DNA from: Myxococcaceae bacterium
GTDB lineage: Bacteria; Myxococcota; Myxococcia; Myxococcales; Myxococcaceae
NCBI GenBank assembly: GCA_016793095.1
Contig: JAEUJQ010000052.1
Coordinates: 62,001 to 126,000 of the forward strand
DNA: 64,000 nt
Direction of reading: 5' to 3'
Part shown: in pieces, positions 1-64,000 of the stretch
Position numbering within the stretch: the stretch's first letter is position 1
How the letters are laid out: each line of letters begins with the position of its first letter
Notes under the pieces: model-generated
Database searches by the model: none
Told to the model about the DNA's origin: nothing
Seen by the model: the letters and a program-made list of their open reading frames with translations, nothing else
Translations under genes and position numbers: made by a program

Positions 1-286
1 CGGCGCGCATCGCCTCGACGGCGGTCTCGATGCTGCCGAACGCCGTCACCATGATGAAGAGGTTGTCGAAGCCGTCAGCCCGCGCCTTCCGCAGCAGCTC
101 GAGCCCGTCCATCTTCGGCATCTTGATGTCGCAGAGCACGGCCTCGGGGCTGAACTGGCTCAGCTTCTCGTAGCCGGCTTCGCCGTCTGCCGCCTCGGCG
201 ACGTCATAGCCCTCCTCACGCAGAATGGTGGTGAGGCCGTCACGGGCGTTCTGCTCGTCATCGACCACGAGAATGCGATGTCGCAT
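1..286 (-). CDS. Response regulator, receiver domain (cut by window edge)
   Basis: The visible 95 residues are the N-terminal part of a CheY-like receiver. The acidic pair lies in the VVDDE segment (residues 7-11), the phospho-acceptor Asp in CDIKMP and the switch Thr in MVTAFG. These motifs, with an SIETAVEAM-like continuation, resemble NtrC/AtoC-type sigma-54 activators, but the AAA+ and DNA-binding parts would lie beyond position 1, so that subclass is inferred. I chose the ATG at 286 because AGGA sits about 7 bases upstream. An in-frame ATG at 292 is possible but has no room for a ribosome site. It is followed on the same side by a universal stress protein gene, and no partner kinase is adjacent. 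Confidence 0.85.
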   Translation of the reverse strand, partial: MRHRILVVDDEQNARDGLTTILREEGYDVAEAADGEAGYEKLSQFSPEAVLCDIKMPKMDGLELLRKARADGFDNLFIMVTAFGSIETAVEAMRA

Positions 287-333
287 GTGCATTTCCTGCG
301 CGTTGCGTGGGGGACCTGCAGTTTCTGCGGAGC

Positions 334-744
334 TCAGCGGACCACCAGGATCGGTCGCTTGCAGATGTGGACGAGCCGATCGGTGACGCTGCCGATCAAC
401 ATGCGTGAAACGGCGCCGCGGCCCTTGGAGCCGACGACCACGAGATCGAAGCCACCGCTCTCGGCCAGGTCGGCGATGCGCTCGGCCGCAGAGCCGGTCA
501 CGTTGTGACGCTCGCAGGTCATGCCCGCCTCGGAGGCCGCCGCTTCGAGGAGCTTCTCACCAGCCTTCACGGCCTCTTCGGTCCAGGGCTGGACCCCAAA
601 AGGCACTTCTGGAGGCACGAACGTCGGCGGGACCACATGGATGAGAGAGAGCTGCCCACCGAGCCCTCTGGCGAGCGTCACCGCGGTGCGGACGGCGTGC
701 ATTGCGGCATCAGATCCGTCGATGGCCACGAGAATTCTCTTCAC
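334..744 (-). CDS. Universal stress protein (UspA family)
   Basis: A single Usp domain of 136 residues, the usual length. The N-terminal strand KRILVAIDGSD carries the Asp that contacts adenine. The C-terminal GSKGRGAVSRMLIGS run matches the G-2x-G-9x-G-S/T pattern of ATP-binding Usp proteins, so nucleotide binding is likely. The start is a GTG at 744 preceded five bases upstream by GGAGGAG. A longer reading to 804 adds a non-conserved 20-residue leader and ignores this ribosome site. Usp proteins act in the cytoplasm in stress survival; nothing in the sequence narrows the role. The upstream end faces the cytochrome gene, so the 745-833 gap should hold divergent promoters. Confidence 0.9.
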   Translation of the reverse strand: MKRILVAIDGSDAAMHAVRTAVTLARGLGGQLSLIHVVPPTFVPPEVPFGVQPWTEEAVKAGEKLLEAAASEAGMTCERHNVTGSAAERIADLAESGGFDLVVVGSKGRGAVSRMLIGSVTDRLVHICKRPILVVR

Positions 745-833
745 GATCGCTCCTCCGGTCAGGCCAGTTCCCTTTGACTTTGCACAGGTCGGGCCGAGAA
801 CCACATGGCGCTCGCCTTGCTAGCCCTCACTCC

Positions 834-1340
834 ATGCGCACCGTCCTCTTCTCGGTCCTCGTCGCGCTGTCCTTCGTGGTGCTGGCAGATGAGAAGAAGC
901 CACCGAAGAAGGCGCCGCCTCCGAAAGACGAGGTGGGGCTCGCGCGCCCCGACTACCTGTCCGACCTGGCCCGGCAGATCCTCCGGCGCCGCATGGACCG
1001 CCATGGGCGAGACCTGCATCAACTCACCACGTCGGTGGTGCTGCTGCGGCGTGACGTCGCTCGCGTCCTCGCCGAAGGCATCGCGACGGAGCCCCGCATC
1101 GTGCGGCCCCTGCCGGACAGCCGCGATGAGCTCAACACCGCCCTGCCCGAGCGCTTCTTCGTCCTCCAGGACGAGCTGCGCGATCGCGCAAAGTCGCTCG
1201 CGGAGGCCGCAAAAAAGGGAACCGACCGGGACCTCGGCGAAGCCTTCTCCCGCATGATGCAGACCTGCGTCGCCTGTCACTCCGCGTTCTTGAATCCGAA
1301 GGCCGAGGAAACTGAGGCGCCGCCGCCCACCAAGAATTGA
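834..1340 (+). CDS. Exported CxxCH cytochrome, probable class II (c'-like)
   Basis: A 168-residue protein with a Sec signal peptide (MRTVLFSVLVALSFVVLA, cleavage near residue 18), then a short Lys/Pro-rich linker. The remainder is predicted helical, with one haem c attachment motif CVACH near the C-terminus. A single C-terminal CxxCH on a four-helix protein is the arrangement of class II (c'/c-556) cytochromes; the helical assignment is by eye. It should be a periplasmic haem protein for electron transfer or gas binding. The axial Met or open haem site cannot be judged. The start at 834 gives the signal peptide directly; longer readings add a basic leader without one. Confidence 0.75.
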   Translation: MRTVLFSVLVALSFVVLADEKKPPKKAPPPKDEVGLARPDYLSDLARQILRRRMDRHGRDLHQLTTSVVLLRRDVARVLAEGIATEPRIVRPLPDSRDELNTALPERFFVLQDELRDRAKSLAEAAKKGTDRDLGEAFSRMMQTCVACHSAFLNPKAEETEAPPPTKN

Positions 1341-1424
1341 CGGCGCTCAAGCCGTTTGGAGGTGGGGCGTTCTGGACCACGCTTTGCAGTCGCCTGTGCA
1401 GCAATGACGGGCGGGAGTCACCAT

Positions 1425-1664
1425 GTGGGCTACGGCACGGGGATGACAGCCGATGCTCGGCGTGCGCTGGTGGCGCGGCGGGAGAGCCTCCGCAGCCAGG
1501 CCTCGTCCGACGCCCTTCAGACTGAGTTGCGGGAGATTGAAGAAGCGCTTCTCCGCATCGACTCGGGGACGTGGGGCCGCTGCCTCCAGTGCGGCGGCGC
1601 GATTGGCCGCGATCGCCTGCGCGCGCTGCCCGAGACGAAGTTCTGCGTGTCCTGCAGCCGGTGA
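1425..1664 (+). CDS. Small DksA/TraR-type zinc-finger protein
   Basis: A 79-residue protein with a helical N-terminal half and a C4 zinc finger, CLQCGG then CVSCSR, in the DksA/TraR family arrangement, with the family phrase RIDSGTWGRCLQCGG. It is far shorter than E. coli DksA (about 150 residues) and resembles TraR and other mini-DksA proteins that bind the RNA polymerase secondary channel. Whether it acts with ppGpp is unknown. I chose GTG at 1425 because GGCGGGAG lies about 8 bases upstream. ATG 1404 and ATG 1443 are in-frame alternatives without a good ribosome site. Its stop is 10 bases from the convergent acyl-CoA dehydrogenase stop. Confidence 0.8.
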   Translation: MGYGTGMTADARRALVARRESLRSQASSDALQTELREIEEALLRIDSGTWGRCLQCGGAIGRDRLRALPETKFCVSCSR

Positions 1665-1673
1665 GTCGCGTCG

Positions 1674-2825
1674 TCAGAGCCCGAGCTGTCTGGCGATGAT
1701 CTCGTTCATGATCTCGCTGGTGCCGCCGCCGATCGGCCCGAGCCGCGCGTCGCGCCAGTGCCGCTGAATGTCGTACTCCATCATGTAGCCGGCGCCGCCG
1801 TGGAGCTGGAGCGCCCGGTCGGCGATCCGACAGGCCATCTCGGTCGCGTACTTCTTGGCCATGGCCGTCGCGCCCAGCGCCCACTCGCCGGCCACGTGGA
1901 GCCGCAGCGCGTGGTAGGTGAGCTGCCGGGCCGCCTCGAGCTCGGTCGCCATCTCGGCGAGCTGGTGGCGCACCACCTGGAACTTCGCGACGCTCTGCCC
2001 GAAGGCCTGGCGGTCGGTCACGTAGCGGCGGGCGAGCTCCAGCATGTCTTCTCCGGCCCCGATGGAGCCGAGCGCGAGGGTGATCCGTTCCCAGACGAAG
2101 TTGCCCATGACCTGCGAGAAGCCGTCGTTCTCGGCGCCGAGCAGGTTCGCCACCGGCACCCGGCAGTCGTCGAAGAAGAGCTCGGCGGTGTCGCTGGTCC
2201 GCCAGCCCAGCTTCTTGAGCTTCTTCGACACGCCGAACCCGGGCGTGCCCTTCTCGACGATCAGCATCGAGAGGCCCTTGTGGCCCCGCGCCGGATCCGT
2301 CTTCACCGCGGCGATGACGTAGTCGGCCACCACGCCGTTGGTGATGTACGTCTTCGAGCCGTTCACCACGTAGTGATCGCCGTCGCGCCGCGCGGTCGTC
2401 TTGAGGCCGGCCACGTCGCTGCCGGCGCCCGGCTCGGTGACGGCGAAGGCGCCCAGCTTCTCGGCCTTGATGGCCGGCGCGAGGAAGCGGCGCTTGAGCT
2501 CGTCGCTGCCGAAGAGGTGCAGCGGCCCGGTGGCGATGGTGGCCTGCGCGCCCAGCCCCGCAGCGACGCCGCCAGAGCGGCACTTCGCGAGCTCCTCGTG
2601 CATGACCGCCTCGTAGAGCGGCCCGGCGTTCGAGCCGCCGTACACCTCGGGGTACTTGAGCCCGAAGAAGCCCAGCTCCGCCGCCTTCGAGTACAGCTCG
2701 CGGGGGAAGCCCTCGGCGTCCTCCCACGCGCTCACGTGCGGGAGGATCTCGCGCTCGACGAACCCGCGCACCGTGCGGCGGAAGGCCTCGTGCTCCTCAC
2801 TGAACGTCGCGAACCCGCTGCTCAT
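1674..2825 (-). CDS. Acyl-CoA dehydrogenase
   Basis: A 383-residue, full-length FAD-dependent acyl-CoA dehydrogenase that introduces a trans double bond into an acyl-CoA and passes electrons to ETF. The FAD/substrate signature AVTEPGAGSD is at 128-137 and a second family block, GGAGYMMEYDIQRHWRDAR, lies near the C-terminus. The C-terminal site reads IGGGTSEIM, so the usual MCAD-type base (Glu in YEGT) is absent. A Glu at residue 246 in NFVWERITL sits where isovaleryl- and long-chain enzymes place their base. Substrate is therefore more likely branched or long chain, an inference only. The ATG at 2825 follows GAAGGGAG. It lies divergent to tRNA-Cys and no other beta-oxidation gene is adjacent. 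Confidence 0.9.
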   Translation of the reverse strand: MSSGFATFSEEHEAFRRTVRGFVEREILPHVSAWEDAEGFPRELYSKAAELGFFGLKYPEVYGGSNAGPLYEAVMHEELAKCRSGGVAAGLGAQATIATGPLHLFGSDELKRRFLAPAIKAEKLGAFAVTEPGAGSDVAGLKTTARRDGDHYVVNGSKTYITNGVVADYVIAAVKTDPARGHKGLSMLIVEKGTPGFGVSKKLKKLGWRTSDTAELFFDDCRVPVANLLGAENDGFSQVMGNFVWERITLALGSIGAGEDMLELARRYVTDRQAFGQSVAKFQVVRHQLAEMATELEAARQLTYHALRLHVAGEWALGATAMAKKYATEMACRIADRALQLHGGAGYMMEYDIQRHWRDARLGPIGGGTSEIMNEIIARQLGL

Positions 2826-2871
2826 CTCGTTGCTCCCTTCGTCAGTCGCGCAGACGGGCCGCGTCTGCTCG

Positions 2872-2900
2872 TTGCGTTCCGGCGTCCTTCTGCCTAGAAG
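2872..2900 (+). promoter_or_regulatory. Probable sigma-70 promoter of tRNA-Cys
   Basis: TTGCGT (2872-2877) and TAGAAG (2895-2900) are separated by exactly 17 bases, and the -10 box ends 13 bases before the first base of the mature tRNA, as expected for a tRNA promoter. Both boxes match consensus at four of six positions, so this is a reasonable but not certain call. Confidence 0.45.
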
Positions 2901-2913
2901 CCCACCCGGTTCT

Positions 2914-2985
2914 GGCGGCATAGCCAAGTGGTAAGGCAAGGGTCTGCAAAACCCTCATTCCCCGGTTCGAATCCGGGTGCCGCCT
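2914..2985 (+). tRNA. tRNA-Cys (GCA)
   Basis: A complete cloverleaf can be drawn. The acceptor stem is GGCGGCA paired with TGCCGCC, the D arm GCC/GGC, and the anticodon stem AGGGT/ACCCT with a CTGCAAA loop giving anticodon GCA (2946-2948). The T arm is CCCGG/CCGGG with a TTCGAAT loop. The discriminator is T, the identity base of tRNA-Cys. No CCA is encoded. It sits in the gap between the divergent acyl-CoA dehydrogenase and SpoIID-domain genes. Confidence 0.97.
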
Positions 2986-2992
2986 CTCAAAT

Positions 2993-3037
2993 GCCCGAAG
3001 CTGCCCGCATCTGCAGGCACTTCGGGCTTCGTCGTTT
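2993..3037 (+). terminator. Hairpin terminator downstream of tRNA-Cys
   Basis: A perfect 8-bp inverted repeat, GCCCGAAG (2993-3000) with CTTCGGGC (3020-3027), closes a 19-base loop and is followed by the T-rich TTCGTCGTTT. It begins 8 bases after the tRNA. The tail is not a pure T run, so Rho-independent termination is likely but not certain. The hairpin ends 15 bases before the ATG of the next gene, which argues against reading that gene from any upstream ATG. Confidence 0.6.
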
Positions 3038-3041
3038 CCGC

Positions 3042-4805
3042 ATGCTCGTGACCGCTGCGCGTCGTCGAACCGATGGGAGCCGCGCGGCGGTCGTCGCGGC
3101 GCTCGTCACGCTCGCGGCCTCGTGCGTCCACGCGGGCACCCCTCAGGACGTCCCCATGCCGCCCCCGCCAGCAGCGGCGAGGCCGGACGGAGGGACCGAG
3201 GCTCCCGCGCGGCTCGAGCTCCCCCCCGCGCCCGGCGCCGCGGAGGCCCGCCGCCTCGACTTCCGCAACGGCGCCCCGATCATCCCCGTGCGCCTGATGG
3301 AGGGGAACGCCGCCGTCTCGTTCACCTCGAAGGGTCGCTTGCGCTTCAAGGTGTCTGCGCTGGTGGAGGGCCAGCCGGTCGAGAAGCTCGTCGAGGGGCC
3401 CGCCGGCACCGCCTGGCAGGTGAAGCTGGTGAAGGGCGCGCCCGCCGAGCTGGTCGCCCGCATTCAGATCGCCGAGGTCGCCTTCAACGACAAGGTGGGG
3501 CTGGCCGCCGCGCAGCAGGAGTGGGCTGAGCGCGGGCTCGCCACGAGGTCGCAGGTGCTGGGGGCGCTCTACGGCATCGCGGGCAAGGTGATCGACACAC
3601 GGCGCTACGTGCTGGTCGCTGACCAACCGCCTGCGCCGCCCGCCTCGCTCGCCGATCGCCAGGCCGAGATCCTCACCCGGTTCCAGGTGCGGACGGCCCT
3701 GCTCGAAGAGGTGCGGACCCCGCAGCGCGCCACCCTCGACCTCCTGGACGGCGACGGGCACGTGATCGCCACCGCCCAGGACAAGCTGGTGGCCGAGTCC
3801 ATCGACGGCGCGCCCATCGAGGTGCGGCGCGTGGAGTTCGGGGTCGGCTACGACTTCCACAACTTCGAAGACCGCGCGTTCCGCGGGGCGATCCAGTTCT
3901 CCGCCGACCGCTCGGGGCGCGTCGCGGTGATCAACCAGATCGGCATGGAGGACCTGCTGAAGGGGCTCGTCCCGTCCGAGATCTTCGCGAAGGCGCACCT
4001 CGAAGCGCTCAAGGCGCAGGCCGTGACGGCGCGGGCGGAGGTGCTCGCCAAGGTGGGGCTCAAGCACGTCGCCGACCCCTACTTCCTGTGCACCGAGCAG
4101 CACTGCGCGGTGTACCGGGGCGTCTCGGGTGAGGCGGCGACCACCAGCGCGGCGGTGGACGCGACGCGTGGCGAGATGCTGTTCGACCCCGGGGGCCACC
4201 TCGTGGACGCGGTGTACAGCGCCGTCTGTGGAGGCCACACCGAGAACAACGAGATTGTCTGGGGCGGCGTGCCGAACCCTTCGCTGCGCGGGCGGCCCGA
4301 CCTGCTGCCCGACAAGCCCGCGACGCCGAGGCCCGCGAAGGACCTGAAGGGCTTCCTGACGACCGAGGGCGGGTACGCCTGCCGACTCTCGTCCTTCGCC
4401 GCGCCGACGAAGTTCCGGTGGGAGCGACGCTTCACCGCGAAGGAGGTGGACGACAAGCTCGCGGCGTTCCACGTCGGCCGCGTGATGGCGATGACGGTGA
4501 GCGAACGCGGCGTGTCCGGGCGGGCGCGGCTGCTGCAGATATCAGGGGAAGAAGGCGCCACCACGATCCGCGGTGAGCTGACGATCCGCCGGCTGTTCTC
4601 GAACCTGAACAGCGCGCTCTTCGAGGTGAAGGCCGAGCGCGACGCGAAGGGGCGGCCGACCGGCTGGAGCTTCACCGGCGGAGGCTGGGGCCACGGGGTG
4701 GGCATGTGCCAGACCGGCGCCATCGGGCGGGCCGAGGCGGGCCAGACCTACGTGCAGATCCTCGATCACTACTTCAGCGGGGCGACCGTCAGCCGGGTCT
4801 ACTGA
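3042..4805 (+). CDS. SpoIID/LytB-domain lipoprotein
   Basis: A 587-residue protein with a lipoprotein-type signal (LAASC, Cys about residue 28), a Pro/Ala-rich linker, and a C-terminal SpoIID/LytB domain. The domain is recognised from AVTARAEVLAKVG, the CTEQHCAVYRG segment, the VYSAVCGGHTENN segment and the closing GWGHGVGMCQTGA and ILDHYFSGA motifs. SpoIID proteins are lytic transglycosylases on denuded glycan strands; LytB is an amidase enhancer. Which activity holds here cannot be told from sequence. It should act on peptidoglycan at the cell envelope. The start at 3042 gives the signal peptide; an earlier ATG at 2991 would place coding sequence through the tRNA terminator hairpin. It lies 63 bases before a TonB-like gene. 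Confidence 0.85.
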   Translation: MLVTAARRRTDGSRAAVVAALVTLAASCVHAGTPQDVPMPPPPAAARPDGGTEAPARLELPPAPGAAEARRLDFRNGAPIIPVRLMEGNAAVSFTSKGRLRFKVSALVEGQPVEKLVEGPAGTAWQVKLVKGAPAELVARIQIAEVAFNDKVGLAAAQQEWAERGLATRSQVLGALYGIAGKVIDTRRYVLVADQPPAPPASLADRQAEILTRFQVRTALLEEVRTPQRATLDLLDGDGHVIATAQDKLVAESIDGAPIEVRRVEFGVGYDFHNFEDRAFRGAIQFSADRSGRVAVINQIGMEDLLKGLVPSEIFAKAHLEALKAQAVTARAEVLAKVGLKHVADPYFLCTEQHCAVYRGVSGEAATTSAAVDATRGEMLFDPGGHLVDAVYSAVCGGHTENNEIVWGGVPNPSLRGRPDLLPDKPATPRPAKDLKGFLTTEGGYACRLSSFAAPTKFRWERRFTAKEVDDKLAAFHVGRVMAMTVSERGVSGRARLLQISGEEGATTIRGELTIRRLFSNLNSALFEVKAERDAKGRPTGWSFTGGGWGHGVGMCQTGAIGRAEAGQTYVQILDHYFSGATVSRVY

Positions 4806-4868
4806 CCCTCCCCCCCGAAGGGCGGCGCGGGGCCTGCGCTGCGGCCGCCTCGGCGTTATGCTCGTTGC

Positions 4869-6101
4869 GTGCTGTTGGTCCCCCGCCCGAACGCCCCCCG
4901 TGAGCCGCGCCTGGTCCGCGCCGCGCTGGCGCTCGCGTTCGCCCTGTTGGGCCACGGGGTGATGCTGGTCGCCCTGCTCTTCCTCTCGCACCTGCAGCTC
5001 GACACTCCGCCACTCAAGCGCACGAAGCCCCTCGACCGGCCCGTCGCTTTCCGGCCGCTCAGCGCCTCGCAGTTCGAGAAGAACCGCGGCCGTGACGCGC
5101 CCGCTCTCGCGAGCCGGACCGTGAAGGATCGGCCGGAGCAGAAGAAGCCCGAGCCGAAGGTGCCTGAGAAGGCGCCCGGGCAGGTCGTCGACGTGGCCCC
5201 GGGCAACGGCGAGAGCTCACCTGACGCGAAGTTCGCCGCTGAGACGAACAACACCGTGAAGAAAGAGACGCGCGCGAAGGAGCAGACCGCCTTCTACCGG
5301 AACGCGATGCCGCGGCGCACCTCGACGACGCCGTCGGAGGCGACCGGGACCGATCCCGTCGAGCAGGCCGTGGTGAGCGGCAACAACGGCATCGGGCAAG
5401 ACGATCGACCGCTCAGGGAAGCCCCCAGCGCGGCGGCCCTCGAGCTCCCCGAGCAGCAGGCGCGCTCCGAGCTGGCGCTCAAGATGCCTTCCGTCGGTGG
5501 CGCGGGGCCGCTGGTCGCGCCGCGCTCCGAGCTCCCGGCGATCGCGGGCAACTCGAAACGGCTCCTCCTGCAGCCCGGACAACCGGGCACCGACGGAGAG
5601 GGCTCGCAAGGCCGCGTGGGGTCCGAAGGCCGGGTGAACCTGCTGCCCTCGCCCTCCGTGCTGGACGCGATCTCTGGCGCCGCCGCGAACGATCACCTGC
5701 TCGACGTGGAGGAGGGCGACGGCACCTTCCTCAACACCCGCGAGTGGAAGTACGCCTCGTTCTTCAACCGCGTCAAGCAGTCGGTGGGCCAGCACTGGAA
5801 CCCCAACGCGCAGCTCCGCCTCCGCGACCCCTCGCTGCAGATCTACGGTGGGCGTGATCGCCAGACGCTCCTCCAGGTCACCCTCACGGCCGACGGCCGC
5901 CTGAAGGACGCCTGGGTCGAGAAGTCCTCGGGCCTCGACTTCCTCGATCTCGAGGCGATCCAGGCGTTCGAGCGCGCACAGCCCTTCCCCAACCCACCCG
6001 CCGGCCTGCTGGCCAGCGATCAGCTCGTGCGCTTCCAGTTCGGCTTCTACCTCGAGATGTCGGGGCGCCCGGGGCTGCGGCTGTTCCGCGCCCAGGACTG
6101 A
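4869..6101 (+). CDS. TonB-C-terminal-domain membrane protein
   Basis: A 410-residue protein: a short cytoplasmic N-terminus, one membrane helix (about 17-40), a long Pro/Lys/Glu-rich periplasmic spacer to about residue 300, then a TonB/TolA-like C-terminal domain. The spacer contains KPEPKVPEKAPG. The domain has VTLTADGRLKDAWVEKSSG then FLDLEAIQAF and ends near the stop. TonB proteins link ExbBD to outer-membrane receptors; no exbB, exbD or receptor is adjacent. Proteins of this type in myxobacteria also appear in contractile or motility complexes, so the partner is unknown. The start is a GTG at 4869 with no strong ribosome site. The stop lies 6 bases from the convergent kinase stop. Confidence 0.8.
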   Translation: MLLVPRPNAPREPRLVRAALALAFALLGHGVMLVALLFLSHLQLDTPPLKRTKPLDRPVAFRPLSASQFEKNRGRDAPALASRTVKDRPEQKKPEPKVPEKAPGQVVDVAPGNGESSPDAKFAAETNNTVKKETRAKEQTAFYRNAMPRRTSTTPSEATGTDPVEQAVVSGNNGIGQDDRPLREAPSAAALELPEQQARSELALKMPSVGGAGPLVAPRSELPAIAGNSKRLLLQPGQPGTDGEGSQGRVGSEGRVNLLPSPSVLDAISGAAANDHLLDVEEGDGTFLNTREWKYASFFNRVKQSVGQHWNPNAQLRLRDPSLQIYGGRDRQTLLQVTLTADGRLKDAWVEKSSGLDFLDLEAIQAFERAQPFPNPPAGLLASDQLVRFQFGFYLEMSGRPGLRLFRAQD

Positions 6102-6107
6102 CGAGCT

Positions 6108-7898
6108 TCAGTCGGCGGGCGTACCGGCGGGGAAGCGCACCTCGAAGGTGGTGCCCTTGCCGGGCTTCGACTTGTAGGAGACGGTGCCCGCGTGCTCCTC
6201 GACGATCTTCTTCACGATCGCGAGCCCGAGCCCGGTGCCGTTCTTCTTCCCGGCCGTGACGAAGCTCTCGAAGAGGCGGTCGGCGATGGCATCGGGAATG
6301 CCCTGGCCGGTGTCCGCGGCGCGGAAGACGAGCTCGTCGTTCTCGCGGTCGACGGACAAGGTGAAGCGACCGCCGTCGGGCATCGCGTCGATGGCGTTGC
6401 GCGCGAGGTTGAGGATCACGCGCTTCATCTTGTTCTCGTCGAACCGCGCCGCGCCCGTGTACGACGTCACGACCTTCAGCTCGGCCTTGCTGCGCTCGAA
6501 CTCGCGCGTGAGCTGCTCCTCGAGGTCGCGCATGAAGAGGTGCACATAGACGCGGCGAATCAGCACCGACGTCTCGCCGCGCGCGAACGCGAGCGTCTCT
6601 TGCTGCATCGCGGCCACGTGATCGAGCTGCGCCAGAATGCCCTGAGCCATCTCGCGGCGCCCCTGCTCCGTCGGCTCGTCAGCCATCATCTCGGCGTAGC
6701 CGGCGATCACCGTGAGCGGCGTGCGCAGATCGTGGAGCACGCCAGAGAGCATCTGGCCGATGGCGACCATGCGGGCCTTGCGCTCTTGCTCGGTGCGGTT
6801 CTTCCGTGACGCGAAGGCGCGGCCGATCTGGCCCGCGAGCAACACCGACAGGCGCTCGTCGGCCTCGCTGAAGCCGCCCCTCTTGTTGAGCAGCTCGAGC
6901 GAGCCCAGGTAGCCGTCCTCGCCGGGGATCGGCACGCAGAGCACCGCGCCCACCGTGACTCCCAGCTTGCGGGCGATCGCGCGGTCGTAGTGCTCGCTGT
7001 CGTCGGCGCGCTCGACGCGCACCGTCTCGCCCGTCAACGCCACGTGGCCGGCGATGCCCTGGCCCGCCTCGAGGCGCATCGACGTCAGCGCCTCGCTCTT
7101 CTCGCCCTTCGCGCTCCGGAAGTAGAGGCTGTCCCGGTCCTCTTCCGCGAGGAGGATCGAGCCCGCCTTCGCGCCCACCGCGTCGATGGCCGTGTGGAGG
7201 ATGCGATCGAGCAGATCGACCTGCTGCTCGGTGGCCGAGACGGCGCGCTCGAGGCCGTAGAGCAGATCGAGCTCCCGCACCCGCTGAGCGAGCTCGTCGG
7301 TGCGCGCCCGCAGCTGCTCGAGCAAGAGCACGTTGTCGAGCACCGCCGCGATCTGGGTCGCCACGCCCTCGACCAGGCTCTGGTCGTCCCGGGTGAAGAC
7401 GTCGATCTTCCGGTGCAGCACCTCGAGCACGCCCAGCACGCGACCGCTCACGTGGCGCAGCGGCGCGGCGATGATCGACCTCGTGCGGAAGCCAGACTGG
7501 CGGTCGATCTCGGGGTTGAAGCGGGCGTCGGCGTAAGCGTCGCCCAGCAGCAGCGACTTGCCCGAGGTGAAGACGTGCCCCGCGATGCCGGCAGCGGCGG
7601 GCAGCCGCAGCTCCTTGATCGACGAGCCCTTGAGCACGCGCGACCACAGCTCGTTGGTGCGGGCGTCGTGCATGAAGAGCGTCGCCGCCTCGGCGTTGAG
7701 CAGGCCCGTCAGCCGGTCCATCACCGTGCGCAGCAGCGCGTCGACGTCTCGCGCGGACGAGAGCTGGGTGCCCACGTCGATCACCGCGGCGAAGCGCTCG
7801 GTCTGCCGCTTCACGGCCTGCTCGAGCTCGTTCAGCTTGGCCGCCAGACCGCTGACGAGCGCGCCTGGATCGGTGCGTGTCCTGGAACGGTCGGTCAT
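6108..7898 (-). CDS. Histidine kinase with two GAF domains
   Basis: A 596-residue cytoplasmic sensor kinase with no membrane helix or signal peptide. Order: a short coiled coil (15-35), GAF 1 (about 40-195), GAF 2 (about 205-365), HisKA with the phospho-His at 389 in LSGVLHDLRTPL, then HATPase_c. The N box has Asn 501 in LARNAIDAMPDGG, the G1 box has DTGQGIP near 529, and the G2 box reads GTGLGLAIVKKI. No receiver is attached and no response regulator is adjacent, so it is an orphan kinase in this window. GAF ligands cannot be read from sequence. The ATG at 7898 is 61 bases beyond the polA stop, so it may be transcribed with polA. Confidence 0.92.
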   Translation of the reverse strand: MTDRSRTRTDPGALVSGLAAKLNELEQAVKRQTERFAAVIDVGTQLSSARDVDALLRTVMDRLTGLLNAEAATLFMHDARTNELWSRVLKGSSIKELRLPAAAGIAGHVFTSGKSLLLGDAYADARFNPEIDRQSGFRTRSIIAAPLRHVSGRVLGVLEVLHRKIDVFTRDDQSLVEGVATQIAAVLDNVLLLEQLRARTDELAQRVRELDLLYGLERAVSATEQQVDLLDRILHTAIDAVGAKAGSILLAEEDRDSLYFRSAKGEKSEALTSMRLEAGQGIAGHVALTGETVRVERADDSEHYDRAIARKLGVTVGAVLCVPIPGEDGYLGSLELLNKRGGFSEADERLSVLLAGQIGRAFASRKNRTEQERKARMVAIGQMLSGVLHDLRTPLTVIAGYAEMMADEPTEQGRREMAQGILAQLDHVAAMQQETLAFARGETSVLIRRVYVHLFMRDLEEQLTREFERSKAELKVVTSYTGAARFDENKMKRVILNLARNAIDAMPDGGRFTLSVDRENDELVFRAADTGQGIPDAIADRLFESFVTAGKKNGTGLGLAIVKKIVEEHAGTVSYKSKPGKGTTFEVRFPAGTPAD

Positions 7899-7959
7899 GC
7901 GCCGTGCACCATACCCTCCCCCGCCCCCCCGGAGTTGGATTTGCTCGCGGCGGGCCCGC

Positions 7960-10701
7960 TCAGTGTGCGTCCGCCCACGAGCGCCCATGGCCGACGTCCA
8001 CCACCAGGGGCACGGCCAGCGTCGCCGCGCGCGACATCACCTCGCGCACCAGCGGCTCCACCACGGCCACCTCGTCGTCGGGCACCTCGAACAGCAGCTC
8101 GTCGTGGACCTGCAGCAGCATGCGGCTGCGGGACCCTGCCAGGCGCCGCTCGACCTCGAGCATCGCGCGCTTCACCAGGTCAGCGGCGGTCGCCTGAATG
8201 GGCATGTTGATCGCTGCGCGCTCGGCGCCCATCGCGATCGCCCGGTTGCGGCTCGCGATCTCGGGCATGTACCGGCGGCGGCCGAAGAGGCTCTCGACGT
8301 AGCCGTGCTTCTTCACCCGCGCGACGGTGTCGTCGATGTACCTCGCGATGCCGGGGAAGCGCGCGAAGTAGCGATCGATGATCGACTTCGCCTCTTCGAG
8401 CGGGAGGCGCAGCCGCGTGGACAGCCCGTGCGGCGACAGCCCGTACGCGATGCCGTAGTTCACCATCTTCGCCGCGCGCCGCATGTCCGCGGTGATCTCG
8501 GGCTCGGGCACCTGGAAGACCTCGGCGGCGGTGCGGGCGTGCACGTCGGCGGCCTCGGAGAAGGCGCGCACCAGGCCCTCGTCCTGCGCCATGTGCGCGA
8601 GGATCCGCAGCTCGACCTGCGAGTAGTCCGCCGACACCAGCTGATGCCCGGGCGCGGCGACGAAGGCGCGGCGGATCTGCCGACCGAGCTCGGTGCGAAT
8701 GGGGATGTTCTGCAGGTTGGGGTTGGTGGACGACAGCCGGCCGGTCGCGGTGGAGGCCTGGTTGAAGGTGGTGCGCACCCGACCGTCCGCCCCGATCAGC
8801 TCGGGCAGCGTGTCGAGGTAGGTGCTCTTGAGCTTGGCGACGTTGCGGTACTCGATGATCGCCTGAGGCAGCGGGTGCTCTTCGGCCAGCTTCTCGAGCA
8901 CCTCGTGATCGGTCGAGGGCCCCGTCTTGTTGCGCTTCAGCACCGGCAGCTTGAGATCTTCGAAGAGCACCTGCGCGAGCTGCAGCGGCGAGCCTACGTT
9001 GAACTCCCGGCCGGCGATCCGGTAGACGTCCTTCAGCAGCGCGTCGCACGAGGCGTCGACCTGCACCGAGATCTCTTTCAACGCGTCGCGATCGATCAGC
9101 ACCCCCACGCGCTCCATGCGCGCCAGCACGGGGATGAGGGGAAACTCGAGCTCCTTCGCGACACCGGCGAGGCCGACCCCTTCGATCTCGTCCCACAGCT
9201 CGGGTGACAGGCGCACGATGGCGTCGGCCGCGGCGCCGAGCGCTGGCGCCACCTGCTCGGGCGACAGCTGCTCGAGCGTGACGTGCTCTCGGCCGCCCAC
9301 CAGGGCCTCGACGGTCGGCAGCTCCTGCCGCAGGCGCTCCCGGGCGAGATCGGTGAGCGCGTGCTCCTTGCGACCGGGGTTGAGCAGGTACGACAGCAGC
9401 TCGACGTCAGCCCACGGCGTCTTCGGGGCCAGCCCCAGCCGATCGAACACGTGGAGCAGGCTCTTCGCGTCGTGCGAGGCGAGCTCGCAGGCTGGTCGGT
9501 CGAGCGCCGCGGCCAGGGCGTCCTTCACCGCGGCCGGCCCGCAGGCGCGGACGTCGAGGAAGAAGACCTCCTCCTTCCCGAGCGCCAGGCCCAGCCCCAG
9601 CACGGTCGCGGAGTGCGCCGGGCCGTCGAAGAGCGGCGCGATGGCGACGCGCGGGGCCACGGCCAGCCGTGCCCGCAGGGCGGCCAGGCCGTCAGCCGTC
9701 GTGACGAGGGTCGCTTCGCGCGCGAGCGGGGTCGTCTCGGCCGCCGGCATCTCGTTGATGAGCCGGAAGAACTCGAGCTCGGTGAAGAGCGCGCGGGCCT
9801 CGGCCTTGTGCACGGGCCGCACGGCGAGGGCGGTGGGGTCGGCCTGCACCGGCAGGTCGTCGCGGAACGACACCAGCAGGTACGCGCGCCGCAGCTGCTC
9901 CACGTTCTCCTTGAGCGCGGCCTTGAGCTTCGGCTTGTCCACCTCGTCCACGTGGGCGATCAGGTTGTCGACGGTGCCGAAGCGCTTGATCAGCTCGGCG
10001 GCCGTCTTCGGTCCCACCCCCGGCACCTTCGGCACGTTGTCGATCGGGTCCCCGACGAGGGCCTGGTAGTCGCGCATCTGCGCGGGCTCGACGCCGAAGC
10101 GCTCGAGCGCGTCCTTCGCGCCGACGGGAGTGTCCTTCACCGGATCGTAGATGGTGACGTCAGGCGCCAGCAGCTGCAGGAAGTCCTTGTCGCTGGTGAC
10201 GATCTCGGTCGCCATGCCGACCGCCCGGGCGCGCTTCACCAGCGTGGCGATGACGTCGTCGGCCTCCCACCCAGCCTCCTCGAGGATCGGCACGTCGAGC
10301 ACTGCGGCCACCTTGCGGATCAGCTCGAACTGCATCGAGAGATCGGGCGGCGGCGCTTCGCGGTTGGCCTTGTAGTTGGGGTCGATCGCGAGTCGTCCCT
10401 TCCGGCTGTCCTTGTCGAAGCAGAGCGCGAGGTGCGTCGGCCTCCGCTCGCGCAGCAGCTTGAGCAACATGCGCGTGAAGCCCAGCACCGCGTGCGTCGG
10501 CACGCCCTTCGACGTCGTGAGCGGCGGCAGCGCATGGTACGCGCGGAACACGAACCCCGACGCGTCGATCAGCGTGAGGGTCGGCGGGCCCTTCGGCGGC
10601 TCAGGCGCCGGTGCAGGCGCCGGCTTCGCGGACTTCTGCGGAGCGGGCTTCGGAGCCGGCTCGCTCGGCGACGACGCGAAGAGATCTCCCTGAACGCCCA
10701 T
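7960..10701 (-). CDS. polA: DNA polymerase I, proofreading site degenerate
   Basis: A 913-residue PolA. The first 40 residues are a Pro/Ala/Lys-rich extension. The 5'-nuclease domain (41-300) keeps its acidic residues, for example WEADDV and SDKDF. The central 3'-5' exonuclease-like domain lacks the DxE motif: the strand at 350-360 reads RVAIAPLFDG. Asp at about 432 (ADVELLSYLL) remains. The polymerase domain has motif A (SADYSQVELRI), motif B (RRAAKMVNYGIAYG) and motif C (LQVHDELLFE). It should fill gaps and remove Okazaki primers with little or no proofreading, as in Bacillus-type enzymes. I chose the ATG at 10701; an upstream alternative start at 10719 adds six residues. It follows the FHA/TPR gene on the same strand. 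Confidence 0.97.
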   Translation of the reverse strand: MGVQGDLFASSPSEPAPKPAPQKSAKPAPAPAPEPPKGPPTLTLIDASGFVFRAYHALPPLTTSKGVPTHAVLGFTRMLLKLLRERRPTHLALCFDKDSRKGRLAIDPNYKANREAPPPDLSMQFELIRKVAAVLDVPILEEAGWEADDVIATLVKRARAVGMATEIVTSDKDFLQLLAPDVTIYDPVKDTPVGAKDALERFGVEPAQMRDYQALVGDPIDNVPKVPGVGPKTAAELIKRFGTVDNLIAHVDEVDKPKLKAALKENVEQLRRAYLLVSFRDDLPVQADPTALAVRPVHKAEARALFTELEFFRLINEMPAAETTPLAREATLVTTADGLAALRARLAVAPRVAIAPLFDGPAHSATVLGLGLALGKEEVFFLDVRACGPAAVKDALAAALDRPACELASHDAKSLLHVFDRLGLAPKTPWADVELLSYLLNPGRKEHALTDLARERLRQELPTVEALVGGREHVTLEQLSPEQVAPALGAAADAIVRLSPELWDEIEGVGLAGVAKELEFPLIPVLARMERVGVLIDRDALKEISVQVDASCDALLKDVYRIAGREFNVGSPLQLAQVLFEDLKLPVLKRNKTGPSTDHEVLEKLAEEHPLPQAIIEYRNVAKLKSTYLDTLPELIGADGRVRTTFNQASTATGRLSSTNPNLQNIPIRTELGRQIRRAFVAAPGHQLVSADYSQVELRILAHMAQDEGLVRAFSEAADVHARTAAEVFQVPEPEITADMRRAAKMVNYGIAYGLSPHGLSTRLRLPLEEAKSIIDRYFARFPGIARYIDDTVARVKKHGYVESLFGRRRYMPEIASRNRAIAMGAERAAINMPIQATAADLVKRAMLEVERRLAGSRSRMLLQVHDELLFEVPDDEVAVVEPLVREVMSRAATLAVPLVVDVGHGRSWADAH

Positions 10702-10749
10702 GGACGCCGCTCGTAGCACCGGGCCAGACGTGCCGCTCGCGAAGACGGC

Positions 10750-13053
10750 TCACTTGCAGTTCTGGTCGAGCATCTCCTGCACCTGCTCCTTGTAGCCGTC
10801 GCCGTCGACCGCGAGATCGAGCACGGCCTTGAGCTGCTCGCACGAGCCCGACGCGATCGCCTTGTCGAGCGCCTCCTTCGCGCGCTGCGTGCAGAAGTAA
10901 CCGGCCTTCAGCAGATCGGCGTTCGCGCGCGAGAACGACAGGCCCAGCTTCCACACCTTGCAGGCCGCGCGGAAGTCCTTCTTGTCGGCCTGGGTCTTGC
11001 CCTTCAGGTAGCAGGTGCTCGACATGCCCTCGACGATGCCCTTGCGCACGAAGGACGACCGCTTCTCCAGCTCACGGCGCTTCTCGTCCTCCTTCAGCGT
11101 CTTCAGCTTCTCTCCCAGCACCAGCTTCTCGTCGAGCGCGAGGGCCTTGCGGAAGGGCTCCTCGGCCTTCTCCGGCTTGTCGTTCGAGAGCTCGGTGGTG
11201 CCCGTCTTGAAATACGAGATGGCGTTGGTCAGGTCGAGCAGCAGGCCGCGTGCCTCGTCGTGGATCGCCGCCTTGCTCACGTTCTCGATGACCTTCTGGA
11301 TCGGCACCGGCGCCTCGGCGAACGCCCCCTGGTAGTAGAGGATGAGCGCGCGGCCCATGGCCTCCTCCTTGTACCGCTCCTTGAACTCCTTGATGGCGAT
11401 CTTCCCCGGGTCCGGTGGCGGCGCGGGCGGGCGGAAGACGGGAATGTCGGGGCACTTCCACGGCGCGTCGCCCGGCCGCAGCTTCTCGCGCGCCTTGAGG
11501 AAGTTGACGTAGTTCGGGTCCTTCGGCCGCCAGTCGTTCTTGCCCAGCGGGCCCTCGAGCTTCATCTTGAGCGGGTACGGCGGCTCGAGATCGTCGGGCG
11601 CCATCGTCTGGCAGGCGAGCCGCATGTAGACCTCGCACCGCTTGAGCGCGTTGTCCCACTTCGCGTTCGCCGAGTACGTCTTGCACTCGTTGCCGACGGC
11701 CTTCTTCACCTCGTCGATGACCGGCTTCGCCGCCGAGAGGGTGTCGAGGAAGAAGCAGCCGACGATCTCCTTGCTGAACGGGCGCACCTTCGCGAACGAG
11801 TCGAGCGCGTCTTCGAGCCGGCCTGACGCGGCGAGCTCCTTGCCTTTGACGAAGCCCTCTTCGGTCGCGCGCTCGTACTTGATGCGCTTCATCAGATCGT
11901 TCGCCGGCCCGTGGATCGGCTCGATGTCGAGGATCTGCGCGCAGGCCGCCTCGGCTCTTCCCCAGTCCGCGACCCGGCCTTCGCAGCTCGAGTAGGTGCG
12001 GCACACCTTGAGCAACTCTTCGATCTCCTCGGCAGGATCGGGCGGCGGCTTCGGAGGCCCGGGGACTCCCGGCTGGTTGGGCTTCGGGCCCGGACCGTCG
12101 TCAGCGAGCCCCTTCACCAGCACGGCGACGAAGAGCACCGCCAGCACCGCGCCGCCGACGAGGAAGAGCCGCTTCTTCTTCGGGTCCATCGGGGTCGAGG
12201 TGGTGGACATCGCCTCGATGGGCTCGTCGTCGCCACGGCCTCGCCGTTCAGGCCTCGTGCCACCTCTCGAGGGGCGCACCGCGGGCTTCGCGCCCGACGC
12301 CGCGCCGTTCTCGTACATCATCTCGACGACGCCGAACTGAATGATGTCACCCGGCGCCAGCGGCGTGTCTTCGCTGATCGGGTTGCCGTTGACGGTCGTG
12401 CCGTTCGCGCTGCCCAGATCCCTGAGCACCACCTCGCGCCCCTGCACCTCGAGCTCCGCGTGCTTGCGGCTGACGGAGTCGTCATCGACCCGCAGATCGA
12501 CGCCGGCGACGCGGCCCACCACCACCGTGCCGGCGAGCGGAAACGTCTTGCCGGTGACCGTGCCCGAGAGCCCACGCAGCGCTGGGCCGGCCGAGCCGGC
12601 GCGTGACGGACGCTTCGCGCCCGGCGCGCTCGAGGCGGGCTTGACGACGGGCATCACCCGGGTGGCGCGCCCTTCGCCTCGCGCGAGGTTCGCCGGCCGC
12701 TTGAGCGCCTGGGTGCCGCGGTTCGACGGCTTCGCGGCGCCCTTGTCCACCTTCGGCCTCGCCTTGCCGCCGGTCTTGAGCGTGGCCTCGTAGTCACCCA
12801 GCACGATCGCCGCGGCGGGGTCGAGCTTCGTGGGCCCGTCGATGCGCTCGCCGTTGACGATGGTGCCGTTCGCGGAGCCGAGGTCCTCGACCATCACGTC
12901 CTCGCCCTCGAGGAAGAAGCGCGCGTGCTTTCGCGACACGCCACCCTCGGCGAGGATCAGGTCATTCCCTTCCGCGCGACCGACGGTCAGTTGATCGACG
13001 AAGTCCTGCTCCTGCTCGGTGCCGTCGGGGCTCTTGATGACGAGGGTCGGCAT
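10750..13053 (-). CDS. Double-FHA membrane protein with helical repeat tail
   Basis: A 767-residue protein. FHA 1 spans 1-95 (GRAEGNDL, SRKHARF, GSANGTIVNG) and FHA 2 about 165-250 (GRVAGVDLRVDDDSVSRKHAE, GSANGTTVNG). A basic Pro-rich linker leads to one membrane helix at 296-314. The rest is a Cys-containing helical region with TPR-like spacing (about 345-767) expected outside the inner membrane. FHA domains bind phosphothreonine, so the two cytoplasmic copies can read the kinases that are abundant in this genome. Its start lies 8 bases from the CpaF stop on the same strand, which places it in the Tad-type operon. I do not recognise it as a standard Tad subunit. Confidence 0.8.
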   Translation of the reverse strand: MPTLVIKSPDGTEQEQDFVDQLTVGRAEGNDLILAEGGVSRKHARFFLEGEDVMVEDLGSANGTIVNGERIDGPTKLDPAAAIVLGDYEATLKTGGKARPKVDKGAAKPSNRGTQALKRPANLARGEGRATRVMPVVKPASSAPGAKRPSRAGSAGPALRGLSGTVTGKTFPLAGTVVVGRVAGVDLRVDDDSVSRKHAELEVQGREVVLRDLGSANGTTVNGNPISEDTPLAPGDIIQFGVVEMMYENGAASGAKPAVRPSRGGTRPERRGRGDDEPIEAMSTTSTPMDPKKKRLFLVGGAVLAVLFVAVLVKGLADDGPGPKPNQPGVPGPPKPPPDPAEEIEELLKVCRTYSSCEGRVADWGRAEAACAQILDIEPIHGPANDLMKRIKYERATEEGFVKGKELAASGRLEDALDSFAKVRPFSKEIVGCFFLDTLSAAKPVIDEVKKAVGNECKTYSANAKWDNALKRCEVYMRLACQTMAPDDLEPPYPLKMKLEGPLGKNDWRPKDPNYVNFLKAREKLRPGDAPWKCPDIPVFRPPAPPPDPGKIAIKEFKERYKEEAMGRALILYYQGAFAEAPVPIQKVIENVSKAAIHDEARGLLLDLTNAISYFKTGTTELSNDKPEKAEEPFRKALALDEKLVLGEKLKTLKEDEKRRELEKRSSFVRKGIVEGMSSTCYLKGKTQADKKDFRAACKVWKLGLSFSRANADLLKAGYFCTQRAKEALDKAIASGSCEQLKAVLDLAVDGDGYKEQVQEMLDQNCK

Positions 13054-13060
13054 CCTGGTC

Positions 13061-14863
13061 TCACTCCTCGCGGAAGATGCCCATGTTCACCGGCACGCCA
13101 CGCCGCTGAAGCTCGTCGTAGAACCGCGGCACGAAGCCGGTGGCCACGTAGCGGCCGCGCACCTTGCCTTCTTCGGTGAACCCCTCCTGCTTGAAGTAGA
13201 AGATGTCCTGGAGGGTGATGATGTCGACCTCCATGCCCGAGATCTCGGTGATGAAGGCGATCTTGCGGGTGCCGTCGTTGAAGCGCGTCTGCTGAATGAT
13301 CATGTGCACGGCTGACGCGATCTGTTCGCGAATGGCCTTCACCGGCAGATCCATGCCGGCCATGAGCACCAGGGTCTCCATTCGGGCGAGGGCGTCGCGC
13401 GGCGTGTTCGCGTGCAGGGTGGTGAGCGAGCCGTCGTGGCCCGTGTTCATGGCCTGCAGCATGTCGAGGGCCTCGCCTGAGCGGCACTCGCCGACGACGA
13501 TGCGCTCGGGCCGCATGCGCAGGCAGTTCTTCACGAGGTCGCGAATGGTGATGGCGCCCTTGCCTTCGAGGTTCGGCGGGCGCGACTCGAGCTGCACCCA
13601 GTGCTCCTGGCGCAGCTGGAGCTCGGCGGCGTCTTCGACGGTGATGATGCGCTCGTCCTCGGGGATGAAGGAGGACACGATGTTGAGGGTGGTCGTCTTG
13701 CCCGAGCCCGTGCCGCCCGAGATGACGATGTTGCGCTTGGCCTTCACGCACATCTCGATGAACTCGGCCATCTGCGGCGTGACGGTCTTGTATTTGATGA
13801 GATCTTCGATCGCGAGGGCGTCGCGCTTGAACTTGCGGATCGTGATGCACGGGCCCTTCAGGGCGAGCGGCGGAATGATCGCGTTCACGCGCGAGCCGTC
13901 CTTGAGGCGCGCGTCCACCATCGGGCTCGACTCGTCGATGCGGCGGCCGATGGGCGCGACGATGCGCTCGATGACGCCGAGCACCGCCTGGTTCGACGAG
14001 AAGATCTTGTCCGAGAGGATCAGCTTGCCCTTGCGCTCGATGTAGATCTGGTTCGCGTGGTTCACCATGATCTCGCTGATGTCGTCCTGAGCGAGAAAGG
14101 CCTCGAGGGGGCCGAGGCCCAGCGCCTCGTTGAGCACGTCGGTCAGCAGCATCTCCCGGTCGATGTCCTCGGGGATCTCCTGATCTCCGTCCATCTGGTC
14201 GATGATGTCGCGGATCGCCTTCTCGGTCCGGCGCCAGAGCTCTTCGTCGCCCAGGCGATCCATGTCGAGGCGGCGAAGATCGAGGTACTCGATCAGCCGA
14301 TCGTGAATGTCCTTCTGCAGGTTCGCGTAGGCCTCGAGCCGCGGGTCGAGGTGCTTGCGGTTCTTCCGCAGCGCAGCGGCGAGCGACGCCGGCATGTTCT
14401 TCTTCTCTTCCGGCTCCTCTTCCGCTTCCTCCTCGTCTTCGGGCGGCGCCTCCTCTTCTTCGTCCTGCTGCTCCTCTTCGAACTCCTCGTCCTCGTGGGC
14501 GGCCTCTTCTTCGTCGTCGGGCGCGTAGCCGGTCTCGTCACCGTCCTCGTCCTGGGCCTGCTCGCCGTCCTCAGGCGGCTCCTCGACGTTGATGATGTAG
14601 TCGCCGACGTAGATCTTGTCCGAGGGTCGCACCACCTGCGGCGCGGCGATCTTCTTGCCGTTGACGAACGTGCCGTTGGTCGACTTGAGATCGACCACGA
14701 TGTACTTCCCGTCCTTGAGGACGATGCGGGAGTGGTACTTCGACACGTTGCCCTTGTTGAGGACGATGTCGTTCCCCGCGAGGCGGCCGATGGTGACCTC
14801 CTCCTTCTCGAAGGTCAGCTGCTCAGACTCGCCGCCCTTCTCGGTCAAGGTGATCAGAAACAT
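13061..14863 (-). CDS. cpaF: FHA-fused CpaF/TadA-type secretion ATPase
   Basis: A 600-residue protein. Residues 1-92 form an FHA domain (GRLAGNDIVL, SKYHSRIVL, STNGTFVNG). Residues 94-155 are a highly acidic Glu/Asp linker. From about 175 onward it is a type II/IV secretion ATPase of the CpaF/TadA class. Walker A is GGTGSGKT at 383-390, the Asp box is TVEDAAELQL, Walker B is RIVVGECRSGEA at 454-465 and the His box includes TTLHANTPRDAL. It powers assembly of Tad/Flp pili or related secretion machines at the inner membrane. The linked FHA domain is not part of canonical CpaF. The start is uncertain: ATG 14863 or ATG 14875; neither has a strong ribosome site. Confidence 0.9.
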   Translation of the reverse strand: MFLITLTEKGGESEQLTFEKEEVTIGRLAGNDIVLNKGNVSKYHSRIVLKDGKYIVVDLKSTNGTFVNGKKIAAPQVVRPSDKIYVGDYIINVEEPPEDGEQAQDEDGDETGYAPDDEEEAAHEDEEFEEEQQDEEEEAPPEDEEEAEEEPEEKKNMPASLAAALRKNRKHLDPRLEAYANLQKDIHDRLIEYLDLRRLDMDRLGDEELWRRTEKAIRDIIDQMDGDQEIPEDIDREMLLTDVLNEALGLGPLEAFLAQDDISEIMVNHANQIYIERKGKLILSDKIFSSNQAVLGVIERIVAPIGRRIDESSPMVDARLKDGSRVNAIIPPLALKGPCITIRKFKRDALAIEDLIKYKTVTPQMAEFIEMCVKAKRNIVISGGTGSGKTTTLNIVSSFIPEDERIITVEDAAELQLRQEHWVQLESRPPNLEGKGAITIRDLVKNCLRMRPERIVVGECRSGEALDMLQAMNTGHDGSLTTLHANTPRDALARMETLVLMAGMDLPVKAIREQIASAVHMIIQQTRFNDGTRKIAFITEISGMEVDIITLQDIFYFKQEGFTEEGKVRGRYVATGFVPRFYDELQRRGVPVNMGIFREE

Positions 14864-15028
14864 GTGGCTGCGCATCGTAGCAGAGAAGCGCACGACGCAA
14901 GCGGTCGATTCCGCTCAGGAAACCTCGCCTCTGCGGCCAGATGACCGAGGGTCGCCAACGCACCTGGACCTACACGCGGCGAGCCACGCCGAGGCCCGGC
15001 ACGCCGCACTCGAGGGAGGCGAGCGGGT

Positions 15029-16483
15029 TCAGTCGAAGATGCCGAAGTTCACTTCGCCGCGCGCCTGCTTGTAGCGGCTCTTCACGTCCTCGATGATCGT
15101 GCGGATCTTCTCGGAGTCGGGGTTCACGATGCGGGGCGTGACGAAGATGACGAGCTCGCGCTTGTTCGAGTCGAACGCGCGGTTCTTGAAGAGCTCGCCG
15201 ATGATCGGAATGTGCCCGAGCCCCGGCACCTTCGACACCGACTTCTGCTCGTCGTGCGCGAAGACGCCCGAGAGCACGATGGTCTCGCCGTGGCGCACGG
15301 TGACGTTGGTCTTCACCTTGCGGGTACGGAAGCCTGGAATCGACGCGCCACCGCCGAGCGAGACCGCGACCGACTGATCGACCTCTGACACCTCGGCCTC
15401 GATGTTCGTCTGGATGTTCCCCGTGCGATCGGCGGTCGGCTTGAGCCGCAGGATCACGCCGTACGGCTTGAACTCGACGGCGAACTGGTTGTTGGTGATG
15501 AGGGGAATGGGCACCTCGCCGCCGGCCAGGAACTCCGCCTGTTCGCCTGACGCGCAGACGAGCTTGGGCTGGGCCAGCAGGCGACCGTAGCCGTCGTTGT
15601 TCTGGAAGCCGATGTTGAACTGCGCCGTACCGAGCCCGAACGACCGCAGGAAGCCCTCACCGTAGTTCCCCGGGAACAGGTCGCGGGTGATGTTGACGGT
15701 CGCGTTCGCGGTGCCCGAGATGTCGAACGGGTACTTGATGCCGTACCGATCCTTCGACTCGCGGCGGATCTCGACGAACTGCACCTCGGACAGGATCATG
15801 CGCTTGATGCCGACGGTGAGCAGGTTCTCGACCTTCTCGCCGATGGCCTTGGTGATCAGCTCGGCCTTCTGCAGGTCCTGCTGCGACTCGACCGACCCTT
15901 CGAGGAAGATCGTCGAGCCGACGACGTTCGCCTGCACGTTCTTGAGGCCCGCCTTCTGGAACGCGGCGTTGAGGTTCTGCGCCACGAGCTTCTTCGCGTT
16001 GGGCGCGATCTTCACGAAGCTCTTCACGTTCGGGTAGAGGCCGACGACCTGATCGATGCGATCGGCGTCGCCCTGCGTGTAGGCCTGGCCGTCGAGGTAG
16101 ATGCGATCGCCCACCATGCGCACGTTGACGCCTTCGATCTCACCCAACAGCTTCTTGATCTCCGAGATGACCTCGTTGGGGTCCTGCTTGCGCACCGACA
16201 ACAGGTAGCTGACCCGCTGGCCCGAGCTCTTCCAGATGAGCAGGGTCGTCTTGCCCTCGGACGAGCCGATGATCAGCAGCTGGTTGTTGCCGATGGTCTT
16301 CACGTCGGCCACCGAGGCGTCACCGACGGCGACGCGGTTGATGCCGGGCACGGTGATCACCTTCTGCGTGCCGACTCCGAGGCTGATGTTCCCGCCTTCC
16401 TGCGCCAGCGCCGACGCCGAGAGCGTCAGCACGGCCAGCGTGGCGAAGATCTGAGTCCACCCGGTGCGCATCATCCCCTCCAT
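15029..16483 (-). CDS. cpaC: CpaC/RcpA-type outer-membrane secretin
   Basis: A 484-residue secretin. After a Sec signal peptide ending near ALAQ comes the pilus-type N domain (QKVITVPGINRVAVGD and KTTLLIWKSSG), then a BON-like segment (about 105-235). The C-terminal secretin core includes GEVPIPLITNN, SIPGFRTRKVKTNV, and VPGLGHIPIIGELFKNRAF followed by ELVIFVTPRIV. It forms the outer-membrane ring through which the Tad-type pilus or effector passes. The ATG at 16483 shares one base with the prepilin peptidase stop (TGATG), indicating translational coupling. Two further ATG codons lie four and five codons downstream after GGAGGGG. Confidence 0.92.
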   Translation of the reverse strand: MEGMMRTGWTQIFATLAVLTLSASALAQEGGNISLGVGTQKVITVPGINRVAVGDASVADVKTIGNNQLLIIGSSEGKTTLLIWKSSGQRVSYLLSVRKQDPNEVISEIKKLLGEIEGVNVRMVGDRIYLDGQAYTQGDADRIDQVVGLYPNVKSFVKIAPNAKKLVAQNLNAAFQKAGLKNVQANVVGSTIFLEGSVESQQDLQKAELITKAIGEKVENLLTVGIKRMILSEVQFVEIRRESKDRYGIKYPFDISGTANATVNITRDLFPGNYGEGFLRSFGLGTAQFNIGFQNNDGYGRLLAQPKLVCASGEQAEFLAGGEVPIPLITNNQFAVEFKPYGVILRLKPTADRTGNIQTNIEAEVSEVDQSVAVSLGGGASIPGFRTRKVKTNVTVRHGETIVLSGVFAHDEQKSVSKVPGLGHIPIIGELFKNRAFDSNKRELVIFVTPRIVNPDSEKIRTIIEDVKSRYKQARGEVNFGIFD

Positions 16484-17082
16484 CACTCCAGCTCAGGTTG
16501 CTCGACTGTCTCTTCCGCGGCGCCACCGTCAACCAGCTCCACCTCGACCTCCGCAGCGCCCAGCTCGGGCACTGCTGGCCCCGCCCACACCATCGCCCAC
16601 AACACGCCGACCGCGATGGGCACACCGTAGGGAATCGACCGCGCGCTGTCGATGGCGGCGCGCGGTGCTGCCTTCGATTCCGTGACGGGCAGGCTAGCAG
16701 ACTGCGACCGCCTCTTGAGCACGAAGAAGACCGCGGCGCCGGCGCCGACGACCGAGATGAGCATGACGGCTGCGAGGGCTCTTGGAATGCCGAAGCCAGC
16801 CCCCATGGCGGCGAGCAGCTTGACGTCACTCCAGCCGACCCGCGGGCCGCTCAGGGCGAGGAGCGCGAAGGGAAACGCGCAGGCGATCGCGCCCAGCGCC
16901 CCCGAAACCACGCCCTTCTCCACGTCACCGGGCCCCTCGAGCACCAGGCGGACGAGCAGCGCCAGCCCGAGCGTCGCCCACGCCAGCCAGGAGGGAACGC
17001 CGCCACGCTTCAGATCGATCACCGCCGCGACCACCGCCGCGACGCCGATGAGGGGCCAGAGGACCAGCTCAGGCGCGGGCAA
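16483..17082 (-). CDS. cpaA: Prepilin peptidase, CpaA/TadV-like
   Basis: A 199-residue polytopic membrane protein of the short (A24A, CpaA/TadV) prepilin peptidase class, lacking the N-methyltransferase loop of PilD. The two aspartates are in AAVIDLKRGGVPSW (first) and GWSDVKLLAAMGAGFG (second, the GxGD-like site). IPYGVPIAVG near the end is also typical. A Glu/Val-rich C-terminal tail is extra. It would cleave the leader of prepilins for the Tad-type machine, but no prepilin gene is visible here. The start appears to be TTG at 17082, five bases after the preceding stop, and is uncertain. It is coupled to the secretin gene by a one-base overlap. Confidence 0.8.
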   Translation of the reverse strand: MPAPELVLWPLIGVAAVVAAVIDLKRGGVPSWLAWATLGLALLVRLVLEGPGDVEKGVVSGALGAIACAFPFALLALSGPRVGWSDVKLLAAMGAGFGIPRALAAVMLISVVGAGAAVFFVLKRRSQSASLPVTESKAAPRAAIDSARSIPYGVPIAVGVLWAMVWAGPAVPELGAAEVEVELVDGGAAEETVEQPELE

Positions 17083-17086
17083 GGGC

Positions 17087-17833
17087 TCAGCGGTAGACGA
17101 ACTTCACCTTGTCGCTGCAGATGAAGTACTCGTCGCCGTCCTCGATCTTGCGGCGCTTGATGCGCTGCTTGTTGAACCAGGTGCCGTTCGACGAGCCGAG
17201 ATCTTCGACGAAGAAGTCATTCCCTTCGCGGGTGATGACGGCGTGCTCGCGCGACACCTTGCCGGAGTTGATGACGAAGTCGCAGTGCTTCCCGCGCCCG
17301 ATGACGAAGCGGTCCTTCGCGATCCGGTCCAGCTCTCCGCCCTCGACCATCATGTAGAGCGCGGGAGCCCCGGAGGAGTCGCCGCCGGGATCGTCGATGT
17401 CGATGTTGTCGGCCTCGGGCTCGGGCGCGGGAGCCTGAGGGGCGCCGCCACGCTTGTTCTGAATGAGCCGCTCGAGCTCCGCCGCGGTCTCCAGCACCCG
17501 CTCCTGCACCTCGCGGCGCACCGGATCGTCGTCCATCGAAGGCGCGGGCTCACGCGCGGGCGCTCTGGGAGCCTGCGCCAGCACTGGCGGCGGGCCTCGC
17601 TGAGGCGGGGGACGGGGAGCGGGCGTGCCGTTCGACACCGGCGCTGCTCGGGGCGCACCTTGAGCCGCTCCGGTGGGATCGAGGAACCCGTTGAGGCGGG
17701 CGAACATGAACATCGCCTGGTTGATCAGCGCATCGCGATCGGAGCCCATCTGCGAGGCCATGTCTTCGTAGGCCTGCCAGATGTGGTCGGCGATCGAGAC
17801 CTTACGCGGTGGGCGGCTGCTCGGATCCATCAT
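17087..17833 (-). CDS. FHA-domain protein at the head of the Tad-type operon
   Basis: A 248-residue soluble protein. The N-terminal 60 residues (ADHIWQAYEDMASQMGSDRD then AMFMFARLNGF) look like a small helical domain of the kind that follows ribbon-helix-helix DNA-binding proteins. A Pro/Ala-rich linker follows, then an FHA domain from about 160 to the end (GRGKHCDFVI, SREHAVI, GSSNGTWFN). It is first in a same-strand group with the prepilin peptidase, secretin, CpaF and double-FHA genes. Three FHA domain proteins in one secretion locus suggests phospho-dependent control. Start 17833 or the next codon at 17830 (two adjacent ATGs). Confidence 0.82.
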   Translation of the reverse strand: MMDPSSRPPRKVSIADHIWQAYEDMASQMGSDRDALINQAMFMFARLNGFLDPTGAAQGAPRAAPVSNGTPAPRPPPQRGPPPVLAQAPRAPAREPAPSMDDDPVRREVQERVLETAAELERLIQNKRGGAPQAPAPEPEADNIDIDDPGGDSSGAPALYMMVEGGELDRIAKDRFVIGRGKHCDFVINSGKVSREHAVITREGNDFFVEDLGSSNGTWFNKQRIKRRKIEDGDEYFICSDKVKFVYR

Positions 17834-17905
17834 GTGGTCGGCTCACGGACCGCCTTTGGGCGGCGAACGCTTCGGAAGATAGCCCCAATTCGGCGAGCGT
17901 CCAAT

Positions 17906-19864
17906 CTACCGATGGCACACGACCCCCTCATTCGGCCCCATGCCGCCCCGATTCGCCCGAACGGGATCGAACTCGGCGACGAGGTTCGAGGAGGGATACG
18001 CGAGGAAGACCCGGTGGCGTACCGGCTCGTACACGACGGCGCCGGGCAGCTGCAGTGGCGTCGTCGGGCACTGGTTGGCCACGGTGAAGAGCGTCGTGTC
18101 GATTCTCGAGACCATGGGGGCGAGGGCGCCCTCGACCTCGAAGCTCCACGACACCCCTGTAGCGGGTGGTTGCGTGTCGGCCGCTATCCCGAAGGGGATC
18201 ACCAGCCCGCCCGCGCTCAAGCTCTGCCCTGAGGAGGCCCGGCCAAGCAGCCCGTCCACCGAGCCGCGGACGACGTAGGGGGCCATGGCCCCGGCCCGGA
18301 TGACGACGGAGGTCGCGCCGCACGCGGTGGCAGGCGCGAACTGAATCGAGTCCCCTGCTACGGCGGTCACGACGGCCGCGGGGCATGAGCTGCCACCGAT
18401 GAAGACCAGCGCGTCGCCTGGCAGGGTGAAGGGGGCGAGGAGCGGCGCGGTGAAGGACCGGCCCACGTCGCCTGAGAGCGGAACGCCCACGCCGGACGTG
18501 AGGTCGCCCTGCCACGTGACGGTGATCGTCTGCGAGCGGAGCCGGCCATCCACCAGGGTCGCCGCGAGCTCAGCGTCCTTCGCTCCGCCAGAGACGATCT
18601 TCGGCCCCTCGAGCCAGGTCGTCGGATCGCCCGAGTAGAACCCACGCCCGATCACCGAGGCGGCCGGGTCCTGGTCGATCAGGGACAGCGCGAGGCCGTC
18701 GAAGAACACGATCTCTCCGTTGCTCATCGTCAGCACGCCCAACAGGCCTGGCGTCGCGATCCCGCCCTCGACGGTGACGTTCTTCACCCGGCCTCCGCCG
18801 ACGATGGAGACGCCTCTCACCAGCCCGTCGCTCCAGCGGAGCGGGCGCGGCTCCAGGCCCCCGACCTGCAACGGCCCGAAGGCCGGGGCGCCGGGGCGGC
18901 TTCGCCGGGTGTCGATGGCGGCGATCCCTCCGCACCGCGAGCCGCCACAGGCCTCCTCGTCCAGCACGCCAAAGACGACGGCGCCGGGCGACGTGCCGTC
19001 AACGCCCTCGACCGCGCGATCCGAGATGGCCAGCGAGCGCACAGGCCCCGGGAACAGCAGGGGCACGGCCTCGAGCGTCTCGGGATCGATGAGGCTCGTG
19101 GTCCCCTCGGCTCCGGCGAGCCGCCGCGTGGCCATGAGGAGGCACGGCTTCGCGGGGTTCGCGCAGAAGGGCCGGCCATTCACCGCGCGGCCCTCGAGGC
19201 CCGGCACCGCGAGCATGGCGCTGATGGACGCGCCCGAAACCCGGAGCCGGGTCGAGAGGGCGCCGACCAGTGACGCGGTGGTGCGGGCGCGAAGCCCGCG
19301 CGCTGAAGCCGGGAGCACGAGCTCGAGCACCGACGCGTCCTCGCCGTCGAACGTCGCGACCCACACGCGGCTGGTCTGCGCGTCCACCATCAGGTTGGTG
19401 AGGGCGGTGATCGGCGCGGGTGTCGAGACGCGGCGCAGCTCGCGCAGCTCGGCCAGCTCGACGCCCACGATCGAGAACTCCGCCCCACCCGGCCGCGTCA
19501 CGTAGAGCAGCGAGCCCTTGCGCCGCGCTCCCTCTTCGTAGCGGGTGTCGAGGGACAGGCCCGTCGGGCGATCGAGCACCGGAATCGACAGGGTCTCGAG
19601 TGGGTTGGGCCCGGTGATCGCGAGCCGCCGTGCTCCCACCGCCGTCGGGGAGTCGAGGTTGAGCACCCGCAGCTCGTTGGTGTTGGTCGAGGTGACGAAG
19701 AGGAAGCGATCGACGGACTCGGTGCCGCCGTCCGCGAGCGCCCCGTCCACCAGCCAGTCCACCAGCACGAGATCGTTCGCCCCCACGAACGCGCTGGCCG
19801 TGGACACGCCCGGCTGCTGGCAGCCGAGGAACGTCAGGGAAAGCACGAGGATCAGGCGCGTCAT
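17906..19864 (-). CDS. Large lipoprotein, possible beta-propeller
   Basis: A 652-residue predicted lipoprotein with signal MTRLILVLSLTFLGC (Cys 15). No named domain is evident. Repeated segments such as FLFVTSTNTNELRVLNLDSP, SLLYVTRPGG, RVWVATFDGEDASVLEL and RVFLAYPSSNLVAEFDP have the rhythm of YVTN-type beta-propeller blades, so a propeller is plausible. The start at 19864 overlaps the preceding lipoprotein stop by four bases (ATGA) and is preceded by a GGGGG ribosome site. The pair looks like two coupled surface proteins of related design. Function is unknown. Confidence 0.65.
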   Translation of the reverse strand: MTRLILVLSLTFLGCQQPGVSTASAFVGANDLVLVDWLVDGALADGGTESVDRFLFVTSTNTNELRVLNLDSPTAVGARRLAITGPNPLETLSIPVLDRPTGLSLDTRYEEGARRKGSLLYVTRPGGAEFSIVGVELAELRELRRVSTPAPITALTNLMVDAQTSRVWVATFDGEDASVLELVLPASARGLRARTTASLVGALSTRLRVSGASISAMLAVPGLEGRAVNGRPFCANPAKPCLLMATRRLAGAEGTTSLIDPETLEAVPLLFPGPVRSLAISDRAVEGVDGTSPGAVVFGVLDEEACGGSRCGGIAAIDTRRSRPGAPAFGPLQVGGLEPRPLRWSDGLVRGVSIVGGGRVKNVTVEGGIATPGLLGVLTMSNGEIVFFDGLALSLIDQDPAASVIGRGFYSGDPTTWLEGPKIVSGGAKDAELAATLVDGRLRSQTITVTWQGDLTSGVGVPLSGDVGRSFTAPLLAPFTLPGDALVFIGGSSCPAAVVTAVAGDSIQFAPATACGATSVVIRAGAMAPYVVRGSVDGLLGRASSGQSLSAGGLVIPFGIAADTQPPATGVSWSFEVEGALAPMVSRIDTTLFTVANQCPTTPLQLPGAVVYEPVRHRVFLAYPSSNLVAEFDPVRANRGGMGPNEGVVCHR

Positions 19865-21327
19865 GGAACCCCCGCGTCCGTCGCGCACGAGGGATCACTC
19901 GCCCGAATCAGGCACAGCTGCTGACGGCCGAGGTGAGCGACCAGGCGGGCGCTCTGCGGCTGCTCCAGATCGGGGACGTCGATCACCGCGACCCGGCCGT
20001 CCTGGAAGTTGGTGGTGTAGATCCGGGCGCCGCTGCCGCGACGATCCACCGCGAGGCCGAACGGCTGCACGCCCACTCCCGGCACCTGCGCCACCACGTC
20101 GCCCACGTCGTCGTCGTAGAGCGCGAGCACGCCTGCGCCGGTGCACGTGATCACGACCAGATCGCTCCGGCCCGGGCGGGCCAGCACGACGATCTCGCTG
20201 GGCCCCTCGGGCAGCGGGTTGCCGCGGACGATCTGCAGCCTGGGCTGGTCGCCCATCGGCTCTTCGACGCTCGCGACCATCAGCGCGTCAGGAGACCGGC
20301 CAAGCAGGTACACGCGCCGCTCGTCGGAAGAGAGCGCGATGCCCCGGGAGTCCGAGACGCGGAAGACCGACTCGAGGCCCGAGGAGATGACCGTGCCCTT
20401 CGCCGGGTCCACCAGCCTGACGAGGTTCGCCAGCGGGTTCAGGAAGCGGCCGCTCACGTAGCTCCACCGCCCGCCCACCGCGACCGCGTGCGACGCGCCC
20501 GGCCCGAGGTTCACGAACTGGTCCGGGGTGAGCTGCATCGACTCGGACTGCAGCTTCACGAGGTAGCCCCGCTGCTCCCTCGCAGACCCCAGCGGCGAGT
20601 CGGCCTGCGTAATGTGCGTGACGAGCACGTCGACCGCGGGCTCCTCGGGCTTCCCTTCGGGGAGGGCGACGCAGCGCGACTGCCGGCACACGAACCGACC
20701 GACGCCGCAGTCTTCGGGGCTGCCGCAGGCCCGGGGACGCAGGCCGACCCCGAACGCTCCTGGCGCGCGAGGCAGGGCAGTCTCGGTCTGCTCGAAGGCG
20801 GTGAGCGACGTCGCGCTGGTGCTGCAGTCGCGATCGGCTGAGTTGAAGCACGCCAGCGAGAGCGCCCCGCCCGCGCCGACGGTCAGCTCGACGGCGTGAA
20901 CGCGCTGCCTCTCTGATCGCGTGGGCACGAACAGCCGCCAGCGGTCGGCGCCCAACGACAGGGCCGCCATCTGTCCCGCGAAGGGGGCGATCAACACCGC
21001 GTCGGGCGCGCCTCCATCGGGCTGCGTCGCGGCGCTGCGCAGCGCGGGGAGCTGTGCGACGGGCGAAGAAGGGGTCGCACCGAACGGCGGCAACGGCACA
21101 GGCAGCGCGTCGAGGTTCAGCGCGATCAGCGAGCCACCCGAGAAGCGCTTGTCGAAGTTGGTGGACGCGACCACCAGCAGGCCGTGGCCGCCGTCGGGGC
21201 CGGGGTTGTCGAGGTGGGCGATCGCTGAAGGAAAGTAGAAACGGTCGAGCGGCGTCGGGAGCGACACGTCCACCGCCGGGCACGCGCTCGCGCCCACCGC
21301 CACCGCCACCGCCAGCCATCGGGACAT
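19861..21327 (-). CDS. Lipoprotein with YVTN-like propeller repeats
   Basis: A 488-residue predicted lipoprotein (signal MSRWLAVAVAVGASAC). Propeller-like segments include HGLLVVASTNFDKRFSGGSL, WRLFVPTRSERQRVHAVEL and, near the end, GVQPFGLAVDRRGSGARIYT followed by a TNFQDGRVAVIDV strand, which is a clear YVTN-type blade. A small Cys-rich insertion (ACGSPEDCGVGRFVCRQSRC) around residue 215 looks like the Cys motifs of other lipoproteins in this window. It is followed with a four-base overlap by the 652-residue lipoprotein. It starts 14 bases after glyS. Function unknown; surface-exposed binding is an inference. Confidence 0.68.
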   Translation of the reverse strand: MSRWLAVAVAVGASACPAVDVSLPTPLDRFYFPSAIAHLDNPGPDGGHGLLVVASTNFDKRFSGGSLIALNLDALPVPLPPFGATPSSPVAQLPALRSAATQPDGGAPDAVLIAPFAGQMAALSLGADRWRLFVPTRSERQRVHAVELTVGAGGALSLACFNSADRDCSTSATSLTAFEQTETALPRAPGAFGVGLRPRACGSPEDCGVGRFVCRQSRCVALPEGKPEEPAVDVLVTHITQADSPLGSAREQRGYLVKLQSESMQLTPDQFVNLGPGASHAVAVGGRWSYVSGRFLNPLANLVRLVDPAKGTVISSGLESVFRVSDSRGIALSSDERRVYLLGRSPDALMVASVEEPMGDQPRLQIVRGNPLPEGPSEIVVLARPGRSDLVVITCTGAGVLALYDDDVGDVVAQVPGVGVQPFGLAVDRRGSGARIYTTNFQDGRVAVIDVPDLEQPQSARLVAHLGRQQLCLIRASDPSCATDAGVP

Positions 21328-21340
21328 CGGGACTCGCACG

Positions 21341-23429
21341 TCAGGACTCCGACTGGATCTTCGAGAAGTCGGCGACGGTGCCGAAGAGGCCGCCGATCTC
21401 CATGAGCAGCCGCACGCGGTTCTCCCGCAGCGCCTTGTCATCGGCCATCACCATCACCTTGTCGAAGAAGGTGTCGACGACGGGCCCGAGCGGAACGACC
21501 TTCGCCAGGGCGCCCGCGTAGTCGTCGGCCTTGATGGCGGCGAACGCCGCGTCGCGCACCTTCGACACCTCGGCGGCGAGCACCTTCTCGGCCTCGTCGG
21601 TCAGCCTGGACGCGTCCACCGGCCCCTTCGTGACGTCCTTCGCCTGCTTCTCGACGATGTTCGCCACGCGCTTGAACGTGGCGGCGAGCTTCGTGAAGTC
21701 GGGCCGCGAGACGTAGGCCGACAGCGCCGTGACGCGCTGGTGGACAGCGACCAGATCGTCGGTGCCAGCGGCGACCACGGCGTCGATGATGTCGGCCCGG
21801 TGCTGTTCGCCCCACAGGGGGCGGAGCCGGTCCTGCATGAACTCGAGCACCTGCTGCTTCACCGGCGCCTCCCCCGCCTTCTTCTTCGCGTTCGCGAGGG
21901 TGGGCTCGAGCAGCCTGAGCGACTCGTCGAGGGCAGCCGACAACGAGAACCGGTAACCCTTGCCGATGACGAGGTTGATGACGGCGATGGCGGCGCGCCG
22001 CAGGGCGAACTCGTCCTTCGCGCCGGTGGGGCGCTTGCCGATGGCGAAGAGGCCGCAGAGGGAGTCGAGGCGATCGGCGAGGCCGATGAACGCGCCGGGA
22101 TCCTGCGTGGGCAGGGCGTCGTTCGCCCCGCGCGGCAGGTAGTGCTCGAAGATCGCGAGCGCGACCTCCTTCGGCTCGCCGGCGTGGAGCGCGTACTCGC
22201 GTCCCATCACGCCCTGCAGCTCGGGGAACTCGCCGACCATGCCCGTCTCGAGGTCGCACTTCACGAGCGGGGCCGCGCGCTCGATGGTGCCGCGGTGGGC
22301 GCCCTTCCCTGCCTTGTCGGCGAGAAAGACGGCGAGCGCGAGGATGCGATCGGTCTTCTCGGCCATGTTGCCGAGGCCCTGCACCCAGTTGCGGCGCGCG
22401 AGCTTCGGCAGCCGGTCCTGCAGCGGCGCCTTGCGATCTTCGTCGAAGAAGAAGCGGCCGTCGGTGAGCCGCGCGCGCAGCACGCGCTCGTAGCCCTTCA
22501 CCGACAGCGCCTCGTCCTTCACCGGGGTGTTCGACACGGCGATGAAACGCGGCAGCAGCTTCCCGCTTGCGTCGGTGAGGGAGAAGTAGCGCTGGTGGCT
22601 CTTCATCTCCTGGATGAGGACCTCGGGCGGCAGGTCGAGGTGGCGCTCCTCGAAGGTGCCCACCACCGGGTTCGGCAGCTCGACGAGGTTCAGCACCTGA
22701 TCGACCAGCGCCTCGTCCTCGATGAGCTTCCCGTTGGCCTTCTTCGCCGCGGCGGCGAGGCGCTCGACCAGCATCGCCCTGCGCTTGTCGAGCGAGGGAA
22801 CGACGTGGGCCTTCTCGAGCGCGGCCTCGTAGTCAGCGGGCTTCGCCAGCGTGATGGCGCCCGGGGCGAGGAAGCGGTGGCCGCGGGTCTCGCGGCCGCT
22901 CTTCACGTCCGAGAAGATCACCGGCACCACCTCGCTGCCGAAGAGCGCGACGATCCACTGGAGCGGACGCCCGAACGCGGCCTCGACGTCACCCCAGCGC
23001 ATCGACTTGGGGAACGTCAGCTTCTTGACGCACGCGCCGAGCAGGTCGGGCAGCAGCTCGATCACCCGGCGGCCCTTCTCCTCAACGTCGGCGGCCAGGT
23101 ACTCGCCCTTCGGCGTCGTCACCCGCTTGAGCTTCTCGACGGGCAGCTTCACCGACTCGGCGAACTTCTCGGCAGGCTTCTTCGGTCGCCCGTCAGCCTC
23201 GAACGCAGCCTTCACGGACGGGCCCTGGACCTCCTTCACGACGTCGTCGGTCTTCTCGGAGAGGCCCTCGACGAGGAGCGCGAGGCGGCGCGGGGTGCCG
23301 AACACCTTGATGGCGCCGTGCGTGATGCGGGCCTCGGCGCAGGCGTCGGTGAACAGCCGCTGCAGCTCGCCGAGCGCAGGGACGACGAAGCGCGCGGGCA
23401 GCTCCTCGCTGCCGAGCTCGAAGAGCAGC

Positions 23430-23437
<8 letters not shown>
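21341..23437 (-). CDS. glyS: Glycyl-tRNA synthetase beta subunit
   Basis: A 698-residue GlyS, the usual length of about 690. The N-terminus [18 protein letters not shown] is the family signature. The middle contains [11 protein letters not shown] and [11 protein letters not shown], and the C-terminal part contains [19 protein letters not shown]. It forms the alpha2beta2 bacterial glycyl-tRNA synthetase with GlyQ and supplies tRNA binding through its C-terminal region. The start codon lies inside the last codons of glyQ, an 8-base overlap, so the two subunits are translationally coupled in 1:1 order. Confidence 0.97.
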
Positions 23438-24404
<967 letters not shown>

Positions 24405-24456
24405 GGCGGCGCGCACCCTATATGCGCACCGTCGCTGGGGCGAGGGAGATTGCTCT

Positions 24457-26658
24457 TCAGGGCCCGAGCGGCAGCGAGCCGACGTTCACGATCTTCTCTT
24501 CGGTCTTGTTGGCCGTGATCGTCACCGTGAACGAGCGGTTCTTCGAGTCGGAGTCGATGATGCGCAGCTCGTGAACGCCCGCTTCCAGCGGCAGCTTCAC
24601 CAGCGGCGTCGAGCCCAGCTCGGTCTTGCCCAGGAACACCGAGGCCGACGACGGGTTCACCGTCTTCAGCGTCAGGTAGCCGAGCTCGAGCTTCGCGCTC
24701 TTCGGCGCGACCGGGGGCTCGTCGGAGGGCGCGCTGCGCTTCCTGGTGGTGCTGATGGTCTTCTTGCGCTCCTCCTTCTCCTTCAGCGCTTCCTTGAGCT
24801 CGTTGATCTGCTTCTCGAGCTGGTCGATCTTCTTCGCGTTCTTCTCGGTCTCCTTCTTCCCCTGCCGCGCCTCGATCTTCAGCTGCCGCTGCTCCTCTTC
24901 GAGGCGGTTGAGCTGCTCGATCTGCGCGGTGATCTCCTGCAGCAACGCGAGGCGATCGGGATCGCTGGCGGCCTCTTCGATCTCCTTCTGGCGCGCCTTC
25001 TCCTCGGCGATCTTCCTGTCCTGCTCTTCCTTCTCGATGAGCCACTGCGGCTTCGGGCCGCTGGGGTTGGTGTTCGCGAGATCGATCTTCGAGGGCCCGG
25101 TGTTCACCGGCGGCGGGTCTTCGGCCGGCCCCAGGAGTCCGGCCAGCGGGCCCTTCGTCACCGCCCAGGTGCCACCACCGAGGAAGGCCACCACCAGCAC
25201 CGCGATGGCGATGGTGGCGACCTTGCTCCCGCCGCTCGCGGGCCCCGGCGCGCCCTGCTCGGTGCCGCGCTGGTTGAGATCGACCGGCACCACGCCCTTG
25301 CCGTTCGACTTGCCCTTCGAGGTCGGCGGCAGCGTCTGATCGATCGACGGCTTCGACTTCTTGCCGGTCGGCTCGTCCTCGATGGGCGCGAGGGAGCGGC
25401 GCGACTCGCCGACCTTCGGCAGCTTCTGGCTGCTGGCGCCCTTCGTGCCGACCTGCGGCAGCTTCTGGCTGCTCGCGCCCTTCGTGCCGACCTTCGGCAG
25501 TCGCTGGGACGACGCGCCGGGGGTCTTGAGGCCGGGCCTGGGTGACGGCGTCGCGACGTTCTTCATGCCGGCGCCGTTGGTGATCTTCTTGCGGCCGCCG
25601 CTCGGCGTCTCCTGCTCCTCTTCCTTCAGCCCCTCGACCGCCCGCGACAGGCTGCTCGCGTCTTTGGCCTCGTTGGCGAGATCGAGGATCGACCGCGTGA
25701 GCGCGATCTTGTCGTCGAAGAGCTGCTTCATGAACTCCGCGACCTGCTCCTCCTCGAACATGTCGGGGCACGACTGCTCGATGGCCCGGGCGAACTCCTT
25801 GCCGGTGGCGAAGCGCCGGTTGCGATCCTTCGTCAGGCCCTTGAGGACGACGTTCGAGAGCTGCTCCGAGACGTACGGGTTCACCGCCGCGGGAGGCTGC
25901 GCCTCGCCTTCGACGATCTTCAGCATCATCGCGGCGTCGGTCGGCGCGGTGAACAGCCGCTCGCCGCAGAGCATCTCGTGCAGCATCACGGCGGTGGCGA
26001 AGAGATCGGCGCGCCCGTCGAGCTTCTCGTTCTTCACCTGCTCGGGCGCCATGTACCCCGAGGTGCCCTTCACGATGCCGACCTGCGTGCGGTTCAACCG
26101 GCCTCGCGCCTTCGCGATGCCGAAGTCGATCACCTTCACGTCGCCCGTGTAGGTGATCATCACGTTCTTCGGGCTGATGTCGCGATGCACGACGGGCATC
26201 GCCATGCCGGTGGACGGCTCGGTGAAGTGGTGCGCGTAGTGGAGGGCCAGCGCGGTGTCGCGGATGATCCGCGCCGCGAACCCGGTGGGCACCGGCAGCT
26301 CCTTCTTCGCCGCCCGCTTCAGCACCTGCTCGAGGTTCTGGCCGGCGATGAACTCCATGGCCAGGTACAGCTCGCCTGACTGCGGGTCTTCACCGAGATC
26401 GAAGACCTGGCCGATGTTCGCGTGACTGAAGGCGGCGGTGATGCGCGCCTCGTCGAGGAACATCTTCACGAAGGCCTCGTCGCGCTTCACGTCGGGCAGG
26501 ATCTGCTTCACCGCCACGAACTTCTTGAAGCCGCCAGGGCCCGGCAGGAACGCGAGGTAGAGCTCGGCCATGCCTCCCATCGAGAGGCGCGTGAGGATCT
26601 CGTACTTGCCGATGAGCCGGCCCCGGTCGAAGTCCGAGGCAGGTTTCGCCGAACCCAT
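24457..26658 (-). CDS. Ser/Thr protein kinase with PEGA tail
   Basis: A 733-residue transmembrane Hanks-type kinase. The kinase domain is at about 18-295: Gly loop [12 protein letters not shown], Lys 51 in AVKQI, catalytic HRDISPKNV with Asp 160, DFG at 178-180, and GYMAPEQ. Next come a linker containing three 13-residue repeats ([13 protein letters not shown] type), a membrane helix near 480-500, a Glu/Lys-rich coiled coil (about 540-640), and a PEGA domain at the C-terminus ([20 protein letters not shown]). PEGA domains are surface or periplasmic beta modules. It is a candidate writer of phosphothreonine read by the FHA proteins of the Tad-type locus, but that link is inference. Confidence 0.93.
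25408..25524 (-). repeat. Three tandem 39-bp coding repeats in the kinase linker
   Basis: Units at 25408-25446, 25447-25485 and 25486-25524. The first two are near identical and the third is more diverged. Each encodes a 13-residue unit ([13 protein letters not shown] type) in the flexible segment between kinase domain and membrane helix. The Ser/Thr-rich units could be autophosphorylation sites; that is inference. Confidence 0.85.
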
Positions 26659-26730
26659 GAGCCCGGAAGGCTACCACCGGCTGGTCCAACCTGATCGGAA
26701 TGTCTGCGATCGAATGTGGGGAGAGGTCGG

Positions 26731-27990
26731 TCAGCGATCCCGCCACACGGCCCACGGGGCGTAGGAGTCGCAGGTCGAGCTCGCCGGGTACTGGCCAGCG
26801 GTGACGTTCCAGAACCGGTAGTTCACGCTCCCGGCGAGCAGCGAGGCGAGCTTCCCGGGCTCGACGGAGACCGACGAGGGCCCGCTCGTCAGCTTCTGCT
26901 TCGAGAACACGAGCTTCCCGCAGGTGGCGTCGATGCGGCAGCCGACCGGGTCGCCGTCGCGGGAGATCGTGAAGGGCGCCACGTCGGCCGGCCGGAGGAT
27001 CGCGCCGGCGATGGCGGTGTCGGCCGCGAAGAGGAGCTCGTTCGTCACCGCGTCGCGCAGCACGACTGCGCGCAGGGCCCTGCTCTCGACGGTGCGGATC
27101 ACCACCAGCGCCTTCACCTCGGCGTTGACGGCGAGGCTGGGGCCGCCGAGGCCGCCCGGCAGCTTCACGTCCACCCGGCCCGTGCCGCCCGCGTTCGACA
27201 ACGTCACCTGGAGCACCTCGCCGAGGTACTGGAAGGCCGTGATGCGCCCCTGCCCCGTCTGCAGCACCACGCCGGCGTCGCCATCGCGGGATTCGCTGAA
27301 GAAGCCCATCGAGGTGAAGGTGACGAGCAGCTCGGGGTGTGGGGGGAAGCGGTTGGCGGGACACCCGGCCGTGCAGCTGCCGGAAAGGCACAGCTCGTCT
27401 TTTCCCCTGCAGTCCGCCTGCGAGGTGCAGTCAGCCCCCTTCACGGGGCCGATCTCGACCACGCCCTGCTGCGGCTGGAACTCCTTCGTGACGCAGGTCT
27501 GCACGTCGGGCTGCGGGAAGGACGCCGAGACGCGTCCGCCGTCAACGGGCGCGGTGACCCCGTCGATCTGGTTCACGAAGCACAGCTGCAGCCGGAACGT
27601 CTCGTCGAGGGGCGCGTTCTCGGGCACCAGGCACACCTGGTTGCAGCCGACCCCGGCGACCTGAATGACGCCGTCCCACTGGCGCTCGGCCTGCCCGTTC
27701 GGGGGAATCGCCCTGACGCTGTCGATGATCCCCGCGTCGGGGCACCGGCAACCACGTTCGCAGATGCGCTCACAGCTCTGGCATTCACACGGCAGGTCGT
27801 CGAACGAAAACCACTGCCCGCCGACGCTCCGCTGCACCGTCAGGCCGAGCTGGCCCTTCGTGTCGTTGACGAGGAGCTGGTCACGCCCGCCGTTCTTCAC
27901 GCGCAGGGTGACGGGCGAGGGCGTCGCGGGCGAGCACCGGCAACCGCTGGCGGCGGTCACCAGGACGACGAGTGGCAGAAAAGCACGCAT
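26731..27990 (-). CDS. Cys-rich lipoprotein of unknown function
   Basis: A 419-residue predicted lipoprotein (signal MRAFLPLVVLVTAASGC). Residues about 50-90 hold a dense Cys cluster (CECQSCERICERGCRC), and another lies near the middle (CTSQADCRGKDELCLSGSC), of the disulfide-knot type seen in myxobacterial surface proteins. The rest is predicted beta-rich without a recognised domain. It is divergent from the VWA lipoprotein gene (117-base gap), whose neighbour also encodes Cys knots, so the three may serve one surface structure. The start at 27990 gives the signal peptide; a longer reading would enter the intergenic region. Confidence 0.6.
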   Translation of the reverse strand: MRAFLPLVVLVTAASGCRCSPATPSPVTLRVKNGGRDQLLVNDTKGQLGLTVQRSVGGQWFSFDDLPCECQSCERICERGCRCPDAGIIDSVRAIPPNGQAERQWDGVIQVAGVGCNQVCLVPENAPLDETFRLQLCFVNQIDGVTAPVDGGRVSASFPQPDVQTCVTKEFQPQQGVVEIGPVKGADCTSQADCRGKDELCLSGSCTAGCPANRFPPHPELLVTFTSMGFFSESRDGDAGVVLQTGQGRITAFQYLGEVLQVTLSNAGGTGRVDVKLPGGLGGPSLAVNAEVKALVVIRTVESRALRAVVLRDAVTNELLFAADTAIAGAILRPADVAPFTISRDGDPVGCRIDATCGKLVFSKQKLTSGPSSVSVEPGKLASLLAGSVNYRFWNVTAGQYPASSTCDSYAPWAVWRDR

Positions 27991-28107
27991 CCGTGACGCG
28001 GGTGTCGTAGGCAGGAGCGTGGCCAAACGCAATCGGCTGAAAGAAACAACGCACTTGTCGGTCATGTCCTGGCCTTGCATGGTTCCGGCGATGTCCTCCA
28101 TCGTGTG

Positions 28108-29199
28108 ATGCATCGCATGCGCCGACTCCTCCCCGTTCTGTTGCTGCTGACCGCCGCGTGCGATCGCGTGGGGCGTGAGAACGGGCGCGCGAACGCAGTG
28201 CCCGATGTCGATCCGCCGAGGCTGACGCCGGTCGAGGTGAAGCCCCCGACGATCGAGCGCAACACCGTCGGCCGGGTGCGGGTGATCGACCCGCCCCGGG
28301 TGGACGCGACGCAGATCGATCTGCTCCGCCAGGCCGATGGCGTGGTGGACATCCTGTGGGTGATCGACGACTCCGGCTCGATGGTGAACGAGCGGCGGCG
28401 CCTGGTGACGAACTTCAACCGCTTCGTGCAGGAGCTGGTGGCGCTGCGCGTGGACTTCCAGATGGGCGTCATCTCGATCGTCTCGAACGACGGCGGGCGC
28501 CTGCGCGGCACGACGCCCATCCTCACCAACCGCACGGCGGATCCCCGGGCCGTCTTCGAGCGGAACACCACCTTCCCGGCGAGCCGGTCGCGCTGGGAGC
28601 AGGGCCTGCGCATGGCCGAGTTCGCGCTGACGCCGCCGAACATCAACCCCGGCGGGCCGAACGCGGGCTTCATTCGCCCCAACGCCGCGCTGGCGATCAT
28701 CGTCGTCACCAACGAGGACGACTCGAGCTTCGGCACCAGCGAGTACTTCGGGCGCACCTTCCGCGCGCTCAAGGGCAAGGGGAACGAGAACCTGGTCAGC
28801 TTCAGCATCATCGGCGGCCCGGTTCCGAACGGCTGCATTCCACCCGGAGAGGCGTCGTTCTACGGCAGCCTCGCCGAGCCCAGCTACCGGTACACCGAGG
28901 TCGCGACCCGCACGGGCGGCATCGTGGGCTCGATCTGCGACGCGAGCTTCGAGCAGACCCTCATCCGCATCGCGCAGGCGCTCAACACGCTCAAGCGGGT
29001 CTTCCCGATGACGCTGCCTCCCATCGTCTCGTCCATTCGCGTGACGGTGGTGGACGGGGCGACGACGACCATCATCCCGAAGAACGACGTCACCGGGTGG
29101 CAGTACCGCGCCGACACCAACTCCATCGTCTTCCTGGGCACGTACATTCCGCCGCCCGGCTCCACCGTCCGCATCGAGTACGCCTTCGCCCGGCCATGA
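28108..29199 (+). CDS. VWA-domain lipoprotein
   Basis: A 363-residue predicted lipoprotein (signal ending LLLLTAAC, Cys 18). After a Pro/Val-rich spacer comes a von Willebrand A domain from about residue 78. The MIDAS motif is intact: Asp 87, Ser 89 and Ser 91 in VIDDSGSM. Later strands read IIVVTNEDDSS and the domain ends near FEQTLIRIAQAL. The C-terminal 70 residues are a small beta region. VWA domains bind metal and protein ligands, often in surface adhesion. The stop overlaps the next gene by ATGA, indicating coupled expression with the Cys-repeat lipoprotein. The start could also be ATG 28117; neither has a strong ribosome site. Confidence 0.83.
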   Translation: MHRMRRLLPVLLLLTAACDRVGRENGRANAVPDVDPPRLTPVEVKPPTIERNTVGRVRVIDPPRVDATQIDLLRQADGVVDILWVIDDSGSMVNERRRLVTNFNRFVQELVALRVDFQMGVISIVSNDGGRLRGTTPILTNRTADPRAVFERNTTFPASRSRWEQGLRMAEFALTPPNINPGGPNAGFIRPNAALAIIVVTNEDDSSFGTSEYFGRTFRALKGKGNENLVSFSIIGGPVPNGCIPPGEASFYGSLAEPSYRYTEVATRTGGIVGSICDASFEQTLIRIAQALNTLKRVFPMTLPPIVSSIRVTVVDGATTTIIPKNDVTGWQYRADTNSIVFLGTYIPPPGSTVRIEYAFARP

Positions 29200-30614
29200 G
29201 CGCGCTCCGAGTCACCGTCGTCCTGTCGCTCTTCGCCCTCACGGGCTGCTCCCGCACCGCGCTCGATCGCACCTGCCCCAACGGCTACGCGTTCGACGAG
29301 GCGAAGGGTCGCTGCATCTGCTCAACGGACGAGGGCTGCCCGACCGGGCACGCGTGCGAGGAAGGCCGCTGCGTCTGCCGGAACACGGCGTGCTGTCCCG
29401 ACGGCTATGAGTACTCCACCGACTCCGAGGCCTGCGTGTGCCGCGAGTCGAAGTGCTGCCCGAAGGATCACCGCTGGCTCGCCGACGAGCGGCGCTGTGT
29501 GTGCGACGCCGAGAACTGCTGCCCCGGGGGCTATCGCTACGACGAGCAGTCGCGCTCGTGCGTGTGCGCCGGCGACGCGTGCTGCCCGCGCGGCTTCAAC
29601 TGGGACGAGACGCGCATGACGTGCCGCTGCGCGAGCGACGGCTGCTGCCCCGAGGACTACCTGTACGACCCGCTCACCCGCGACTGCGTCTGCGCGCGCA
29701 CCGACTGCTGTCCCGCGAACCACGTCTACAGCCCCACCATCGGCGCCTGCGTGTGCGTGGGGAACAACTGCTGCCCGCCTGGCTTCGTGAAGGCGACGGA
29801 CGGCTCCGAGCGGTGCATCTGCCAGTCGAACGCGTCGTGCCCGATGGGGCAGGTCTGCGACATGGTGTCCGGTGGGTGCCGCTGCTCGTCCAACGCGGGC
29901 TGCCCCGCCGGCAACTTCTGCAACCCGCTCGGCTTCTGCCAGTCGTTCGCGTCGTGCACCTCGAACCTCGATTGCCCGCCAGGCACCTTCTGCGACACCA
30001 CCATGACGAAGTGCATCCCCGACGGGCCGTGCACGCTCGACGAGCACTGCGTGATGAGCAACGTCTGCAACGTGCAGACGCTGACCTGCCGCGCCGGGTG
30101 CCGCACCGACGGAGACTGCGCCCTCCCGAGCGGAGCCACGACGACGGCGCCGCGGCTCGCCTGCGTGAACGGCGCCTGCCAGGCGTTCTGCCGGGACAAC
30201 CAGGGCTGCCCGGCGAACCAGTTCTGCGACAAGACGAACGGCCGGTGCCTGACGCGCAGCGGGCGCGTGGACTGCAACGCCTGCGGCATGCTCAACCAGT
30301 CGTGCGGCTCGGCGACGACGGCCCGGTGCCTGTCCTTCGTGACCGAGGGGCAGACCGCGACCTTCTGCGGCATGATCTGCCAGAACGACGACGACTGCCC
30401 GTCGGGCTTCGACTGCGGCGGGGTGATCTTCTCGTGTCGGGGCGGCGGCGTGTGCGACCCGGTCGCGGGGCAGACGATCACCTGCAAGGGCTTCCAGGTC
30501 GAGAACGAGGAGGGCGATCAGTTCTTCTGCTCGGGCAACAACGGGCTGCCGCACGTCTACTTCCGCGCCTGCGCGCCGAAGTCGGGAGCCTGCCCCGCGA
30601 CCGCCGCGCCCTGA
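29196..30614 (+). CDS. Cys-repeat lipoprotein
   Basis: A 472-residue predicted lipoprotein (signal MSALRVTVVLSLFALTGC). It is exceptionally Cys-rich. Residues about 66-210 consist of seven tandem units of about 21 residues built on CCPxGYxYD...CxC. Further on are longer Dickkopf/EGF-like Cys patterns (CTSNLDCPPGTFCDTTMTKC, CRDNQGCPANQFCDKTNGRC). Such arrays fold through disulfides and must lie outside the cytoplasm. I know no exact family for the 21-residue unit. It is translationally coupled (ATGA) to the VWA lipoprotein, suggesting a two-component surface complex. A reading that extends this frame upstream through the VWA gene has no support. Confidence 0.78.
   Translation: MSALRVTVVLSLFALTGCSRTALDRTCPNGYAFDEAKGRCICSTDEGCPTGHACEEGRCVCRNTACCPDGYEYSTDSEACVCRESKCCPKDHRWLADERRCVCDAENCCPGGYRYDEQSRSCVCAGDACCPRGFNWDETRMTCRCASDGCCPEDYLYDPLTRDCVCARTDCCPANHVYSPTIGACVCVGNNCCPPGFVKATDGSERCICQSNASCPMGQVCDMVSGGCRCSSNAGCPAGNFCNPLGFCQSFASCTSNLDCPPGTFCDTTMTKCIPDGPCTLDEHCVMSNVCNVQTLTCRAGCRTDGDCALPSGATTTAPRLACVNGACQAFCRDNQGCPANQFCDKTNGRCLTRSGRVDCNACGMLNQSCGSATTARCLSFVTEGQTATFCGMICQNDDDCPSGFDCGGVIFSCRGGGVCDPVAGQTITCKGFQVENEEGDQFFCSGNNGLPHVYFRACAPKSGACPATAAP
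29391..29825 (+). repeat. Seven tandem 21-residue Cys-knot repeats
   Basis: The coding repeat has a period close to 63 bases. Each unit starts with a Cys-Cys-Pro triplet and ends with Cys-x-Cys plus a four-residue spacer, giving four cysteines per unit. DNA identity between units is modest, so the array is old rather than freshly expanded. Confidence 0.8.
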
Positions 30615-30677
30615 ACACGGCGATTCGAGCGGCGATCCGATGAAGCGCCCGCGCGTTCGTGCGAGGCTCCGGCGGCG

Positions 30678-33581
30678 ATGTCAGCGGTCGCGTGCCCACA
30701 GCCTCGAGAGCTGAACGCCCTGGCGGCGGGCACGCTGACGGCCGAACGCGCGGCCGAGCTCCGCGCCCACCTGGCGACCTGCTCGACCTGCGCGACGTCG
30801 TCTCTGGCGCAGACGACCCCGGCCGGCGCCCTCCCGAGTGGCCCCACGGCCCCGCCCATCGTCGGCCGGTACGAGCTGGAGCGCGAGCTGGGCCGGGGGG
30901 CGATGGGCCTGGTGTACCTCGCCACCGACCTGCTGCTCGGCCGCAAGGTCGCCCTCAAGCTGGTCGAGGGAGCGCGCGAGGGCGCACCGTCTGCTCTCTC
31001 GAGACAGGTGGCGCGTGAGGCGCAGACCGTCGCGCGCATGCAGCACCCCAACGTGGTGTCGCTCTTCGACGTCGTTCAGGCCGAAGGGGGCGTGTACCTC
31101 GCGATGGAATACGTCGAGGGCGCCGATCTCGCCGCCTGGCTCGAGACCCCGAGAACGCGCGAGGAGATCGTCGCCCTCTTCACGCAGTGTGCCGATGGGC
31201 TCGCGGCCGCCCACGCGGCCGGCGTCGTTCATCGCGACTTCAAGCCGGCCAACGTGCTCGTCGGCGTCGACGGCCGAGCCCGGGTGTCGGACTTCGGGCT
31301 CGCCGGCTTCCTGGTCGAGCGCCACCAGGCCGAGGGGAACGCCGGGCTGCTGGAGCTCGCGCGCACCGCCGCCAGCCTCGGAACGCCGGCCTACATGGCT
31401 CCCGAGGTCTGGGCCGGGCAACCCGCGGGACCGGCGGCCGACCAGTTCTCGTTCTGCGTCGCGCTCTACGAAGCGCTCCTCGGTGAACGTCCGTTCGAGG
31501 GCCACGGGTCCGACGAGCTGCGCAGCGCGGTGCTCACCGACGGTCGGCGGCCGCTGCCAGCCGGAAAGAGCGTGCCGCGCCGGCTGTTGCGGTTGCTCGA
31601 TCGCGGGCTCGCGAGGGACCCGGCCCAGCGCTTCCCTTCGATGCGAGAGGTCGCCACGGAGCTGCGGCGCACGCGAGGCGGGCCTGCGGTGCGTGTCGCG
31701 CTCGCCGTGGCGGGCTCGGTGGTGATCGCCGCAGCGGGCACGTGGGCCACCCAGCGGCGGGCGGTCTGCGGAGACCTCGAAGAACACCTCGCGACGCTCC
31801 GCGCTGACGTTCCTCCACAGCTCGTCAGCCAGGGACTGGGGCGGCTGCCTCAACCCTGGGTGCCGGGCCTGGCGAAGCGCGCCGAGGAGCGGCTCCAGTC
31901 CTTCGGTGAGGCGTGGGCACGCATGCGCCTCGAGGCGTGCGAGGCGACCAGGGTTCGCGGCTCGCAGTCCGAGGCGCTGCTCGATCGACGCATGCTCTGC
32001 CTGACCGAACGCCGGCAGGCCTTCACCTCGACCGCGAAGCTGCTCTCGAGCGGCGATGTGGAGGTGGCCCGACGCGGTGACGCGTTGCTCGACGCGCTGG
32101 GCGACCTCTCGCCGTGCGCGGACGCGCGGTCCCTGCTCGAAGCCTCGCCCCGCCCGGCCACCGAGACCTCCCGCGAGCGTCTGGCTGCGGCAGAGGCACA
32201 GCTCACCGAAGCGCGGGTGCTGCTGGTTGGCGGCCGACCGCGCGACGCGCTCGACGTCGCTACGCGCGTGCTGGCCGAGGTGCGGTTGCACGGCGCCGAG
32301 TGGGACGTCGCCGGCGCGGCCCTGGTGGTGGGCTCCGCTCAGCACGAGCTGGGCGACCCCGCAGCGTCGAAGACACTCGGTGAGGCGGCACAGCTGGCAG
32401 TGCGGTCGCGCAACTTCGAAGTTGAACGCCTTGCCTGGATCGAACGGGTCGAGAACGCCGCGGACCCGGTGGTTGCGCTGGCGCTCGAGGACATCGCGCG
32501 GGCCGCGATCGAGCGCGTCGGCGGTCCGCGACGCGACGAACTACGCACGAGGCTCGAGGGCGCGCTCGGTCGGCGGGCGCAGGATGCTGGAGACTACGGC
32601 CGAGCCGCGGCCTTCTTCGAGGCCGAACGGAGGGTCGGCACGTCCCTCGGTCCCCTGGCGCAGGCCCTCGCGGAACAGCACCTCGCCACCCTCGCGGGGC
32701 TTCAGGAGCGTCATGACGAAGCGGTCGAGGCGCTGGGCCGGGCAGCCGCGCTGATCGAGGCGGCCAGCGGCGCGTCGCACCCGCAGCTCGGAATCGCGCT
32801 CAACGCCCTCGGCTCGGAGCTGTCTCGGGCGCGCCGGTTCGACGAGGCTGAGCAGACCCTCACACGCGCCCTCGGCGTGCTCGAGGCGTCCCTCGGCGCT
32901 CGGCACTTGAGAGTGGCCGATGTGCTGGACAACCTGGGGTGGTTGAAGGCCCAGCAGGGCCAGATCGATCACGCCGAGCCGCTGCTCGTGAAGGCGCAGG
33001 CGCTCCGGGTGGCGCTGGCAGGCCCTGACAGCCACGAAGCAGGGCGGAGCGCGAACAACCTCGCGAGCCTCTCGCTGATGGCAGGGCGTCAGGCCGAGGC
33101 CGTCCCACGCCTCGAGCAGGCCGCGCAGATCTACGAGAAGACGCTCGGGCCCAGCCACCCGCGCCTCGCCATCGTGCTGCACAACCTCGCCGAGGCCAGG
33201 CTGGCTGTGAAAGACGCGAGCGGCGCTGTGGTTGCTGCGAAGCGCTCCCTCGCGATCGCCCTCGAGGTCCACGGCCCACGCGGCCCCGCGATCGTGTCCG
33301 AATACGTGCTCGTGGCGCAGGCGGAGCGCGCCGCCGGCCGCCCGCTCACCGACGCGGTGAAGCACTACGAGGCGGCCCTGGCGCTCGCCGACGTCGCCGC
33401 CGAGGAGGATCTCGCGCTGGCGCGGCTGAGCTTCGCCGAGCTGCTCGCGAGCACCGATCGGGTCAGGGCGCGCGTGTTGCTCGAACAGGCGCTCCCCTTC
33501 TACGACCGGGAGCGCAAAGCAGGCCGGCTCGAGGACGAGGTGAAAGCCGTCGAGCAACTGAAGCGCCGGCTCGCGAAGTGA
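30678..33581 (+). CDS. Zinc-finger/Ser-Thr kinase/TPR protein
   Basis: A 967-residue protein. The N-terminus has Cys 6 and H31-x3-C35-x2-C38, the zf-HC2/anti-sigma zinc motif. A Hanks kinase follows at about 64-330: Gly loop LGRGAMGLVYLA, Lys 94, HRDFKPANV with Asp 187, DFG at 205-207, and TPAYMAPE. One membrane helix lies near 338-356. The C-terminal 600 residues are helical with kinesin-light-chain-like TPRs, for example HLRVADVLDNLGWLKAQQGQ and HPRLAIVLHNLAEARLAVKD. The TPRs should be periplasmic if the helix spans the membrane. This kinase-TPR layout is common in myxobacteria. The zinc head could sense redox or zinc state; that is inference. Confidence 0.92.
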   Translation: MSAVACPQPRELNALAAGTLTAERAAELRAHLATCSTCATSSLAQTTPAGALPSGPTAPPIVGRYELERELGRGAMGLVYLATDLLLGRKVALKLVEGAREGAPSALSRQVAREAQTVARMQHPNVVSLFDVVQAEGGVYLAMEYVEGADLAAWLETPRTREEIVALFTQCADGLAAAHAAGVVHRDFKPANVLVGVDGRARVSDFGLAGFLVERHQAEGNAGLLELARTAASLGTPAYMAPEVWAGQPAGPAADQFSFCVALYEALLGERPFEGHGSDELRSAVLTDGRRPLPAGKSVPRRLLRLLDRGLARDPAQRFPSMREVATELRRTRGGPAVRVALAVAGSVVIAAAGTWATQRRAVCGDLEEHLATLRADVPPQLVSQGLGRLPQPWVPGLAKRAEERLQSFGEAWARMRLEACEATRVRGSQSEALLDRRMLCLTERRQAFTSTAKLLSSGDVEVARRGDALLDALGDLSPCADARSLLEASPRPATETSRERLAAAEAQLTEARVLLVGGRPRDALDVATRVLAEVRLHGAEWDVAGAALVVGSAQHELGDPAASKTLGEAAQLAVRSRNFEVERLAWIERVENAADPVVALALEDIARAAIERVGGPRRDELRTRLEGALGRRAQDAGDYGRAAAFFEAERRVGTSLGPLAQALAEQHLATLAGLQERHDEAVEALGRAAALIEAASGASHPQLGIALNALGSELSRARRFDEAEQTLTRALGVLEASLGARHLRVADVLDNLGWLKAQQGQIDHAEPLLVKAQALRVALAGPDSHEAGRSANNLASLSLMAGRQAEAVPRLEQAAQIYEKTLGPSHPRLAIVLHNLAEARLAVKDASGAVVAAKRSLAIALEVHGPRGPAIVSEYVLVAQAERAAGRPLTDAVKHYEAALALADVAAEEDLALARLSFAELLASTDRVRARVLLEQALPFYDRERKAGRLEDEVKAVEQLKRRLAK

Positions 33582-33672
33582 GCATTCCTGGCGCTCGCCA
33601 AGCCTCTTTACGGAATCGCCCGGATCTCAAGGCTGCGGGGCGCAGACAATCCGACACTGCGAGGAGCAACCC

Positions 33673-34758
33673 ATGTCGATGCGCATCTCCGATTCCCAGG
33701 GCGTCGCGACCAGCCGACCGACCGCTCACAAGCCGACCGCGAAGACAGGAGCCCAGGCGCGGGTCGGCTTCCTGCGCGACGAGCTGTCCACAGGACGGGG
33801 CCGCGCCCATCGCAGCGGGGCCCAGAAGGCGGTGGGTGTCGCGTCGGCCGGTCAGGACGTTCAGCGTGCCTTCGAGCGGCGGATCGCGGCCCTGGAGCGC
33901 GCCGTGGCCGATGGGATCCCCGGCGCCGCCGAGGAGCTCGCTGCCGTCCGCCGCGATCGTGACGGGGTGCAGAGCGCCCTCTCGAACCTCGAGCAACGCA
34001 TCGCCGCCAACGAGGACCCGAAGACGTGGGCCAACGTCAAGCCGCCGAGCCGCGCGAAGGCCGAGCAGGCCCAGGCGCGCGCCCAGCTCAGACAGGAGCT
34101 GGCCCACCTCAGGGAGTTCGGGGTGAAGGTCGCGAAGATGAACCCGAAGGAGCGCCAGGAGCTGCAGGACTTCTTCGCGAAGGTCGCGAAGATGACTCCA
34201 AAGGAGCGGAAAGACCTCGAGAACTTCTTCCGCATGGCGAAGGAGGACCCCGAGGGCCTCAAGCGCTTCTTCGAGTCCCAGGGTGCCCGCCCTGAGGGCG
34301 CCTCGCCGGTGAACGGTGGCCCATCGCAGGCACCAGCCGGCATTGCGGCGGCCATCGACTTCGGGCGATCGCAGGTCGGCGCGCCGTACGTCGGCGGCGC
34401 AAGCCCCTTCCGCTTCGGCAGACCTGGCGACGGGAACACCTACCAGATGGAGGGACAGCGGGCCTACCTGTCGCCGAAGGGCGTCGTCGGCTACGACTGC
34501 TCAGGCTTGATGGTGACGATGCTGAAGAAGGCCGGCATCGACATCAGCCGGTTCTCGAGCAGCCGCGCCATGAAGGCCAACCTGCCGCAGGTGCCGAAGG
34601 ACCAGCTGCAGCCCGGAGACCTGCTCGTGAAGAACGGCCACGTCTCGATGTACATCGGCAACGGGCAGATGATCGAAGCGGTGCCGACCGGCGTGAGGGT
34701 CACCTCAGCCAGCAAGTACCTCAACGACCCCGCCTACTCCGGGCATCGGCCGGGATAA
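33673..34758 (+). CDS. NlpC/P60 peptidase-like protein without signal peptide
   Basis: A 361-residue protein. The N-terminal half is Lys/Glu-rich and helical, with an internal repeat of KVAKMxPKERxxLxxFF at about 152 and 170. The C-terminal domain (about 225-361) is NlpC/P60: GAPYV, YDCSGL with the catalytic Cys 276, and PGDLLVKNGHVSMYIGNG with His 323. These enzymes cleave gamma-D-Glu-diamino acid bonds in peptidoglycan. No signal peptide or membrane helix is present, so it is either exported by another route or acts after lysis. The start at 33673 has GAGGAG seven bases upstream. It stands alone, 91 bases after the kinase. Confidence 0.87.
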   Translation: MSMRISDSQGVATSRPTAHKPTAKTGAQARVGFLRDELSTGRGRAHRSGAQKAVGVASAGQDVQRAFERRIAALERAVADGIPGAAEELAAVRRDRDGVQSALSNLEQRIAANEDPKTWANVKPPSRAKAEQAQARAQLRQELAHLREFGVKVAKMNPKERQELQDFFAKVAKMTPKERKDLENFFRMAKEDPEGLKRFFESQGARPEGASPVNGGPSQAPAGIAAAIDFGRSQVGAPYVGGASPFRFGRPGDGNTYQMEGQRAYLSPKGVVGYDCSGLMVTMLKKAGIDISRFSSSRAMKANLPQVPKDQLQPGDLLVKNGHVSMYIGNGQMIEAVPTGVRVTSASKYLNDPAYSGHRPG

Positions 34759-34836
34759 TTTCCGCTCGGTTGACATCTGCCATCGAGTCCTGAGAACTGC
34801 CCCCTTCGCCCCGCCTCGTGGCGGCCCGGGGGAGTG

Positions 34837-37590
34837 ATGAGACGAGCACGAGTCGCAGCTTTGCTGGTCGTGGCGCTGGGCTTCATGGGCGCCGACGGTG
34901 CGCCGATGGGCTGTGGCGCCCCTCCTCCCATGCCGACGGACATGCCGTCGCTCTGCCCTCCGCCCACCATCGCCCAGTGCACGAAGCCGGAGACGCCGTG
35001 TGATGCGTACTTCGCCGAGCAGGCGAAGACCGACGTGAACGCGGCCTGTGGCCTGCTCATGTACCAGGCAGCCAGGGCCGAGGCGGGGAAGTACCCGCGC
35101 ACCTCGGTCCGGAACACCACGCTCTTCTCCACCAACTCCGTTGTGTCCCAGGACGACGGCGGCTTTCGCGACGTCGCCGCGGTGCCAGAGGACTCGGAGT
35201 TCAAGGTCGGGGGCTTCGGCAGCCTGCAGCTCGGGAGCCTGCTGAAGAAGGGGGCCGCGCTCAAAGGCCCCAACGCGGTCGTGACGAAGCTCGCCATTCT
35301 CCAGAAGCGGAACGAGTGGGAGGCCAACGGCGACGCGCTCGACTCCTGCCAGGAGTACGTGCACGAGAAGTACTACGACTACACCGCGTTCGAAGACCGG
35401 GTGCTGGTGTCGAACGGGTTCAACAAGCACCGCGCCATCGTCGACGTCGCCTTCAACGGCAGCTCGCCGGCGCAGGCTCCGCGCTGGGCCCTCGGCACCC
35501 GGCACCTGATCGACCCGAAGATCCTCGCGCGCGACGGCAGCCCCAGCGGCGTCGCGCTCACCTTCGGAGGGCCCCGGCCGAAGAACGAGTTCTTCGCCAC
35601 CCCGCCCGTCTCGATCGGCCAGCCCGGCACTCCGGTGGGCCCGGGCATCTACTTCGAGAAGGTGCCGACCGACGCCAACGGCATGCCCCTCGGGGAGGAC
35701 CAGGTCGAGTTCATCACCTTCCCGCTCTCGGGGAGGCGAGCGGTGAAGGTGAAGCTCAAGAACCTCAAGCGCACGGCGCTCGACATCGCCGGCCCGGCCT
35801 TCGAGGACCCCACGCTCGCGCCCACCATCGCCGCGGGGGCCACGGTGACGGAGAGCCTCGTGTGGCATCGCGACATGAACGTGCGCAACGCCACGGTGCC
35901 TGACGAGGTGATGGAAGACCTGCGACTCCGGCGCCGGACCTTCCGCGCGCTGCTCGAGCGGCGCGACAAGCTCGTCGAGGAGCTCGCGACCCTCGTTGGC
36001 GGGGGCCAGGCGAAGGTGCCGGCCATCAGCCAGAACAAGTTCAAGACGCGGTGGTGGCTCGACCCGGTGTGGAACCCCTCGGAGTCCATCACGCAGCAGT
36101 CCGCGACGACGAACCTCAACGTGCTGAGCGGCCTCAACGCACACCCCGGCAGCGCCATCACCGGCGCGGTGCTGCCAGTCAGCGTTCAGCTCAACAAGAG
36201 CAAGCTCAAGCCCTCGGCGCTCGAGCTGCTCGGCAAGGTGCCGCAGGTGACGCAGGCGTGCGGACCGAACACCAACCCGATCATCTGTCGCGCGTACCAG
36301 CTGGCGAACCTCGACACCCGCATCGAGACGGCGCTGCTCGAGGCGAAGGCGCTCGGCTGCCTGAACCCCATGACGGGAGCCGGCCCCGCCCCCTGCGACT
36401 GGAGCCCCTCGGACTTCTCGCAGAGCGTGATGGGCCTGTTCGAGGCCGAGCGCGAGAAGACGTTCCGCCGCTGTGACGAGAGCGTGGACAGCTTCGCGCT
36501 CGCGAAGAACCGGGCCTTCATCTACCCGCCGAACCCGCAGCCGGGAGAGCCCTCCATCAACTACCCCGCGCAGGACTACACCACGTCGCTGCAGCGCCTC
36601 GAGACCTACTTCGCGCGGCTCGACGAGTACGTGACGGTGCTGGCCGACACGGTGGGGCCCCTGCTCGAGCGCACCGGCTCGAACCGGGTGAAGCTGCACA
36701 AGGCCGAAGGCGACAGCGAGACGATGGGCAACAAGTGGTTCGGCGCCGAGATGTCCTACGCAGCGTCGTTCTCACTCGAAGGCACCGGGCTCACCGACAC
36801 GGACGCCAGCGAGTGCACGCTCACCACGCGCATCAACGGCGACATCTACGTCGGCGCGCAGGTGCTCGCCCAGAAGCTGCCGCTCGTGCAGGCGAAGCTG
36901 CAGGCCAACGACACCACGTTCCTCACCTACGGAGACGTGCTGGGCCAGACCTGGTCCATCGGCGACGACATGCAGCCGGTCAACATCGCCACGGGCGCCA
37001 TCGCGTTCTTCAGCGAGGGCAAGCAGACCTACGAGACGTTCGGCCAGGCCGACGCCGCCTTCTCCATCGGCCCCGTCGTCATCCGCGTGGGAGGCTCGGT
37101 CGGTGGCGGCCTCGGCTACATGCTCGGGGTGCAGGCAGGCCGGAAGACCAACACCATGAACGGCTGCTCCGTGTCGGAGCTGGGCGTGTGGCCGTCTCTG
37201 ATCCCCTTCACCTTCGTCGATGGACAGGCCTACGCCGCGGTCGAGGCCCTCATCGCGCGCGCCGGCGTGAAGGGGTACCTCACGCTCGTGAAGGTGGGCG
37301 TGCCCATCAGCGGCGAGCTGTCTCTGGGCGCCTCGACCCAGACCGTTGGCGCCCTCGTCGCGAAGTTCGGCCTGGGCGCGAAGATCACCCTCGAGTTCTT
37401 CGCGGGGCGCATCGTCGTCTTCCTCGAGGTGGGCGTCTGCCCCATCTGTGAGAGCTTCGAGGGCACGATCGTCGAGTGGGGCGGCGTCGAGTACGAGATC
37501 CCGCTCTTCGACTTCTCGCTCGAGGTCATCGTGGCGGACCTGCGCCGCGTCGCCCAGCTGCAGAACGTCGTCCCCGTGTCGGCCCCATGA
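34837..37590 (+). CDS. Large exported protein of unknown function
   Basis: A 917-residue protein with a Sec-type N-terminal signal (MRRARVAALLVVALGFMGADG). A lipobox-like Cys at about 26 in APMGC is less convincing. Cysteine pairs (CTKPETPCDAYF and later) suggest an oxidising location. The central region is helical (ELATLVGG, LETYFARLDEYVTVL). The last 250 residues are beta-rich with Gly repeats (VRVGGSVGGGLGYMLG). I recognise no family. The stop overlaps the next start (ATGA). GGGGGAG precedes the ATG; a GTG at 34834 is also possible. First gene of a three-gene coupled set. Confidence 0.6.
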   Translation: MRRARVAALLVVALGFMGADGAPMGCGAPPPMPTDMPSLCPPPTIAQCTKPETPCDAYFAEQAKTDVNAACGLLMYQAARAEAGKYPRTSVRNTTLFSTNSVVSQDDGGFRDVAAVPEDSEFKVGGFGSLQLGSLLKKGAALKGPNAVVTKLAILQKRNEWEANGDALDSCQEYVHEKYYDYTAFEDRVLVSNGFNKHRAIVDVAFNGSSPAQAPRWALGTRHLIDPKILARDGSPSGVALTFGGPRPKNEFFATPPVSIGQPGTPVGPGIYFEKVPTDANGMPLGEDQVEFITFPLSGRRAVKVKLKNLKRTALDIAGPAFEDPTLAPTIAAGATVTESLVWHRDMNVRNATVPDEVMEDLRLRRRTFRALLERRDKLVEELATLVGGGQAKVPAISQNKFKTRWWLDPVWNPSESITQQSATTNLNVLSGLNAHPGSAITGAVLPVSVQLNKSKLKPSALELLGKVPQVTQACGPNTNPIICRAYQLANLDTRIETALLEAKALGCLNPMTGAGPAPCDWSPSDFSQSVMGLFEAEREKTFRRCDESVDSFALAKNRAFIYPPNPQPGEPSINYPAQDYTTSLQRLETYFARLDEYVTVLADTVGPLLERTGSNRVKLHKAEGDSETMGNKWFGAEMSYAASFSLEGTGLTDTDASECTLTTRINGDIYVGAQVLAQKLPLVQAKLQANDTTFLTYGDVLGQTWSIGDDMQPVNIATGAIAFFSEGKQTYETFGQADAAFSIGPVVIRVGGSVGGGLGYMLGVQAGRKTNTMNGCSVSELGVWPSLIPFTFVDGQAYAAVEALIARAGVKGYLTLVKVGVPISGELSLGASTQTVGALVAKFGLGAKITLEFFAGRIVVFLEVGVCPICESFEGTIVEWGGVEYEIPLFDFSLEVIVADLRRVAQLQNVVPVSAP

Positions 37591-39368
37591 CGCGCAACCG
37601 CCTCGTCATCGCCCTCGCCGCCGCGATGGTGGCAGGGCTGTTCTTCGTGTGGGCGCGACCACCCCGTCAGGCGCCCGCGACGTGGCGCTGGCCGGCGTCG
37701 AGGGTGGCTCGCTACCAGCTCCACCTCGAGGGCGAGTCCGCCGTGCCTTCGCCTGACGGCCAGGGAACGCTCGGCGGGGCGCTGAAGATGGACGGCGTGC
37801 TCGAGCTCGCGCGGCTGTCAGACGAGCCCCCGCGCCTGTCGCTGCGCCTCGTGTCGCTGGACCGGGCGACGATGACGTTGTTCGGCGCGCCGGCCATGGA
37901 GGATCTCGACGGACTCCGGGCGGCCCTCATCGGCCCCACCGCGGTGCTCACCCTGTTCCCGACGGGCGACGTGAAGCAGGTCGCGTTCTCCGAGGGCGCT
38001 CCGACGCTGTTCGAGACGACCGCGCAGACGCTGGTGAGCGAGCTCCAGCACCCGACGCGCGACGAGGCTGCGTACACGCTCGTCGAGACGACGACCCGAG
38101 GGACTGCTGAGGCGCGCTGGCTGCGTGAGGGCTCGACCCTGCTCCGCACCCGCACGACGTACTTCAGCCTCACGAACTTCGGCGGCGTGCGGGCGGCCGA
38201 CGTCGAGGCCCAGAGCCGCTTCGAGTTCGACGCCGACGGTGTGCTGCGAAGCCTCGACGCCGAAGAGACGCTCGTCGGGCGCGCCCCGGACACGGGTGCG
38301 AAGAGTCGGCTGATCGTCCGCCTCACCCCGCTGTCCGTCGAGACGCGGGCCGGCCTCACCGCCCCCACCACCACGGCCGTGGCTCCCCTTGGCGAGCTGA
38401 AGCCGCCCCGTGACGCGCGGGAGCAGATGCTCGCCCAACGCGTCGCAGGCCTCGATCGACAGGGCCTCGTGAAGGGGCTCGCTGACTTCGCCGCTTCGGC
38501 GGGAGAAGGCGGCCTCGGGGCGTTCATGGCGCGAGCGTCGGGGCTGCTCCTGCAGCAACCCGGCCTGTGCGCCGACGTCGTCGCCTGGGCACGCGAGCCG
38601 AACCGCACAGCCCGGGAGCGGGAGTTCGCCCTCGAGGTGCTGGCCGCGGCGGGCTCTCCCCGGGCGCAGGCGGCGATGCTCGAGCTGCTTGGGGACGAGG
38701 CCAGCACACCACCCCAGGTGCAGCGGCTGTCGCTGCTCCAGACGCCCACCGTCGAGACTGGCCGGTTCGTCGAGGCGCGGTGGAAGCAGGCGGTGGGCGA
38801 TGCACGCGAGACGCTCGGGCTCACTCTCGGCGCGGTGAGCGGCCAGCTCGCGCGCGCCGGCCACCCCGACGAGGCAGGCGCGATGGCCGACGCGCTCGCG
38901 ACCGGCCTGCGAACAGCGCCCACCAACCGGGAGCGCCTGGGGCTCACCTTCGCCCTCGGCAACGCCGGGCTCGAGTCGCACCTCGACGTCGTGCTCGCGC
39001 AGACCGGCGACGGAGATCCGAAGGTGCGCATGGCCGCGCTCCACGCCCTGAGGAAGACGCCGACGCCAGCGGCGCACCTCGCGCTTCAAGCGGCGCTCTC
39101 GGACGAATCGCTCGAGGTGGCCCGCACAGCGGTCACCACGCTGGGCCTCATCCCCACCTCTCCGGACGACCGGGTCGCCGTGATGGCCGCCGTGCGCGCT
39201 GGCCACGTGAAGCTCACCGCCGCGCCGCTCGTGCTGAACGTGCTCGAGCCGCACGTCGCGACCGACCCATCGGTGCGCCCCTTCCTCGTGTGGCTCGCCG
39301 CCATCCCCGGCCTCGACGCCCCGATCCGCCGTCGCATCACCACCATGCTGAACCCGGAGTCGAACTGA
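37587..39368 (+). CDS. HEAT-repeat exported protein, vitellogenin-like layout
   Basis: A 593-residue protein with an N-terminal signal or anchor (MTRNRLVIALAAAMVAGLFFV). Residues about 30-260 are a beta domain beginning RYQLHLEGE and containing FPTGDVKQVAF. Residues about 300-593 are helical HEAT-like repeats (DGDPKVRMAALHALRKTPTP, DESLEVARTAVTTLGLIP). A beta-barrel-like sheet followed by a helical repeat domain is the order of lipid-transfer proteins of the vitellogenin family, but I cannot show homology. Translationally coupled at both ends: ATGA with the previous gene and TGATG with the next. Confidence 0.6.
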   Translation: MTRNRLVIALAAAMVAGLFFVWARPPRQAPATWRWPASRVARYQLHLEGESAVPSPDGQGTLGGALKMDGVLELARLSDEPPRLSLRLVSLDRATMTLFGAPAMEDLDGLRAALIGPTAVLTLFPTGDVKQVAFSEGAPTLFETTAQTLVSELQHPTRDEAAYTLVETTTRGTAEARWLREGSTLLRTRTTYFSLTNFGGVRAADVEAQSRFEFDADGVLRSLDAEETLVGRAPDTGAKSRLIVRLTPLSVETRAGLTAPTTTAVAPLGELKPPRDAREQMLAQRVAGLDRQGLVKGLADFAASAGEGGLGAFMARASGLLLQQPGLCADVVAWAREPNRTAREREFALEVLAAAGSPRAQAAMLELLGDEASTPPQVQRLSLLQTPTVETGRFVEARWKQAVGDARETLGLTLGAVSGQLARAGHPDEAGAMADALATGLRTAPTNRERLGLTFALGNAGLESHLDVVLAQTGDGDPKVRMAALHALRKTPTPAAHLALQAALSDESLEVARTAVTTLGLIPTSPDDRVAVMAAVRAGHVKLTAAPLVLNVLEPHVATDPSVRPFLVWLAAIPGLDAPIRRRITTMLNPESN

Positions 39369-41425
39369 TGAAGCGCGTCCTCCTGCTCTCGCTCGTGGTG
39401 TTCGGTGCGGCCTCGTGCGTCGTCGATCGGCCGCCGTGCACCCCGCAGAACTGCCCCGGCTGCTGCGACGAGGCCGACGTGTGCCATCAGGGCGACAGGG
39501 TGGACTTCTGTGGCCTCCAGGGAGGCGCCTGCCTCAACTGCTCGCCCTCGGTCTGCAAGGCGAACGGCGAGTGTTTCGAGCTGCAGGACTTCCTCGACAG
39601 CGGCACGCCCGACGCGAACTTCTTCGTGTACGAGCCCGACGCATCGATCGCGACGGACGCGGGCCAGTCGGATGCAGGCGTGAGCGACGCCGGACCGGGG
39701 GACGCGGGGCTGACCGACGCCGGACCGGGTGACGCGGGGCTGCTCGACGCCGGCCTTCTCGACGCGGGAGCGCCCACCGACGCAGGCACCGTGACCGACG
39801 CCGGCCGACCCGATGCAGGCACGATGGACGGAGGCGTGCTGGACGCGGGTCGGCCCGATGCCGGGGCATTCGACGCTGGCGTCCTCGACGCGGGCCGCCC
39901 TGACGCAGGTGGCCCTGTCGACGCGGGCTGCCTGCCCGTCGACAAGTGGGTCGACCCGGTGAATGGCCTCGACACCAACTCCGGCACCCAGGCGAGCCCG
40001 TATCGCTCGGTCCGCCGCGCGGCGATGGCGACGACGTGCGGCACCATCTGGCTCGAAGATGGCATCTACGGCCCGGACGAGGGCTCGACCAGCCCCATCG
40101 TGCTGGGCGCGCTCAACGCCACGCTCACGGTGCGCGCGGTGCACCCGCGCATGGCCATCTGGGGCACCGGCAACACGACCGCGCCCTTCCGGCCCCTGGC
40201 CGTGCAGCGGGGCACCGTCACCTTCCAGGACTTCGAGTGCTTCGTGCCCAACTGCTTCAACTTCCAGGCGCTCGCGGCGGCCAACGTGACGCTCAGGGGC
40301 GTCACCTTCCGCGGACTGAGGGACGTGAACTGGTCGTGGATGGTGTTCGCCAACTCGGTGGGTGGCCCGCTGCGCATCACCGTCGAGCCCGACGGCGTGC
40401 CCTCGTACTGTCTGCCCGGGCCGACGATGAACGACCGCGTCGGCGGGTGGATCGAGCTTCGCGGGGACACGCACCTCACCATCAACGGCGGCGCGTGCGA
40501 CGGCTTCGGCTTCGCGAACCAGCCGGCCTCGCTGCTCGGTGTGCTCGACCCGGCGGCGCGGCTCTTCCTCAACAGCGTCACCCTGCGCGGCGCGCCGGCG
40601 GCGATGTTCGCGAACTCGCCGGTGGCGTTCGTCGACCTCATTCGCGGCGAGGCCACCATCGTCGACAGCCTGCTCGAGGCGACGGCGGGCAACCGGCACG
40701 TGCTCGGCGTGCGGCTCGGCCTCGAGCAGAGCCTCACCGCTGCGCCGCGTCTCACGCTGACGAACAGCACCGTTCGCGGCATGTCGTCCCCCACGGCCGA
40801 CGCCGCGCACGCGGTGTGGCTCGACCGCCTGGGGCAGAACGACCAGGGCCACGTCTTCGTCACCATCACCGGCGGCGCGCTCGAGAACTGCCGGGGCGGC
40901 GTGCTGCTGCGCTCGGGCATCGGCGGCACCGCGCACCTGACGATGACGGGCACGGCGGTGCGCAACATGCTCGAGCCCGGCGTGCGCATCGCGCAGTTCA
41001 CCAGCTCCGACGTGGCCATCGACGGGGTGACGTTCGAGAACAACGAGCGGGGCCTCAGCCTGCTGGGCCCGGCGGCGGCGCACCAGCTTCGCGTGCGCAG
41101 CTCGACCTTCACGTCGAACAGCATCACGGGGGCGTACCTCGAAGGCGGCGCGGCGGCGGTGTTCGACCTCGGCACGCTCACCTCACCGGGCAACAACGTC
41201 TTCTCGGGCACGTCGACGGCCCACCTCTCGGCGACGACGGGCGCGATGCCCATCGTCTTCGCGGTGGGCAACACCTGGGCGCCGAACCAGCAGGGCGCCG
41301 ACGCGATGGGGCAGTACGTCGCGATGGGCAACGGCGGCGTACTCGAGTTCGTGGGGCCGACGTCGGGGCAGAACGTGCGCGCTGCGAACGCCGGCGCACG
41401 GGTGCGGGTGGCCGAGAACCCGTGA
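39368..41425 (+). CDS. Asp-Ala-Gly-repeat lipoprotein with beta-helix
   Basis: A 685-residue predicted lipoprotein (signal MKRVLLLSLVVFGAASC). The mature N-terminus has a Cys-rich patch (CTPQNCPGCCDEADVC). Residues about 95-195 are a low-complexity run of DAG units, a spacer common in myxobacterial lipoproteins and likely extended. The C-terminal 480 residues have right-handed parallel beta-helix (PbH1) rhythm: DPVNGLDTNSGTQASPYRSV is a typical start, with later rungs NVTLRGVTFRGL and SSDVAIDGVTFENNERGLSL. Such domains bind or cleave polysaccharide; no catalytic residues are evident, so binding is as likely. Coupled by one base to the HEAT gene. Confidence 0.75.
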   Translation: MKRVLLLSLVVFGAASCVVDRPPCTPQNCPGCCDEADVCHQGDRVDFCGLQGGACLNCSPSVCKANGECFELQDFLDSGTPDANFFVYEPDASIATDAGQSDAGVSDAGPGDAGLTDAGPGDAGLLDAGLLDAGAPTDAGTVTDAGRPDAGTMDGGVLDAGRPDAGAFDAGVLDAGRPDAGGPVDAGCLPVDKWVDPVNGLDTNSGTQASPYRSVRRAAMATTCGTIWLEDGIYGPDEGSTSPIVLGALNATLTVRAVHPRMAIWGTGNTTAPFRPLAVQRGTVTFQDFECFVPNCFNFQALAAANVTLRGVTFRGLRDVNWSWMVFANSVGGPLRITVEPDGVPSYCLPGPTMNDRVGGWIELRGDTHLTINGGACDGFGFANQPASLLGVLDPAARLFLNSVTLRGAPAAMFANSPVAFVDLIRGEATIVDSLLEATAGNRHVLGVRLGLEQSLTAAPRLTLTNSTVRGMSSPTADAAHAVWLDRLGQNDQGHVFVTITGGALENCRGGVLLRSGIGGTAHLTMTGTAVRNMLEPGVRIAQFTSSDVAIDGVTFENNERGLSLLGPAAAHQLRVRSSTFTSNSITGAYLEGGAAAVFDLGTLTSPGNNVFSGTSTAHLSATTGAMPIVFAVGNTWAPNQQGADAMGQYVAMGNGGVLEFVGPTSGQNVRAANAGARVRVAENP
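39650..39935 (+). repeat. DAG low-complexity coding tract
   Basis: About twenty Asp-Ala-Gly triplets separated by 1 to 5 variable residues. The GC-rich codons GAC GCG/GCC GG- recur without a fixed longer period, so this is a drifting microrepeat rather than a clean tandem array. Confidence 0.85.
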
Positions 41426-41620
41426 AGGACTCTCTTCGCCGCGATCTCGCCCGCCGTGGAAAACGGCGCGATGGCCACCGAGCCTCCGAGCGCGTGAACT
41501 CCCAGACGCGGCGCCGGTGGTTCCCGACCCTGATGTGACACCCCGAGGCTCGACGGGAGTCCAGGGCTGCTCGACCCGCCTCGAGCTCAAAGCGACGTCG
41601 TGGCCGAGCGCGGAGCTGCC

Positions 41621-42454
41621 TCACCTCGCCTTGATCGTGACCCCGAGCTTGTAGACCTCCTGGCTCGACCAGCCGCCGGACTTCGCGAGCTCGTTCGCCA
41701 GTGACTTGAGCCGTTCGCCGCGGGACAGGCCGGCCTCGAGCGCGGCACGAACCTCGGCTTCGGTCCAACGGGCGACGCCAGAGCGCCCATTCACCAGCAC
41801 TACGACCTCGCCGAGCACCTCGCGAGCCGACAAGGTCTGCTCGAGGGTGGACAGGGGGCCGCGCAGAAACTCCTCGTGCACCTTGGTGAGCTCGCGGGCG
41901 ACGCAGGCGGGGCGATCGCCAAGCACACTGCGGAGCAGCGAGAGTGTCTCCACCACGCGCCGCGGCGACTCGTACAGCACCAGGGTGGCGGACAGGCCGG
42001 TGACCTCCTCGAGCATGGCCCGGGCGTCGCTGGTCGTTCGTGGCAGGAACCCGAGGAAGTGAAACCGCGACGTCGGCAGGCCAGACGCCGAGAGCGCGGC
42101 CACCACGGCGGAGGGCCCGGGCACCGGCACCACCCGAAGGCCAGCGGCGACACACTCGGCGACCAGCCGTTCTCCTGGATCGCTGATGGCCGGGCTGCCC
42201 GCGTCAGAGACGAGCGCGAGTGACTCACCGTCCTTGAGCCGCTGCACGAGCGCGTCTGCGCGCTGCCCTTCCGCGAAGGCGGGCAGGCTGATGGTGGGCG
42301 TCTTCACCCCGTGCGCGTCGAGCAACACGCGGGAGTGGCGCGTGTCCTCGCAGGCGATGCAGTCGACCTGCTTCAGGACCTCGATCGCGCGGCTCGACAG
42401 ATCGCCGAGATTCCCGATGGGCGTGGCCACGAGGTACAGCGTCGAGGGCTCCAC
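41621..42454 (-). CDS. rsmI: 16S rRNA 2'-O-methyltransferase RsmI
   Basis: A 277-residue SAM-dependent methyltransferase that modifies the ribose of C1402 in 16S rRNA. Signatures: LVATPIGNLGDLSSRAI at the N-terminus, ACEDTRHSRVLL, ALVSDAGSPAISDPGERLV and VVPVPGPSAVVAALSASGLP, all diagnostic for RsmI. The C-terminus is the small lid domain. The start is uncertain: GTG 42454 gives the usual short leader (four residues before LYLV); GTG 42466 is also possible. Readings further upstream pass through a 21-bp tandem repeat and are unlikely. It is downstream of hoxX on the same strand with a 174-base gap. The 41426-41620 region after it holds no gene, only a 6-bp hairpin near 41452-41468. Confidence 0.93.
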   Translation of the reverse strand: MEPSTLYLVATPIGNLGDLSSRAIEVLKQVDCIACEDTRHSRVLLDAHGVKTPTISLPAFAEGQRADALVQRLKDGESLALVSDAGSPAISDPGERLVAECVAAGLRVVPVPGPSAVVAALSASGLPTSRFHFLGFLPRTTSDARAMLEEVTGLSATLVLYESPRRVVETLSLLRSVLGDRPACVARELTKVHEEFLRGPLSTLEQTLSAREVLGEVVVLVNGRSGVARWTEAEVRAALEAGLSRGERLKSLANELAKSGGWSSQEVYKLGVTIKAR

Positions 42455-42547
42455 GAGAGCGGGCACGACCGGTGGTGTAGCACCTCGCTTTCCCCTGCAC
42501 CCGCGATGCAGCCGGAGGCGCGCCAGCACCACCCGGCAGCTCAGGCC

Positions 42548-42599
42548 GCTCCGACGTAGGCACGGGTGGCTCCGACGTGGGCACGGGTGGCTCCGGCGC
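42548..42599. repeat. Short 21-bp tandem repeat, about 2.5 copies
   Basis: Units at 42548-42568 and 42569-42589 differ at one base, and a third partial copy runs to about 42599. The unit reads GCTCCGACGTGGGCACGGGTG. It lies in the gap between hoxX and rsmI with no gene across it, so it is probably neutral slippage or a spacer. Confidence 0.8.
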
Positions 42600-42628
42600 A
42601 CGGCTCCGCCCCTCGCAGGAGCGTCCGC

Positions 42629-44335
42629 TCACTCGCCCCGGGTCACGAGCAGCTGCTGCCGCTTCCAGGCGTCGCTGCGGTGCCGCGCGAGGTGCAGCGG
42701 CGTCCACGCATGCGGCAGACGATGCACGAAGTGGTACCGCGCGACGTGGTAGCTCGGATCGAAGCCGTAGAAGTTCAGCCTCATGCGCGCGAGCTCGGCC
42801 TCCCGGTACGCTGCCAGCGGCTTCCTCGCCTCGTCCGTCTCGCGGCGCGCGCGCTTCACGGCCAGGCGCTCGGCGAAGTCCGCAGCAGACGCCAGCGCCT
42901 GAGCCCTCGCCGTGACGGCGTCGACGAAGGCCGGCGGCGTGCCCTCGAGCACCACGTCCACCAGCCCGCGACGGCGCGCTTCGGCCGCCCCAAGCGGGAG
43001 CCGGCCCTGGGTGAGCGCCTTCGCCTCGGCGTCACCCACGCGCCTGGGCAGCAGGTACGTCCAGTACTCGGAGCCGTAGAGGTTCCCCATGTTCTTGTAG
43101 TGGGGGTTGAGGATGACGCTGTGGCGCGCGACCACCTCGTCGGTGGTGAGCGCGAGGAAACAGCCTCCGGCGCCGGCGTTGCCCTGCAGCGCGGCGATCG
43201 TCAGGTGCGAGGTGCACTCGATGACGGCGCGACACAGCTCGTCCATCGCCTCGATGTTGCGCATCGACTCGTCCGCCGGGCTCGAGGCGGCCTCGATGGC
43301 GTTGAGGTGAATGCCGTTCGACCAGAAGTCCTCACCGCCGAGCAGCACGATCACGCGGGTGGGCCGCCGGGTCGCCTCGACGAAGGCGTCTCTCAGCCGC
43401 AGGCAGTCGGCAGTGGCCATCGCGCCGTTGGAGAACTCGAAGCGGAGCAGCGCCACGTCGCCGACCTCGCGCGAGGTGATGTCGGAGCGCGAGCCGTCCC
43501 TCACGAGCGGCAGCGACGCCTGCACCACCTCGGCGGCGGGCCGCTTGAAGGGCTTCGCGTCGGGCGCGTCGGCGGACGGCTTCGTCGGCTGCGCGTGCGT
43601 CAGCCACACCGCGCCGTCCCTCGTCTCGCGCAGGACGGCGCCCGTGTCGTCCCGTCCCATCAGCGCGCCCGGAGCACCCTGCCCCTCCACGCCCGCCGCG
43701 AAGGCCCGGAACCAGTGAAGGTCGAGGGCCTCGTCCAGCACGCCCGGGCTCGAGTCCGACGCGCGCAGCTTGCGCAGGACGGTCGCGGTGTCGTCAGTCG
43801 TCCAGTCGATGCGGCGCTGCGCCTGACGCATCAACGGGCGCGACACCGCGCGCGCCTCGCTCTGCGGGCGGGGAGACTCCCTCGCGTCGAGCTTCGCCAG
43901 CGCCTCTGCCACGGCCGCGGACGCGGCCTCGGTCACCTCGTTCCGGTACAAGCTGCTCTTCGTCGCCTCGCGCATCGGGAAGGTGCGCGACGCCCACACG
44001 GGACCGCCGTCCATCACCTCGTTCGCCTGCAGCACCGTGACGCCCCACTCGGGCACCCCCTCGAGGATCGCCCAGTCGAGCGACGACGGCCCGCGATCGC
44101 CGACGGGCCCGGGGTGCACCACCAGGCAGGGCACCTTCCGCCACACCGCCTCGGGAAGGGCGCGCTTGAGGAACGACGCTACCACCACGTCAGGCCGGAA
44201 CAGGGCCACCGCCTCGAGGGTGACGGGGTCGGCGATGTCGAGCTCGAGCGAGACGTCGTGGCCGCCGGCGGTCAGATCGACCCACAGCCGCTGCGTGAGG
44301 CTGTTGAACGCGTGCGCCAGCAGCAGAACGCGCAT
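42629..44335 (-). CDS. hoxX: Hydrogenase maturation protein HoxX
   Basis: A 568-residue two-domain protein. The N-terminal half is formyltransferase-like with the signature HPGPVGDRGPSSLDWAI (74-90). The C-terminal half is an enoyl-CoA hydratase/crotonase fold with ALQGNAGAGGCFLALTTDEV and YKNMGNLYGSEYWTYLLPRR. HoxX makes the active-site CO ligand of some [NiFe] hydrogenases from formyl-tetrahydrofolate through formyl-CoA, allowing maturation in air (known from Aquifex and Ralstonia). The start at 44335 is one base after the hypE stop. The gene ends the hypC-D-E-hoxX operon. Confidence 0.93.
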   Translation of the reverse strand: MRVLLLAHAFNSLTQRLWVDLTAGGHDVSLELDIADPVTLEAVALFRPDVVVASFLKRALPEAVWRKVPCLVVHPGPVGDRGPSSLDWAILEGVPEWGVTVLQANEVMDGGPVWASRTFPMREATKSSLYRNEVTEAASAAVAEALAKLDARESPRPQSEARAVSRPLMRQAQRRIDWTTDDTATVLRKLRASDSSPGVLDEALDLHWFRAFAAGVEGQGAPGALMGRDDTGAVLRETRDGAVWLTHAQPTKPSADAPDAKPFKRPAAEVVQASLPLVRDGSRSDITSREVGDVALLRFEFSNGAMATADCLRLRDAFVEATRRPTRVIVLLGGEDFWSNGIHLNAIEAASSPADESMRNIEAMDELCRAVIECTSHLTIAALQGNAGAGGCFLALTTDEVVARHSVILNPHYKNMGNLYGSEYWTYLLPRRVGDAEAKALTQGRLPLGAAEARRRGLVDVVLEGTPPAFVDAVTARAQALASAADFAERLAVKRARRETDEARKPLAAYREAELARMRLNFYGFDPSYHVARYHFVHRLPHAWTPLHLARHRSDAWKRQQLLVTRGE

Positions 44336-44336
44336 G

Positions 44337-45386
44337 TCAGCAGATGCGCGGGAGCTGCTCCCCCGCCAGCCAGTCCACGATGCGCTTGCCGCCGAACACC
44401 GTCTCCATCTGCACGAAGCAGTTCGGGTCCTCGTGCACGGCGCCGATGACGGCGGCCTGGCGACCCAGCGGGTGCTCCTTCATCGCGACGAGCAGCGCGT
44501 CGGCGTCGGCGGGCGCGCAGAGGACGAGCAGCTTGCCCTCGTTGGCGACGTTGAGCGGATCGAGCCCGAGGAACTCGCACGCCGCCTTCACCTCCTGCCT
44601 CACGGGGATCGCGGCTTCCCGAATCAGCATGCCCACCTTCGACTGGCGGGCGATCTCGTTGAGCGTCGCGGCGACTCCTCCCCGCGTCGGATCGCGCAGC
44701 ACGTGAACGTCAGGCGCCACCTTCACCAGCCGCTCCACCAGGGTGTGCAGCGCCGCCGTGTCCGACTCGAGCGTCGTCGAGAACCCGAGGCTCTCGCGCT
44801 GCGCCATGATCGCCACCCCGTGGTCGCCGATGCTGCCCGAGCAGAGGATCCGGTCACCGGGCCGCGCGCGATCACCCGACGGGCTCACGCCCTCTGGCAC
44901 CACGCCGACGCCGGTGGTCGTGATGAAGACGCCGTCGCCCTTGCCCTGCTCCACCACCTTCGTGTCGCCGGTGACGATGGGCACGCCGGCCTCCATCGAC
45001 GCCTTCGCCATCGAGCGCACGATGCGGCGCAGGTCGGCGAGCGGGAAGCCCTCTTCCAGCACGAAGCTCGCGGCGAGATAGAGCGGCCGCGCGCCCGCCG
45101 TCGCCACGTCGTTGATGGTGCCGTGCACCGACAGGCAGCCGATGTCGCCGCCGGGGAAGAAGAGGGGCGAGACGACGTGCGCGTCGGTGGCCATCACCAG
45201 CCGGCCCTTCGGCACCTCGAAGACGGCCTGATCGTTCTGCTGCCGCAGGTACTCGTTGTCGAAGTTGGCGATGAAGAGCTCTTCGATGAGCTGGGCCATC
45301 GAGCGCCCGCCCGAGCCGTGAGTCAGATCGACGCGACCCGAGGTGAAGTCGATGGGGCGCATGGAGCCGGGGCGCAGTGGCTTCAT
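44337..45386 (-). CDS. hypE: Hydrogenase cyanide-ligand synthesis protein HypE
   Basis: A 349-residue AIR-synthase-like protein. It has the HGSGGRSM start of the family, the GDTKVVEQGKGDGVFI core, and the essential C-terminal PRIC with the thiocarbamoylated Cys as the last residue. With HypF (not in this window) it converts carbamoyl phosphate into the cyanide ligand, which HypCD transfers to iron. The ATG overlaps the hypD stop by four bases (ATGA). The intact PRIC tail indicates a working enzyme. Confidence 0.97.
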   Translation of the reverse strand: MKPLRPGSMRPIDFTSGRVDLTHGSGGRSMAQLIEELFIANFDNEYLRQQNDQAVFEVPKGRLVMATDAHVVSPLFFPGGDIGCLSVHGTINDVATAGARPLYLAASFVLEEGFPLADLRRIVRSMAKASMEAGVPIVTGDTKVVEQGKGDGVFITTTGVGVVPEGVSPSGDRARPGDRILCSGSIGDHGVAIMAQRESLGFSTTLESDTAALHTLVERLVKVAPDVHVLRDPTRGGVAATLNEIARQSKVGMLIREAAIPVRQEVKAACEFLGLDPLNVANEGKLLVLCAPADADALLVAMKEHPLGRQAAVIGAVHEDPNCFVQMETVFGGKRIVDWLAGEQLPRIC

Positions 45387-46525
45387 GGGCCCGCCTCCGC
45401 CTCCGCGTCACGAAAGCGGCCGTAGGTGTAGTGCGCGGCACACGCGCCCTCTGACGACACCATGCATGAGCCCATGGGGTTCTCCGGCGTGCAGACGGTC
45501 GCGAACAGCTTGCAGTCCTGCGGTCGCTTGAGCCCCCGCAGGATCGCGCCGCACTCGCAGGCCTTGTTGTCCGCCACCGACTTCGTCTCGATGCCGAAGC
45601 GCACCTCAGCGTCGAACCCGCGGAGCGCGTCCTTGATCCGCAGCGCGCTGTACGGCACCGCGCGCAGCCCACGCCACTCGAACGACTTCCTCAGCTCGAA
45701 GACCTGCGCCACGAGCGCCTGGGCCTTCAGGTTGCCCTGGGGCGTCACCGCGCGGGTGAACTCGTTCTCGACCTCTGCGCGCCCCTCGTTGAGCTGCCGC
45801 ACCAGCATCAGCACCGCCTGCATCACGTCGAGCGGCTCGAAGCCGGCGATCACGACGGGCTTGCGGTATTCGGTCGCGAAGTGCTCGTACGGCTGGCTGC
45901 CGATGACGACCGACACGTGCGCCGGGCCGATGAAGGCGTCGAGCGGCACCGTGCCGTGCTCGCGCACCTCGGGGCTCTCGAGGATGTGGGCGATGGCGGC
46001 GGGCGTGAGCACGTGGTTGCAGAAGACGGTGAAGTTGGCGAGGCCCAGCCGCTGCGCCTCGAGAATGGCCACCGCCGTCGGCGGGGTCGTCGTCTCGAAG
46101 CCGATCGCGAAGAAGACGACCTGCCGGTCCGGGTTGTCCTGAGCGAGCTTCACCGCGTCCGCGCTCGAGTACACCATGCGCACGTCAGCGCCCTGCGCCC
46201 TCGCCTTCATGAGCGAGAGGCCCTTCGAGGCGGGCACGCGCAGGCAGTCGGCGTAGGTCGCGAGGATGACCTTCTGGTTCAACGCGAGGGCGATGGCGTC
46301 GTCCACCCGGCCGATCGGCAGCACGCACACCGGGCACCCCGGCCCGTGGATGAGGCGGATGTTCTTCGGCAGCAGGTCGGCGATGCCGTACCTGGAGATC
46401 GCGTGCGTGTGACCGCCACAGAACTCCATGAGGTGGTATCGGCGCGTCGGGTCCACCTCCCGCGCGATGGTGGCCGCGACCGCTCGGGCGACGCCGCCGT
46501 CGCGGAATTCGTCGATGTACTTCAC
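45383..46525 (-). CDS. hypD: Hydrogenase maturation scaffold HypD
   Basis: A 380-residue iron-sulfur protein. It has CGGHTH at 36-41, GPGCPVC at 61-67 with the redox cysteines, ASKGLSL, GFETTTP and a C-terminal cysteine cluster (ACECGAIL, CKLFATVC, GSCMVSSEGAC) for the [4Fe-4S] centre. HypD and HypC hold the iron while CO and cyanide are added. It starts with GTG at 46525, overlapping the hypC stop by four bases. All hallmark motifs are intact. Confidence 0.97.
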   Translation of the reverse strand: MKYIDEFRDGGVARAVAATIAREVDPTRRYHLMEFCGGHTHAISRYGIADLLPKNIRLIHGPGCPVCVLPIGRVDDAIALALNQKVILATYADCLRVPASKGLSLMKARAQGADVRMVYSSADAVKLAQDNPDRQVVFFAIGFETTTPPTAVAILEAQRLGLANFTVFCNHVLTPAAIAHILESPEVREHGTVPLDAFIGPAHVSVVIGSQPYEHFATEYRKPVVIAGFEPLDVMQAVLMLVRQLNEGRAEVENEFTRAVTPQGNLKAQALVAQVFELRKSFEWRGLRAVPYSALRIKDALRGFDAEVRFGIETKSVADNKACECGAILRGLKRPQDCKLFATVCTPENPMGSCMVSSEGACAAHYTYGRFRDAEAEAGP

Positions 46526-46746
46526 GTGGGAGGCGCTCCAGCTGCCGCGATGGCCTCGAGCGTCTTCTGGGCCTCGTCGCGATCCAGCTTCTGCAGGGCG
46601 TAGCCAACGTGAAGGATGACGTAGTCACCCACCGCGACGTCTTCGACGAGGGCCAACGAGATGTCCTTGCGCACACCGCCCATGTCGACGGTGGCAACAT
46701 CTCCGGGGAGCAGCGCGACCACCTGGACGGGGATGGCAAGGCACAT
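46522..46746 (-). CDS. hypC: Hydrogenase maturation chaperone HypC
   Basis: A 74-residue HypC/HupF protein. It begins MCLAIP with the essential Cys 2, followed by [15 protein letters not shown] and [13 protein letters not shown], the OB-like core of the family. It delivers the Fe(CO)(CN)2 unit from HypD to the hydrogenase large subunit. It is the first gene of hypC-hypD-hypE-hoxX. The 94-base gap to the divergent collagen-like gene must contain both promoters; no clear boxes are visible. No hypA, hypB, hypF or hydrogenase genes lie in the window. Confidence 0.96.
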
Positions 46747-46840
46747 GTGGGGCTGCCAAGCATGTCACAGCCGCGGCTGGGGGCGCATGGCTTGCGTGGC
46801 CGGGTTGCACTTCGGGTCGCCGACCAGGGTCGTACCGACG

Positions 46841-48571
46841 ATGCGCTCAATCCTGCCTGCCGCGGTTGCTGCTTTGTTCCTCACCACGGCGTGTCCATCT
46901 ACACCGCCTGCCGAGCCGGGAGCCGTGGGGCCGGCGGGTCCTGCCGGAGCCCAGGGCCCCCGTGGCGAGAAGGGAGAGCCTGGTGAAGCAGGGGCGCGGG
47001 GCGAGGCAGGGCCAGCGGGCAGTGATGGCGCACCAGGAGCAGCGGGACCGCAGGGCGCGCAAGGCCCACAAGGGCCGCAAGGTCCACAGGGCCTGCAAGG
47101 CACGCCGGGTGCGCAGGGGCCGCAGGGCGTTCCCGGCATTCAGGGTCCGGCCGGGCAGGTGCTGGTGATCGACGGCGGGGTGGTGACGGGTCCGCCCGGC
47201 GCGTCGGTGGTCGTCGTTCCCCTGCCCTCGGGCGGCGCGCCCTGCCTGTACGGAGGCATTCGCGTGACGCAGCTCTCCGACGGCGGCATCTCGAACCTCT
47301 GCAACGGCGCGCCGGGCGCCACCGGACCACAGGGAGCAACGGGTGCAGCCGGCGTGCAGGGCCCCGCTGGACCTGCGGGACCGGGCGGAGCAGGCGTCTC
47401 GGTCGTCACGCTGCCGGTGATGAGCGCTGCCTGTGTCGCGGGCGGCCTGGCGGTCATCCTGCCGGACGGTGGAACGGTCGCGGTGTGTCATGGGCTTCAG
47501 GGCGCGACCGGGGCGGTCGGCCCGATGGGGCCTGCGGGACCGATGGGCGCGGCTGGAGCAACCGGCGCGACGGGGGCGACCGGCCCGATGGGGCCCGCGG
47601 GACCGATGGGCGCTCAGGGAGCGACGGGCGCAACTGGCGCAACGGGCGCGACTGGAGCAACGGGCGCAGCCGGCGCTGCTGGTCCTCAGGGCCCGCAGGG
47701 GAATCCGGGCCCGGCCGGCGCTCCCGGACCAGCGGGACCGGCGGGACCCGCGGGACCTCAGGGGCCTCAGGGACCTTCGGGTTCGCTGCTGCTGCCTGAC
47801 GGCGGTCTTCCCTCGTTCCTGCCCTCTGGCCCTCAGCTCGCGGGCTTCACGGCGATGCAGTACTCGGGCGACCTCGGCGGCTGGACGGGCGCGCACCAGA
47901 AGTGCGACCTCGAGTTCCCCGGCAGCTACTTCTGCACCGCGACGGATGTGCGCGCGGCCGAGTCAGCCCTTGCGGCGCCCGCGAGCGGCGCCTGGGTGGA
48001 CGCGTTTCGTGACAGCACCCCGACGGTGGTGCGCTCGACGAGCTACCTCGGCACCTGCTCGACTTCGCTCGGCACCTGGACGAGCGCCGAGACTTCGACC
48101 TCGAGCACCTACGGCTTCTGGCTGCGACCCACCGGCGCAGTCTCGACAGCCGGCAACTGCGCGACGGTGCGGCCGATCGCCTGCTGCCGGCGCCCGCGCC
48201 CCGCGACCCTCCGCGGCTTCACCACCGCGCAGTACTCCGGCGACCTCGGCGGGTGGACGGGCGCTCACCAGAAGTGCAACCTCGAGTTCCCCGACAGCTT
48301 CTTCTGCACGGCCACGGACGTGCGTGAGGCGGAGTCGTCCCTCGCTGCGCCGGCGAGCGGTGCATGGGTGGACGCCTTCCGTGACAGCGCCCCCACGGTG
48401 GTTCGCTCGACGAGCTACCTCGGCACCTGCTCGACCTCGCTCGGCACCTGGACGAGCTCGGAGACCTCGACGTCGAGTACCTATGGCTTCTGGCTGCGTC
48501 CGACCGGCGGAGTCTCCACCGCCGGCAACTGCGCGACGCTGCGCCCGATCACCTGCTGCAATCGACGCTGA
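46841..48571 (+). CDS. Collagen-like lipoprotein with duplicated head domain
   Basis: A 576-residue predicted lipoprotein (signal ending ALFLTTAC, Cys 18). Gly-X-Y collagen-like runs occupy about 27-106, 157-186 and 219-314. They are broken by two short related inserts (107-156 and 187-218) sharing a Cys...GG...DGG...Cys pattern. Residues about 333-450 and 456-576 are two near-identical globular repeats, each with [25 protein letters not shown] and [11 protein letters not shown]. Bacterial collagen-like proteins form trimeric stalks with head domains that bind surfaces. The head domain is not one I can name; its layout recalls C-type-lectin-like or DUF1554 domains. Divergent from hypC. Confidence 0.85.
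46917..47783 (+). repeat. Collagen-like Gly-X-Y coding repeats
   Basis: Three blocks of nine-base periodicity (GGN-NNN-NNN), interrupted twice by non-collagen segments. The third block is dominated by Gly-Ala-Thr triplets (GCAACGGGCGCG type), a sign of recent local expansion. Confidence 0.9.
47837..48568 (+). repeat. Tandem duplication of the head domain
   Basis: Two copies of about 355 bases (about 47837-48190 and 48212-48568) encode domains that differ at few positions, for example the [10 protein letters not shown] and [17 protein letters not shown] stretches are the same in both. This points to a recent intragenic duplication. Confidence 0.85.
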
Positions 48572-48621
48572 GGCCTGCTCGCGGAGGCGCTGCGCCCGAT
48601 CGATCGGCCTGAGCAGCGCGA

Positions 48622-48993
48622 TCAGAAGCCCGCGTCGAAGGCTTCGGGGATGATCTCGACCCGCCCTGCCCTGCCGCGCCCCACGACGCTGGCGACGTCG
48701 AACTGGATCGCCCGGTTCAGGAGCCGCTGCCGTTGCAGGTACTGCAGCGCCGCCAGCACCACCCGCCGTTGCTTGCCCCGCCCGACCGTCGCCGACGGAT
48801 CGCCCCAGACGTCCGTCGTGCGCATACGCACCTCGACGAACGCGAGCGCCTCACCCTTCTCGGCCACGATGTCGACCTCGCCCCGGCGCGAGAGCACGTT
48901 GCGATCGCGCACCACCCAGCCCTCGCGCTCGTAGTGTTCCACCACCAGCGCCTCGGCCTCGTCTCCTACCGCCCGCTTCGTCTTCGTCTCCAT
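48622..48993 (-). CDS. yraN: YraN/UPF0102 family nuclease-like protein
   Basis: A 123-residue protein of the UPF0102 family with the restriction-endonuclease-like fold. The core reads AEALVVEHYEREGWVVRDRN, then RRGEVDIVAEKGEALAFVEV, where family members have GEIDLIA and FVEVK. The usual Lys is Arg here (FVEVR), so catalytic competence is unclear. The family has no agreed function. I chose the ATG at 48993 (METKTKRAVGDEAEA); seven extra codons upstream lack support. It stands between the convergent collagen-like gene and the receiver gene. Confidence 0.9.
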   Translation of the reverse strand: METKTKRAVGDEAEALVVEHYEREGWVVRDRNVLSRRGEVDIVAEKGEALAFVEVRMRTTDVWGDPSATVGRGKQRRVVLAALQYLQRQRLLNRAIQFDVASVVGRGRAGRVEIIPEAFDAGF

Positions 48994-49023
48994 GCGACCC
49001 GTATCGCACGTCACTCTGACATC

Positions 49024-49506
49024 TCAGCCGCCCCCGCCCTCGAGCGTCTCCATCGCCCGCCGCATGTTGTGCCGCGCAAGGAGCAGGGTGAGGCTGACGA
49101 AGTCCACTGGCTTGGGAACGTGGGCGTCGCCACCTGCCGCCTCCATCTCCTGCGGTGAGTGCAGGTTGCCGTAGGCGGTGACGAAGAAGATGGGACACGA
49201 GACGGGGGCGAGGCCTTCAGCGAAGGGCGGAAGCGGGCCGGCGAGCCTGCCCCGGAACAGCCGCGTCAACGCCAGACCGTCGAGCACCGAACCTCGAAGT
49301 TGCACGTCCATCAGGACCGCATAGAGCTGCGACCCGTGCTGTCGAACCAGCGCGCAAGCCTCCTCATCGGTCCGCGCCCACAGCAGCTTGAACTTCTTGC
49401 GCAGCCGCAGCTCGGAGACCTCCCAGTTCGAGGGCTCGTCCTCGACATAGAGGACCAGGTTCGTCGGGCCCGCCTCGACAGGCGGCCCCTCATCGATGCG
49501 TTTCAT
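49024..49506 (-). CDS. Stand-alone receiver protein
   Basis: A 160-residue single-domain response regulator. Acidic residues are in VEDE (21-24), the phospho-acceptor Asp 67 in AVLMDVQL, Thr 110 in FFVTAY, and Lys 132 in HVPKPVDF. A longer-than-usual loop (RLAGPLPPFAEGLAPVSC, about 87-104) sits before the fourth strand. No output domain. Its start overlaps the end of the hybrid kinase gene by 17 bases, so it is very likely its partner in a phosphorelay. The C-terminus ends in a Gly run. Confidence 0.88.
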   Translation of the reverse strand: MKRIDEGPPVEAGPTNLVLYVEDEPSNWEVSELRLRKKFKLLWARTDEEACALVRQHGSQLYAVLMDVQLRGSVLDGLALTRLFRGRLAGPLPPFAEGLAPVSCPIFFVTAYGNLHSPQEMEAAGGDAHVPKPVDFVSLTLLLARHNMRRAMETLEGGGG

Positions 49507-52030
49507 GGGTTCCTCCAGGGGCAGCAGGCGAGGCGCGCGCGAGCAGGCCGGTCACTACCCGCAGGAGCTCTCCCGGGAGCCAGGGCTTCGCGATGAAGGT
49601 CGCGCCGAGGGCTTCGGCCGCGGGGCGGTTGTCCGGGTAGGCGCTCGAGACGAGCACCGGCAGGCTGGCGAGCTGTGGATCGCGGGCGATCGCGCGGAGC
49701 AGCTCGAGCCCGCTCACCCGCGGCATCATCACGTCGAGGATGAGCAGCGACGGGCGCGCAGCACGCAGCCGCTCGAGGGCATCGCGGGGATCCTGGACGG
49801 CCACGACGCGGCAGCCCAGCGGTCTGAGCGCGACCGCCGTCGTCTCCACCGCGACCGCCTCGTCATCGACGACGACCACCACCGGCGCGTCGGGCACTTC
49901 GACGGTCTCGGGGGCCCGCGCGACCAGCGGCAGCTCGATGGTGAACGTGCTGCCCTTGCCCAGCGCGCTCTCGACCGAGAGCGTGCCGCCGTGCAGCGCC
50001 ACCAACTGCCTCGAGATCGCCAGGCCCAGGCCGCTGCCTCCGAAGCGCCGCGTGTTGCTGCTCTCGACCTGACGGAACCCCTCGAAGATCAGCGCCTGGT
50101 GCTCCGGCGCGACGCCGATGCCCTGATCGCGCACCGACACCCGCACCACGTCGCCATCCCGGGTCGCGCGCACCGTCACGGCCCCCTTGCCATCGGAGAA
50201 CTTGATCGCGTTGCCCACGAGGTTGATCAGCACCTGGCTCAACTTCACGCGATCGGCCTCGAGCGTCGCGTCCGCGGTGCCGACGTCCAGCGTCACGCCG
50301 GCGCGCGTGGCGACCGGCTCCATCGCGAGCCGCAGATCTTCGAGCAGCGCTGCGACCGCGACTGGCTCCCGGTGCAGCACCACCCGCCCGGCCTCGAGCT
50401 TCGAGTAGTCCAGGATGTCGTTCACGACGGCGAGCAGGTGGTTCCCGCTGCGCACGATCGACTTGAGGAGCTTCGCGGTCTCGTCAGGCCCCAGCGCCAT
50501 CGTCAGCTTCTGCTCGGGCGTGAGCTGGCGCGCGTGGCACGAAGGGCAGGCCACCTCCGCCGACTCGCCTGCCTCGAGCTCGAACAGCGCCCCGCAGGCC
50601 CCACAGCGAGCCCGCCGCACCTCGTGGAACTGCTCGAGCAGACCCTGGGGGATGTTGATGATCGCGTTGAGCGGGGTGCGCAGCTCGTGCGAGGTGTTGG
50701 CGAGGAACTCGCTCTTCACGCGCGAGGCCTCCTCGGCCTTGACGAGCGCGCCCGCCAGCTCCTCGGCGCGCAGCTGCAGCGACTGTGACAGGCGCGTGTT
50801 CTCCCGCGCGAGCTCGACGAACTCACCAACGACGACGGCGCCCGACATCGCGGCGAGGTTCGCCACGGCGAAGGTGAAGAGCCGGGGGGCGTAGAGCAGG
50901 TCGAGATCGCCCAGCAGATCGCTGACCCCCGAGCCAGCCACGATGAACGTCGCCACCACGACCAGCGGGCCGAAGAGCGCTTTGCCCTTCGCGAGGTCCC
51001 TCACCGCCAGCGCGAGGCTGTAGAGGACCATGATGAAGAGCCAGTTGATGTACAGCCGGTAGACGATGGCCGCGCCAGTCGCGCTCAGCAGCACCGCGAG
51101 CGACGAGACGACGCGGTTCGCGCGCCGGAACCACGTCACCCGATCCAGGTAGTAGGCCTCGACGAACTCCACGATGCCCAGGCCCAACAGGTGCACCGAC
51201 AGCACGATGGTGAGCATCTGCGTCCGACCACCCACGCCCGAGACGAGGAACCCGCTCTTGCCGAGCAGGTAGCCCGACGCGGACAGGAGGAGCACCAGGG
51301 TGCTCCGGTACAGATCGCGGCGGGCGCGGCGGCCCTGCAGGACCCACAGCGCGACGAGCAGCAGCGACAAGAACGCGATCAGCAGCAGCGAGCCGTGCTC
51401 GATCACCGAACGCACCTGCTGCTCGTGGAAGCTCCAGGGCCCGAGCACGGCATGGCGCCCGAACAGCAGGCGCGGGTCGGTGATGCCGTCGCGGCCGGCC
51501 AGCAGCGCCTGTACCTCGAGCGTGAGCGTGTTCTCGCCGGGCCTCAGCAGCCGGGCGGGCACGAAGAAGGTCTCGGCGCCCGCCTCCAGGCCGATGAAGC
51601 CCGACGAGGGCTCTCCCTTGAGCCCGATGGCCTCACCGTTGAAGAAGAGTCGCACGGTGGCCCCACGCACGCTGCCGATCACGAACGAGGCGTCGTGACC
51701 GAGCATCGCCGGCAGGGCAGTGAAGCGGCGCCGGACGAAGACGTGCTCTCCTGCGAAGCCCTGCTGGTGAAAGCTCCCCGGCAGCCTGAGCGGGCGCCAG
51801 CCCGGAGCCTCGTTGAACGGATCGAAGCCCGGCTCGGCGGTGTGCGCTTCCCACGCACCCGCCAGTGCCATGACCGCACCGTCGGACCCGCGCGGAAGCT
51901 GGTAGGCCGAGAACACCAGGGCCAGCGGCAGCACGGGTAGAAGCGCGAGCCCCCAGAGAAGCCGCGGGCGGCGCTGATCGGGGCTCGTCGACACGAGACA
52001 GGGAGCCTGCCTGAGGCTTCCCCGGTTCAC
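49490..52030 (-). CDS. Hybrid histidine kinase with Cys4 insert in HisKA
   Basis: An 846-residue membrane kinase. Order: a membrane helix (24-44), an extracytoplasmic jelly-roll-like domain (about 50-205) of the 7TMR-DISM type, seven or so helices (about 210-405), a short coiled coil, HisKA with His 448 (ANTSHELRTPL), HATPase_c (Asn 607, DQGIG near 635, GGSGLGLAI), and a C-terminal receiver (about 714-835; Asp 766, Lys 815). Between the two HisKA helices is a 45-50-residue insert with C476-x2-C479 and C495-x2-C498. It starts with GTG at 52030; the exact start is uncertain. It overlaps the receiver gene downstream. Confidence 0.93.
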   Translation of the reverse strand: MNRGSLRQAPCLVSTSPDQRRPRLLWGLALLPVLPLALVFSAYQLPRGSDGAVMALAGAWEAHTAEPGFDPFNEAPGWRPLRLPGSFHQQGFAGEHVFVRRRFTALPAMLGHDASFVIGSVRGATVRLFFNGEAIGLKGEPSSGFIGLEAGAETFFVPARLLRPGENTLTLEVQALLAGRDGITDPRLLFGRHAVLGPWSFHEQQVRSVIEHGSLLLIAFLSLLLVALWVLQGRRARRDLYRSTLVLLLSASGYLLGKSGFLVSGVGGRTQMLTIVLSVHLLGLGIVEFVEAYYLDRVTWFRRANRVVSSLAVLLSATGAAIVYRLYINWLFIMVLYSLALAVRDLAKGKALFGPLVVVATFIVAGSGVSDLLGDLDLLYAPRLFTFAVANLAAMSGAVVVGEFVELARENTRLSQSLQLRAEELAGALVKAEEASRVKSEFLANTSHELRTPLNAIINIPQGLLEQFHEVRRARCGACGALFELEAGESAEVACPSCHARQLTPEQKLTMALGPDETAKLLKSIVRSGNHLLAVVNDILDYSKLEAGRVVLHREPVAVAALLEDLRLAMEPVATRAGVTLDVGTADATLEADRVKLSQVLINLVGNAIKFSDGKGAVTVRATRDGDVVRVSVRDQGIGVAPEHQALIFEGFRQVESSNTRRFGGSGLGLAISRQLVALHGGTLSVESALGKGSTFTIELPLVARAPETVEVPDAPVVVVVDDEAVAVETTAVALRPLGCRVVAVQDPRDALERLRAARPSLLILDVMMPRVSGLELLRAIARDPQLASLPVLVSSAYPDNRPAAEALGATFIAKPWLPGELLRVVTGLLARASPAAPGGTHETHR

Positions 52031-52238
52031 CTCATCATTCGACCTGACTGGTGGAAGCGCTCACGCTGTTCCGATCTGCGCCAGTCGATGGAGACAGCCT
52101 CGTCACCTACGCCTTGTTGCCCGCTTCCCACTCGCCGGATGCACGCAACACAGTTCGCTGAACCCCACGACGTTGGTGGACAGATTCGTTGGACCGTCCC
52201 ACCTCAACAGCGGGTCGTCCCTCCGCTTCTGGCCGGCG

Positions 52239-52264
52239 GTGTGCGTGGGTACACTCCCGCACAC
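52239..52264 (+). other. Hairpin two bases before a candidate start codon
   Basis: GTGTGCG (52239-52245) pairs with CGCACAC (52258-52264), with a further three inner pairs around a TACA loop. It ends two bases before ATG 52267, so translation from that ATG would be hindered. The remainder of the 52031-52326 gap shows no gene or clear promoter boxes. Confidence 0.45.
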
Positions 52265-52326
52265 GCATGGGATTTTCTTACTCGCTCGATCGTGAATACG
52301 CAGGCGTCCCGTCCGTCACGGCCGCC

Positions 52327-52935
52327 GTGCGCGCGCTCGCCCCCGTCCTCCTGATCTTCAGCTCCGGCTGTGTGCACCGCGTGGCTGCGGCCCCGCCCGA
52401 GCTGCCCCAGACAGAGCCGCCGCCAGGCATGGTGGCGCTCAACTTCGCGTCCGATGATCCCGGTCGGACCTGGCGTGCGTCGGCCGGGAACGAGGTGCTC
52501 TGCGACACGCCCTGCGCCTCCTTCGTGAGCCCGGCGTCCGATCTGCTGGTGGCCTCGGGCCGAGACGGGCTGTACGTGCCGAACGTGCGCGCGGAGCTGG
52601 GCGATGCGAAGCGGGCGTTCGTGATCGCCGAGAGCAGGAGCTCCGCGAAGCAGGTCAACGGCATCGTCTTCACCACGTTCGGGGCCATGGGCACCGTCGT
52701 GGCCATCACCCTCACGGCCGTCGGCTGCAGCGATGTGCAGCGCCGCGGAGGCATGTGCACGGCAGGGCTCATCACCGGCGCGGTCTCGGTGCCGATGATG
52801 GCGGTGTTCATCTGGATGCTCGCCGACTCGGGGCCGAAGCTGCATGTGCTGCCGATCGCCGAGGGGCAACCGTCGAAGGGGCGTGACCCGGTCTCGGTGG
52901 CGATCACGCCCGGAGGCCTCGCCGGGACGTTCTGA
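52327..52935 (+). CDS. Small lipoprotein with two membrane-like segments
   Basis: A 202-residue protein from GTG 52327, giving a lipoprotein signal MRALAPVLLIFSSGC. ATG 52267 is in frame but would place 20 residues before the signal and has a hairpin over its ribosome site. The middle (VVASGRDGLYVPN) is beta-rich with a CDTPCASFV motif of the PEGA type. Two hydrophobic helices follow (GAMGTVVAITLTAVGC and GAVSVPMMAVFIWML). No family name can be given. It faces away from the hybrid kinase and stands alone. Confidence 0.6.
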   Translation: MRALAPVLLIFSSGCVHRVAAAPPELPQTEPPPGMVALNFASDDPGRTWRASAGNEVLCDTPCASFVSPASDLLVASGRDGLYVPNVRAELGDAKRAFVIAESRSSAKQVNGIVFTTFGAMGTVVAITLTAVGCSDVQRRGGMCTAGLITGAVSVPMMAVFIWMLADSGPKLHVLPIAEGQPSKGRDPVSVAITPGGLAGTF

Positions 52936-53072
52936 CGGGCTGATGAACGACGGCCGGGCCGCGCGTGTGAGGTTCGCGGCGGCCTGCATTGCGCGGATGC
53001 GAGGCGCCTTCTCGAGCGCCCCGACCTCCGGGCTCCGCACCCGCGGCTTCTGGCAGCCTGCGCTCGGCGGCG

Positions 53073-53933
53073 TCAGCCGAGGCGCCGCTTCAACAGCAGC
53101 TCGAGCCGGGCACGCACTGCGGGGCTGATCGCCTTCGGGTCGGTGAAGACCGCGTCATCGAGCGCGGTCTGGCAGTAGCACGGCGTGCCGACCAGCTTCG
53201 CGACCTGCGGCAGCGCGGCGCGCACCAGCTTCATCGCGGCCGCGGTCGCCTTCGCCATGTTGTTGCGGATCTCCTGGAGCAGCGCCTCGCGCCCGCCATC
53301 GTGGGGCCGCCAGCAGTCGTAGTCGGTCGGGAGGCTCACGGCCGCGTAACAGAGCTCGGCTTCACGCGCGAGCTTCGCCTCGGGCAGCGCCGTCATGCCG
53401 ATCAGATCCGCCCCCCAGGAGCGATGCAGATCGCTCTCGGCGCGGGTCGAGAACGCGGGGCCCTCCATCACGACGTAGGTGCCGCGCGGGTGCACCGTCA
53501 CGCCGGCGCTCGCGGCTGAGGCCTTGAAGACGGTGCGCATCGACTCGCAGAACGGGTGCGAGAACTCCACGTGCACGGCCAGCTCGTCGAAGTACGTGCC
53601 CACGCGGCGGTGGGTGCGATCGATCAGCTGATCGGGGATCACCAGCTCGCCGGGGTGCACCTCTTCGCGCAAGCTGCCCACCGCCGTCGTCGCGATGACG
53701 TGGGTGACGCCGAGCTTCTTGAGCGCCCAGAGGTTCGCCCGGTAGTTCACGGCCGACGGTGGCGTCGTGTGGCCAACGCCGTGGCGCGGCAACAGCGCCA
53801 CCTCCACGCCCTCGACGCTGGTCACCGCGATGGGCGCCGAGGGCAGGCCGTACGGCGTCTCGACCGTGGTGGTGGTGCCGCCGAGCGCGCCGAGCGCCTG
53901 CCCGAGTGAGGTGCCGCCGATGATGCCGATCAT
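53073..53933 (-). CDS. mtnP: 5'-methylthioadenosine phosphorylase
   Basis: A 286-residue MTAP-type nucleoside phosphorylase. It begins MIGIIGGTSLG, has LLPRHGVGHTTPPSAVNYRA, VVMEGPAFSTRAESD and the adenine-selective SLPTDYDCWRP, which separates it from guanosine/inosine enzymes. It splits methylthioadenosine (or 5'-deoxyadenosine) with phosphate to adenine and the ribose-1-phosphate. GGGGAG precedes the ATG by about six bases. It lies 12 bases after apt, which recycles the adenine product. Confidence 0.94.
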   Translation of the reverse strand: MIGIIGGTSLGQALGALGGTTTTVETPYGLPSAPIAVTSVEGVEVALLPRHGVGHTTPPSAVNYRANLWALKKLGVTHVIATTAVGSLREEVHPGELVIPDQLIDRTHRRVGTYFDELAVHVEFSHPFCESMRTVFKASAASAGVTVHPRGTYVVMEGPAFSTRAESDLHRSWGADLIGMTALPEAKLAREAELCYAAVSLPTDYDCWRPHDGGREALLQEIRNNMAKATAAAMKLVRAALPQVAKLVGTPCYCQTALDDAVFTDPKAISPAVRARLELLLKRRLG

Positions 53934-53945
53934 GTGTGTCTCCCC

Positions 53946-54467
53946 TCAGTAGCGGAGCAGCGCCTCGACGCGCCCCTCGAGCTTCTTGCGCCCCTCGAGC
54001 GCCGCCAGCTCGACCGCGAAGGCCGAGCCGAGCACCTTCGCGCCGCAGTCGTGAATGAGGTGCGCCGAGGCCGCCGCCGTGCCCCCGGTGGCGAGCAGAT
54101 CGTCCACGATCACCACCTTGTCGTTCGGCCCCACCGTGTTCGCGTGCATCTCGAGCACGCCCTCGCCGTACTCGAGCGCGTAGGAGCGGGCGATCGTCTT
54201 GTGCGGCAGCTTGCCGGCCTTGCGGATGAGCGAGATGCCGCACCTCAACGCCAACGCCATCGGCGCGCCGAAGAGGAAGCCGCGGGACTCCACCGCCGCG
54301 ATGCGCGTGACGCCCGAGTCTCGCCACGGCCCCACCATCGCCTCCACCAGGTCGGCGAACAGCGCCGGGTCCTCGAGCACCGGCGTGAGATCGCGGAAGA
54401 GAATGCCTGGCTTCGGAAAGTCCTGAACGTCGCGGATGCGGGCCTTCAGGCGATTGATGACGGTCAT
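53946..54467 (-). CDS. apt: Adenine phosphoribosyltransferase
   Basis: A 173-residue type I PRTase. It has RDVQDFPKPGILFRDLTP at the N-terminus, AAVESRGFLFGAPMAL, RKAGKLPHKTI, and the PRPP loop VVIVDDLLATGGTAAA. It converts adenine plus PRPP to AMP. GGAGG precedes the ATG. It is first in an apt-mtnP pair, so adenine released by MtnP is salvaged at once. The 62-base gap to the divergent aldolase should hold a bidirectional promoter region; no clear boxes are visible. Confidence 0.97.
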   Translation of the reverse strand: MTVINRLKARIRDVQDFPKPGILFRDLTPVLEDPALFADLVEAMVGPWRDSGVTRIAAVESRGFLFGAPMALALRCGISLIRKAGKLPHKTIARSYALEYGEGVLEMHANTVGPNDKVVIVDDLLATGGTAAASAHLIHDCGAKVLGSAFAVELAALEGRKKLEGRVEALLRY

Positions 54468-54529
54468 GCGGCCTCCGGAAACGCTGCGAAGGCGCGCACT
54501 GTAGCCCGCCCGCGCTCAGATGGTGGGCT

Positions 54530-55234
54530 ATGAAGCCGCGCATGTCGTGTGAGGGGTGCAAGAACAGGCTCGACGGCTCGTGCGCCGGGCTCGGAGGCTG
54601 CCGCGGCCAGCAGGACGAGCCGCTGCGCGTCGAGATCGTGCAGGCGTGCCGGCTGCTCTACGAGCGCGGCTTGATCGCGGGCTTCGACGGCAACTCCTCG
54701 GTGCGCACGGGGCGCGGGACCGTCCTGGTGACGCCCGCCGGGGTGCACAAGGGCCTCATGAACCCGCGCGACGTCGTGGAGCTCGACGAGGCGCGCGGCA
54801 CGGCCATCGACGGCCGCCAGCCCACCAGCGAGATCAGCATGCACCTCGCCGTGCTCCGTCGCCGGAAGGACATCGCCGCCGTCGTCCACTCCCACGCGCC
54901 GACGGCCGTGGCCCTGTCACTGTTGCGCAACGTCTCCATCAACGGCGTGCTCCCCGAGCTCGCCATCGCGCTGGGCGAGGTGAAGACGGTCCCTTACGCG
55001 CGGCCCGGCACCGACGCGCTCGCCGAGCGGGTGGCGGACGGGCTCGAGCGCGCCAACGCGGTGATCATCGAGAAGCACGGCACGGTCGCCGTCGGGGGCA
55101 GCGTGTCCGAGGCGCTCGCCCGCACCGAGATGGTCGAGCACGCCGCGCGCGTCATCTGGACGGCCCACCAGGTCCAGCGGCCCCAGCGGCTCGACGAGGC
55201 CGAGCTGCGCGTGTTGATGAGGCGCGCCCCCTGA
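54530..55234 (+). CDS. Class II (FucA-like) aldolase with Cys-rich extension
   Basis: A 234-residue zinc aldolase. Likely metal ligands Glu 101, His 120, His 122 and His 183 keep exactly the spacing of fuculose-1-phosphate aldolase (73, 92, 94, 155) with an offset of 28. That offset equals an extra N-terminal segment holding Cys 7, 10, 18 and 24 (CEGCKNRLDGSC then GGC). Context next to mtnA, opposite mtnP, suggests cleavage of 5-methylthioribulose- or 5-deoxyribulose-1-phosphate to dihydroxyacetone phosphate and an aldehyde. MtnB dehydratase is the alternative in this superfamily, but no other methionine-salvage gene is present. Confidence 0.85.
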   Translation: MKPRMSCEGCKNRLDGSCAGLGGCRGQQDEPLRVEIVQACRLLYERGLIAGFDGNSSVRTGRGTVLVTPAGVHKGLMNPRDVVELDEARGTAIDGRQPTSEISMHLAVLRRRKDIAAVVHSHAPTAVALSLLRNVSINGVLPELAIALGEVKTVPYARPGTDALAERVADGLERANAVIIEKHGTVAVGGSVSEALARTEMVEHAARVIWTAHQVQRPQRLDEAELRVLMRRAP

Positions 55235-55244
55235 GGAGACCGCG

Positions 55245-56246
<1,002 letters not shown>

Positions 56247-57560
56247 TCAGACCCAGGTGTCGGGGATGAGGCTCGGCTTCAGCTCGGCGAAGTCGCGCAG
56301 CATCGGCGCCAGCTTCGTGGCCGCGTCTCCGGCGTTCGGGGTGCCGGCGAGCTTCGCCTCGAACTCACGGATCGACGCGAGCGCCTGGGCCCGCGTCATC
56401 GTCTTGAAGTTCGGCGGCGCCATGCCGAGGGCCTGGTAGCCAGCCGCCGCCTTCTGCCCGTGGACCTCCTGGAACTTCGAGGAGACCGGCCCGTAGAAGA
56501 TGAGGCGGATCGTCTGATCGCGCTGGTGCTCGAGCCCCTTGCGCTCGTCGGCCGAGATGCCCGGGTGCTGGATGAGGCGCTGGGTGGCGTTGTAGTAGTC
56601 GCGCACCGGGCCTCGTTGGGTGTCGGGAATCGGCGCGCCTTCCCAGGCGTCCTTGAAGCCCTGCTCGAGGTTGGCGCGACGCTGCTTCAGCTCGTCCACC
56701 GACGCCTTCGGCTTGCCGTCGTCGAAGCCGCGCGTCTTCGTCCACACGGTGACGTTCTCGCCCTTGCGCATGCCCTGGAAGAGCTCACGCTTGATGCCCT
56801 CACTCGTACCACGGGTCGCCTGCTCCCACGCCTTCTGGTGGGCCGTCGCGCCTGAGGCCGCGCCCGGTGACGAGCCGTCGTAGGCGACGATCGTCTTCGC
56901 GTTGGGGAACATCCCCGTGTACTTCTCCATCATGTTCTCGCCGCCCGAGTAGCAGCCGGCGATCAGCAGATCTTCGACGGTCTTCGCGCCCCGCGGCATC
57001 GCCTCGGCCAGCGCACCGACCGTGGGCCAGTCGAGCCGGCCGTTGTTCTCGCCGTAGACGCCGGAGCCCACGTGGTGACCCGAGAGCACGAGCCGCGACG
57101 GCGCCTGGCCACCCTTCTCGGCCACCGCCCACTGCTGGGCGAGCTGCGCCAGCTCGTCACGGGAGTCGGAGCCCGCGTTCACCAGCACGTCGGCGATCTT
57201 CTTCGTCTGCTCGGCGGGCAGGCCCAGGGTGAGCGCGAACGACATCGCGCCGTCCTGCGAGGCCAGATCGTGCGTCTTCAGCGCGCCGCTCGCGTCGCGG
57301 GTCGTGATCTGATCGTCCTTCTTCGCGTCCTGGATGACGGTGACGTTCGTGCCCCGGGCCTTGAGCGCGTCGGACTCGAGCGTCGAACGGTGCGCGTCGG
57401 AGTTGTTCATCGCGACGAAGAGCACCTTGTCGTTCGACTTCGGGGCCCAGCCGGTGTTCGCCGGAGTGGTGGGCGTCGAGGGGGCCTGGGGCGTCGTGGG
57501 CCGGTTCGGCGTGGTGGTGGGGACGACGGGCGCAGGGTTCCGGTTGACGCGATCGGGCAT
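56247..57560 (-). CDS. Caspase-like (clan CD) protein
   Basis: A 437-residue protein. Residues 1-42 are a Pro/Thr-rich tail. Residues about 43-240 look like a caspase-hemoglobinase fold: a first strand KVLFVAMNN, the His of LVLSGHHVGSG (162-163) and the Cys of DLLIAGCYSGG (203), the His-Cys order of clan CD peptidases. The C-terminal 190 residues are helical and unassigned. No signal peptide. GGAGG precedes the ATG at 57560, with a plausible promoter (TTGTCC, 17 bases, GATACA) in the 57561-57848 gap. That gap contains nothing else I recognise. Its stop abuts the mtnA stop. Confidence 0.65.
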   Translation of the reverse strand: MPDRVNRNPAPVVPTTTPNRPTTPQAPSTPTTPANTGWAPKSNDKVLFVAMNNSDAHRSTLESDALKARGTNVTVIQDAKKDDQITTRDASGALKTHDLASQDGAMSFALTLGLPAEQTKKIADVLVNAGSDSRDELAQLAQQWAVAEKGGQAPSRLVLSGHHVGSGVYGENNGRLDWPTVGALAEAMPRGAKTVEDLLIAGCYSGGENMMEKYTGMFPNAKTIVAYDGSSPGAASGATAHQKAWEQATRGTSEGIKRELFQGMRKGENVTVWTKTRGFDDGKPKASVDELKQRRANLEQGFKDAWEGAPIPDTQRGPVRDYYNATQRLIQHPGISADERKGLEHQRDQTIRLIFYGPVSSKFQEVHGQKAAAGYQALGMAPPNFKTMTRAQALASIREFEAKLAGTPNAGDAATKLAPMLRDFAELKPSLIPDTWV

Positions 57561-57848
57561 GGGGCCTCCAGCACTGGTTGGGTGTATCACCTGGAAAAAA
57601 TCTCAGGACAAGTTCGTCTCGCACGAACAATGCCCGAAGCATGAACGGCCGGCCACCGACCAGAGAGAGCACTCGCCTGGTTGGCGATGAGTCCAATGGA
57701 CCTCGAACGTGCGACGAGAGGCCTCGCCGCTTGCCGAAGGCCGCGAGCCTGGCTGCGAACGCTCCCTGCACCACTGAGCCGAGCTTCGCGGCGGCCCCTC
57801 TTCGGGGGAGAGCCGGTGAGGCTCCCGAGCCCAGGCGACCAGTCGGCT

Positions 57849-58499
57849 TCAGGTGGGCTGGACGAGGTCCATGGGGGCAGCGAGCAGCCGCTGGGCGCCG
57901 GCGCCGAGCAGCTCGTCGCGATCGCGGAAGCCCCAGAGGCAGCCGATGCGCTGCATGCCCGCGTTCTTCGCCGTGTTCATGTCGACGGCGGTGTCTCCGA
58001 CGAAGGCGATGTTCGCCGGCAGCACGTTGAGCGAGAGCGCGAGCTCGAAGGCCGCGGTCGGGTCGGGCTTCCTGGGCACGCCCTCCATCTCGCCGCGCAC
58101 GTCGGCGAAGCGCCAGCGCGAGAACTTCTTCGCGACGAGCGCCTTCGTGAAGTCGTCACGTTTGTTCGACAGCACCGCCAGCTTCACCTTCGCCGCGGTG
58201 AGCACGTCGAGCAGCTCGGAGATGCCCGGGTACGGCCCGGTGTGGGCGTGATCGATGAGGCCGTAGTGCTTGCGGTAGTCGTCAGCGATGGCCTTGAGGA
58301 TCTCGGGCCGCGACTCCGGAGCCGCCGCCCGTCGGACCATCACGTCGACCCCCTCGCCGACGAAGCGCCGATAGGCCTCGAGCGGGTGGCCCGGAAGCCG
58401 GAAGTCCTCGAGCGCGCGGTTCATCGCGTCGCCGAGGTCGCGCAGGGAGTCGGCGAGCGTGCCGTCGAGATCGAAGATGACGGCCTGGAACGGGAACAT
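57849..58499 (-). CDS. HAD-family phosphatase, Gph-like
   Basis: A 216-residue HAD hydrolase with all motifs: I, VIFDLDGTLADS; II, LAVLSNKRD; III, the Lys in RKPDP; IV, FVGDTAVDMNTAKNAG. A helical cap lies between motifs I and II, as in phosphoglycolate phosphatases. Substrate is unknown; phosphoglycolate or pyrophosphate are the usual options. The ATG shares one base with the preceding stop (TGATG), so it is coupled to the DUF1801 gene. Confidence 0.9.
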   Translation of the reverse strand: MFPFQAVIFDLDGTLADSLRDLGDAMNRALEDFRLPGHPLEAYRRFVGEGVDVMVRRAAAPESRPEILKAIADDYRKHYGLIDHAHTGPYPGISELLDVLTAAKVKLAVLSNKRDDFTKALVAKKFSRWRFADVRGEMEGVPRKPDPTAAFELALSLNVLPANIAFVGDTAVDMNTAKNAGMQRIGCLWGFRDRDELLGAGAQRLLAAPMDLVQPT

Positions 58500-59080
58500 C
58501 AGACCGCGCCAGACGAGGGATCGCGCACGTTGAGCAGCACCGCCTGACGCACCAGCGCCTGGAGCACGCTCTCTCTCAGCGACTCGAGCGAATCGACCAG
58601 CACCGCCCGGGCGTCTCCGTCCCCGCCGGCCAGCGTGCCCTCGGGCGCGTCGAGCTGCGCGCCCTTCAAGAAGGTGACGAGGACCTCGCGATCGTTGATC
58701 TCGATTCGGGCAAAGAGGCCGTTGGCGTCGTAGGCAGGCCCATGCGGGTCGAGCAGCTCACGCGCCTCGGGGGCCGCGTCACGCACGAGCTGCCGCAGGC
58801 GGTTCACGATCGGCACCACGGGCGGAGGCAGGCTGCGAACGTAGCCCTCGATCTCGGGCAGCTCCGGCAACGTGACCTTCGGGTACACCTTCCGCTTCGG
58901 GGCCGTCTTCGACGCGACCTTCTTCCGAGCGGGCTTCTTCGGGGCGGGCTTCTTCGGGGCCGCCTTCTTCGGGGCGGGCTTCTTCCGGGGCGGAGCCTTC
59001 TTCCCTGTCGCCCGCTTCGCCTTCACCTTCGACTTCGCCTTCGGGGCTTTGCCCCGCTTCGCGCTCTTCCTGGCGGCCAT
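58499..59080 (-). CDS. DUF1801 protein with histone H1-like tail
   Basis: A 193-residue protein. Residues 1-67 are a Lys/Ala/Pro-rich tail of PAPKK and PKKPA units like the tails of histone H1 and bacterial HU-type extensions. Residues about 75-180 match DUF1801 (YdhG-like): YVRSLPPPVVPIVNRLRQLV, then APEARELLDPHGPAYDANGL and VLVTFLKGAQL. The tail should bind nucleic acid nonspecifically. The domain function is unknown. It is coupled to the HAD gene. Its ATG at 59080 faces the selenoprotein gene across 60 bases. Confidence 0.75.
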   Translation of the reverse strand: MAARKSAKRGKAPKAKSKVKAKRATGKKAPPRKKPAPKKAAPKKPAPKKPARKKVASKTAPKRKVYPKVTLPELPEIEGYVRSLPPPVVPIVNRLRQLVRDAAPEARELLDPHGPAYDANGLFARIEINDREVLVTFLKGAQLDAPEGTLAGGDGDARAVLVDSLESLRESVLQALVRQAVLLNVRDPSSGAV

Positions 59081-59140
59081 GAGAGAAAGGCTATCGTTCG
59101 TTGCCTGGCTGATCATTCGAATTCGTGTCATCTGCGTCCC

Positions 59141-59761
59141 ATGACCGATCTCATCGTCACCGTCTGGTCCGACTACGTCTGACCCTGGTGCTACATCGGC
59201 CTCGGTGAGGTCGACCGCCTGAAGCAGTCGTGGGACTTCGTCATCGACTGGCGTCCCTTCTTGTTGCGGCCGGAGACCCCTGACGAAGGGCTTCCGCTGC
59301 CGGCGCGGGTCAAGGCGTTCATGGCCATCCCCGACAACCCGCTGGTGACGCGCGCGAAGGCGATGGGCCTGGCCATGCGGTTCGATCGAGACCTCATCCC
59401 CTCGACGCGGCGCGCTCACCAGGCGGCGTTGTGGGCGCGCTCGAGGGGCGGGTTCGAGCGCTTCCACCACGAGCTGCTGCGGCGGTACTGGGAAGCAGGC
59501 GAGGACCTGCACGCCTGGGACGTGCTCGAGGCCACGGCGGCCGCCGCGGGGCTCGACGGATCGACCCTGCGAGCCGAGGTCGAGGCGGGGCGGTGGAAGC
59601 AGCCGCTCGACGAGGCGCTGACGGGGGCCACCGAAGCGGGGGTGCACGCGGTGCCCACGTTCCTGGTCGGCGACCGCTTCGTCATTCAAGGCGCGCAGGA
59701 TCAGCAGGTGTTCGCCCAGGCGTTCCAACGCCTCGGCTTCAGCCCGCGAACGACGTCCTGA
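59141..59761 (+). CDS. DsbA/FrnE-like selenoprotein, Sec at residue 14
   Basis: A 206-residue thioredoxin-fold protein of the DsbA/FrnE class, read through an in-frame TGA at 59180-59182. The active site reads SDYV-TGA-PWCYIG, so residue 14 is where FrnE-type proteins have the first Cys of CPWC. The frame is open and family-like on both sides (FVIDWRPFLLRPETPDEGLP before the helical insert, HAVPTFLVGDRFVIQGAQ with the cis-Pro at the end). A stem-loop of SECIS type lies just after the TGA. No signal peptide: cytoplasmic, likely a dithiol/selenol oxidoreductase or isomerase. Alternatives are a nonsense mutation or base error. A start after the TGA would lose the active site. The ribosome site is weak. 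Confidence 0.88.
59196..59214 (+). promoter_or_regulatory. Candidate SECIS element
   Basis: TCGGCCTC (59196-59203) pairs with GAGGTCGA (59207-59214): eight pairs with one G-U, closed by the loop GGT. The loop starts 21 bases after the TGA. Bacterial SECIS elements are short stem-loops directly downstream of UGA with G in the first loop positions and a 16-37 base distance; this fits. It would recruit SelB with Sec-tRNA. Confidence 0.75.
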
Positions 59762-59843
59762 GCTGGTCCAGGCCAGTGCCGTCGGGCACCGCGGGCCCCC
59801 CGCCGGCGATCGACTCCGCACGGCAGTGGAGTAAGACGCCGGC

Positions 59844-60659
59844 ATGACTCCCACGGCGCAGTGCGCGAGACACCCGGACCGGGTCGCGACGTCGGTCTGT
59901 CCCCGCTGTGGCGCCTTCACCTGCGCCGAGTGCAACGCCGACGGTCGCAGCCTCTGTCCGGCCTGTCAGCAGACGACGGGCACTGCGGGCTTCGCGCCCA
60001 CGCCGACCCCGTGGGAGCGCCGGGCGGAGCTCGGCTTCGTGCAGGCCGTCTGGCAGACCTGGAAGCAGACGGTGTTCGAGCCGGCGAAGTTCTGGGCGCA
60101 GCACGACCCGAACGGCCCTGGCCTCGACGCGTTCCTCTACGGCTGGCTGATCTCGAGCCTCGCCGGCGTGCTGCAGATCCCCTTCCTCATCCTCAACTTC
60201 GCCCAGACGCAGGCTCAGATGCGTGACCTCGCGCGGGCCATGAAAGACGTCCCATCGCCCGTTCAGGCGTTCTTCGATGTCTTCACCGGCAGCCCCGTCG
60301 TGCTCTCCGTCGGCCTCGGGGTGTCGTCCATCATCCTGTTCCCGCTCTCGGTGCTCATCGGGGCGGGGCTGGTGCACGTCGGGGTGCGAATGGTGGGAGG
60401 GACGCAGCAGCCGTTCACGACGACGCTGCGCGCCCTCTGCTACGCGCTGGCGCCCAACGTGCTCCAGGGCGTACCGGTGGTCGGGGGCCTCGTAGGCATC
60501 TACACGCTGGTGCTCGAGGTGTGGGGCATTCGCGACGGGCACAAGCTGACGACCGGCCGCGCGATCATCGCCGTGATGTGGCCGATGGTGCTGCTCTGCT
60601 GCTGCGGCGGCGGAGCGGCCGTCATCCTCGCCGCGACGCTGGCGAGCCGCTTCCGCTGA
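59844..60659 (+). CDS. Zinc-finger YIP1-like membrane protein
   Basis: A 271-residue protein. The N-terminal 45 residues are a B-box-like zinc head: CARHP, CPRCGAFTCAEC, CPAC. A linker leads to about five membrane helices (about 95-270) with the order and phrases of the bacterial YIP1 family (LDAFLYGWLISSLAGVLQIP, GGTQQPFTTTLRALCYALAP, YTLVLEVWGIRDGH). Role unknown. It converges with the RDD gene, which carries the same type of zinc head; stops are 9 bases apart. Confidence 0.8.
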   Translation: MTPTAQCARHPDRVATSVCPRCGAFTCAECNADGRSLCPACQQTTGTAGFAPTPTPWERRAELGFVQAVWQTWKQTVFEPAKFWAQHDPNGPGLDAFLYGWLISSLAGVLQIPFLILNFAQTQAQMRDLARAMKDVPSPVQAFFDVFTGSPVVLSVGLGVSSIILFPLSVLIGAGLVHVGVRMVGGTQQPFTTTLRALCYALAPNVLQGVPVVGGLVGIYTLVLEVWGIRDGHKLTTGRAIIAVMWPMVLLCCCGGGAAVILAATLASRFR

Positions 60660-60668
60660 AGCCTGTCC

Positions 60669-61271
60669 TCACCCGTCGGCGCTGACGTCGATCACGATCG
60701 TCTCGGCGATGAGGTCGTGCAGGCAGCGCTCCTCGGCGCCGAAGATCATCAAGGCGTCGACGATGCCGACGAAGCCGCAGAGCTGCGCGGCCACCTGCAG
60801 CGCCACGTTCCGCAGCAGGATGATCCGCCACAGCTCCACTGGCGAGCCGTCAGTGCGCACCACCTTGAGCTTGAAGAGCCGCTTGCCGACCGACTGGCCG
60901 TACTTCACCTGCATGACGATCTGGACCGCCAGGCCGATGCCCAGCCCGACCACCATGCCGCCCATCATCGCCAGCGGCAGCAGGTCCTCGGCTCGTTCTC
61001 CTCCCTTCCCCGCCGCCGCCATCAGCCCGAGGCCGACGAAGAACAGCGCCATGGCCGGCAAGCCCACGACGAAGGAGTCGATCAGGTTGGCGACGAAGCG
61101 GGCTCCCCGACTCCCCCGCGCGAGCGTCGGCGTGTGGCACCTCGGGCAGAAGACCCCCGAGCCGGTGACGCTGCTGCAGACGACGCAGATGAAGGAGCCA
61201 CACCGGCCGCAGATGTTCGCCGCGAGGGTGCCCGGGTGGTACGCGCACTGGGAGTCTGCGGGTGCTTGCAC
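60669..61271 (-). CDS. Zinc-finger RDD-family membrane protein
   Basis: A 200-residue protein. The N-terminal head (CAYHP, CGRCGSFICVVC, CPRC) matches the neighbouring YIP1-like protein in spacing. The rest is an RDD domain: ARGSRGARFVANLIDSFVV with the Arg-Asp pair, then YGQSVGKRLFKLKVVRTDG. RDD proteins are small membrane proteins, some being transporters or antiporters; role here unknown. The start at 61271 lies 104 bases from the next divergent gene. Confidence 0.85.
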   Translation of the reverse strand: MQAPADSQCAYHPGTLAANICGRCGSFICVVCSSVTGSGVFCPRCHTPTLARGSRGARFVANLIDSFVVGLPAMALFFVGLGLMAAAGKGGERAEDLLPLAMMGGMVVGLGIGLAVQIVMQVKYGQSVGKRLFKLKVVRTDGSPVELWRIILLRNVALQVAAQLCGFVGIVDALMIFGAEERCLHDLIAETIVIDVSADG

Positions 61272-61374
61272 GAAAGCTCCGTGGTTTCAGAGGGTTCGAG
61301 AGTGTAGCGGGCCCTCTTTCCTGTGGCGCGGCGAAACGGTAGATGCGGCGCAGCAACCCTCGAGAGGCCGGCCC

Positions 61375-61962
61375 GTGTTCGACTCCGTCACCCACCTCCA
61401 CGCGCGGCGCTTTCACCTCGAGAGCAGCGACCCGTCCTTTCATGTGGAGCGTCGGGGCTCGGCGAAGTTTCTCTTGTCGGGCACCGTGAGCGAGGAGCCA
61501 ACGACCGCGCTCGGCGTGCAGACGCCCTCGGAGTCCTTCGAGCTGACGCTGGCGACCCAGAGCCGGCCCGAGCATGCGGTCGCGACGCTGCGGCGGGAGC
61601 TGCCCCGCGACGTGGTGATGCAGACGCTCGAGCGGATCGGCGGCATCGAGGTGTCGCTGACCGAGGCCCTCGTGCCGGCCGCCAGGCCGCCCCGCTTCCG
61701 GGTCCTCTCGACCGATCTTCAGCAGCGCCTCACCCAGCTCGACGACAACCGCATCGAGGTGCGTGGAGCGTTGGGGGGAGACGCGCTCCTCACGATCCTC
61801 TGCGACTCCCGACGGGTCACCATCAGCGTGGCCCAGGGGTTGTCAGCCGCCGCGACCGCGATCCGGATCGCCGCCTCCGTCCCCCACGGCTACCGCGCGC
61901 TGGCCGACGGTGCGATCGTCAGCGTCTGGAAAGACGCCGACTTCTTCTCGGCGGTGGCCTGA
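61375..61962 (+). CDS. Hypothetical protein
   Basis: A 195-residue soluble protein that I do not recognise. It starts with GTG at 61375, eight bases after GAGAGG. It begins FDSVTHLHARRFHLESSDPS and has alternating strands and helices (ATLRRELPRDVVMQTLERIG, VLSTDLQQRLTQLDDNRIEV, AATAIRIAASVPHGYRAL). No signal peptide, membrane helix or cysteine motif. A longer in-frame reading upstream overlaps the RDD gene on the other strand and has no ribosome site. It lies 70 bases before the PilZ/J-like gene on the same strand. Confidence 0.6.
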   Translation: MFDSVTHLHARRFHLESSDPSFHVERRGSAKFLLSGTVSEEPTTALGVQTPSESFELTLATQSRPEHAVATLRRELPRDVVMQTLERIGGIEVSLTEALVPAARPPRFRVLSTDLQQRLTQLDDNRIEVRGALGGDALLTILCDSRRVTISVAQGLSAAATAIRIAASVPHGYRALADGAIVSVWKDADFFSAVA

Positions 61963-62032
61963 ACGTCGCGGTCGCCGGGACTCCCACCTTTCGGCAGCGA
62001 AGGCGCAGCGGCATCGGTGGTATGAGCGCGGC

Positions 62033-62896
62033 ATGAGCGACTGGTTCCTCAAGGACGCCCGCGGCAACGAGCTTGGACCGCTGCAGCGTGAGGTCGCGGT
62101 GGATCTCATCCGCGCCCAGCCAGGCGTCTTCGTCCAGGCGTCGCGCGATCGGGTGACCTGGCAGGCGGTGCGCAGCACGGCGGTGCAGTCGATGGTGACG
62201 GCTGAGGCGCCCGACGCCCGGAGCGCGCGCGAGAAGCAGGAAGCCGAGCGGGTGCTCTTCGAGCTCGATCGGTTCCGTGAGCTCGACGCGCACGTGCTCT
62301 TCGGAGTGCCTCGGACGGCCTCGGTGAAGGACTACCGGCACGGCTTCCTGAACCTCGCCAAGCGCTTCCACCCCGGCCGCCTGCCACGCGACGCCTCCAG
62401 CGAGCTCGTGAAGGCGCACATGGCCGTGTACCAGCACCTGACCGAGGTGATGCAGCAGGTCGAGAAGCGCCTGGCCAACCAGGTGTTCGACACGCGGCCG
62501 TCGTCGCCTCCGCCAGCGCCCCCGCCCGGCGCTCGCCTGCCCACCTGGCAGCTCGACGTGCTGCGCCTGCGGCAGGGACCGCACCAGCTCGCGGCCCACT
62601 TCTCCGTCACCCGGCAGACGGCCTTCGTCTTCACGGCGCACCGGCTGATGAACCTCACCACCAGCTCGGTCTTCTTTCCCTGCCTGCCGCCCCTGCCGCT
62701 GGGGACGAAGCTGGGCCTGACGTTCGACTTCGAGGAGGCGCGGCGCACCATCACCAGCCGCGGCGCGGTGGCCTATGAGTCGGCGGGGCCCGATCAGACG
62801 CTGCGGGGCTTCGGAGTCCGTCTCGAGCTCGCGACCGAGGACCGCGGCTTCATGGTGCGGGAGAGCAGCCGGCTGAGCGCTCCTGCCGCGCGCTGA
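62033..62896 (+). CDS. GYF-like/degenerate J domain/PilZ-like protein
   Basis: A 287-residue protein. Residues 1-45 (DWFLKDARGNELGPLQREVA) resemble GYF_2/DUF4339 domains. Residues about 80-145 have J-domain layout (VLFGVPRTASVKDYRHGFLN, then LAKRFHPGRLP), but the HPD motif is HPG, so Hsp70 stimulation is unlikely. After a Pro linker, the last 120 residues resemble PilZ-type domains of myxobacterial proteins (LGLTFDFEEARRTITSRGAV and LRGFGVRLE). Cyclic-di-GMP binding cannot be assured, since the RxxxR head is not evident. A convergent J-domain gene lies 4 bases downstream. Confidence 0.7.
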   Translation: MSDWFLKDARGNELGPLQREVAVDLIRAQPGVFVQASRDRVTWQAVRSTAVQSMVTAEAPDARSAREKQEAERVLFELDRFRELDAHVLFGVPRTASVKDYRHGFLNLAKRFHPGRLPRDASSELVKAHMAVYQHLTEVMQQVEKRLANQVFDTRPSSPPPAPPPGARLPTWQLDVLRLRQGPHQLAAHFSVTRQTAFVFTAHRLMNLTTSSVFFPCLPPLPLGTKLGLTFDFEEARRTITSRGAVAYESAGPDQTLRGFGVRLELATEDRGFMVRESSRLSAPAAR

Positions 62897-62900
62897 CGCT

Positions 62901-63383
62901 TCACCCGATCGAGGGCACGAGCGGCGCGCGACGAATGGCCCAGGGCGCCTGAGCGCGGCGCTCGATCACGATCGCCTCCCAGGCCTCGTTCAACGCGCGC
63001 ATGGTGGCCTCGTCGCCCCCGGCATCGGGGTGGTGCTTGCGTGCGAGCGCGCGGTACCGCTCCCTGATGGCCTCGTCGCTGTCACGCTCGTCACAGCCCA
63101 GGACCCGGTACGGGTTCCTCGCGTCGAGGCTGCGGAGCCATGCCTCGAGCCGCTCCTTCACGCCGTTCGAAGGAGCCGTCTGCGCCTGGCTGGCCGCGCG
63201 GGTGCGCACCTTCACGTCGGCCCCGAAGACCTCCGTGTACATGCTGGACACCCAGCGCTGGCACTTCGGGCACTGGAAGTACCTGATGGTGCCGCCGCCC
63301 CCCGTGGAAGACGTCATGGTGACGCCACACGCCGTGCACTCGACGTCCACGTTCTCGAGGGCCACCGACTTCGCCGATCGCAT
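62901..63383 (-). CDS. Zinc-ribbon J-domain protein
   Basis: A 160-residue protein. The N-terminal 60 residues hold a zinc ribbon (CTACGVTMTS then FQCPKCQRW). The C-terminal J domain is intact: NPYRVLGCDERDSDEAIRER, YRALARKHHPDAGGDEATMR with HPD. It should recruit an Hsp70 to a bound target. The start is ATG 63383. A longer in-frame reading upstream is Pro/Gly/Arg-rich and non-conserved. The upstream gap (63384-63569) is otherwise empty. Confidence 0.85.
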   Translation of the reverse strand: MRSAKSVALENVDVECTACGVTMTSSTGGGGTIRYFQCPKCQRWVSSMYTEVFGADVKVRTRAASQAQTAPSNGVKERLEAWLRSLDARNPYRVLGCDERDSDEAIRERYRALARKHHPDAGGDEATMRALNEAWEAIVIERRAQAPWAIRRAPLVPSIG

Positions 63384-63569
63384 CAAGGGCTCGCTCCGCG
63401 GTGCTACAGGTCTGTGCCCGGTTGTACCCCCGTGCGATCCGGGGGCAATTTTCTGGCCGGGCGAACGGTTCCACCGGGCATGTGCCGCACCCGGCGCCCT
63501 CGAGCCCTCCCACCCGTCGCGGCGGTGATGCCGCTCACCTCCCGGTGGCGGTGGGCTATGAGGGCTCCC

Positions 63570-64000
63570 ATGCGCCGCTCCGTCTGCTGCCTGCTGCTCC
63601 TCCTGGCCGTGCCAGCCCTCGCCCAGGGCAAGCCCTCGGTCCTCGGCAACACCAAGGACGACGAGGAGGAGGTGCAGAAGAAGCCGCCACCCGCCGCGCT
63701 CGCCGGACCTGACGTCGCCCTGTTGCGGGGGCTGTTGTTCGCGACCGAGCCCAACCCGCTCGAGGTGCGGACCCAGGCCATCGAGGATCTCGGGCTCCTG
63801 GGCGACGCCCGCGCGCTCAACCCGCTCGCGCAGCTCATCTTCGACCCGAACCCGGCGATCTGGAGCGCGGCCCTGCGGGCCATCGGCGCCATCCGGAACC
63901 CACGGGCCGAGGAGATCCTCTCGAACATCATCCGCCACCCGTCGCTGTCCGAGGCCCACAAACTCAAGGCGCTCGAGTACCTGCCGTTCCAGAACACGCC
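63570..64000 (+). CDS. Exported HEAT-repeat protein (cut by window edge)
   Basis: The visible 143 residues have a Sec signal peptide (MRRSVCCLLLLLAVPALAQG), a Lys/Pro-rich linker, then HEAT-like helices: QAIEDLGLLGDARALNPLAQ, NPAIWSAALRAIGAIRNPRA. It continues beyond 64000. AGGG lies five bases before the ATG at 63570; ATG 63558 is in frame but would extend the signal peptide with RAP. Likely periplasmic scaffold; partner unknown. Confidence 0.75.
   Translation, partial: MRRSVCCLLLLLAVPALAQGKPSVLGNTKDDEEEVQKKPPPAALAGPDVALLRGLLFATEPNPLEVRTQAIEDLGLLGDARALNPLAQLIFDPNPAIWSAALRAIGAIRNPRAEEILSNIIRHPSLSEAHKLKALEYLPFQNT

What the first reader, a model, noticed from the sequence alone, without database searches (positions are those of the whole stretch)
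56247..57560. Caspase-like (clan CD) protein with a His-Cys pair
A core with SGHHVGSG and IAGCYSGG has the catalytic order of caspases, gingipains and related enzymes. The N-terminal Pro/Thr tail and lack of signal peptide resemble effectors or self-acting proteases. A helical C-terminal half could be a partner-binding or inhibitory part. Clan CD proteases in bacteria often act in immunity or programmed death.
Basis: inference. Interest (0 to 1): 0.5.

Follow-up and report, generated by a model that had tools for sequence, protein, structure and literature searches.

The report
New caspase-like protease family in myxobacteria
This gene makes an unclassified caspase-like enzyme, probably a protein cutter, found in some myxobacteria; many relatives carry a cell-wall-binding tag, so it may work outside the cell rather than as a suicide switch inside it.

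Summary
In detail: a 437-aa protein is encoded on the MINUS strand at 56247-57560. His162 and Cys203 are invariant in 32 of 32 full-length relatives; His163 is not. A domain-only AlphaFold model (pLDDT 75.6, pTM 0.79) has the caspase strand order, with His and Cys directly after strands. The 17 best PDB rows of VIA-align are all caspase-like (SAVED-CHAT Z 11.2, Tce1 9.5, C11 9.5, caspase-6 8.8). The family profile matches C14 better than 60 of 60 shuffled copies. Yet Pfam, NCBIfam, PADLOC, PHROGs and PDB sequences give no usable match: an unnamed clan CD family, found here only in Myxococcota, where nearly all searching was done. The Pro/Thr tail lies where 11 of 32 relatives, including a paralog in the same genome, carry a LysM domain. 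That LysM variant also heads one second family. The helical C-terminal half is confirmed and ends P-x-x-W-[VIL] in 32 of 32. No defence match, conserved partner, or T6SS sheath gene in its genus was found. Best reading: a stand-alone cysteine protease exported without a classical signal peptide, acting at cell walls, perhaps in predation. Fold and dyad are well supported; export, target and role are inferred.

The parts
56247..57560 (-). coding sequence of the caspase-like protein, 437 aa plus stop
   Evidence: GC3 0.93; dN/dS against relatives
57565..57569 (-). GGAGG, ribosome-binding-like site before the ATG
   Evidence: sequence; GGAGG also within 16 bases of the start in L003, L004, L005
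57444..57560 (-). N-terminal MPDRV start and Pro/Thr-rich tail, residues 1-39, no signal peptide; lies where relatives carry a LysM domain
56736..57443 (-). caspase-like (clan CD fold) catalytic domain, about residues 40-275
   Evidence: AlphaFold model m76b3f99d8535; Foldseek and VIA-align; hhalign with shuffles
57075..57077 (-). codon of His162, predicted catalytic histidine
   Evidence: invariant in 32 of 32; directly after a predicted strand
56952..56954 (-). codon of Cys203, predicted nucleophile
   Evidence: invariant in 32 of 32; directly after a predicted strand
56250..56693 (-). helical C-terminal domain, about residues 290-437
   Evidence: helices 288-425; block pLDDT 82-97 for residues 291-430; found without the catalytic domain in L060
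56250..56264 (-). C-terminal PDTWV, the family's P-x-x-W-[VIL] end
   Evidence: 32 of 32 rows, at most one further residue after it; Pro and Trp invariant

Best explanation
Shown or well supported: this is a member of an unnamed family of clan CD cysteine peptidases. It has a caspase-like domain with the dyad His162-Cys203, followed by a conserved helical domain ending in P-x-x-W-hydrophobic, encoded as a stand-alone gene in Myxococcota. Inferred from established clan CD chemistry (recalled): His162 activates Cys203, which attacks a peptide bond through an acyl-enzyme intermediate; the residue preferred before the cut is unknown (the position two before Cys is Ala or Ser, not acidic). Inferred from domain context: the protein is exported without a classical signal peptide and works at or beyond the cell wall. 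Eleven relatives carry an N-terminal LysM module (wall-binding by recalled knowledge); the window protein keeps a similar start and linker but not the LysM. A predatory or antagonistic protease is the most likely use. The helical C-terminal domain and its invariant tail probably control activity or bind a partner. Rough odds: clan CD fold with working dyad 0.9; acts outside the cytoplasm 0.55; predation or antagonism effector 0.4.
For: His and Cys invariant in 32 of 32; SGH and a later Cys also in a distant 1243-aa protein (L061). Domain model pLDDT 75.6, pTM 0.79, His and Cys directly after strands. VIA-align ranks 1-17 are all caspase-like or clan CD (assignment recalled); the first unrelated row is rank 18, Z 7.8. 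Foldseek best: C11 iotapain, E 4.2e-5. Profile match to C14: score 37.8, reached by 0 of 60 column shuffles, His and Cys aligned to the GH and DAC of the C14 rows; the known pair C14-CHAT scores 34.6. LysM before the domain in 11 of 32, including the own-genome paralog. Tail-only rows lie among LysM rows in the unrooted tree. In 39 genomes this LysM variant gives 14 matches at E <= 4e-23 before a gap to 2e-16: 7 caspase-like (rows of the query alignment itself) and 7 of one other family. In 2 of the 13 loci printed an adjacent same-strand gene encodes another enzyme-like protein without a signal peptide, by eye.
Against: Export is not shown. LysM is absent from 21 of 32 members; 11 of these start about 5 residues or fewer before the domain, with neither LysM nor signal peptide. 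LysM domains also occur in cytoplasmic proteins (recalled). No immunity or secretion gene is conserved next to it. The family is patchy (full-length in 27 of 195 genomes) and absent from all 16 genomes of genus g6, G075-G090. Model limits: low-confidence stretches beside the active site (128-136, 194-198), five models from 49.8 to 75.6 pLDDT, full-length model poor there; Foldseek's best hit has TM 0.45 and rmsd 8.5 over 282 columns; Z 7 to 8 is common for models without a clear match (note). Profile comparison with CHAT, C25 and C11 gave no signal. No activity has been measured.
Confidence: 0.5

Rival explanations
1. An intracellular regulated protease of immunity or programmed cell death, as caspase homologs and CHAT proteases are in bacteria.
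For: Fold nearest to SAVED-CHAT, Z 11.2; no signal peptide in the window protein; 11 of 32 members are just the catalytic and helical domains; C14 proteins are common here (20 of 21 genomes searched, 7 in the own genome).
Against: No PADLOC match, no other Pfam domain, no conserved partner gene in the 34 loci compared, LysM fused in 11 of 32, no phage or plasmid match.
Confidence: 0.2
2. A housekeeping or developmental protease that trims the bacterium's own envelope or spore-coat proteins, held on its own peptidoglycan by LysM in some relatives.
For: LysM fusions; mostly within one bacterial family, two full-length copies in 5 of 27 genomes; dN well below dS against close relatives; no conserved neighbour such as an immunity gene.
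Against: Patchy: full-length copies in 27 of 195 genomes of the phylum; the second LysM-leader family and two neighbouring enzymes look like a set of released enzymes.
Confidence: 0.22
3. Cargo of a type VI secretion system, like the structurally similar Tce1 of Pseudomonas aeruginosa.
For: VIA-align Z 9.5 over 149 of 178 residues of Tce1; Tce1 and Tce2 are putative His-Cys proteases bound to Hcp3 (PMC13323088, passages).
Against: No VipB sheath gene in the own genome or the 6 other genomes of its genus; 9 of 30 family-holding genomes have one.
Confidence: 0.04
4. A clan CD enzyme that is not mainly a protease: a transpeptidase or self-processing factor that uses its own conserved C-terminal P-x-x-W tail.
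For: The C-terminal end is P-x-x-W-[VIL] in 32 of 32; some clan CD enzymes join or self-cut peptides (recalled).
Against: No direct evidence; the tail could equally be structural.
Confidence: 0.08

Closest known systems
SAVED-CHAT protease (8tl0), CHAT peptidases (Pfam PF12770)
   Same: Predicted fold, His then Cys after strands, small residue two before Cys; best VIA row, Z 11.2, rmsd 3.3, 162 residues
   Different: No PF12770 match, no profile similarity to local CHAT domains (score reached by 12 of 60 shuffles), no other Pfam domain
Peptidase C14 (caspases, metacaspases, orthocaspases; PF00656)
   Same: Profile similarity above all 60 shuffles with the dyad aligned; caspase-6 Z 8.8
   Different: No PF00656 match at E <= 10; the residue two before Cys is Ala or Ser in 32 of 32
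Peptidase C11 (iotapain, clostripain; PF03415)
   Same: Best Foldseek matches, E 4.2e-5 and 8.3e-5; Z 9.5
   Different: No PF03415 match, no profile similarity (3 of 60 shuffles reach the score), no acidic residue two before Cys
Tce1 of Pseudomonas aeruginosa (T6SS putative cysteine protease; 9qpe)
   Same: Fold, Z 9.5 over 149 of 178 residues; His-Cys dyad (PMC13323088, passages)
   Different: Own genus has no T6SS sheath gene; no sequence match in the PDB searches
Gingipains, Peptidase C25 (PF01364)
   Same: Caspase-like fold, gingipain K Z 7.2, no higher than unrelated rows
   Different: No PF01364 match, no clear profile similarity (2 of 60 shuffles reach the score), no signal peptide

Membership tests
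Clan CD cysteine peptidases | Caspase-like fold of alternating strands and helices | tested here: met
   Model pLDDT 75.6, pTM 0.79; 17 of the 17 best VIA rows are caspase-like or clan CD. Prediction, not experiment
Clan CD cysteine peptidases | Catalytic His before Cys, each at the end of a core strand, conserved | tested here: met
   His162 and Cys203 invariant in 32 of 32; strands 118-123 and 159-164 of the model end directly before them
Clan CD cysteine peptidases | Cysteine-dependent proteolysis | not testable with these tools
   needs purified protein and a C203A control
Peptidase C14 (PF00656) | Match to the family model | tested here: not met
   no PF00656 match at E <= 10; remote profile similarity only
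CHAT (PF12770) | Match to the family model | tested here: not met
   none at E <= 10; hhalign no better than shuffles
Peptidase C11 (PF03415) | Match to the family model | tested here: not met
   none at E <= 10; hhalign score reached by 3 of 60 shuffles
Peptidase C25 (PF01364) | Match to the family model | tested here: not met
   none at E <= 10; hhalign score reached by 2 of 60 shuffles
Peptidase C11 and metacaspases | Acidic residue two positions before the catalytic Cys (recalled from the literature) | tested here: not met
   Ala or Ser in 32 of 32
T6SS cargo effectors such as Tce1 | Host has a type VI secretion system | tested here: not met
   no PF05943 match in G000 or the 6 other genomes of its genus
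LysM-carrying enzymes | LysM domain in the window protein itself | tested here: not met
   no Pfam match in P0001; LysM is present in paralog P0002 and in 10 other rows (two of these checked by Pfam)
Known anti-phage defence proteins | Match to a PADLOC model | tested here: not met
   0 families at E <= 1 for the window protein

The most novel reading that the evidence does not exclude
The MP-x-R-[IV]-like start, Pro/Thr linker and LysM variant form an export leader for a modular set of signal-peptide-less enzymes in myxobacteria. The new caspase-like protease and the second, Cys/His-conserved family are two of its cargoes, delivered to prey by a still unassigned route such as the needleless T3SS with Tad-like Kil pili. 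That would supply candidate predation effectors, which the passages I read (PMC12075869) mention only as potential ones.
Probability: 0.18. Interest if true: 0.75.

Novelty: new variant of a known kind. Interest (0 to 1): 0.42.

Why it matters
It adds an unclassified family to the caspase-like peptidases, with a LysM module at the N-terminus of many members instead of a sensor or death domain. If the enzyme is exported, caspase-like catalysis in bacteria would reach beyond immunity and death to cell walls or prey. The shared leader gives a concrete handle on which enzymes myxobacteria may deliver; the Kil and T3SS* paper speaks only of potential effectors in the passages I read (PMC12075869).

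Tried and rejected
T6SS effector reading: suggested by the Tce1 structure match, rejected for this genus because no VipB sheath gene is present.

T3SS test with FHIPEP: 162 of 195 genomes carry it, including 29 of the 30 family-holding ones (G012 is not in the match list). The model also covers flagellar FlhA (recalled), so it separates nothing and only fails to exclude a T3SS-like route.

Defence reading: no PADLOC hit, no conserved partner.

MPDR[IV] as a genome-wide export tag: 4 exact DNA matches in 8.8 Mb, one Arg codon type searched. Two are the window gene and its paralog, one starts an unrelated protein, one a 55-codon frame. So the five-residue start alone is no general tag.

Mobile spread: no match among 72,556 plasmid and 50,697 phage records; in viral contigs 138 stretches matched a pattern and none was confirmed.

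Full-length AlphaFold model: catalytic part unreliable; its Foldseek list had nothing at E <= 0.001 and its best VIA rows were helical C-terminal matches. Replaced by the domain model.

Folds not listed by VIA-align are not excluded.

Profile comparisons with CHAT, C25 and C11 gave no clear signal above shuffles.

Promoter and terminator scan: 0 sites of either kind.

Viral structure library: four hits at E <= 0.001 (two clostripain-like proteins of giant viruses, one uncharacterised phage protein, one unnamed); not pursued.

My start-codon picker chose wrong starts by eye in several rows (L006, L041, L054, L058, L061, L066); there I judged N-termini by eye.

Literature: searches listed no paper that, by title or abstract start, describes this family. 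Only passages of PMC13323088, PMC12075869, PMC7159879 and PMC3501461 were read. This does not show that it is absent from print.

Full report
OBSERVATION. The finding names 56247-57560. The gene lies on the minus strand: ATG at 57560, stop at 56247-56249, 437 residues. GGAGG precedes the ATG. SGHHVGSG (160-167) and IAGCYSGG (200-207) are present. The gene abuts the convergent gene to its left, which by eye is a methylthioribose-1-phosphate isomerase (mtnA) in a methionine-salvage block. dN is well below dS against close relatives (0.103 and 0.549 for L003), with most differences at third positions. Against the 55% paralog the values are 0.402 and 0.534, too diverged for a good estimate.

NO NAMED FAMILY. 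Pfam and NCBIfam give 0 families at E <= 10. PADLOC gives 0 at E <= 1. PHROGs gives one hit at E 0.32. Sequence searches of the PDB give nothing usable, with the protein (best E 2.2) or with a 32-row profile (best E 0.63).

THE FAMILY. Searches of 195 Myxococcota genomes found matches in 35 by single sequence at E <= 0.01, some of them weak and short, and in 30 by profile. Of those 30, 27 hold the 32 full-length copies, five genomes having two. The other three hold a C-terminal domain without catalytic domain (G110, running off a contig end), a distant 1243-aa protein (G192) and a frame-broken remnant (G112). The own genome has the window gene and a paralog on contig C27 at 55% identity. No plasmid, phage or viral-contig relative was found. 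The one genome-contig scan returned 8 loci, all titled as myxobacterial MAGs. It reaches close relatives only, so relatives in other phyla are not excluded.

DYAD. In the 32-row alignment His162 and Cys203 are invariant; column 163 is His, Asn, Ser or Gly. Other invariant residues include an NG between the two, and Y, PG, G, H, W and TR after strand 5 (alignment columns 188, 193-194, 198, 202, 206, 210-211). The C-terminal end is P-x-x-W-[VIL], with at most one further residue, in 32 of 32. The distant G192 protein keeps SGH and a later Cys.

FOLD. The full-length model (9-sequence alignment) had mean pLDDT 65.9 and was unreliable around the active site, while residues 291-430 of the helical C-terminal half were at 82-97. 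The domain alone (residues 39-290) gave pLDDT 75.6 and pTM 0.79; its five models ranged from 49.8 to 75.6. The strand-helix order is caspase-like, with His162 after the strand at 118-123 and Cys203 after the strand at 159-164 of the model. Foldseek's two best PDB hits are C11 iotapain, E 4.2e-5 and 8.3e-5, but with TM 0.45 and rmsd 8.5 over 282 columns. VIA-align's first 17 rows are all caspase-like or clan CD: SAVED-CHAT Z 11.2 (rmsd 3.3, 162 residues), Tce1 9.5 (149 of 178), iotapain 9.5, then caspases and C11. The first unrelated row is rank 18 at Z 7.8. The tool warns that best Z of 7 to 8 is common without kinship, so the weight lies on the top rows.

PROFILE COMPARISON. I took C14, CHAT, C25 and C11 domains from related genomes (25, 19, 7 and 13 sequences used, other matches of those calls left out) and compared profiles by hhalign. 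Against C14 the score was 37.8, reached by 0 of 60 column-shuffled copies; His and Cys align to the GH and DAC of the C14 rows. Against CHAT, C25 and C11, 12, 2 and 3 of 60 shuffles reached the observed score. For scale, the known pair C14-CHAT scores 34.6. So kinship within clan CD is supported by sequence and by predicted fold, but membership in each named family tested is not met.

N-TERMINUS. Eleven of 32 rows carry a LysM domain between start and catalytic domain; three of these, including the own-genome paralog, were checked against Pfam, the others by eye and in alignment A4. Seven, the window included, have a Pro/Thr tail. Two have an EF-hand-like region (below the Pfam cut-off in L052, no match in L054). 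One is other. Eleven start about 5 residues or fewer before the domain. In the unrooted tree LysM needs 5 changes, at least 4 of them forced, and tail-only rows lie among LysM rows. By eye the PTTPQAP-type linker before GWAP is shared between LysM and tail-only rows. The tail is therefore most simply the linker left after loss of LysM. In rows with a clear start no hydrophobic leader was seen (and by eye where its start pick was wrong). One row, L054, has an unsure start and a stretch that looks like a signal peptide by eye.

A SHARED LEADER. A profile of this LysM variant, run on 39 genomes of the bacterial family, gives 14 matches at E <= 4e-23 and then a gap to 2e-16. Seven are caspase-like proteins, which were in the profile or are the same genes, so they match by construction. 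The other seven belong to one further family of about 380 aa: no Pfam match but LysM (one member scanned), one invariant Cys and several invariant His in the alignment, and one member that also starts MPDRI. In L007 the gene upstream on the same strand encodes an HExxH protein starting MSSPRIGS with a sub-threshold M91 'effector' match. In L043 the gene downstream encodes PG_binding_1 repeats and a C39-like peptidase. These two are single observations among the 13 loci printed.

CONTEXT. In the 34 loci compared, recurrent neighbours are local synteny of related genomes or common protein types (a group of signalling proteins, kinases by eye, in 10 loci at varying places), not a conserved partner. 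T6SS sheath genes occur in 76 of 195 genomes, but in none of the 7 of the window's genus and in 9 of the 30 family-holding genomes. FHIPEP occurs in 162 of 195, three matches in the own genome, and does not discriminate.

READING. The protein is most likely a working clan CD cysteine protease. Domain context favours action at or outside the wall, by an unknown export route. Predation is a plausible use; effectors of the Kil/T3SS* machines are spoken of as potential in the passages I read (PMC12075869). That step is inference. Results against it: LysM is absent from 21 of 32 members, the family is patchy and missing from all 16 genomes of genus g6, and nothing shows secretion.

Noticed in passing
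L203:6014-7165 (own genome contig C11); relatives L174, L175, L176, L177, L201, L202: Second, unnamed family of about 380 aa with the same LysM leader, one invariant Cys and several invariant His, and no Pfam match besides LysM domains in the one member scanned; a likely second enzyme of the same set.
   Followed up: partly
L007:4336-5640: Gene directly upstream of the caspase-like gene, same strand: HExxH protein starting MSSPRIGS, no signal peptide by eye, FliG_M match just over the cut-off and weak Peptidase_M91 'effector' match.
   Followed up: partly
L043:9220-10761: Gene directly downstream of a family member: PG_binding_1 (two stretches) plus a C39-like peptidase, no signal peptide by eye.
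   Followed up: partly
L061:7502-11230: 1243-aa protein with a remote caspase-like core keeping His and Cys and, by eye, a peptidoglycan-binding-like stretch before it; Pfam finds nothing at E <= 0.1.
   Followed up: partly
L060:8528-9188: C-terminal helical domain of the family without the catalytic domain, in a frame that runs off the end of a contig.
   Followed up: partly
L062:7944-8105: Frame-broken remnant of a family member in G112.
   Followed up: no
L054:7540-9366: Family member whose frame holds a stretch like a Sec signal peptide, by eye, before an EF-hand-like region; start codon unsure.
   Followed up: no
window 53073-56246: Methionine-salvage-like block by eye (methylthioadenosine phosphorylase, apt, class II aldolase, mtnA), also near the gene in L003; the caspase-like gene abuts mtnA end to end.
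   Followed up: no
own genome G000 and its genus: No T6SS sheath gene (VipB) match in any of 7 genomes of the genus, while genomes listed for genera such as g3, g6, g8 and g20 of the same bacterial family have one or more.
   Followed up: no

Follow-up and report, generated by a model that had tools for sequence, protein, structure and literature searches.

The gene at 59141-59761 of the window (the whole stretch of 64,000 nt of Myxococcaceae DNA analysed here) almost certainly encodes a FrnE-type DsbA-family protein in which selenocysteine (Sec) takes the place of the catalytic Cys of the CPWC motif, and is, judged from its sequence, a predicted selenoprotein. The codon itself, the decoding machinery, the conservation among relatives, the hairpin, the exchange of Sec and Cys and the predicted fold were all observed in the present analysis. 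The features of the locus are listed in Table 1.

Table 1. Features of the predicted selenoprotein gene and its neighbours (positions in the window)
Feature	Position	Strand	Details or basis
FrnE-type DsbA-family selenoprotein gene (predicted)	59141..59761	+	206 codons + TGA stop, Sec at codon 14
TGA predicted to encode Sec, opening residue of the active-site motif UPWC	59180..59182	+	translation and orthologue codons
Codon 17 (TGC), resolving Cys of UPWC	59189..59191	+	sole Cys in the protein (translation)
SECIS-like hairpin with a GGU apical loop (59204-59206) and a stem of 8 pairs (59196-59203/59207-59214)	59196..59214	+	covariation, synonymous constraint
cis-Pro block of the thioredoxin fold, codons 172-174 (P-T-F)	59654..59662	+	translation, alignment, model
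DUF1801 protein gene, divergent neighbour (context, outside the mechanism)	58499..59080	-	kept beside the gene across the genus and in sister genera
HAD-family phosphatase gene, adjoining the DUF1801 gene (context)	57849..58499	-	conserved neighbour

The gene and its genomic context

The first-pass annotation, made from the DNA letters, described one continuous frame broken only by a TGA at codon 14, with the downstream Cys, the cis-Pro and the family blocks intact. Translation bears out both points: the only internal stop of the frame 59141-59758 is that TGA (a terminal TGA follows at 59759-59761), and Cys17, the cis-Pro region (V171-P172-T173) and the DsbA family blocks are preserved after it. 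The read-through protein matches the Pfam DSBA family over residues 6-196 (1.5e-33, 116.7 bits; the gathering score is 25.6). A weak partial match to the NCBIfam selenolipoprotein family is far under its cut-off, and this family assignment was rejected. Several genes with a DSBA domain are found in the genome, and this is the only one in which an in-frame TGA was found. Since the TGA at codon 14 is predicted to be read as Sec, the protein would probably be truncated by standard gene finders.

A mechanical ORF of 166 a.a. does exist downstream of the TGA (TTG 59261-59761), and the active product might begin there, without the active site and with the upstream part left untranslated. But codons 9-18 (WSDYVUPWCY), which lie ahead of this TTG and would be useless to a truncated protein, rank with the most strongly conserved codons of the Sec forms, and the stop at codon 14 is exchanged only with Cys; we consider a start past the TGA very improbable.

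The HAD and DUF1801 neighbours are kept throughout the genus and also in related genera, beside Sec and Cys forms alike. This conservation supports orthology; it shows no redox operon. A promoter/terminator scan found none. The DUF1801 protein has a long Lys/Ala/Pro-rich N-terminal tail, histone H1-like in appearance.

Codon 14 across relatives

A phylum-wide protein search gave matches in 94 out of 195 genomes, and for the loci fetched, 149 in all, codon 14 was determined from the DNA itself. Stop counts from the genome search were set aside, as a terminal TGA can be counted among them (e.g. the loci L037 and L042 are Cys forms). Codon 14 is TGA, TGC or TGT, and nothing else, across all 149 loci. 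Aligning residue 14 of the close homologues, as had been suggested, gave TGA in 35 out of 66 myxobacterial orthologues and a Cys codon (TGC or TGT) in the other 31; a few of these 66 loci are one genome present in two collections, and the genomes are related, so that the counts are not independent events. Within the genus, all seven genomes have TGA at this position. The selA gene is present in every one of the 35 TGA genomes; it was not found in G068 and G072 (each only ~80% complete), and the orthologues in these two genomes have Cys.

For pairs of TGA genes, dN/dS downstream of the TGA is about 0.04-0.36, which indicates, at the level of sequence, that the region behind the stop-like codon undergoes translation and purifying selection. 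A lineage-specific nonsense mutation that killed the gene would likewise leave an in-frame stop at a codon that normally encodes Cys, but 35 genomes belonging to many genera share the stop at this codon, the frame is conserved together with its TGA across genera, and the low dN/dS comes with no decay; a pseudogene is extremely unlikely. The earlier argument that a random nonsense mutation would rarely hit this codon can be put more strongly, as the same-codon TGA in 35 orthologues with low dN/dS rules out chance. Neither a lack of selA, selB and selC in the source genome nor frames decayed around the TGA in close relatives, either of which would have spoken against Sec, was encountered.

Sec machinery and other selenoprotein candidates

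We searched the source genome (8.8 Mb in 93 contigs, 98.65% complete) for selA, selB, selC and selD, the check proposed in the first-pass annotation, and all four components are present: selA (1.1e-167), selB (2.6e-96, over the cut-off), selD (1.9e-113) and one tRNA-Sec with a UCA anticodon (70.3 bits against a gathering cut-off of 47; ARAGORN reports tRNA-SeC, anticodon tca). A TGA in an open frame would look identical if UGA were read as another amino acid (e.g. Trp, through a changed code or suppression). However, TGA also terminates this very gene and many of the relatives' genes, the full Sec pathway is encoded in the genome, and relatives without TGA have only Cys at codon 14; the chance that UGA is read here as another amino acid is, in our judgement, negligible. 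Decoding of the TGA as Sec, on the other hand, is supported by the machinery, by the restriction of residue 14 to TGA, TGC or TGT and by the SECIS-like hairpin downstream.

In-frame TGA codons at likely catalytic positions were also found in a peroxiredoxin gene (L190, G000:C33:12700; AhpC-TSA, 6.6e-30), at the position of the peroxidatic Cys (FTGGUTRE), and in a SelL-related redox gene (L191, G000:C14:68882), within a UMFC motif; by their sequences, UGA is thus probably decoded in several proteins of this organism. FdhA is the commonest bacterial selenoprotein. A clear formate dehydrogenase gene in this genome (L192, G000:C63:99115-101142) has no in-frame stop, and its catalytic site, ARVCHSPT, is the Cys form. 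Thioredoxin-fold proteins may be the main reason why this genome retains the Sec machinery.

A SECIS-like hairpin downstream of the TGA

The hairpin starts 13 nt past the TGA, and its small apical loop, GGU here and GGC or GUG in other orthologues, contains the G expected of a bacterial SECIS. Out of the 35 Sec orthologues, 33 have all eight stem pairs and two have seven. Across 24 distinct sequences 99.0% of the cells pair, and sliding the stem partner by 1-3 columns lowers the pairing to only 27-56%. Compensatory changes occur at two stem pairs, CG to UA in three sequences and UA to AU in one. Mean synonymous diversity in the Sec forms is 0.05 at the stem codons (19, 20, 21, 23 and 24) and 0.39 elsewhere (permutation p 0.0003); in the Cys forms it is 0.46 at those same codons and 0.31 elsewhere, i.e. 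not reduced.

The proper stem-loop that had been read from the letters is present, with covariation and synonymous constraint. Its folding energy, taken by itself, is ordinary: for the 51 nt from the TGA, in a GC-rich sequence, z = -0.48. Folding energy was accordingly given no weight, and the case for the hairpin was built on the covariation and the synonymous constraint. The Rfam SECIS_1 model has no match in the genome or in the region, a result that is uninformative because the model matched no control genome either. Two Cys orthologues (L143 and L150) retain all eight hairpin pairs, so that the hairpin by itself is no proof of Sec; 14 other Cys orthologues keep seven pairs, and the distant Cys relatives mostly two to five.

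Direction of the Sec/Cys exchange

In a maximum-likelihood tree built with residue 14 masked, the Sec and Cys forms are intermixed, with eight changes in total, at least six of them forced by well-supported branches. If the ancestor of the myxobacterial clade (61 sequences) had Sec, five Sec-to-Cys changes are needed; if it had Cys, seven changes are needed, or eight when only Cys-to-Sec is allowed. Most bootstrap trees agree on the direction of change. The reconstruction favours an ancestral Sec for this clade and roughly five later losses to Cys. One sequence in the tree (L053, BNCN01000012.1), titled Comamonas sp. KCTC 72670, falls inside Myxococcaceae, and the title is probably mislabelled.

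The pairs kept in these Cys orthologues hint at relic SECIS elements, with the complete hairpins of L143 and L150 as possible relics of a recent Sec-to-Cys change, though shared protein sequence explains part of the retained pairing. We lean, with some reserve, towards a history in which Sec was ancestral, some five replacements by Cys followed, the machinery was mostly kept and relic SECIS hairpins were left in Cys genes. Among selenoproteins in general, Cys-to-Sec changes have been reported to dominate, with few Sec-to-Cys changes, mostly in FdhA and SelD (PMC1794560). If the history proposed here is true, this thiol-oxidoreductase family has lost Sec to Cys repeatedly, counter to the published trend (PMC1794560).

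Predicted fold and function

The AlphaFold model (pLDDT 94.7) has the features of the DsbA family: a thioredoxin fold with an inserted helical domain, the UPWC motif opening the first helix (residue 14 is immediately before helix 15-27) and Pro172, predicted to be the cis-Pro, before strand 173-176. Among solved structures, the best Foldseek matches are Deinococcus radiodurans FrnE (5co3, TM 0.81) and Streptomyces coelicolor SCO1869 (3gl5, TM 0.84), and phmmer gave D. radiodurans FrnE (5cnw, 1.7e-22) as the closest by sequence. The DsbA/FrnE type named at first reading agrees with these nearest structures, and the placement in the FrnE subfamily (cd03024) is based on FrnE being the nearest characterised protein and on the UPWC motif. 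A C-terminal CXXXXC is absent, as the translation has no Cys after residue 17. This motif is found in many, but not all, FrnE proteins and is also missing in those of S. roseofulvus and D. maricopensis (PMC8945050), and so does not define the subfamily.

FrnE is described as a predicted cytoplasmic thiol oxidoreductase; studies have treated it as a reductase or isomerase of disulfides, and its loss increases sensitivity to cadmium and diamide (PMC8945050). By analogy with the family, the protein encoded here would have thiol-disulfide activity, probably as a reductase or isomerase, and may have a role in oxidative stress; a cytoplasmic location is suggested by the family and by the lack of an N-terminal extension. 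The Foldseek matches also include kappa GST and 2-hydroxychromene-2-carboxylate (HCCA) isomerase (ranks 8-19), and a selenoprotein with such a role, rather than one in thiol-disulfide chemistry, could be envisaged. FrnE and SCO1869, however, rank above these matches in fold and head the sequence matches, and none of the aligned relatives departs from the UxxC/CxxC pair, which makes this other role unlikely.

Under the preferred assignment as a thiol-disulfide selenoprotein, translation would start at ATG 59141, SelA would make Sec-tRNA-Sec using selenophosphate from SelD, and SelB, bound to the hairpin (59196-59214), would deliver the Sec-tRNA-Sec at the UGA (59180). The mature protein would then contain one Sec (residue 14) and one Cys (residue 17). 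At the N-terminal end of the first helix, the selenolate would attack a disulfide or another oxidised substrate, and Cys17 would resolve the intermediate to give a selenenylsulfide. As Sec14 and Cys17 are the only redox pair, we infer that an outside reductant must then reduce the selenenylsulfide.

The analysis identifies a predicted catalytic selenoprotein throughout a broad group of predatory soil bacteria; among open-licence papers we found no description of the protein for them. The closely spaced natural Sec and Cys orthologues, some of the latter with the hairpin, offer a test of what Sec gives to an oxidoreductase, and the same series lets one ask how Sec goes while the decoding machinery remains.

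Comparison with known systems

DsbA-like selenoproteins with a UxxC motif were first found in 2005 in the Sargasso Sea set, as members of COG2761 (PMC1088965). In 2006 a DsbA-like selenoprotein was listed for Anaeromyxobacter and others (PMC1794560), by 2016 such proteins were reported in 41 organisms (PMC5029168), and a 2026 review lists a 'DsbA-like protein form 1' (PMC13188914). The myxobacterial FrnE-type genes are a new group of members in this known selenoprotein family, not a new kind of selenoprotein. They share with the family (COG2761/PF01323) the DSBA domain, Sec as the first residue of CxxC, a SECIS-like hairpin and widespread Cys homologues, a likeness drawn from descriptions rather than from sequences. 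What differs is that the Myxococcaceae orthologue group goes unmentioned in open-licence papers: in the main texts of these we found none naming a Sec FrnE, or a selenoprotein of this group, in relatives of Myxococcus.

A second DsbA paralogue that contains Sec, distantly related and bearing the motif UP[FY]CF, was observed in the same family and in other families of the order (L162 and L164-L170). The copies with UPFC from other families (L164, L165, L168 and L169) are only ~30-40% identical to the 59141-59761 protein. This paralogue has a different strong hairpin after its TGA (GCAGCCU-GGUC-AGGCUGC), and its one fetched Cys copy (L163) comes from G095, whose genome is complete and shows no more than a trace of selA (23 bits). 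The DsbA-like selenoprotein of Anaeromyxobacter dehalogenans (PMC1794560) resembles the FrnE-type protein in family name, broad bacterial group and Sec machinery, but, matched as it is by description, may instead equal this second UPFC paralogue.

Among characterised proteins, D. radiodurans FrnE (5cnw; PMC8945050) has the DsbA-family FrnE fold, and its CPWC corresponds to the UPWC here. It differs in having Cys where Sec is predicted here and in its C-terminal CXXXXC, which is important for regeneration and has no counterpart in the myxobacterial protein; the two are ~27% identical. S. coelicolor SCO1869 likewise shares the fold (the TM of 0.84 is on the query), and at 26% identity the likeness is one of fold.
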